A program made the translations under genes and the position numbers. Shown in pieces: positions 1 to 20,954 of a stretch of 20,954 nucleotides of DNA (its first letter is position 1; each line of letters begins with the position of its first letter). The stretch is from a virus. Location of the stretch: positions 1 to 20,954 of IMG/VR virus record IMGVR_UViG_3300037485_000800; one strand, given 5' to 3'. The notes beneath the pieces were generated by a model. It was not told the origin of the DNA, searched no databases, and worked only from the letters and a program-made list of their open reading frames with translations.

Positions 1-77
1 CTTTTCGTTATTGTAATGGATTTTGTTTTAAAAAGCAAGGGCAGAACTTTCATCCCACCCTCGCCTAACCACTCCAT
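1..77 (-). CDS. Partial small ORF at left edge, unknown
   Basis: An ATG at 77-75 opens a reading frame of 25 codons that runs leftward off the window without a stop; the visible peptide starts MEWLGEGGMKVLPL. A promoter-like pair lies just upstream at 88-119, and the frame points the same way as the small leftward genes to its right. I do not recognise a domain. It could be a short real protein, or a chance open frame downstream of the leftward cluster. The N-terminal part is too short for any functional call. Confidence 0.3.
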   Translation of the reverse strand, partial: MEWLGEGGMKVLPLLFKTKSITITK

Positions 78-87
78 GAAAACCGCG

Positions 88-119
88 TAAATTTAAACAA
101 TGTTTTTTAATTGTGCAAA
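88..119 (-). promoter_or_regulatory. Possible Bacteroidota-type promoter, leftward
   Basis: Read on the minus strand, TTTG (119-116) is followed after 20 bp by TAAATTTA (95-88), a near match to the Bacteroidota -33 TTTG and -7 TAnnTTTG elements. The last base of the -7 box is A, not G. It would serve the partial ORF starting at 77 with a very short leader. Confidence 0.35.
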
Positions 120-120
120 T

Positions 121-489
121 TTATTTTATAGTTAGTTCTTCGCCTGTTAATGCAAAGTAAAGGTTTTGGAGTTGGTGAACGTATTTTAATTTTTTAACTA
201 TAACTGCTCCGTTTTTATCCATTACCACACACCAATTTAAAGGGTATAAATCCCACTCGCTTAAATGAAATATTTTGCCATTCCAACTATGTGCAGGTTT
301 TTTAAACCCAAACTTAATCAGCCATTCTTCTGTTAGTGGGATGGGTTGTATTAGATTTATATGGTAACACCCTTTACTACTTTCGCCCTTTTTTAATCTT
401 ATAGTATTATCTGAATGAATAGAAGATATTTCTTCTGTAATTTCAGCTTTTAAAACAAAGTTTCCAATCCTTAGTTCGTTTGATTTCAT
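121..489 (-). CDS. Conserved-looking phage protein of unknown function
   Basis: A 122-residue soluble protein starting MKSNELRIGNFVL and containing IQPIPLTEEWLIKFGF near the middle and VHQLQNLYFALTGEEL at the C-terminus. I recall this general pattern (an N-terminal ELRIGN segment, a central PLTEEWL segment and a C-terminal LQNLYFALTGEEL) from small proteins of Bacteroidota phages and prophages, where no function is assigned. There are no membrane segments or metal-binding motifs. It is the distal intact gene of the leftward module that begins at the promoter near 1530, 11 bp after the next small gene. Function unknown. Confidence 0.85.
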   Translation of the reverse strand: MKSNELRIGNFVLKAEITEEISSIHSDNTIRLKKGESSKGCYHINLIQPIPLTEEWLIKFGFKKPAHSWNGKIFHLSEWDLYPLNWCVVMDKNGAVIVKKLKYVHQLQNLYFALTGEELTIK

Positions 490-500
490 TTTGTTTGTAG

Positions 501-680
501 TTAAAATTTAGTTTTTAAAATATGGTTTTCCAATTCTTTGAACGATGGTATTATTATCTGTCCGCCCTCATGCAACGGCTCAATAGTTTCAGCTTTGAAT
601 GTTTCACCGTTGTAAGTGCCGGTTACTTTTAACTCGTTTCCGTTGTAGTTGGTTTCTATTGTGTAGTCGGTTGTTTCCAT
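501..680 (-). CDS. Small hypothetical protein, 59 aa
   Basis: The frame begins with ATG at 680-678 (METTDYTIETNYNGNELKV) and stops at 503-501. It lies 3 bp downstream of the HNH gene stop and 11 bp upstream of the next gene, with the tight packing of a phage operon. The composition suggests a small beta-rich protein: alternating Thr/Tyr/Asn residues with NYNGNELKVTGTYNGETFKA resembling two antiparallel strands. It has no cysteines or membrane segment. I do not recognise a family. Confidence 0.7.
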   Translation of the reverse strand: METTDYTIETNYNGNELKVTGTYNGETFKAETIEPLHEGGQIIIPSFKELENHILKTKF

Positions 681-683
681 TGT

Positions 684-1181
684 TTAGTGTTTAAATTTTC
701 TGCCGTGTATTTCTTCATGACAAGGTATGCAAACTATTAAAATATCTTCTGGCAATTCGCAACCTAATCTATCATAGGTTAAGTGATGTGCGTGTAAAGG
801 TATATTTTTAGCATAGCACCTCTGACAAACTTTGCCCCTTTCTTTTATAAGTTTTTGCCTAAATGAAAACCATTTTTTAGATATAATATAGTCTTTGTAT
901 TGAGATTTATCTAAAGACTTATTACCACTAAAATTATTACGCTTATTGCTTTTTTTCTGTTTAGGTGGTTTGTTTTGTTTTACAAGTGGCGAATATCTTT
1001 TAAGGTTTTCAGTCAGCAGAAACTTAAACGCTAACTTGTTACCTCTTTTATGTCCGGTTAATTCGCAAAACTTATTTACGTTATCTGATAGGTTTTCAGA
1101 CACCTCACATGACTTAGATATTAAGTATCTGTTTAGAAGTATCTTTGCTTCTGTCAATCGTTTCTGTGTTTGCTTATCCAT
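684..1181 (-). CDS. HNH endonuclease
   Basis: A 165-residue protein with a C-terminal HNH nuclease domain. The zinc-binding cysteines are C119/C122 (CQRC) and C151/C154 (CIPC); the active-site segment is H130-A-H132-H133, and further histidines H155 and H159 follow in HEEIH. The first ~95 residues are Lys/Asn-rich, probably helical and DNA-binding, with a basic linker at 70-95. HNH enzymes cut or nick DNA with one metal ion; in phages they act as homing endonucleases or help DNA packaging. Packaging is less likely here, since no terminase is adjacent. It is the first gene after a strong leftward promoter and a ~340-nt structured leader. Confidence 0.85.
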   Translation of the reverse strand: MDKQTQKRLTEAKILLNRYLISKSCEVSENLSDNVNKFCELTGHKRGNKLAFKFLLTENLKRYSPLVKQNKPPKQKKSNKRNNFSGNKSLDKSQYKDYIISKKWFSFRQKLIKERGKVCQRCYAKNIPLHAHHLTYDRLGCELPEDILIVCIPCHEEIHGRKFKH

Positions 1182-1414
1182 TGCTTAACACGTTTAAAAG
1201 AAGAAAGGAAAAAGTAAAAGAAGTAACCAGAACAAATGAAAAAGGAAAAAAGAAAAAGCCCCTAAGGAAAAAGATTAAATTTTCACGCTCTACAAAAGAG
1301 CAGTTACACGTTCCAAGTATGTTAGTACAAGTGTATCCGTTGAACAGCCTGTGGATATGCTGATAGTTTGTCAGCATCATATTCTATAAATAAGTTTGTT
1401 CATTACTTAAAAGC
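1182..1414 (-). other. Long leader of the HNH gene with hairpins and a pyrimidine-rich tract
   Basis: This stretch lies between the structured RNA and the HNH start and has no convincing gene. On the minus strand it holds a 7-bp hairpin (1357-1363 with 1371-1377, 7-nt loop) and a 5-bp hairpin (1287-1291 with 1297-1301). From about 1270 to 1190 the transcript would be almost purely pyrimidine (C/U), so the plus strand is an A/G tract of about 80 bp. Overlapping open frames on both strands are of low complexity and probably noise. The sequence GGGGCTTTTTC (minus, near 1265-1255) nearly repeats the 3' arm of the preceding hairpin and could compete for its 5' arm. Confidence 0.5.
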
Positions 1415-1521
1415 GAAAAGCCCCGAACAATGTGCGTGCATCATTCAAAGGCTTTTCTATTTGGGTGGGAAGTTCCCTTACCCATTATCGTTTCAGTAAC
1501 ACGCATTACTGTTTAAATACG
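1415..1521 (-). ncRNA. Structured RNA with three hairpins and a kissing-loop pair
   Basis: Starting about 5 bp after a perfect leftward promoter, the minus-strand RNA can form hairpin 1 (1506-1511 with 1494-1499, loop UGCGUG), hairpin 2 (1480-1484 with 1462-1466 plus 1474-1477 with 1467-1470, loop ACU) and hairpin 3 (1450-1457 with 1415-1422, then 1439-1446 with 1425-1432, loop CACGCA). Loops 1 and 3 are perfect six-base complements, so a kissing interaction is possible. Hairpin 3 needs U-G wobbles that exist only in the minus-strand RNA; the plus strand would have C-A mismatches there. That supports leftward transcription. Hairpin 3 is followed by GCUUUUAAG, a weak U-tract, so this may be a free small RNA or the 5' part of the HNH mRNA. 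Confidence 0.65.
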
Positions 1522-1525
1522 GCAG

Positions 1526-1556
1526 CAAAGATAAAACAATTATTTTATTCTGCAAA
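1526..1556 (-). promoter_or_regulatory. Strong Bacteroidota-type promoter, leftward
   Basis: On the minus strand TTTG (1556-1553), a 19-bp spacer and TATCTTTG (1533-1526) match both consensus elements perfectly. Predicted transcription start is near 1521. It drives the structured RNA, the HNH endonuclease and the small genes to the left, divergent from the rightward early operon. Confidence 0.8.
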
Positions 1557-1624
1557 ATTATTTTTAAAAAAGATTTTTGCCCTGATTTTCAAATAGTTGT
1601 AATTTATTTTACTATCCAATGTAA

Positions 1625-1651
1625 TTTGTATTGCAACTTGCTATACATTTG
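1625..1651 (+). promoter_or_regulatory. Probable early rightward promoter
   Basis: A perfect -7 element TACATTTG (1644-1651) lies 22 bp before the first rightward gene. The nearest TTTG (1625-1628) leaves a 15-bp spacer, shorter than usual, so the -33 element is uncertain. With the leftward promoter at 1526-1556 this forms a divergent control region of about 150 bp. Confidence 0.5.
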
Positions 1652-1672
1652 TGCCGTTAAACAAATCAATCT

Positions 1673-1840
1673 ATGAAAAAAATAAACACAAGCTACCGAC
1701 TGACACCTAAACTAAAAAAGAAAATCGACACCGTTGCAAGGATGGAAAAAAGAAGCCATACTAATCTAATTGAAAAAGCAATGGACGAATACTGCAACAA
1801 GAAGTTAAAACAAATAAACCCAGAAACCGATGCCAACTAA
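1673..1840 (+). CDS. Ribbon-helix-helix (Arc/MetJ-type) regulator
   Basis: A 55-residue protein: an N-terminal strand (INTSYRLTP, residues 4-12), a first helix (13-26, KLKKKIDTVARMEK), a turn with RSHTN, and a second helix (31-44). This is the size and order of an Arc/MetJ-type DNA-binding dimer, in which the paired strands enter the major groove. As the first gene after the divergent promoter region it is well placed to be an early transcription regulator of that region. It ends 11 bp into the next gene. The RHH assignment is from pattern alone; a toxin-antitoxin antitoxin is possible, but no toxin partner is visible. Confidence 0.7.
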   Translation: MKKINTSYRLTPKLKKKIDTVARMEKRSHTNLIEKAMDEYCNKKLKQINPETDAN

Positions 1841-2009
1841 TCTATCCTTCATCATCAACAACGAACCCCGCATAAACACCGGCTGTAAATTCTCTAATTT
1901 AAAACCCTTGTTAGAGTTGCAGACACTTTCAACAGGCGGGAGTATAAGAACCGCTAAAGGCTTACGTAAAGCGTTACGTGCGTTAAACAGAAGTATAATA
2001 TTAAACTAA
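1830..2009 (+). CDS. Small basic protein, unknown
   Basis: A 59-residue frame that starts inside the end of the regulator gene (11-bp overlap) and stops at 2007-2009. The C-terminal half is strongly basic (IRTAKGLRKALRALNRSI), likely an amphipathic helix that could contact nucleic acid. I recognise no family. Overlap with the upstream gene and codon use like its neighbours suggest it is translated in the same operon. Confidence 0.6.
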   Translation: MPTNLSFIINNEPRINTGCKFSNLKPLLELQTLSTGGSIRTAKGLRKALRALNRSIILN

Positions 2010-2018
2010 ACCAAAACC

Positions 2019-2195
2019 ATGAAAAGTACAGGATTATATTCAAGAGCAGAAGACACTTATGATTTAGATCATGAAATAAACGCACAAGTTGACCGCATTA
2101 ATCACTTGGTAAATCAAATAGATACCAATAACGATGAAGAAAATAAACGTAAAATATTAAAGGCTATGTTACAAACTTTAATAGAAAAACTTTAA
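2019..2195 (+). CDS. Small helical protein, 58 aa, unknown
   Basis: Starts with ATG at 2019 after an A/C-rich leader (TAAACCAAAACC), the usual form here, and stops at 2193-2195. The sequence from residue 15 onward is a nearly continuous acidic/hydrophobic helix pair (DLDHEINAQVDRINHLVNQI and KRKILKAMLQTLIEKL) suggesting a helical hairpin or coiled coil. The next gene starts 3 bp later. Function unknown. Confidence 0.65.
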   Translation: MKSTGLYSRAEDTYDLDHEINAQVDRINHLVNQIDTNNDEENKRKILKAMLQTLIEKL

Positions 2196-2198
2196 CTA

Positions 2199-2414
2199 AT
2201 GGAAATCTCTAACATAACCGACCCCCGCTATTTATCGGACGCTCCGAAAGAGCCAGAACTATTTGAATGCGGTTTATGCAATGACAAGTTCGACACCGAA
2301 TTAGATGTTTGGGTTACTACTTTGGGAACTTGCAAGGTATGCGCACCGTGCTTAGACTACAACTTAAAAGAAGATACTCACATACTAATTGAACTGAAAC
2401 AATGCGCGAAATAA
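2199..2414 (+). CDS. Small zinc-ribbon-like protein
   Basis: A 71-residue protein with two CxxC pairs (CGLC near residue 24 and CKVCAPC near residue 44), the pattern of a small treble-clef or zinc-ribbon domain. Its short, cysteine-paired form suggests a DNA- or protein-binding accessory factor. Its last 13 bases overlap the start of the next gene, which also has paired cysteines, so the two are probably co-translated. No specific family is recognised. Confidence 0.75.
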   Translation: MEISNITDPRYLSDAPKEPELFECGLCNDKFDTELDVWVTTLGTCKVCAPCLDYNLKEDTHILIELKQCAK

Positions 2415-2677
2415 GAGTAGCTAATCATACTTCGTTATGCTGCAAGGCTTCTGTAATCGGTTTGCGTAACTGCTCCGAAATTGAGAATGAAGTAAGCAAG
2501 ATAAATGTTTGCACACATTGCAATAATGAAGCACCGAAAGCTGAGATGTTTAAATTAAGTGATGAAGAAATTAATAAATACTTCATGAACCTATACAGTG
2601 ATCCGAATGTTATGATAATAGAACGGCAGGAACTAACACCTAAAGAAAAACAATTACCGTATAATCTTTTGAAATAA
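2402..2677 (+). CDS. Small cysteine-containing protein, 91 aa
   Basis: Overlaps the previous gene by 13 bp. Cysteines occur as CC near residue 13, C near residue 24 and a CTHC pair near residue 37, which could bind one zinc ion. The C-terminal part is helical and ends ELTPKEKQLPYNLLK. I recall similar small proteins in Bacteroidota phage early regions but know of no function. A separate promoter follows immediately after its stop, so this gene probably closes the first rightward transcription unit or is read through. Confidence 0.7.
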   Translation: MREIRVANHTSLCCKASVIGLRNCSEIENEVSKINVCTHCNNEAPKAEMFKLSDEEINKYFMNLYSDPNVMIIERQELTPKEKQLPYNLLK

Positions 2678-2708
2678 TTTGCATAATCAAAACTAATAAC
2701 TATCTTTA
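2678..2708 (+). promoter_or_regulatory. Bacteroidota-type promoter for the recombination genes
   Basis: TTTG (2678-2681), a 19-bp spacer and TATCTTTA (2701-2708), differing from consensus only at the last base. The -33 box starts right after the upstream stop codon. Predicted leader to the ATG at 2732 is about 20 nt, A/C-rich and unstructured. Confidence 0.65.
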
Positions 2709-2731
2709 CACCCTAAACTAAAACAAACAAC

Positions 2732-3121
2732 ATGAAAATCAAAGTAACAGAAACACACGAAAAGGAAATTGAAATCAGCTTCCCTATTTACAAAAAGAAC
2801 ATCGCTCACTATTACAAGGCGATTAATGAAAAACAAACCATAGTAGTAATGCGCGGGTGGGACGATAGCGCCATGACTATTGACTATCGTAACTCACTTC
2901 CTTTATCTTTATTTGAAAATGAAGATGGAAACGAGCAAGAGTTTAATGAATGGTTTAATACAGCCATTACAAAAATACACAACATCGTTTATCCTGAAAC
3001 TGCAACACTATTACAGGACATTGCAAAGGGTGCTGAAAATACCAACGCTGAATACATGCACATCAGCCCCGAACAGCGCAAACTATTTGACGAAGTATTT
3101 GAAAATCGTACCGCAAAATAA
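2732..3121 (+). CDS. Hypothetical early protein, 129 aa
   Basis: A soluble, mixed alpha/beta protein. The first 75 residues (MKIKVTETHEKEIEISFPIY, then KAINEKQTIVVMRGWDDSAM) look like a beta-rich domain; the C-terminal half is helical (NEWFNTAITKIHNIVYPETA). There are no cysteine pairs or membrane segments. It heads a unit with its own promoter that continues into the SSB-like and ERF genes, so a role in DNA metabolism is plausible only from context. Confidence 0.75.
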   Translation: MKIKVTETHEKEIEISFPIYKKNIAHYYKAINEKQTIVVMRGWDDSAMTIDYRNSLPLSLFENEDGNEQEFNEWFNTAITKIHNIVYPETATLLQDIAKGAENTNAEYMHISPEQRKLFDEVFENRTAK

Positions 3122-3131
3122 ACTATCTTTA
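3098..3131 (+). promoter_or_regulatory. Possible promoter before the SSB-like gene
   Basis: TTTG (3098-3101), a 22-bp spacer and TATCTTTA (3124-3131). It overlaps the end of the preceding gene and uses the same TATCTTTA box as the promoter at 2678-2708. Predicted leader is about 16 nt. Confidence 0.5.
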
Positions 3132-3151
3132 ACACTAAACAAATAAATAAA

Positions 3152-3406
3152 ATGGAAACAAAAATCAACACAGGGGCTATCTTTAAAAACGATAAGAAAG
3201 CAAGCGACAAACACCCCGACTATCGCGGAAAGATTAATGTAGATGGAAAAGATAAAGAGATTAGCCTTTGGCTCAACACATCTGAAAAAGGAACTAAATA
3301 CTTTTCTGTAAAGATTTCAGAGGTATGGAAGCCGAAAGAGGGCGGCGCGGGAACTACCGCCAACCCAGTAGTAACCAATGCAGTAACAGACGATTTACCA
3401 TTCTAA
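3152..3406 (+). CDS. SSB-like / DUF736-like protein with acidic tip
   Basis: An 84-residue protein. Residues 5-58 (NTGAIFKNDKKASDKHPDYRG..., then a strand-rich stretch ending KGTKYFSVKISE) resemble the small OB-like DUF736 proteins found in phages and plasmids. It ends in DDLPF, very like the acidic C-terminal tip (DDDIPF) by which bacterial single-stranded DNA-binding proteins recruit partner enzymes. A linker rich in Gly, Ala and Thr precedes the tip. Placed just before the ERF annealing protein, it probably coats ssDNA or recruits recombination partners. Family match is from memory of the pattern. Confidence 0.65.
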   Translation: METKINTGAIFKNDKKASDKHPDYRGKINVDGKDKEISLWLNTSEKGTKYFSVKISEVWKPKEGGAGTTANPVVTNAVTDDLPF

Positions 3407-3412
3407 ACTAAC

Positions 3413-3469
3413 AAGGGCGCAGGGGTGATGGGTGTTTTTAAGGTCACTACGTCACTCTTGCCAACCCTT
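3413..3469 (+). promoter_or_regulatory. Strong hairpin in the leader of the ERF gene
   Basis: In the 78-bp gap between the SSB-like and ERF genes, 3419-3428 pairs with 3452-3461 (10 bp, with G-U pairs) and 3413-3417 pairs with 3465-3469 (AAGGG/CCCTT) below a small internal loop. The 23-nt apical loop contains GGTCAC, which repeats the CGTCAC in the stem arm and could swap with it. The hairpin ends 15 nt before the ATG and has no U-tract, so a translational or mRNA-processing role is likelier than termination. Confidence 0.5.
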
Positions 3470-3484
3470 TAAAACCAAACCAAC

Positions 3485-4096
3485 ATGAAAAACATAGCAA
3501 AAGCAATTTTAAACGTAATGAATGAAGTCAAAGGTATTGAGAAGTCAATGACCGTTGGCAGCGGATCTAACTCTTACAAAGGAGTGCCAGACCAAGTAGT
3601 AAAAATAGTAATCGGGGAAGCAATGGCAAAGAACGGGCTTTGTATTCTGCCGACTAAAGTAACACCAAAAACAACGATTGACAGGTGGGAGCATACCGAT
3701 AACTACGGAACTAAAATGAAGCAGAATATCACAACAGAAGTAACTACTGAATATTTACTTTTACACGAAAGCGGAGAAAGTATTTCATTAAGCGGTTACG
3801 GTCACGGTATGGATAGTCAGGATAAAGGAGCAGGCAAAGCAACTACATACGCTTTAAAATACGTTTTGCTTTATACGTTCCTTGTGCCAACAGGCAAGAT
3901 AGACGATGCGGACGTTCACCATTCAGACAGCATTACAACACCCGCGAAAGTTGAAAAACCAAAGCCCGCGTTCACTATTGAAAAGTTCCAGGCAGCGTTA
4001 GACAAAGGTTTTGACATAGCGAAGATAAAAGAAACGCACTATGTTGCAGCCGATATTGAGGCTAAGTATTTACTATTTTCTAAAGCAGCGAAATAA
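3485..4096 (+). CDS. erf: ERF-family single-strand annealing protein
   Basis: 203 residues. The N-terminal ~140 residues match the ERF superfamily of phage single-strand annealing recombinases: a helical start (IAKAILNVMNEVKGIEK), a beta-rich middle, and the signature GHGMDSQDKGAGKATTYALK at residues 106-125. ERF proteins form rings that anneal complementary ssDNA produced by a partner 5'-3' exonuclease. That partner is the YqaJ exonuclease at 4879, now separated from this gene by a homing endonuclease. The C-terminal 60 residues (after HHSDSITTP) are a variable linker and small helical domain. Assignment is firm; the exact subfamily is not. Confidence 0.9.
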   Translation: MKNIAKAILNVMNEVKGIEKSMTVGSGSNSYKGVPDQVVKIVIGEAMAKNGLCILPTKVTPKTTIDRWEHTDNYGTKMKQNITTEVTTEYLLLHESGESISLSGYGHGMDSQDKGAGKATTYALKYVLLYTFLVPTGKIDDADVHHSDSITTPAKVEKPKPAFTIEKFQAALDKGFDIAKIKETHYVAADIEAKYLLFSKAAK

Positions 4097-4126
4097 TTTG
4101 TAATTCAATTTGTTTTATTATCTTTG
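4097..4126 (+). promoter_or_regulatory. Perfect Bacteroidota promoter before pseudoknot leader A
   Basis: TTTG (4097-4100), an 18-bp spacer and TATCTTTG (4119-4126), a perfect match to both boxes, beginning immediately after the ERF stop codon. Predicted start is about 4130-4132, which is where the first paired strand of leader A begins. It gives the GIY-YIG gene its own transcript. Confidence 0.8.
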
Positions 4127-4130
4127 CCCT

Positions 4131-4228
4131 GCTACTCACGATGAAAATTTTTAAAAATCCATCCGTTCACATTGCCAAAAGCCGCATCCTGTGGCTCGTG
4201 GGTAGCCTTTGTGTTCGGGTGGTATTTT
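4131..4228 (+). ncRNA. Pseudoknot leader RNA, element A
   Basis: Leader of the GIY-YIG gene. Helix X: 4131-4140 with 4197-4206 (10 bp, one G-U). Helix Y: 4159-4165 with 4216-4222 (CCATCCG/CGGGTGG), a TT/TT internal loop, then 4168-4171 with 4210-4213 (CACA/TGTG). Hairpin Z: 4180-4185 with 4191-4196. Order is X5'-Y5'-Z-X3'-Y3', so X and Y interlock. TTGCC follows Y5' and CTT (4207-4209) joins X3' to Y3'. The structure ends at the ATG (4233). Element B at 7535-7655 has the same plan with different paired bases. A 29-codon uORF (4141-4230) lies inside and stops 2 nt before the gene. Confidence 0.75.
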
Positions 4229-4232
4229 AAAA

Positions 4233-4877
4233 ATGGTTGGCATTTATAAGATTACAAACCCTAAAAATAAAGTATATATAGGTCAGAGTATAAATATTGA
4301 AAAACGGTTTAAGGCATACGGACACAGATTACCAAAATCGCAAACAAAACTATATAACTCTTTAAAAAAATACGGTATTGAAAATCACAAGTTTGAAACC
4401 TTATTAATTTGCGAACTATCTGAATTAAATGAAATGGAAAGGTATTATCAAGACTTATATTCAGCAACGGATATAGATGGATTAAACATAATTAAAACAT
4501 CTTGCCATACAAGGTCTGGCGAACATTCTATTGAAACAAAGCAAAAAATTAGAAATTCTTTAATTGGTAAAAAAAGACCAAAACATATTGGAGAAAACTT
4601 AAGAAGACTATACACGGGTAGAAAGCTATCGACATCACATATTGAAGCAATGAAAAGAAATTGCGGCAAAGCAAACTTAGGCAAACATCTTTCATTAGAA
4701 ACAAAAAACAAAATAAGCAATAACAGTAAAATGGCAAGAGTAATTATTGACACCGATACTGGGGTAACATATAAATCAATAAGATTAGCTGCCGAAGCTA
4801 CTAATATTAAATATGGAAGATTACGCTATTATTTAAGACCAACATCTACTAATAAAACCACCTTAATTTATAAATAA
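4233..4877 (+). CDS. GIY-YIG homing endonuclease
   Basis: 214 residues from ATG 4233; an upstream in-frame ATG would add residues inside the RNA structure and is less likely. The GIY-YIG domain spans residues 1-90: GIY at 3-5, YIG at 15-17, catalytic-type R25 and E69. Residues ~95-160 hold NUMOD3-like DNA-binding repeats (SGEHSIETKQKIRNSLIGKK and a second copy near 148-165), and residues 177-204 a NUMOD1-like helix-turn-helix (YKSIRLAAEATN). Such enzymes cut a specific site and spread their own gene by repair. It sits between the ERF and exonuclease genes, is visibly more AT-rich than both, and is probably a mobile insertion. Confidence 0.9.
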   Translation: MVGIYKITNPKNKVYIGQSINIEKRFKAYGHRLPKSQTKLYNSLKKYGIENHKFETLLICELSELNEMERYYQDLYSATDIDGLNIIKTSCHTRSGEHSIETKQKIRNSLIGKKRPKHIGENLRRLYTGRKLSTSHIEAMKRNCGKANLGKHLSLETKNKISNNSKMARVIIDTDTGVTYKSIRLAAEATNIKYGRLRYYLRPTSTNKTTLIYK

Positions 4878-4878
4878 C

Positions 4879-5517
4879 ATGGAACAAAAACCTTCCCCTC
4901 ATTTTCAGAAATCTGATGAATGGTTTAAACAACGATACGGCAAATTTTCAGCAAGTGAAATACATAAGCTGTTAGGAATTAAAGGACTTGGCGAAACGGG
5001 TAAAAGCTACTGTTTTAAAAAGGCTGTTGAATTATTGTATGGCGAAGATGCTACGGAACACTTTGAAAGTTTCGACATGAAGCGCGGAATAGAAACAGAG
5101 CCTATTGCCTTTCATAAGTTCAAAGAGTTGAAAGCTGCTGAATTTATAGACGTTCAGGAAACTACTTTTTTTCCTTATGGAGAAAATGCGGGTGCAAGCC
5201 CTGATGGCTTAGTAGGTTCGGACGCTGTATTAGAAATAAAATGCCCGCGCTCTGAAAAGTTCTTTAGATTAGTAGCGGAGGGTTACGATGCTATTGATAA
5301 GGAATATATTGCACAAATGCAGATGCAGATAATGTGTAGTAATTCAGTCCGCGCTCACTTCTTCAACTACTTAATTTTTAACGGGGAAGAATTTTACCAT
5401 GAGATTATCGTACCCCGTGACGAAGTAATGATTGAAAAGATTAAAGAACGGATTGCGGAGGCGGTTATAGTTCGGGATGAATACGTTAAACAATTAACAT
5501 CTAATAAGCAGTTCTAA
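4879..5517 (+). CDS. YqaJ/lambda-exonuclease-family recombination nuclease
   Basis: 212 residues of the PD-(D/E)XK fold. Visible motifs: S24-A-S-E near the start, E74 in RGIETEP, D109 in GASPDG, E119-I-K121 as the metal/catalytic motif, and Q146/Q148 in AQMQMQ. Lambda-exo-type enzymes degrade the 5' strand of duplex ends and load a single-strand annealing protein on the 3' tail; the ERF protein upstream would be that partner. The gene starts 2 bp after the homing endonuclease stop and shares its last base (TAATG) with the next gene. It is intact, with all key residues present. Confidence 0.92.
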   Translation: MEQKPSPHFQKSDEWFKQRYGKFSASEIHKLLGIKGLGETGKSYCFKKAVELLYGEDATEHFESFDMKRGIETEPIAFHKFKELKAAEFIDVQETTFFPYGENAGASPDGLVGSDAVLEIKCPRSEKFFRLVAEGYDAIDKEYIAQMQMQIMCSNSVRAHFFNYLIFNGEEFYHEIIVPRDEVMIEKIKERIAEAVIVRDEYVKQLTSNKQF

Positions 5518-5864
5518 TGAAAGACTTTGAAAAAGCGTTAGACTTAATAGCAAAGGAAACAAAGACCTACCGGGAAGCCAGCGTTAATGACGGTGAAACT
5601 TTAAACAAGTGCTTACAACAGATTTCAGCTACGTTAGCTTACTTAGAAACAATACGCGCTGAATATCATAAGGAGTGGCAACTTACCGTAAATGATTTAA
5701 TTATTAGAAACGGGTTATCAGTTAGCCGCGCTGAGAATGAAGCACACGTTAAAGTCCCTGAGATGTATTTACTTCGCAGGGTTATGGACGGTAGCTATGA
5801 AGTTATCGGAGCAATAAGAACGAATATCAGCTACTTAAAATCTGAGCGTAATGCCACGATGTAA
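5517..5864 (+). CDS. Hypothetical helical protein in the recombination module
   Basis: 115 residues, almost entirely helical, starting MKDFEKALDLIAKETKTYRE, with no cysteine pairs or membrane segment. Its start overlaps the exonuclease stop by one base and its end overlaps NinG by 14 bp, so it is tightly coupled to both. Genes of this size between exonuclease and NinG are, as I recall, common in Bacteroidota phages without assigned function. A structural or accessory role in recombination is only inferred from location. Confidence 0.75.
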   Translation: MKDFEKALDLIAKETKTYREASVNDGETLNKCLQQISATLAYLETIRAEYHKEWQLTVNDLIIRNGLSVSRAENEAHVKVPEMYLLRRVMDGSYEVIGAIRTNISYLKSERNATM

Positions 5865-6399
5865 GAACTGCAAAAACAAGTTTGATCCGCGTTACTTTCT
5901 ACAAAAGTTCTGCATGGATAGTGACGAATGTATAAAAGCGTTTGCCAACTGGTCGAAAGTTGAAAGTGTTAAACGTGTGAATAGGGAGTGGCGCGAAGAA
6001 AAGAAAGTGTTGAGAGAGAAACTGAAAAGCCAAGCTGACTACGTGAAAGATTTGCAAACTGTTTTTAATGCTTACATAAGGCTTAGAGATAAAGATTTGC
6101 CATGCGTTTCCTGCGGTGTGTTTAATTGTGAGGAATTTCACGCAGGACACTACTTGCCTACCACGTTTCAGGTATTGCGTTTTAATGAGTTTAACGTATG
6201 GAAGCAGTGTAGTAGATGCAATACCCATTTGAGAGGAAGCATAACAGCATACCGCATAGAATTGATAAATAGAATAGGTTTGGCAGAAGTGGAGAAACTT
6301 GAAAATAAACGTCACGAAATTTCAAAGTTGAGTATTATCGACTTAAAGGCTAAAATTGTACACTATAAAGCACGAATAAAAATACTATCTGAAAAATGA
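5851..6399 (+). CDS. NinG/Rap-like recombination nuclease
   Basis: 182 residues. An N-terminal zinc knuckle (C4, C7, C21, C27) is followed by a charged helix (residues 38-70) and an HNH-like core: C85/C88, H97 and H100 in FHAGHYL, then C120/C123 and H126 in CSRCNTHLRGS. This arrangement is typical of lambda NinG (Rap), a structure-specific nuclease acting on recombination intermediates such as D-loops and Holliday junctions. Together with ERF and the exonuclease it completes a phage recombination set. It overlaps the genes on both sides. Confidence 0.88.
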   Translation: MPRCKNCKNKFDPRYFLQKFCMDSDECIKAFANWSKVESVKRVNREWREEKKVLREKLKSQADYVKDLQTVFNAYIRLRDKDLPCVSCGVFNCEEFHAGHYLPTTFQVLRFNEFNVWKQCSRCNTHLRGSITAYRIELINRIGLAEVEKLENKRHEISKLSIIDLKAKIVHYKARIKILSEK

Positions 6400-6641
6400 A
6401 AAAACTAACACCCTTACAGGAATTAATTGAATGGATAAACTTTATAGAACACAAATACGGGGGCGATGGTATTTCCCATATTAAAACTAAAGCCACCGAA
6501 CTACTCGAAGAAGAAAAGCAGGAGATAGAAGATGCGTATAATAAAGGCGCAGGCGAAGAATATAAATATCAATCTTCTGACTGTACTACAGATGTTAAAA
6601 CATCGGAACAATACTTTACCGACACCTACGAAACAAAATGA
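6396..6641 (+). CDS. Small hypothetical protein, 81 aa
   Basis: Starts inside the NinG stop region (4-bp ATGA-type overlap) and ends 4 bp into the next gene. It begins MKKLTPLQELIEWINFIEHK and carries a Glu/Lys-rich helix (residues 28-50). The LTPLQELIEWI...LLEEEKQEIEDAYNKG pattern is one I recall from many small Bacteroidota phage proteins of unknown role. No motif indicates a function. Confidence 0.75.
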   Translation: MKKLTPLQELIEWINFIEHKYGGDGISHIKTKATELLEEEKQEIEDAYNKGAGEEYKYQSSDCTTDVKTSEQYFTDTYETK

Positions 6642-6850
6642 AAACCCTACTATTCCTTTCCGGTGCTTTAATCGGCACACTTTTAACAGCTAACTACTAC
6701 ACAGAAGAAACTCAATACTACCCGTTGGAGTGCAGCGATGAGGCGAGTTTTGTAATTGAGATGGTGGCAAATGATACCACGCTACAAAGATACATTACCG
6801 ACTACGGTTATCGCTGCCAAGTGAGGCACGAAATAAAAAACTTGAAATAA
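6638..6850 (+). CDS. Small membrane-anchored or exported protein
   Basis: 70 residues with an N-terminal hydrophobic segment (TLLFLSGALIGTLLTA, residues 3-18) preceded by only one lysine, then a polar domain with two cysteines (C33 and C60) that could form a disulfide outside the cytoplasm. It may be a signal anchor or a signal peptide with poor cleavage site. It overlaps the upstream gene by 4 bp and lies 1 bp before the methyltransferase gene. Function unknown; superinfection exclusion is one possibility but is not shown by the sequence. Confidence 0.65.
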   Translation: MKTLLFLSGALIGTLLTANYYTEETQYYPLECSDEASFVIEMVANDTTLQRYITDYGYRCQVRHEIKNLK

Positions 6851-6851
6851 A

Positions 6852-7502
6852 ATGAATTTATTAGAACTTTTTGCAGGAAGTAGATCTGTTGGTAATAAAG
6901 CTGATGAACTTGGATTTAATGTTTTTTCGGTTGATTGGACTGGATATGATAAAATTAATTTAACTATTGATATTGAGTATTTAAAAATCAATGATATTCC
7001 ATTTATTCCTGACATTGTTTGGGCATCACCCGACTGCACTACCTACTCAATAGCAGCCTGTTCAACACACAGAATAAACTCAATAGAGCCTAAAAGCGAA
7101 TACGCAAAAAAATGTGATGCTGTAAACAAACACTTTATTTCATTAATAAAAGAATGGCTATTAATAAACCCTAATATGGTTTTTTTTATTGAAAACCCGC
7201 GCGGAATGATGCGTAAAATGCCATTTATGCAGGAGTTTAAAAGGCATACAATATGGTATTGTCAATATGGCGATGATAGAGCCAAGCCAACAGATATATG
7301 GACTAATAGCCAAACATGGAAACCGCGATCAATCTGTCATAACGGAAATAAAAACTGCCACCACCAACCTGCACCGAGAGGAAGTAAGACAGGAACGCAG
7401 GGTCGAAAAGGAAGTTATAATCGCTCTGTAATACCAAGTGACCTATGCAATGAAATTTTAACAAGCATAATAACCCCGAAAAATAATTTTACGCTTTTGT
7501 AA
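6852..7502 (+). CDS. Short C5-cytosine methyltransferase-like protein
   Basis: 216 residues with the core motifs of DNA cytosine-C5 methyltransferases: motif I LLELFAGSRSVG (3-14), SAM-contacting V-D28, the nucleophile loop SPDCTTYS (59-66, C62), and the ENV-like ENPRG (114-118). The usual proline before the catalytic cysteine is Asp (PDC not PPC), and a target-recognition domain is missing or very short. The C-terminus carries QYGDDRAKPTDIWTN and a Cys/His cluster (C162, C169, H170, H171) possibly binding zinc. Phages use such enzymes to mask sites from host restriction. Its specificity cannot be read from sequence. It is AT-rich and ends just before a new promoter. Confidence 0.82.
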   Translation: MNLLELFAGSRSVGNKADELGFNVFSVDWTGYDKINLTIDIEYLKINDIPFIPDIVWASPDCTTYSIAACSTHRINSIEPKSEYAKKCDAVNKHFISLIKEWLLINPNMVFFIENPRGMMRKMPFMQEFKRHTIWYCQYGDDRAKPTDIWTNSQTWKPRSICHNGNKNCHHQPAPRGSKTGTQGRKGSYNRSVIPSDLCNEILTSIITPKNNFTLL

Positions 7503-7529
7503 AAGCTATTGTTTAATTGATTAATATTG
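7496..7529 (+). promoter_or_regulatory. Promoter before pseudoknot leader B
   Basis: TTTG (7496-7499), a 22-bp spacer and TAATATTG (7522-7529). The same -7 variant TAATATTG occurs in the promoter at 11483-11513, which supports it. Predicted start is about 7534-7535, exactly where helix X of element B begins. The -33 box overlaps the stop codon of the methyltransferase gene. Confidence 0.6.
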
Positions 7530-7534
7530 CCCCT

Positions 7535-7655
7535 ACGTATTCAGTTTATATCATGATTTTAAAATTAACCCCGTTCCAACACTGCCTAAGACAGCGACCT
7601 ATTCGTAGGATTGCTGCACTGGATACGTCTTTGTTGGACGGGGTGAAATTTTATC
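7535..7655 (+). ncRNA. Pseudoknot leader RNA, element B
   Basis: Leader of the replication initiator. Helix X: 7535-7545 with 7618-7628 (11 bp, one T-G pair). Helix Y: 7569-7573 with 7639-7643 (CCCCG/CGGGG, extendable by one A-T pair), then 7576-7581 with 7632-7637 (CCAACA/TGTTGG) across a TT/A internal loop. Hairpin Z: 7592-7597 with 7611-7616 plus 7598-7601 with 7606-7609, closed by a TTCG loop. CTGCC follows Y5' and CTT (7629-7631) joins X3' to Y3', as in element A. The GTG start at 7656 lies 12 nt past helix Y. A 41-codon uORF (7553-7678) starts in the first loop and overlaps the gene start. Confidence 0.75.
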
Positions 7656-8426
7656 GTGAACAGTTACGACTTAAGTAGAAACTTTTTTAATTGGTGTTTT
7701 GAAAATCCTGAGAAGATTTCACCCAATCATACTGCCCTTTATTTTTTCTGTATTGAGCATTGTAATCGTTTAGGGTGGAAAGAGAAGTTTGGACTTCCTA
7801 CTACAATGGCAAAGGAGGCAATCGGAATACGCTCTTACAATACCTACATTAACACCCTTAATGATTTAGTTGAGTTTGGGTTTATAAAACTAATTGAAAA
7901 GTCTAAAAATCAATTTAGTAGTAATATAATTGCCCTATCAAAATTTAATAAAGCACATGACAAAGCACTTGATAAAGCATTGATAAAGCACGGGACAAAG
8001 CAACGTGAAAGCATTAGTAGTATAGATAAACAAGAAACAAAGAAACAAGAAACAATAGTATTACCCGAAGTAAAAAAACTTCGTGTTGATTGTAAAGAGT
8101 TATTTATTAAAAAGTATTATTTAATTACAGGAACGGAATACTATTGGACTGCAAAAGATGCTACTAATCTAATTAAGCTGATTGACAAAATAGCATTTAA
8201 AACAAAAGAGAAATTTCCTGACGAAGGAGAAGCAAAGATTTTAGAGGGCTTTAACGTAATTATAAATTCTATTCAAGATGCTTGGCTACTTGCCAACTTT
8301 TCAATACCCAACATTAATTCAAAGTTTAACGAAATATTTACACAAATAAAATCTAAAAAAAATGGAACAATCGACATTACCAAGCAAAAAGGATACTCAA
8401 TCTTTGGAGATTACAACCAAGATTAA
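7656..8426 (+). CDS. Replication initiator with N-terminal winged helix
   Basis: 256 residues, starting with GTG at 7656 (NSYDLSRNFFNWCFENPEKI). Residues 1-95 form a winged-helix-like DNA-binding domain (LPTTMAKEAIGIRSYNTYIN as recognition helix region). A low-complexity linker (100-135) is encoded by five 12-bp DNA repeats, and a helical C-terminal domain (140-256) resembles DnaD-type replication proteins. It precedes the small possible loader and the DnaB-like ATPase, as in lambda O-P type modules, so it probably binds the internal repeats and nucleates helicase loading. Translation appears to be controlled by the pseudoknot leader. The family call is from fold pattern and context. Confidence 0.8.
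   Translation: MNSYDLSRNFFNWCFENPEKISPNHTALYFFCIEHCNRLGWKEKFGLPTTMAKEAIGIRSYNTYINTLNDLVEFGFIKLIEKSKNQFSSNIIALSKFNKAHDKALDKALIKHGTKQRESISSIDKQETKKQETIVLPEVKKLRVDCKELFIKKYYLITGTEYYWTAKDATNLIKLIDKIAFKTKEKFPDEGEAKILEGFNVIINSIQDAWLLANFSIPNINSKFNEIFTQIKSKKNGTIDITKQKGYSIFGDYNQD
7946..8002 (+). repeat. Iterons inside the initiator gene, candidate replication origin
   Basis: Five copies of a GAYAAAGCA-type repeat. The AAAGCA cores start at 7950, 7962, 7974, 7985 and 7997, i.e. spaced 12, 12, 11 and 12 bp, about one helical turn, so all face the same side of the DNA. Directly downstream (8020-8060) is a very A-rich stretch with repeated ACAAGAAACA, suitable as an unwinding region. Lambda carries its origin iterons inside gene O in the same way. 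Confidence 0.6.
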
Positions 8427-8820
8427 TAATCTATCAAAAGTATTAATTCATTACAATCAATTAACAGCGTTTCCTTATTCCGATTTACAGATAATTGAGT
8501 GGGCTAAATCTATTAATGAACTCATGCCAGAACTATCAAACGAAACACTAAAGTTGATTATTGATAGAATGAAAATAGGTTACTATCCATTTGATAATAG
8601 GCTTGGTATTCAGAACATATTTAATGGAATTAAGCAGTATTTAAACGATGAAATAAACAGGCTAAACAATAGTAAGATGGATGTGTTTTCTTCTTCATTC
8701 GAAGATTTTGAAAAAACAAATAAACCTATACAGGATAAGATAAACATACTAATTCCTTACCTAAATAAATTAACTCCAAAGTATTTAAATCCTACGGTTA
8801 TACACGATGGAATACTATAA
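8362..8820 (+). CDS. Possible helicase-loader-like protein
   Basis: 152 residues beginning MEQSTLPSKK. The ATG at 8362 overlaps the initiator gene by 65 bp; a TTG near 8404 is an alternative start. Residues ~28-90 (LIHYNQLTAFPYSDLQIIEW, then a helix ending IQNIFNGIKQYL) have the spacing of the small helical domain in phage helicase loaders of the G39P type, followed by a polar linker and a short C-terminal helix. Its place between an initiator and a DnaB-like ATPase supports this. The similarity is weak by eye, so the call is tentative. It overlaps the next gene by 14 bp. Confidence 0.55.
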   Translation: MEQSTLPSKKDTQSLEITTKINNLSKVLIHYNQLTAFPYSDLQIIEWAKSINELMPELSNETLKLIIDRMKIGYYPFDNRLGIQNIFNGIKQYLNDEINRLNNSKMDVFSSSFEDFEKTNKPIQDKINILIPYLNKLTPKYLNPTVIHDGIL

Positions 8821-9799
8821 ACTTGAAAACAAGTTAGCCGAAATTAAGGAGTTTGCCGAGAAAGGGCTGACCGACCTTAAATCAACAGGCATGACTTGTA
8901 TAGACGAATACTGGATGCTTAAAAAAGGGTATCCGTTATTTGTTGCAGGTAATCCCGGTGCAGGTAAAACTGAATTTATCTTTGAAGTAATGATTAATAC
9001 TTCCATTGATTACGGTTGGAAACACTTTATTTACTGCGGTGAGGGCGGAAACATTGAGCATATCTTTAATGAGTTGCTTCATAAGTATCTTGAAAATAAT
9101 TACAAATATGTTTCCGAAAGTCAAAAGGTGGCGGCTGAATATTTTATTAGTGAGCATTTTATTATTGTGGACCATGATAAAGACTTTACAATAGATGAAT
9201 TTTATGACCTTGCTGAAAAGTGCGAGCGTGAATTATCTATTAAATTTTCAACTACTCTATTTGACCCATTTAACGACATTAAAGACGAAGTAGAAAAGTT
9301 TGCAGGTCGTGATGACAAATACTTAGAATACGCTCTTAAACGTGTCCGCATAAGTTCTAAAAAAAATAACCGGATAGATATACTGATTAACCACGTAGCA
9401 GATATACACCCGAAAACGGATAGAGATAGCGGACGCGATTACTTGCCACCTGCTTTACCTACTCAATGGGCGCGAGGACGTACTTGGTGGCGGAGGGCTT
9501 TTGTTATGATATTAGTTTACCGACCTTATACATTTATGAAAGGAACTGACGGGCAATTACACGCTGAAAACGAAACACATATTATTGTGCAAAAGTTTAA
9601 ACCGAAAGGAGTTGGTAAATTAGGAAAGGCTGTAATATTCTGGGATTGGAAAAAGAACCGCTACTATTGGAAAGACATTTTAGGAAACATTATTTATCAC
9701 GGTGGCAAAGTAGTAACCCCCGTTGCAGAAGATGTAAAGCTGCCGCCAAACTTAAATTTTCACGAAGAAAAAATATCAACAGACTTAAACCCCTTTTAA
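8807..9799 (+). CDS. DnaB/RecA-type replicative ATPase (helicase domain)
   Basis: 330 residues forming a single RecA-like ATPase domain. The Walker A motif GNPGAGKTE is at 48-56, a catalytic-type glutamate lies in YCGEGG (79), and the Walker B strand TTLFDPF is at 149-155. The region WARGRTWWRR (221-230) and the basic loop QKFKPKGVGKLG (262-273) fit the DNA-binding loops of DnaB C-terminal domains. There is no N-terminal DnaB domain, so it is shorter than DnaB (~450-470 aa); phage helicases can be like this. It would unwind DNA at the origin in the upstream initiator gene. A RadA/KaiC-like ATPase is an alternative. Confidence 0.82.
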   Translation: MEYYKLENKLAEIKEFAEKGLTDLKSTGMTCIDEYWMLKKGYPLFVAGNPGAGKTEFIFEVMINTSIDYGWKHFIYCGEGGNIEHIFNELLHKYLENNYKYVSESQKVAAEYFISEHFIIVDHDKDFTIDEFYDLAEKCERELSIKFSTTLFDPFNDIKDEVEKFAGRDDKYLEYALKRVRISSKKNNRIDILINHVADIHPKTDRDSGRDYLPPALPTQWARGRTWWRRAFVMILVYRPYTFMKGTDGQLHAENETHIIVQKFKPKGVGKLGKAVIFWDWKKNRYYWKDILGNIIYHGGKVVTPVAEDVKLPPNLNFHEEKISTDLNPF

Positions 9800-9801
9800 T
9801 T

Positions 9802-10878
9802 ATGACACACAATTTCCCTTACAAATGGACTTTAAAAGATGCAGTTTTCACAAAAGACAAAGGCAAAGTATTTAGTTGCTTCGCCTGTGGTGGTGGCTCA
9901 ACTATGGGTTATAAATTAGCGGGCTTTGATGTATTAGGATGCAATGAGATTGATCCTAAAATGATTGAGGCATATAAAGCTAATCACAACCCAAAATACG
10001 CTTATTTAGAGCCTATACAGACTTTTAAATTACGAACTGATTTACCTGAGGAATTATATCATTTAGATATTTTGGATGGTTCACCGCCTTGCAGTAGCTT
10101 TTCAATGGCTGGAAATCGTGAAAAAGATTGGGGTAAAGATAAAGTTTTTAGAGAGGGGCAAGCTGAACAAGTATTGGACACTTTGTTTTTTGATTTTATT
10201 GATTTGGCTAAAAAGCTCCAACCCAAAGTAGTAGTTGCTGAAAATGTAAAAGGATTACTATTAGGCGAAGCAAAACAATATGTAAGGCAAATTTACAGGG
10301 AATTTGATTTAGCTGGTTATTACTGCCAACATTGGCTTTTGGATGCTTCAAAAATGGGTGTGCCACAACGCAGGGAACGTGTGTTTTTTATTGCAATGCG
10401 TAAAGATTTGGCTGAACCATTTTTGTATAATGCTGATATGTTTACAGTAGTTCCAAAATTGGAATTGATATTTAAAGAACGTGCAATAAAATTTGGCGAA
10501 TACAGAGAAGAAAATGGAATTGATGACACCGAAACTGAACGAGGTAAATTAATGGAATTTAGGATAAAATCAGATAAATGCTGTTCGGATATAAATGAAC
10601 GTGTTTATGGTAAATTTAGCGGATTTAATGCAATGATAAGGCACGATGATGAAGTGTGTGGAACAATAACAAGCGGTGAAACGGATAGGCGTTTTTATGA
10701 TGGGAAAATATTAACTGAAAATGATTTAAAAAGAACTGGTAGTTATCCATTGGATTACAATTTTTGTAATAACACTTCAAAATCCGCTGCAAAATATTTT
10801 ATTGGAATGAGTGTGCCACCTGTAATGACTGCGCAAATAGCAAAACAAGTATATGAACAATGGTTAAGTAAATTATGA
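9802..10878 (+). CDS. C5-cytosine DNA methyltransferase
   Basis: 358 residues from ATG 9802, two bases after the upstream stop; the frame is open further 5' but that part overlaps the ATPase gene. All hallmark motifs are present: motif I FSCFACGGGSTMGYKLAGF (24-42), acidic EID (49-51) contacting SAM, the nucleophile loop GSPPCSSFS (93-101, C97), AENVKG (146-151) and QRRERVFFIA (189-198), then a target-recognition region and a C-terminal helix. It methylates C5 of cytosine in a specific site, probably to block host restriction. No partner endonuclease is visible, so it is an orphan enzyme. Together with the shorter one at 6852 it brackets the replication genes. Confidence 0.93.
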   Translation: MTHNFPYKWTLKDAVFTKDKGKVFSCFACGGGSTMGYKLAGFDVLGCNEIDPKMIEAYKANHNPKYAYLEPIQTFKLRTDLPEELYHLDILDGSPPCSSFSMAGNREKDWGKDKVFREGQAEQVLDTLFFDFIDLAKKLQPKVVVAENVKGLLLGEAKQYVRQIYREFDLAGYYCQHWLLDASKMGVPQRRERVFFIAMRKDLAEPFLYNADMFTVVPKLELIFKERAIKFGEYREENGIDDTETERGKLMEFRIKSDKCCSDINERVYGKFSGFNAMIRHDDEVCGTITSGETDRRFYDGKILTENDLKRTGSYPLDYNFCNNTSKSAAKYFIGMSVPPVMTAQIAKQVYEQWLSKL

Positions 10879-11213
10879 AAAACTTTAACATAAATCTAAT
10901 GAACCGACTTTATCACATTCAGAATATAGAAGTGATTGCTTCCGGCATGGAAAAGCAGTTAGAACTATTCGCAGAAAAGAACGGTAGCAGTCCCGCAGTT
11001 TTACAAACTATTGAAGATAAAAAAGAACAGTTGATAGCTTTAAAAGAAGCGCGGGTGTTTATCAGTAAACTATATTCAGAGTTGGAAAAGGAGCGTCAGG
11101 CGCATTTAGAATTGAAGATTAAAAACACACACGCGGAACTTGTGATTGATATTCTGAAAAAAGGAATTGAGGACTGGGAAAGGAAGTATAACGGATTGAT
11201 AAATTTTAAATGA
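10875..11213 (+). CDS. Coiled-coil protein, unknown
   Basis: 112 residues, overlapping the methyltransferase stop by 4 bp (ATGA) and the next gene by 4 bp. Nearly all helical with heptad-like hydrophobic spacing from residue 35 onward (EDKKEQLIALKEARVFISKL, then LEKERQAHLELKIKN), so it is probably a coiled-coil dimer. No enzyme motif or membrane segment is seen. Function unknown. Confidence 0.75.
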   Translation: MKNFNINLMNRLYHIQNIEVIASGMEKQLELFAEKNGSSPAVLQTIEDKKEQLIALKEARVFISKLYSELEKERQAHLELKIKNTHAELVIDILKKGIEDWERKYNGLINFK

Positions 11214-11467
11214 GTGAACACAGCTTCAACATCGGTCGAGAGTACGCAATAAAGGCGGGTAACTACTGGACGTACTACCGTGTAACAGGATTAATACACA
11301 CAAAAGAGGCTGAATTTAACGAATACGATAGCCGTGAGGTCGTTAGATTATCCCGTGAGGTAGATATGGGTACAACGGTATTCAGAGAGGCGGACGTGCC
11401 GTTTGAAGTTACGTTGGAATGGCTGTGCGAGATGTTGGAGCAGAAGCGATTGTTTTTAAATTCGTGA
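11210..11467 (+). CDS. Small hypothetical protein, 85 aa
   Basis: Begins MSEHSFNIGREYAIKAGNYW with a 4-bp overlap to the previous gene. The sequence reads as several beta strands (YWTYYRVTGLIH, REVVRLSREVDMGTTVF) followed by a C-terminal helix (VTLEWLCEMLEQKRLFL), like a small beta-barrel with a capping helix. I recognise no family. It ends the methyltransferase-linked unit; a new promoter follows 15 bp later. Confidence 0.72.
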   Translation: MSEHSFNIGREYAIKAGNYWTYYRVTGLIHTKEAEFNEYDSREVVRLSREVDMGTTVFREADVPFEVTLEWLCEMLEQKRLFLNS

Positions 11468-11482
11468 ATTATTTTGAAAAAG

Positions 11483-11513
11483 TTTGTAAAATCAAAAACA
11501 TTGTGTAATATTG
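11483..11513 (+). promoter_or_regulatory. Bacteroidota-type promoter
   Basis: TTTG (11483-11486), a 19-bp spacer and TAATATTG (11506-11513). Predicted leader to the ATG at 11533 is about 15 nt, typical of this window. It starts the last rightward unit, which carries the membrane and possible lysis proteins. Confidence 0.7.
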
Positions 11514-11532
11514 CAGCAAATAAATTGAAACT

Positions 11533-11754
11533 ATGACACCAAAAGAAAAAGCAACTGAATTGGTAACTAAAATATGGCTAAAAATACCCGCTGCTTACGA
11601 CCCGACTAATACGTTACATATTCCAATAGCTAAAGAAATTGCCTTAATAGTAGTTGATGAAATATTAGAAGATTATGGAGATGTAGACCAAGGGGGTCAG
11701 GACTTCCCATACGATTATTGGAATAGCGTTAAAACCGAAATTGAAAAACTATAA
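11533..11754 (+). CDS. Small conserved-looking phage protein, 73 aa
   Basis: Starts MTPKEKATELVTKIWLKIP and ends DYWNSVKTEIEKL. I recall this arrangement (MTPKEKA.ELV at the N-terminus, an AKEIALIVVDEIL helix in the middle, a YW..VK.EIEKL C-terminus) from many Bacteroidota phages with no known function. It is helical, acidic and soluble. It shares one base with the next gene (TAATG). Its own promoter at 11483-11513 makes it the first gene of this unit. Confidence 0.82.
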   Translation: MTPKEKATELVTKIWLKIPAAYDPTNTLHIPIAKEIALIVVDEILEDYGDVDQGGQDFPYDYWNSVKTEIEKL

Positions 11755-11921
11755 TGAAAAAATCAAGAAAAAAAGGCAGCGGAGGTAAACGTCCTGGCGC
11801 AGGTGCTAAGTTGAAGTTCGGTGAGCCGTCCGATAATCTGACTATTAGAGTGCCGAAAAGTCGGAAGCCAGAGTTAAAAGTAAAATGGCAGGGTGAGGCG
11901 GACGGGTTTAAAATTAACTAA
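11754..11921 (+). CDS. Small basic protein with GGKRPGAG motif
   Basis: 55 residues, starting one base inside the previous stop. The N-terminus is highly basic (MKKSRKKGSGGKRPGAGAKL); the RPGAG-type motif recurs at the N-termini of many phage small regulators and terminase-small-subunit-like proteins. It is followed by a strand-like LTIRVPKSRK segment that resembles the ribbon of ribbon-helix-helix proteins, but the helices are missing. DNA or RNA binding is plausible. No firm function can be given. Confidence 0.65.
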   Translation: MKKSRKKGSGGKRPGAGAKLKFGEPSDNLTIRVPKSRKPELKVKWQGEADGFKIN

Positions 11922-11930
11922 CTTTACAAA

Positions 11931-12260
11931 ATGGAATTTATCAAAAAAAACTACCTAATTATTATCTTTGCGGTTCTGATAATCGTAATTATCGGATTGA
12001 CTGTAAAGGTTATAAACTGCAACCCTGTAAGCATAGCACCGCCAAACCGTGAGCGCGAACATCTGTTGCATAAGATTGAGCAGGATAGCTTACTGCTGAT
12101 TGATATAACCGCGAACTATGTTAGGTACAAGGAAATCGCAGAACGCACACCGAAAACAATTACTAAAATCAAATACAAATACATTGAGAAATCTGATAGC
12201 ATTAATTCTCTGCCTTTGTCTGGTAAGCAGAACGTACTCGCAAACTACCTTAATAAATAA
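11931..12260 (+). CDS. Single-pass membrane protein, possible inner-membrane spanin
   Basis: 109 residues with one strong N-terminal membrane helix (YLIIIFAVLIIVIIGLTV, residues 8-25) after a short basic start, then a helical, charged domain that would be periplasmic (HLLHKIEQDSLLLIDITANY). This is the layout of Rz-type inner-membrane spanins. Its last 143 bp overlap, in another frame, a second gene encoding a protein with a signal peptide; nested Rz/Rz1 genes behave this way. Against it: the periplasmic part is short and the partner is not a typical lipoprotein. A generic small membrane protein is the alternative. Confidence 0.65.
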   Translation: MEFIKKNYLIIIFAVLIIVIIGLTVKVINCNPVSIAPPNREREHLLHKIEQDSLLLIDITANYVRYKEIAERTPKTITKIKYKYIEKSDSINSLPLSGKQNVLANYLNK

Positions 12261-12591
12261 CGGGGACACTTTAACGTGCCTTTCTGAAAAAGAGTTAGAT
12301 ATTGTAATCGGGGCGTTTATAGAGCGTGACGGGTGCTTAGAGGCGTATGATACTTTAGCAATAGGTTTCGATGCCTGCAATAGCGCAAACGTGCAATTAG
12401 AGGCTATTAATACAATTCTTACAAACGACCTTGAGATTAGTAAAGTTTTAACGCAATCCTGCGAAGCTGAAAAGATAGAAGTCGAAAAGCAGTTAAAGAA
12501 GAAAGTTCGGCAGAATAAATTTAAGGAAGGACTGCTCTGGGCTGTGTCGGGAATATCGGCTGTGTTGGTTGTGCTTTACCTTGTGAAATAA
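12118..12591 (+). CDS. Exported protein with C-terminal membrane anchor, spanin-like
   Basis: 157 residues from ATG 12118 (embedded in the previous gene, +1 frame). A TTG at 12184 would give a cleaner signal peptide (residues 23-42, ending RTYSQ, a common Bacteroidota cleavage context). A polar, helical middle contains a heptad-like EAEKIEVEKQLKKK segment, and the C-terminus is a membrane helix (LLWAVSGISAVLVVLYLV, 139-156). An exported N-terminus plus a C-terminal inner-membrane anchor is the topology of unimolecular spanins. However, C32 and C34 lack a proper lipobox, so outer-membrane lipid anchoring is not shown. Function is inferred from topology and overlap only. Confidence 0.65.
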   Translation: MLGTRKSQNAHRKQLLKSNTNTLRNLIALILCLCLVSRTYSQTTLINNGDTLTCLSEKELDIVIGAFIERDGCLEAYDTLAIGFDACNSANVQLEAINTILTNDLEISKVLTQSCEAEKIEVEKQLKKKVRQNKFKEGLLWAVSGISAVLVVLYLVK

Positions 12592-12788
12592 TGAAACCAA
12601 AAGTAAAAATAGAACTAAATGAATATTGCCACACTTGTAGTGATGGTTGTTGCACTGATTATGGGACTAATGTGGTTGTAAACGGTGTTGATATGCCTTT
12701 AAACAATCAAGATACTGCAACTATACTAACTCAAATATTAGAGCATTTAGGATATGATGTTGAAATAGTTGAAACCTATAACGATTAG
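12591..12788 (+). CDS. Small cysteine-rich protein, 65 aa
   Basis: Starts on the last base of the preceding stop (TAATG). Cysteines cluster at the N-terminus (CHTCSDGCC, residues 13-21), a possible metal-binding knuckle; the rest looks like a short strand pair and helix (TATILTQILEHLGYDVEIVE). It is the last gene of the rightward operon, ending 178 bp before the convergent late operon. I do not recognise it. Confidence 0.7.
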   Translation: MKPKVKIELNEYCHTCSDGCCTDYGTNVVVNGVDMPLNNQDTATILTQILEHLGYDVEIVETYND

Positions 12789-12791
12789 CAC

Positions 12792-12849
12792 CCCGACAAG
12801 GTATGATTTATCATTCATTAACCCATATTATACCCTACAAGGTATGATA
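12792..12849 (+). repeat. Direct repeats and hairpin between convergent operons
   Basis: CCCGACAAGGTATGAT (12792-12807) recurs as CCCTACAAGGTATGAT (12833-12848), 41 bp apart with one mismatch. The second copy also forms a 9-bp hairpin, 12826-12834 with 12841-12849, loop CTACAA. AGCACCC occurs just before the first copy and again at 12858-12864. The hairpin may act as a two-way terminator between the operons, but it lacks clear T-tracts; paired protein-binding sites are the alternative. The remaining stretch to 12965 shows no gene. Confidence 0.5.
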
Positions 12850-12965
12850 AGTCAGTCAGCACCCAGACATATTCATTATCATAATCACAACGCAAAAGAA
12901 TAGAAACGTAACCCAACCTAAACGGATGTTGCGGTCTTGGTCTGCCCTGCGCTCTGCGGAAATAC

Positions 12966-13430
12966 TCATTTAAAATACAGTTTTGCTTCAGCTTCGCGTC
13001 TGCGGGTTAATCCATTCATTACCTTACCGGCTGCTTTATTCCATTTTTTAAACTCCGCTGAAATAGTAGGATCATTAGGATTAGCATTCACCTTTTTAAG
13101 CAAGGTAGAAGATTTAAGGTTTTGAAGCCCGCAGTTATACGCAAACGAAACCAAAGCACCGAATTGATTTTGATTAATAGTATCTACCGTCAAAGCATCA
13201 ACACCGTATTCAAACTGTTTTAAATCACTCCTAAGATAAACAAGTGCTGTTGATTTATCTATTGGCGGGTCGGTTAATTCTACTCTTTTTCCTGATGGGT
13301 AAACAGTAGTTCCGTGTCCTATTGTATAGGGTTTGTTTCCTGTTGCGGGGTCTGGGTATGGTTTGGCTTCAAAGCCTTCAAACGAAATTATTAAATTCAC
13401 TCCGTCTATTCCTGTTGTTGTTATTCTCAT
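12966..13430 (-). CDS. GH24 phage lysozyme (endolysin)
   Basis: 154 residues of the T4/P22-type lysozyme family, which cleaves the beta-1,4 bond between N-acetylmuramic acid and N-acetylglucosamine. The catalytic E18 is in SFEGF, with D27 and T36 (YTIGHG) completing the triad; the GALVSFAYNCG and NGLTRRREAEAKLY segments are typical of the C-terminal lobe. There is no signal peptide, so it would need a holin, and a holin-like gene lies upstream in the same operon at 15418. It is the last gene of the leftward late operon and overlaps the upstream AP2 gene by 4 bp. Confidence 0.93.
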   Translation of the reverse strand: MRITTTGIDGVNLIISFEGFEAKPYPDPATGNKPYTIGHGTTVYPSGKRVELTDPPIDKSTALVYLRSDLKQFEYGVDALTVDTINQNQFGALVSFAYNCGLQNLKSSTLLKKVNANPNDPTISAEFKKWNKAAGKVMNGLTRRREAEAKLYFK

Positions 13431-13624
13431 TTTTTTACTAATATATTTACGGGTTCTTTTTTGTGCCTGATTAAAATTAAGTCAATAGCCTTTGCAGCTT
13501 CTTTCTCTGTTGCATAGTAGCTATCATACTTTACACCGTTAATAACTATTCTTGCTCTCCATTCGTTATTCCTGCCGATCAGTCGAGGTGTCGGGTGGTA
13601 AACTCCTTTATACTTGCTTTTCAT
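13427..13624 (-). CDS. Stand-alone AP2/ERF-type DNA-binding domain
   Basis: 65 residues consisting almost only of an AP2-like domain: YKGVY at the start, WRARIVINGVKY as the strands, then ATEKEAAKAIDLILIRH as the helix. In bacteria and phages this domain usually sits beside HNH nuclease domains in homing endonucleases, binding DNA by its three-stranded sheet. Here there is no nuclease part. It overlaps the lysozyme gene and the exonuclease gene by 4 bp each, so it is an integral operon member rather than a fresh insertion. It may be a relic of a homing endonuclease or a small DNA-binding regulator. Confidence 0.75.
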   Translation of the reverse strand: MKSKYKGVYHPTPRLIGRNNEWRARIVINGVKYDSYYATEKEAAKAIDLILIRHKKEPVNILVKK

Positions 13625-14409
13625 AAGTTGTGCTTTCTGCGTTCTTGCTTTAGTTTAAACTCTAAATAAGCCCTACGTGTTGCTTCTGAAATTGAGAAAT
13701 AACGCTTGCAATCATTACACTTCATTTGCGTCCACACCGTCCCTACCTTGCTGAATTTAGTAGTGCTTATCATTGTGCGTTCTGAAGCGCAGTGAGGGCA
13801 GTCCCACTTCTCGCCACCTAAGAATACTGCCATATGCGTCTTTGGTGTTATATGCCCGCTAAATTTACGATAAACATTTTCTAATACCTCTACGTCCATC
13901 TTGCAATAGGCAATCATTTCTTTCATTGAATTTTTACAGTTCCTTTCTATTACGTCCTCCCACATAGGCATACCTCGATGCTCTAATTTTTTACCGATGC
14001 CAAAGTATTTAGCAATTTCATCTAACTTATTTGAGGGTAGTTTGAATTTATTTCGTGAAACTTTTAAGGTATCAATACTTTTAATGTCCGGCATAGTTGT
14101 TATACCGTGAAATAAACCGCGTGTTCTTATCCATTTAATGTCGAAGCCGTCCCCGTTGTGAGCAATAACTTCATCACAGGAATTTACTATATCTACAAAC
14201 TCTTTAATTAGCTTTTTATCACAGCCTTTTTCCCACTGTAAACTATGTATCCTTTCTTCGCCCTCAAATTTCCAACAGATGCAAATTATAGCGGAGTGCT
14301 TTCTTATTTGTTCTGGTCGTATGTACTGCTCACCAAGCCGGAATACTTTGGTAATTTCCATATAACTCGTTTCAATGTCGAAAAACATTCGTCTAAATGG
14401 ATTAGCCAT
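13621..14409 (-). CDS. DEDD 3'-5' exonuclease with C-terminal zinc ribbon
   Basis: 262 residues. The N-terminal ~185 residues are an RNase H-like DEDDy exonuclease domain, as in DNA polymerase B proofreading domains and YprB-type nucleases: D11-I-E13 (Exo I), HNGDGFD with D90 (Exo II), and Y168-CKM-D172 (Exo III). A C-terminal zinc ribbon follows (C204/C207 and C231/C234), then a basic helix. It degrades single-stranded 3' ends or RNA. No polymerase domain is present. It lies between an internal terminator and the AP2/lysozyme genes, an unusual place for a nuclease. All catalytic residues are intact. Confidence 0.88.
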   Translation of the reverse strand: MANPFRRMFFDIETSYMEITKVFRLGEQYIRPEQIRKHSAIICICWKFEGEERIHSLQWEKGCDKKLIKEFVDIVNSCDEVIAHNGDGFDIKWIRTRGLFHGITTMPDIKSIDTLKVSRNKFKLPSNKLDEIAKYFGIGKKLEHRGMPMWEDVIERNCKNSMKEMIAYCKMDVEVLENVYRKFSGHITPKTHMAVFLGGEKWDCPHCASERTMISTTKFSKVGTVWTQMKCNDCKRYFSISEATRRAYLEFKLKQERRKHNL

Positions 14410-14413
14410 AAGT

Positions 14414-14435
14414 AAAAAAAGCCCTATTAAGGCTT
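14414..14435 (-). terminator. Rho-independent terminator inside the late operon
   Basis: On the minus strand AAGCC (14435-14431), a 7-nt loop and GGCTT (14423-14419) are followed by a run of T (14420-14414). It lies right at the stop codon of the upstream gene and only a few bases before the exonuclease start at 14409. It probably attenuates rather than ends transcription, reducing exonuclease, AP2 and lysozyme levels relative to virion genes. Confidence 0.65.
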
Positions 14436-14632
14436 CAGTTTTGGTTAGTGTATGCTTCCGCCTCGTCCCCTAAAAACTCATTGATAGACTTAATGCTATC
14501 TTCTATATTGCAAATTTCTGTTACCTGTTGCTCTTGTACTTCGCGGACTTTATGAACCAAATAAAGTAAAACAAAAATAGTTACGTTTCCGAGAAAAGTC
14601 ATGCAGAGAATTATACCTATTGCAATTTCCAT
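14435..14632 (-). CDS. Small membrane protein, 65 aa
   Basis: One N-terminal membrane helix (IAIGIILCMTFLGNVTIFVL, residues 3-22, continuing to about 27) followed by a cytoplasmic or periplasmic acidic coiled-coil-like tail (VREVQEQQVTEICNIEDSIK). It lies among lysis-type genes, so an accessory holin or antiholin role is possible, but a single helix is not diagnostic. It shares its first base with the upstream stop (TAATG) and ends on a terminator. Confidence 0.7.
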   Translation of the reverse strand: MEIAIGIILCMTFLGNVTIFVLLYLVHKVREVQEQQVTEICNIEDSIKSINEFLGDEAEAYTNQN

Positions 14633-14916
14633 TATTCTTTTATCTTTTCAAAAAAGTTAGGCTCTATTTCCTTTATCCGTTGAAAAACAATCTCACTTAA
14701 ATCGTTGATCCGTTTCTTTTCTTCTGGTGTTGTATTCTTATCAATCTCCTGCTGAATTAAATGATTTTCGTGCAGTAATTTATCTATACGTTTTCTCACC
14801 GCTTTATTGGTTTCGTACTTTGTCTGGTCTTCAGTTTTCGCTTGTTTCGCCATTCGCATACTCTCTTCAAAAGGGTGGTATAAAGTAGATATAGTATAGC
14901 GAGGGTTAGCAATCAT
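14632..14916 (-). CDS. Hypothetical helical protein, 94 aa
   Basis: Starts MIANPRYTISTLYHPFEESM with a 4-bp overlap to the small basic gene upstream. From residue 20 on it is a highly charged helical protein (KRIDKLLHENHLIQQEIDKN), ending FFEKIKE. It has no membrane segment and no cysteines. Position in the late operon suggests a virion or assembly role, but nothing in the sequence specifies it. Confidence 0.75.
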   Translation of the reverse strand: MIANPRYTISTLYHPFEESMRMAKQAKTEDQTKYETNKAVRKRIDKLLHENHLIQQEIDKNTTPEEKKRINDLSEIVFQRIKEIEPNFFEKIKE

Positions 14917-15029
14917 TTACCTTGTGAATTGTAGGCTTTTAAACTTTCGTGTTTATTTACGTGTTTCTTGCTTTTACCAAGTTTGCGTTTGCCAAATGTA
15001 ATCTTTTTTTTAACAACTACTTTCGCCAT
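14913..15029 (-). CDS. Very small basic protein, 38 aa
   Basis: ATG at 15029-15027, stop at 14915-14913, with ATGA overlaps on both sides, which argues that it is really translated. Sequence begins MAKVVVKKKITFGKRKLGKS; about a third of residues are Lys or Arg. I recall similar tiny K/R-rich proteins (MAKV...KKKITFGKR...) in Bacteroidota phages. Nucleic-acid binding is likely from charge, function unknown. Confidence 0.75.
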   Translation of the reverse strand: MAKVVVKKKITFGKRKLGKSKKHVNKHESLKAYNSQGK

Positions 15030-15421
15030 CACTTATATATTGAAATTAAAAACCCAACTATGCCACCAATAGCTGCTGAAATACCCGCAATAAAACCGTG
15101 CTTACGTGCGCTTGTCTTATCATGTTCCTCTAAAACCTTTACCCGGCTATCCAACCAATCACAACGCTCAATTAACATATTGTTTAATCTTGCTATCCTT
15201 TCGTTTTGAATATTACTTTCGTCTGCGTAGTCTTTTCCTAAGTCAAAGCGAAGCCCTTTCATCTCACCTATAATTCCTTTTACCCCTGCTTCCTTATTAC
15301 CCATTATGTAGAGTTCTAAGTTTTTTATAGAGTGCTGAATTTCGCCAAGCGAATTAACGATTGCCCGCTGCTCACTTTCAATTTTTGTTACACGGCTTTT
15401 TATTTCTTCTATTTCGGTCAT
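15029..15421 (-). CDS. XhlA-like coiled-coil membrane protein
   Basis: 130 residues: an N-terminal coiled coil (MTEIEEIKSRVTKIESEQRA onward to ~40), a second helical region (75-100) and one C-terminal membrane helix (GFIAGISAAIGGIVGFLISI, residues 109-128). This coiled-coil-then-membrane layout matches the haemolysin XhlA type of phage lysis protein, which works with a holin and endolysin. It is followed directly by holin-type neighbours, supporting a lysis role. It overlaps the genes on both sides by 1-4 bp. Confidence 0.75.
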   Translation of the reverse strand: MTEIEEIKSRVTKIESEQRAIVNSLGEIQHSIKNLELYIMGNKEAGVKGIIGEMKGLRFDLGKDYADESNIQNERIARLNNMLIERCDWLDSRVKVLEEHDKTSARKHGFIAGISAAIGGIVGFLISIYK

Positions 15422-15636
15422 GCTTCTTCTTTTTTATCTTGTAAGTTCTGCCATGTAGTGAGGGCAAGTAAAGCCGCTATTAAAGAAGCCAAAACAAAAG
15501 CCACCTCCGCATTCTCAGGACATTTTTCAGTATGCCTAATCAGTCCGAAAAGCACCAGGAAAGCCATTACCCGTCTTATGGATAATTTGCCGTCCGAACC
15601 CTCGACCATTGCGAGAAAGTAGTTAATCAGTTTCAT
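15418..15636 (-). CDS. Holin-like membrane protein, 72 aa
   Basis: Two hydrophobic segments: a shorter one (MAFLVLFGLI, about 24-33) and a clear one (VAFVLASLIAALLALTTW, 45-62), with a basic residue pair between N-terminus and first segment and a charged C-terminus (QNLQDKKEEA). This is the size and layout of a small class II-type holin that opens the inner membrane for the lysozyme encoded downstream at 12966. It overlaps its neighbours. The holin call rests on topology and operon position, since holins share little sequence. Confidence 0.7.
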   Translation of the reverse strand: MKLINYFLAMVEGSDGKLSIRRVMAFLVLFGLIRHTEKCPENAEVAFVLASLIAALLALTTWQNLQDKKEEA

Positions 15637-15775
15637 CTTTAGGAACTACTGATAACTGTTCTTTATACTGCTTTTGCATTTCAGCAATTAATGAAGCCAC
15701 TTCCTGATAAGGTCGTGAACCTAAATACTGTGTGATTGCGTTTGCTAATTCAAGGGTGATAGTTACTTTTTCCAT
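15623..15775 (-). CDS. Small conserved-looking protein, 50 aa
   Basis: ATG at 15775-15773 shares one base with the upstream stop, and the 3' end overlaps the holin-like gene by 14 bp. Sequence starts MEKVTITLELANAITQYLGS and continues with a helix (YQEVASLIAEMQKQYKEQL). I recall near-identical patterns in many Bacteroidota phages just upstream of holin-like genes. The V-T-I-T-L-E-L strand then helix suggests a small soluble fold. Function unknown. Confidence 0.78.
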   Translation of the reverse strand: MEKVTITLELANAITQYLGSRPYQEVASLIAEMQKQYKEQLSVVPKDETD

Positions 15776-16023
15776 TATTGGTTTATTATAGTTGTTACTC
15801 TTTCGTTTACTAATTCATCAGTCCAGACACCGATTGCAGCGTAGGTAGGTGTTGTGTTTTCATCCCAAAGCGTTTGGTTGTAGGACTTACCCGCAAAAGA
15901 CCATGAAGCCATTACGCAGCCACCGTCATCGATTACCTGGCTAATTGTTACTTCTGTTCCTTCGCCTGTTATTTCGGGCTGTATAACTATTGTTGTTTCG
16001 GGGATTGTAAATTGACGTGCCAT
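15775..16023 (-). CDS. Hypothetical virion-region protein, 82 aa
   Basis: Starts MARQFTIPETTIVIQPEITG; alternating hydrophobic and polar residues indicate a small beta-sandwich, with WSFAGKSYNQTLWDENTTPT in the middle and a short C-terminal helix. Position directly after the tail-fibre-like gene fits a tail-tip or fibre accessory protein. A -7-like TACATTTG lies just before the ATG but without a -33 partner. No family recognised. Confidence 0.75.
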   Translation of the reverse strand: MARQFTIPETTIVIQPEITGEGTEVTISQVIDDGGCVMASWSFAGKSYNQTLWDENTTPTYAAIGVWTDELVNERVTTIINQ

Positions 16024-16041
16024 GTTGCAAATGTATTTATT

Positions 16042-17769
16042 TTATGCTAATATTCCTAATTCTCTCAAAGCCTTAACAACCTGACCTAACTTATACCCAT
16101 CAAATGTGCTGTCCTCATGAACAGCAGTGCTTGGAACGTGTGTATAAGGTGATGTTGCAACTGCCGTTGTAGGCTGAATAATTGGTGTTGCATTCCAGAA
16201 GGAAAGTTTTTGCGTTGTAGCTGTTCCTATTTTTGTTCCTGTTGTAGAACCAAAAACAAAATCTAAAGCATCTGCCCACGTTGCTGTTGATGCACCTGTT
16301 GTTGCTGCTCCACCGCTAATTGTTAATCGTGTTGCAAGTGTTTGTAATGTAGTTCCGCTTCCTAATTTTGTTGATGTTTGAAAAATAATATTACCACCTG
16401 CTGCATTACCTGTTCCTTTTCCGCCTGCTATGGTAAATGCTGCGCCTGCTATGTTTGTGCCAGAACCTGCGGAAGAATTAAGCGTTACTGAGTAAGGCGC
16501 GGTGTGTGTTATTCCGTTAAAATACCAATTATCAATATGCCCACCAGCATCATTTGAACCTAACAATCCTTGAAAGGAAGCTGTAGCGCTGTTTGCCCGA
16601 TAAGCAATATTTATACAACTTGTGCATGCTAAATTATTTAAGTCGGGATTTGTCGCAATTACAATACTTTTAGTTGCATCTGCGCCAGTCGAAAAGCCTG
16701 CGCCCGAACCTATCAATATGCTTTCACTTGGTCCATAAACTCCATTTAAGTACCCTATGCAAGTATTGTCATTTTGGGTTGTAATTCTTTCTCCTGACCT
16801 TGAACCGTAATTGGTGTTTCTAGAACCTGTTGATATTGCTGTACCTGATAGGTAACCATCATTTGTATTATTAATTCCTGATGTTATTCCCTTCCCTGAC
16901 TGATACCCGAATGAAGTGTTATTAATTCCGCTAAAAGAAGCTGATATATGACTTTCAAAACCAAATGCAGTTGAGAATGGTGTTGCTTGTTGCGCCCTAT
17001 ATGAAATAGACTGCGTTAAAGTAGTTCCTATTGCCATTAGGATTGAACCCGTTACAGGGCTGTTTCCTATGGTATCACCTATACTTAATCCACTTGCTGC
17101 CGTAGCCCAACTCAAAGTTACTACTCCCGCTGCGGGTGCTGTTGAACTTAATACCTGCCCTGCCGTTGGTGCTGTGGTCGGTAAATCGTATGTTATTGAA
17201 GCAACAGGATTAGTTCCGCGAATAGTCTGTGTGAATGCGTTGGTTGCGTTCTGTAATGTTAATTGACCTGCAACACTTGAAGCTGTTCCTAAAGCTAAAG
17301 CGGTGGTTAAGATATTGGTAGCTGTTCCGCCATTTGCAGCGGGTAAAACTCCTGTAAAAGTTATATTAGGTGTCGCACCGCCCGATGATGCTATGTTGCC
17401 CGAACCCGTTACAGAAGTTACAGCCCCTGCTAAAGAGGTTAAATACCCGCTGTCATTAGTCCACTGACTTATTAACCCCGTCTTATTACTTAATGCCTGT
17501 GCGCCCGTTAAAGTTACTACTGTGCTATCAATAGTTATTGTGTTTACAGTTCGAGTTAATCCAGTGCTAAATGTTAGTGCGCTTTCCTTTGCGTTCCAAG
17601 TAGCAGCAGAAGCAATACGAGCGTCCGCCAAAGTACCCGTCCAACCTAAAGTTAATGAGGTTGCTTTTAAAAGTGCTGTTAAAGGTGTGCCGCCAAGTGT
17701 AAGCGTTACGTTGGTATCGTCAACTTTACTTAGTGCCTGACCTGTTAAATTTATAGTTGTAGTTGGCAT
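16042..17769 (-). CDS. Long repetitive tail-fibre-like protein
   Basis: 575 residues rich in Thr, Ser, Gly and Ala with almost no charged residues over long stretches, as in phage tail fibres that form trimeric beta structures. The start (MPTTTINLTGQALSK) and segments such as LISQWTNDSGYLTS and LPAANGGTATN are typical fibre shaft linkers. Residues ~282-349 hold four tandem 17-residue repeats with consensus xNNTxxGYxSGxxIxxG. The C-terminus (GYKLGQVVKALRELGILA) is a short helix, and there is no recognisable S74 chaperone domain. It probably contacts host surface glycans or capsule. Confidence 0.82.
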   Translation of the reverse strand: MPTTTINLTGQALSKVDDTNVTLTLGGTPLTALLKATSLTLGWTGTLADARIASAATWNAKESALTFSTGLTRTVNTITIDSTVVTLTGAQALSNKTGLISQWTNDSGYLTSLAGAVTSVTGSGNIASSGGATPNITFTGVLPAANGGTATNILTTALALGTASSVAGQLTLQNATNAFTQTIRGTNPVASITYDLPTTAPTAGQVLSSTAPAAGVVTLSWATAASGLSIGDTIGNSPVTGSILMAIGTTLTQSISYRAQQATPFSTAFGFESHISASFSGINNTSFGYQSGKGITSGINNTNDGYLSGTAISTGSRNTNYGSRSGERITTQNDNTCIGYLNGVYGPSESILIGSGAGFSTGADATKSIVIATNPDLNNLACTSCINIAYRANSATASFQGLLGSNDAGGHIDNWYFNGITHTAPYSVTLNSSAGSGTNIAGAAFTIAGGKGTGNAAGGNIIFQTSTKLGSGTTLQTLATRLTISGGAATTGASTATWADALDFVFGSTTGTKIGTATTQKLSFWNATPIIQPTTAVATSPYTHVPSTAVHEDSTFDGYKLGQVVKALRELGILA

Positions 17770-18395
17770 TATTGAATATTAAATGTTTGATTTACCATTG
17801 ATGCCACCGTTGCCGTCTGGTCTAAAACTCCGTTCACGTAAAAGTTAAATATCGTGTCGGCTAATACTAATGTGCCTCCGCTTGCTACCTGTACTGAGTA
17901 GGTGCTGTCTGTGTTTCTAACTGTTGCATCGTCACAAGTTATATTAGGACAAAGTTCCGTTACATTATCACAAATACAGTCAATTTCAGAAGTGCTTAAC
18001 CCATCTATAAATGTTTCACAAGCTGTTGGCGGTACATAAGTGTTATTGCAACACGTTACCGACCATTCACCTATTACACATGAATAAGTTGCACCTGAAA
18101 CGCTAAACTGAACAGCGGAAACATTAACCTGAGAAACCGATAAAATAAACACAAACTTACCCGCATAAGGATTAAATAGTCCTGTTGGGTAATTGTCCGG
18201 GTCAATCTCAAAATCACCGTTAGCATCTACCGTTACCTGTACGTCATATCTATTGCCAAACTTGTCTGTACAAATTAGCCAATAAACAGTCGCAGGCGTT
18301 AATGAGGTAGCTATGGTTATCGGCAAGCAATCGCCTACCGATAACTCATAACACTCATCACAGTTTACCGCTACATCTGTATCGCAGAAACTCAT
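17769..18395 (-). CDS. Cysteine-rich virion-region protein, 208 aa
   Basis: Begins MSFCDTDVAVNCDECYELSV and has at least 12 cysteines, several in pairs (CC, CDNV/CDD), spread over a beta-rich sequence. The end (GVLDQTATVASMVNQTFNIQ) resembles a beta domain as found in fibre or baseplate proteins. It shares one base with the fibre gene start, so co-expression is tight. The many cysteines may be metal-bound or form cross-links in the mature particle. Likely a tail-tip or fibre-attachment protein; this is inference from position. Confidence 0.72.
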   Translation of the reverse strand: MSFCDTDVAVNCDECYELSVGDCLPITIATSLTPATVYWLICTDKFGNRYDVQVTVDANGDFEIDPDNYPTGLFNPYAGKFVFILSVSQVNVSAVQFSVSGATYSCVIGEWSVTCCNNTYVPPTACETFIDGLSTSEIDCICDNVTELCPNITCDDATVRNTDSTYSVQVASGGTLVLADTIFNFYVNGVLDQTATVASMVNQTFNIQ

Positions 18396-18404
18396 AGCAC
18401 AAGG

Positions 18405-18947
18405 TTATGAGCATTGTGTGCAACGGTCAAAGATGCCTACTGGAATATCCAAAGGACAAAGAGGGTCTTCTTGCGACCATTTAACGCTTACGTTCCATGT
18501 TACCTTTGACTTAATATCCTCTTCAATCGGAGCCATTGCCGCTATTGAAACGGTAGATGTTGATTGATGGATTTTAGTTTCAGTTCTGTACATAACGTTA
18601 AAATCTCTACGCTTTGAAATATCAGTCCAGAAGTCGCAGTTGCCGGTATAGTTTGGGTCAAAAGCTGAGATGACATAATCATAACCGTCATTAACGGTTG
18701 AGTTATCACCAAAGCCCTGACCCTCTACCAAAGATACTGCAAGCGAACCGCGCGTAAATGGTATAATGTAGATGTTTTTATTACAAATAGCATTTGTCCA
18801 TTCTGTTGGGTTTGTAATGTCCGTAAAAGAAAAGGTGTTTTTCTTTAATACCAAAGAGCGTATGCCGCCAAGTTCCTTTGTAGGGCAAGGTGTGCATAAC
18901 GGGTCTGTAATAGTATCAGGACACGTTGGATAATAAATTGCTGACAT
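18405..18947 (-). CDS. Virion-region protein, 180 aa, possible tail protein
   Basis: A beta-rich soluble protein starting MSAIYYPTCPDTITDPLCTP and ending CPLDIPVGIFDRCTQCS, with cysteines concentrated at both ends. The middle (SLVLKKNTFSFTDITNPTEW, then IYIIPFTRGSLAVSL) reads as consecutive strands. Size and location upstream of the Cys-rich and fibre genes would fit a tail-tube or tail-tip protein, but there is no diagnostic motif. It is separated from its upstream neighbour by 18 bp containing a run of T on the plus strand. Confidence 0.72.
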   Translation of the reverse strand: MSAIYYPTCPDTITDPLCTPCPTKELGGIRSLVLKKNTFSFTDITNPTEWTNAICNKNIYIIPFTRGSLAVSLVEGQGFGDNSTVNDGYDYVISAFDPNYTGNCDFWTDISKRRDFNVMYRTETKIHQSTSTVSIAAMAPIEEDIKSKVTWNVSVKWSQEDPLCPLDIPVGIFDRCTQCS

Positions 18948-18965
18948 TGTGTTTTTTTTTTAAAA

Positions 18966-19535
18966 TTAGCAAAGTGCAAAGCACTCCGTATTAATATCTG
19001 ATAGCACATTGTAATCAATAGAAAAACACTGATAAAAAGGCGGTAGATTATCGTCCGTTCCGAACTCTTCACTCCATACCGAAGATTTATTAATGTTGAT
19101 TGCTGTGATTTCAATGTCGATGTTTGAAAACCAATTTCCGAGTGTAGCCGTTTGCGCATTGCTCAAGTGCGTTAAAAAACCTACATTAATCGCTGTTATT
19201 AAATCGTCTAATTCAAACTGCATTATTTGCCTATTAGCAAAACATACAAGTTTTAAAGTAGTCGTTTCTTTTATTTGTATTCCGTCACCGTATTCATCTG
19301 CCTCGCTTGGCTCTATGCCTGTGATGCGGTGATAAACTTGAAAAGGAAAAGTGTCATTCAATTCAACTTCTGTACCCTCTCCATTATTATCTAAGATTAA
19401 AGGAATAGTCATTGCTTCGCGTTTCACTAATTCCGCCAATCCTGAAAATTTGCCGCGCTGAAATCTCTTTGAAGATAGCGTAGTGCTTTCAAAATTTGTG
19501 TTAATTAATGTTACTATGTCGGCAATTTTACTCAT
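18966..19535 (-). CDS. Virion-region protein, 189 aa, possible connector/tail completion
   Basis: Starts MSKIADIVTLINTNFESTTL with an N-terminal helix, then alternating strands and helices (TTLKLVCFANRQIMQFELDD is characteristic), ending in DINTECFALC. Mixed alpha/beta, ~190 aa and its place just after a gp10-like gene in transcription order fit a head-tail connector or tail-terminator protein as seen in siphoviral gene orders. This is context-based; I cannot name a family. It overlaps the small gene upstream by 8 bp. Confidence 0.72.
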   Translation of the reverse strand: MSKIADIVTLINTNFESTTLSSKRFQRGKFSGLAELVKREAMTIPLILDNNGEGTEVELNDTFPFQVYHRITGIEPSEADEYGDGIQIKETTTLKLVCFANRQIMQFELDDLITAINVGFLTHLSNAQTATLGNWFSNIDIEITAININKSSVWSEEFGTDDNLPPFYQCFSIDYNVLSDINTECFALC

Positions 19536-19650
19536 TTACTACTTTAATCTTTTCGTCATTTACTTTTATGGTTGCTAATTCGCAGCCTTTTAAATCTAAT
19601 TCAGTTACTAATCCTGCAATCGGGCTAAGTTCAATTTCTACCGTAATCAT
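19528..19650 (-). CDS. Very small protein, 40 aa
   Basis: ATG at 19650-19648 overlaps the upstream stop (ATGA), and the 3' end overlaps the next gene by 8 bp. The sequence (MITVEIELSPIAGLVTELDL, then KGCELATIKVNDEKIKVVNE) looks like a compact beta fold of a single small domain. Position and overlaps support translation. No function recognised. Confidence 0.65.
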   Translation of the reverse strand: MITVEIELSPIAGLVTELDLKGCELATIKVNDEKIKVVNE

Positions 19651-20210
19651 TTTAAATGGTCTTTAATGAAACGAATAGTTATATCCTTTGCCTGTTGTTC
19701 ACCCTCTTTGCTTACTCCCCAAATTTTTTGATTATACTTATCTTCCATTCCTTCCGAAATATCTTTGCCGTATTGACTTTCAAATCCGATTAAGTACTTA
19801 TTGTTTACGTTCTGAATAATAAAATCAGTTTTCAACTTTCCGCTTAATTGTAGGTTTACGTGTGATGTTTCTGCCCATATAGTCTGCCTGAACTCTTTGT
19901 AACCTTCTGCAAAATATCTTGACTTATGAGGTTTTCCGTTCTTAAATTTAGTGCTGCCGTTTTTGCCTTTTGTGCTAAACTTTTTAGGGCTTTGGTTTGG
20001 GTTTATATAAGTTGATTTAGTAGAATATTTACCTGCACCAATCAATCTGATATTTACGTCTTTGCCGGTGTTGTGTATTCTGTACCTATTTTCCTGCCAA
20101 AAGTTATTTGCCACCTCTCGCACGAGTTTGTCCATATCCATCTGAGTAGCTTTTAGCTTTTCAGTGATACTTAAAACAACAGAACCCGCGTTTGATTTAT
20201 AGGTAAGCAT
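19647..20210 (-). CDS. Virion morphogenesis protein, gp10-like
   Basis: 187 residues: an N-terminal helical segment (VVLSITEKLKATQMDMDKLV), a basic Lys/Ser/Gly-rich middle, and a C-terminal part (KYLIGFESQYGKDISEGMED ... WGVSKEGEQQAKDITIRFIK) resembling HK97 gp10/minor head-tail proteins, where a YG..-E-G segment and a final helix recur. Such proteins act in head completion or tail joining. It overlaps both neighbours by 1-4 bp. Assignment is from pattern memory and gene order and is moderate. Confidence 0.68.
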   Translation of the reverse strand: MLTYKSNAGSVVLSITEKLKATQMDMDKLVREVANNFWQENRYRIHNTGKDVNIRLIGAGKYSTKSTYINPNQSPKKFSTKGKNGSTKFKNGKPHKSRYFAEGYKEFRQTIWAETSHVNLQLSGKLKTDFIIQNVNNKYLIGFESQYGKDISEGMEDKYNQKIWGVSKEGEQQAKDITIRFIKDHLK

Positions 20211-20947
20211 TACAAGTAAGCATCTTTAAACATTATGTTTTGATTGCACTCTAAACAGCAATCTTCTTTATTTAGCTGAATACTGTCTAATACAGTAGAC
20301 AATTCTCCAGAATAACTCATTACTATACCACTATCGTCAATCGTTCCGCCTTTATATTTTGCTTCGTATTCCTGTCTTAATAACTTAGCTTTTGTTTTGT
20401 CGGTGGTAGTCCAACGGTTCATTCGCGGTGAGTAAATCATTTCAGTCATTAACTCAATCCCTAAACAGTATAAAAGAGCCTGTGTAAATAGTTCTTTATT
20501 GTTACACACTAATTTATCATAGGTACATTTAACGCCAAAAATTCCACTTAATCCGTAGCTATTTAATGTATTATCATTTACTAAGGTAGTAGGTGCAGCA
20601 ACAGTAGAATAAGCCCCTCTCAATAGTCCGCCACAATTACAAAACCAATCGTAAGCCTGAAACTCTGTTACATCCAACTCTACTGAATTTACCGCAGTAG
20701 CGTCATACGCAAAAAATAATCTTGAGCCTGTCATGGTTTGGTTTACATTCCACTCGTTCCATCCTGCAACACCAGTCAACGCCTTTGTGTAAAGTGTTGT
20801 TCCTAAATCTAAATCGTAAATCTTAATATTTAAAGTGGTAATAGCCGGTAAATACAACATCAATCTTTGCACGTAAACAGATTGCATATTTGATGGCACA
20901 TACCAGTTATCATCAGGATAAGATAGTTCTAATGTAAAGCCTCTCAT
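20210..20947 (-). CDS. Virion-region protein, probably 5'-truncated by window edge
   Basis: 245 residues from the ATG at 20947-20945, but the frame stays open to the right edge, so the true start may lie outside. The N-terminal part is beta-rich (LMLYLPAITTLNIKIYDLDL, TSRLFFAYD-like strands), suggesting a jelly-roll-like domain, and a CNCGGLLRGAYS segment precedes a helical C-terminal region with more cysteines (DCCLECNQ). It lies upstream of the gp10-like gene, where head or neck proteins are expected. I do not recognise the family. Confidence 0.7.
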   Translation of the reverse strand: MRGFTLELSYPDDNWYVPSNMQSVYVQRLMLYLPAITTLNIKIYDLDLGTTLYTKALTGVAGWNEWNVNQTMTGSRLFFAYDATAVNSVELDVTEFQAYDWFCNCGGLLRGAYSTVAAPTTLVNDNTLNSYGLSGIFGVKCTYDKLVCNNKELFTQALLYCLGIELMTEMIYSPRMNRWTTTDKTKAKLLRQEYEAKYKGGTIDDSGIVMSYSGELSTVLDSIQLNKEDCCLECNQNIMFKDAYL

Positions 20948-20954
20948 TTGAGTA

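Follow-up and report, generated by a model that had tools for sequence, protein, structure and literature searches.

Introduction

Several described RNA leaders come close to the elements reported here. The gene 32 leader of phages T4 and RB69 is likewise a phage mRNA leader in which an H-type pseudoknot controls the translation of a DNA-metabolism gene; it serves that single gene and is bound by the gene's own product (PMC3014915). Phage homing endonuclease genes are also held off by RNA structure over the start (PMC3014915), as with the start-site hairpins of I-TevI, mobE and segB, which keep endonuclease translation low and are simple, gene-specific structures with no pseudoknot and no upstream open reading frame (uORF), not common to initiator genes (PMC3014915). 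Outside phages, the repY-repZ leader of ColIb-P9 and other IncI plasmids combines a leader ORF with an mRNA pseudoknot before an initiator gene; in that system the pseudoknot has an activating role and its loop is the target of an antisense RNA. At hok/mok, a type I toxin locus, the mRNA folds back to shut an upstream ORF whose translation the main gene needs. The put sites of phage HK022 are structured RNAs at an operon 5' end, present more than once per genome. For the Bacteroidota, the promoter consensus is TTTG/TANNTTTG with a G at -5, and the Flavobacterium -7 box reads TAHHTTTG, its last G being at -5; translation in Flavobacterium uses no Shine-Dalgarno sequence and needs low structure around the start codon (PMC6847099).

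Here we analyse two leaders, A and B, in a virus sequence of 20,954 nucleotides (IMG/VR record IMGVR_UViG_3300037485_000800, positions 1 to 20,954; hereafter the window). An earlier note, made from the sequence alone, had claimed that they share a pseudoknot although the genes behind them are unrelated. We show by covariation that A and B belong to a leader RNA family of Bacteroidota phages, type A, which is predicted to be 5'-terminal; the hosts are inferred from the promoters and because one relative is a Polaribacter phage.

Results

Two interlocked leaders in one phage

Both leaders lie on the + strand. Leader A has its promoter at 4097-4126, composed of TTTG (4097-4100), an 18-nt spacer and the -7 box TATCTTTG (4119-4126). 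Four nucleotides past this box, at predicted transcript positions +1 to +10, lies the 5' strand of helix X (X5', 4131-4140), all 10 bases of which pair with X3' (4197-4206) to give 10 bp with one G-U and a duplex energy of -15.2 kcal/mol. Helix Y (Y5' 4159-4171, Y3' 4210-4222; -16.3 kcal/mol) consists of 7+4 bp flanking a UU/UU internal loop. A conserved, unpaired UUGCC core (4172-4176) follows Y5', then hairpin Z (4180-4196; 7 bp with a UCC loop, duplex energy -9.7 kcal/mol), and a CUU junction (4207-4209) links X3' to Y3'. The A/U tracts prolong Y outwards, Y5' as far as 4147, such that the arms 4147-4171/4210-4234 are 80% complementary up to the start codon of the gene at 4233, which Y3' reaches through UAUUUU. 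A uORF of 29 codons (MKIFKNPSVHIAKSRILWLVGSLCVRVVF, 4141-4230) starts with an AUG at +11 and stops 2 nt upstream of the gene's ATG.

Leader B repeats this plan. Its -7 box, TAATATTG (7522-7529), predicts +1 at 7534, and X5' (7535-7545) begins at +2, pairing with X3' (7618-7628) over 11 bp with one G-U. Y5' (7568-7581) and Y3' (7632-7644) form a helix with one bulge; the conserved unpaired core is CUGCC (7582-7586), hairpin Z lies at 7592-7616 and the CUU junction at 7629-7631 (duplex energies for X, Y and Z: -13.3, -19.1 and -11.4 kcal/mol). Downstream of Y3', B has GAAAUUUU where A has only UAUUUU. The uORF (7553-7678; 41 codons, MILKLTPFQHC...) overlaps the GTG start of its gene at 7656.

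X and Y interlock in both leaders, and the best crossing helix pair of A, like that of B, was matched in none of 200 dinucleotide shuffles. The earlier note's placement of X, Y and Z, its interlocking of X with Y and its count of 10-11 bp with one G-U in each X thus held. Its statement that the X strands differ in sequence held only in part: A[C/U]UCA/UGG[G/A]U is common to A and B, and is absent from X of three other members (L127:5203, L308 and L264:7783; contigs and loci of relatives are given as L numbers). In a predicted fold of A, UUGCC can pair alternatively with GGGUA of X3'; this pairing is impossible in members with GGAU or GGAC, and we therefore see no conserved switch.

A family supported by covariation

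The gene downstream of B has 73 relatives in IMG/VR, and six of these loci carry a type-A leader (L041-L045, L052). We searched IMG/VR with a DNA pattern derived from A, B and L041 and filtered the matches by X pairing, which left about 35 genuine type-A elements, all in contigs of uncultured phages. We then built a covariance model, R1, from 17 members with Y and Z pairs only, leaving out all X pairs and B itself. R1 recovered B (40.1 bits, E=1.5e-4 in 0.73 Mb) and found two members outside the reach of the DNA pattern, L264:8743 and L308:5359-5478. X, although absent from the model, pairs over 12 bp in L264:8743 and 11 bp in L308, and it pairs in B as well. The contig of L264 holds at least four leader copies, before different genes.

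Across 19 distinct sequences, 81% of the X and Y cells are paired (standard pairs: X 95.6%, Y 74.6%), with 59 two-sided changes against 24 expected, and none of 500 shuffles did as well; sliding the registers of X and Y lowered the paired cells to 33-46%. The X helices of B, L127:5203, L264:7783 and L308 share no strand with other members, yet are fully paired. Type A thus qualifies structurally as an H-type pseudoknot leader, its two crossing helices being preserved through compensatory change. While the helices change, the CA-[U/C]UGCC core and the C[U/C]U-UG junction are nearly invariant: U/C-UGCC, which the earlier note had pointed out after Y5' in A and B, occurs in all 25 distinct members, and the X3'-Y3' junction, which that note had correctly called identical in A and B, is CUU in 23 and CCU in 2 of the 25. 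Part of this conservation is imposed by the search pattern, whose motif was drawn from three members, and since the alignments comprise related phages, the shuffle counts are not probabilities.

No Rfam 15 family matched any leader in permissive or gathering mode (for the window, even with E allowed to reach 5), and we found no earlier description of type-A leaders in the open-access literature searched. The suggestion that no named RNA class has this plan therefore stands for these sources and cannot be proved beyond them. The Rfam DUF805b RNA (RF02914) does occur above its gathering score at L065:7670-7702 and L105:3336-3368, without overlapping the leaders. Isolate phages gave no usable match to type A. 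Among bacterial genomes (about 85,000 species) there was one pattern match (15 bits, E=1.9), the pattern covering only the commonest subtype; we take it as chance and do not infer a bacterial origin.

The earlier note had set a covariance-model search as its check, and had named a lack of homologues, loss of X or Y pairing, or a match to an Rfam family as grounds for refutation. Homologues were found with X and Y pairing kept and a consistent position before start codons, and none of the refuting outcomes occurred. It had missed the uORF and the placement of +1, and the wider list of genes and a sister class, both given below, are also to be added.

The leaders serve unrelated genes

The gene behind A (4233-4877, + strand) encodes a GIY-YIG homing endonuclease of 214 aa (PF01541, 2e-6; phrog_314, 1.2e-31), as had been proposed. 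Behind B (7656-8426, + strand, GTG start) lies a gene for a DnaD-like protein of 256 aa, for which Pfam and PHROG searches gave no match. Its product resembles the annotated DnaD-like initiator of Marinitoga phage MPV1 (E=3e-7) and is 61% identical to a Polaribacter phage protein annotated 'transcriptional regulator', so that its earlier naming as a replication initiator rests on weak support.

Elsewhere, type-A leaders stand before further GIY-YIG genes (L086, L112, L152), HNH and AP2/HNH genes (L089, L135, L178, L188, L190), a NUMOD4-HNH gene (L264:8183), DnaD-like genes (L041, L043, L091, L094, L105, L187), DUF6291 genes (L097, L190), an initiator-like family starting MKDPAFLFYS (L092, L104, L106, L125, L129) and DNA methylases (L081, L127), one of them fused to an SNF2 helicase. 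Representatives were searched and the remainder assigned from a near-identical start. Because these gene families are unrelated, we treat the leader as a unit of its own. Around the leaders in the window, PHROG searches identified genes for SSB-like, Erf-like annealing, RecE/YqaJ-like exonuclease and primase/helicase-like proteins (3152-3406, 3485-4096, 4879-5517, 8807-9799), the single-strand DNA-binding protein with a score of 7e-11.

The transcript is predicted to begin with helix X

We set +1 from the promoter rule alone, blind to X. In 32 of 34 elements, 9-10 of the first ten predicted nucleotides (+1 to +10) pair with the ten that precede CYUUG; the exceptions in X5' onset are B, one nucleotide later, and L264:7783, eleven later. 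It therefore seems that the leader opens with the X5' strand, and we infer, in the absence of 5'-end data, that transcription starts at the first base of X5'. The type-A order is thus the -7 box, 4 nt, X5' (10-12 nt) and, some 10 nt upstream of the gene's start codon, Y3'. In nearly all members this codon lies 25-31 nt past the onset of the CUUUG junction, which places Y3' within the ribosome footprint. We saw no antisense -7 box within the type-A elements, and an antisense RNA was rejected on that ground.

A start codon inside the knot

In all type-A elements a start codon follows X5' and precedes the core, for the most part at +10 to +20. AUG is present in 19 of 19 distinct leaders, whereas shuffled segments give an expectation of 5.9 (at most 11 in 500 shuffles), and the frame stays open through Y5' in all members, with no stop before the end of Y5'. 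Across members the UUGCC core falls in uORF frames 0, 1 and 2, and the peptides differ past the first codons. The core is therefore kept as RNA, which supports the earlier note's view that A and B share RNA and not peptide; since the frame through the core varies, it would be the act of translation, not the peptide, that matters. A stalling leader peptide was rejected on the same evidence, there being no conserved peptide or frame. The uORF stops are scattered from 52 nt upstream of the gene to 150 nt inside it, so simple stop-start coupling is not uniform. A -1 ribosomal frameshift signal was likewise rejected: offsets between uORF and gene vary, L188 is already in frame, and the A-rich run directly adjoins Y within the knot, whereas such a signal needs a slippery heptamer 5-9 nt upstream of its structure. 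In L188 (3567-4167) the uORF, whose stop lies inside the gene, is open in the same frame as the AP2/HNH gene, and an N-terminally extended protein is therefore possible.

Class K and other leader types

A promoter-anchored scan for crossing helices in the relatives' contigs (score ≥42) gave 35 candidates against 2 in reversed controls, the majority not of type A. Among them is class K, in which the loop of a 5' hairpin, W, contains X5' and that of a second hairpin, built of stem Y and an inner stem V, contains X3'; a U-run follows. W, X, V and Y all covary. The kissing helix X is 100% paired in 11 sequences, with two-sided changes in 6 of 8 pairs; stem V, on which the search did not draw, recurs in many sequence versions; and in paired cells and covariation the structure was better than all 500 of 500 shuffles (11 sequences). 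The class K model, R2, was made from a subset of elements, the MAFFT alignment of all class K elements being too poor. Class K leaders had no Rfam match.

Class K leaders occur at the predicted +1 before many Bacteroidota phage genes (for example L022:1048-1149, L027:1350-1452 and L034:6106-6203; L273:11276-11374 on the - strand). They precede GIY-YIG relatives of A's gene (L193, L194, L195, L204), and they also precede DnaD relatives of B's gene, either directly or with one small gene in between; seven contigs contain class K and type A together. The two classes appear to share one job. Neither of the models R1 and R2 finds the other's members, however, so homology of type A and class K is not shown. 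Class K has no start codon at the position of the type-A uORF, which is therefore not required by every leader of the plan. In the cultured Polaribacter phage Danklef_1, a class K leader (L002:7527-7622; near 28,570-28,660 of MT732458) precedes Danklef1_42, one gene ahead of a relative of B's gene, and this phage offers a laboratory entry point.

We also observed a third leader type, C (L005:7135-7234, L228:1750-1847, L229:892-989), with the order X5', directly the start codon, a core AUGCCUC, X3', GGCUA (V stem GCC/GGC) and Y3'. Finally, L068 carries two alike promoter-linked elements (5245-5360 and 6747-6860) whose outer helices of 13-17 bp differ in sequence and whose loops have CAAGGGTAACAT...GAAAGGCTTGTTT...AACCCTAAA in common; they may represent another pseudoknot leader class.

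Discussion

A proposed two-lock leader and its rivals

The explanation that we consider best is that type A is a cis-acting two-lock leader, off by default, in which X blocks the uORF and Y blocks the gene. This mechanism is inferred, without expression, probing or 5'-end data, and we hold it no more firmly than its negation. X would bury the entire stretch upstream of the uORF start codon, its sole landing site, so that a finished transcript would be unable to start the uORF. Y would cover the region where a ribosome must land to use the gene's start codon, and might in addition reduce transcription via the U-rich tract downstream. Only a ribosome that engaged the uORF before X3' was transcribed would traverse Y5', hold Y open and permit translation of the gene. 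Nucleases, initiators and methylases would in this way be kept low, with the supply of new transcripts and of free ribosomes setting the amount made. Where translation is structure-tuned and free of Shine-Dalgarno sites, as in Flavobacterium, a lock of this kind should work well. The CA-UUGCC / CUU-UG core would most likely either build the knot's junction or contact a protein, and which of these is not shown. Against the two-lock model, an invariant unpaired core exceeds the needs of a plain lock and hints at a bound partner. The scattered uORF stops and the lack of a matching start codon in class K also count against it.

The main rival, which remains possible, is a protein- or ligand-gated operator, in which the core is bound by a phage or host protein or by a small molecule, the knot fixed and a DNA-metabolism regulon turned off together, the uORF start codon being accessory; gp32 acting on the T4 gene 32 pseudoknot is the parallel (PMC3014915). 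In its favour, the core stays constant as the helices vary, the presence of at least four copies before different genes in one phage contig is what a regulon predicts, and the window encodes a single-strand DNA-binding protein (PHROG 7e-11). However, no candidate binder has been identified and the core is perhaps only structural. Moreover, in other phages the relatives of these genes stand behind class K leaders, whose conserved bases are different, so that one common binder would need to recognise both classes.

It is possible, though less likely, that type A is a transcription attenuator, in which Y and the U-rich tract act as an intrinsic terminator with its loop fastened to the 5' end, and uORF translation or a factor prevents termination. 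UAUUUUU follows Y3' in most type-A members and U6-U8 follows in class K, and the order of A-tract, GC stem and U-tract is terminator-like. Yet the U-run is weak in A (UAUUUU) and in B, the U-tract ends at the start codon, very close for attenuation, and a terminator scan flagged neither A nor a class K leader, although its 8-nt loop limit is blind to these hairpins.

Less likely still is a 5'-end protector, whose blunt 5' helix shields the RNA from decay that depends on the 5' end, or an antitermination RNA binding polymerase like HK022 put. X5' does begin exactly at the predicted +1, and the leaders stand at operon starts with two or more copies in some genomes, like put sites; but this reading leaves unexplained why a uORF start codon is obligatory and why Y3' keeps a fixed, short spacing to the gene's start codon, and a U-tract directly after the element fits termination, not antitermination. 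That there is no functional RNA, only chance pairing or a copied promoter-plus-leader cassette, can be all but ruled out: members are concentrated in related phages and copied cassettes beside homing endonucleases are plausible, but X, Y and Z show compensatory changes, none of the 500 or 200 shuffles matched the structures, and four X helices that have no strand in common with the others (B, L127:5203, L264:7783, L308) pair fully.

A bolder reading holds that Bacteroidota phages have a general modular lock, in which the first nucleotides of the mRNA are tied into the loop of a hairpin before the start codon, in at least three folds (type A with Z and a uORF, the kissing hairpins of class K, and type C with a uORF and V stem) that interchange before related genes. 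We lean against this reading. If true, it would be a convergent regulatory principle and not one RNA family, and the interchange of different folds before related genes, if real, would count among the few instances of convergence in RNA regulation.

Comparison with known systems

To the best of our knowledge, type A is an undescribed, strongly covarying RNA family in phages of a major phylum with few known phage regulatory RNAs. It bears on translation control in hosts without Shine-Dalgarno sites, and on how phages hold nucleases and initiators low. Because its first nucleotide is predicted, its uORF located and a design for the lock proposed, it can be tested by simple reporter mutants.

An HDV-like ribozyme was rejected as an identity: the Z loops vary and the CUU junction has no G, so that P1.1, the pairing of the P3 loop with the P1-P2 junction, is impossible, and with X5' at the predicted +1 there is nothing to cut. 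HK022 put is a pair of stem-loops at the start of early transcripts, with no pseudoknot and no uORF, and acts on polymerase. The hok/mok locus resembles type A in its logic, but its fold-back is from the 3' end, it involves an antisense RNA, and its sequence is unrelated. In contrast to repY-repZ, type A showed no antisense -7 box in its elements, and its knot ties the 5' end. The gene 32 leader differs from type A in that type A precedes many unrelated genes, places its 5' strand at the predicted +1 and combines a uORF with a Z hairpin and the UUGCC/CUU core; because so many unrelated gene products are involved, autoregulation of the gene 32 kind is unlikely. Membership of type A in any of these systems is not shown; nonetheless, on our reading it would work like the known leader locks, namely gene 32, repY/repZ, hok/mok and the start-site hairpins.
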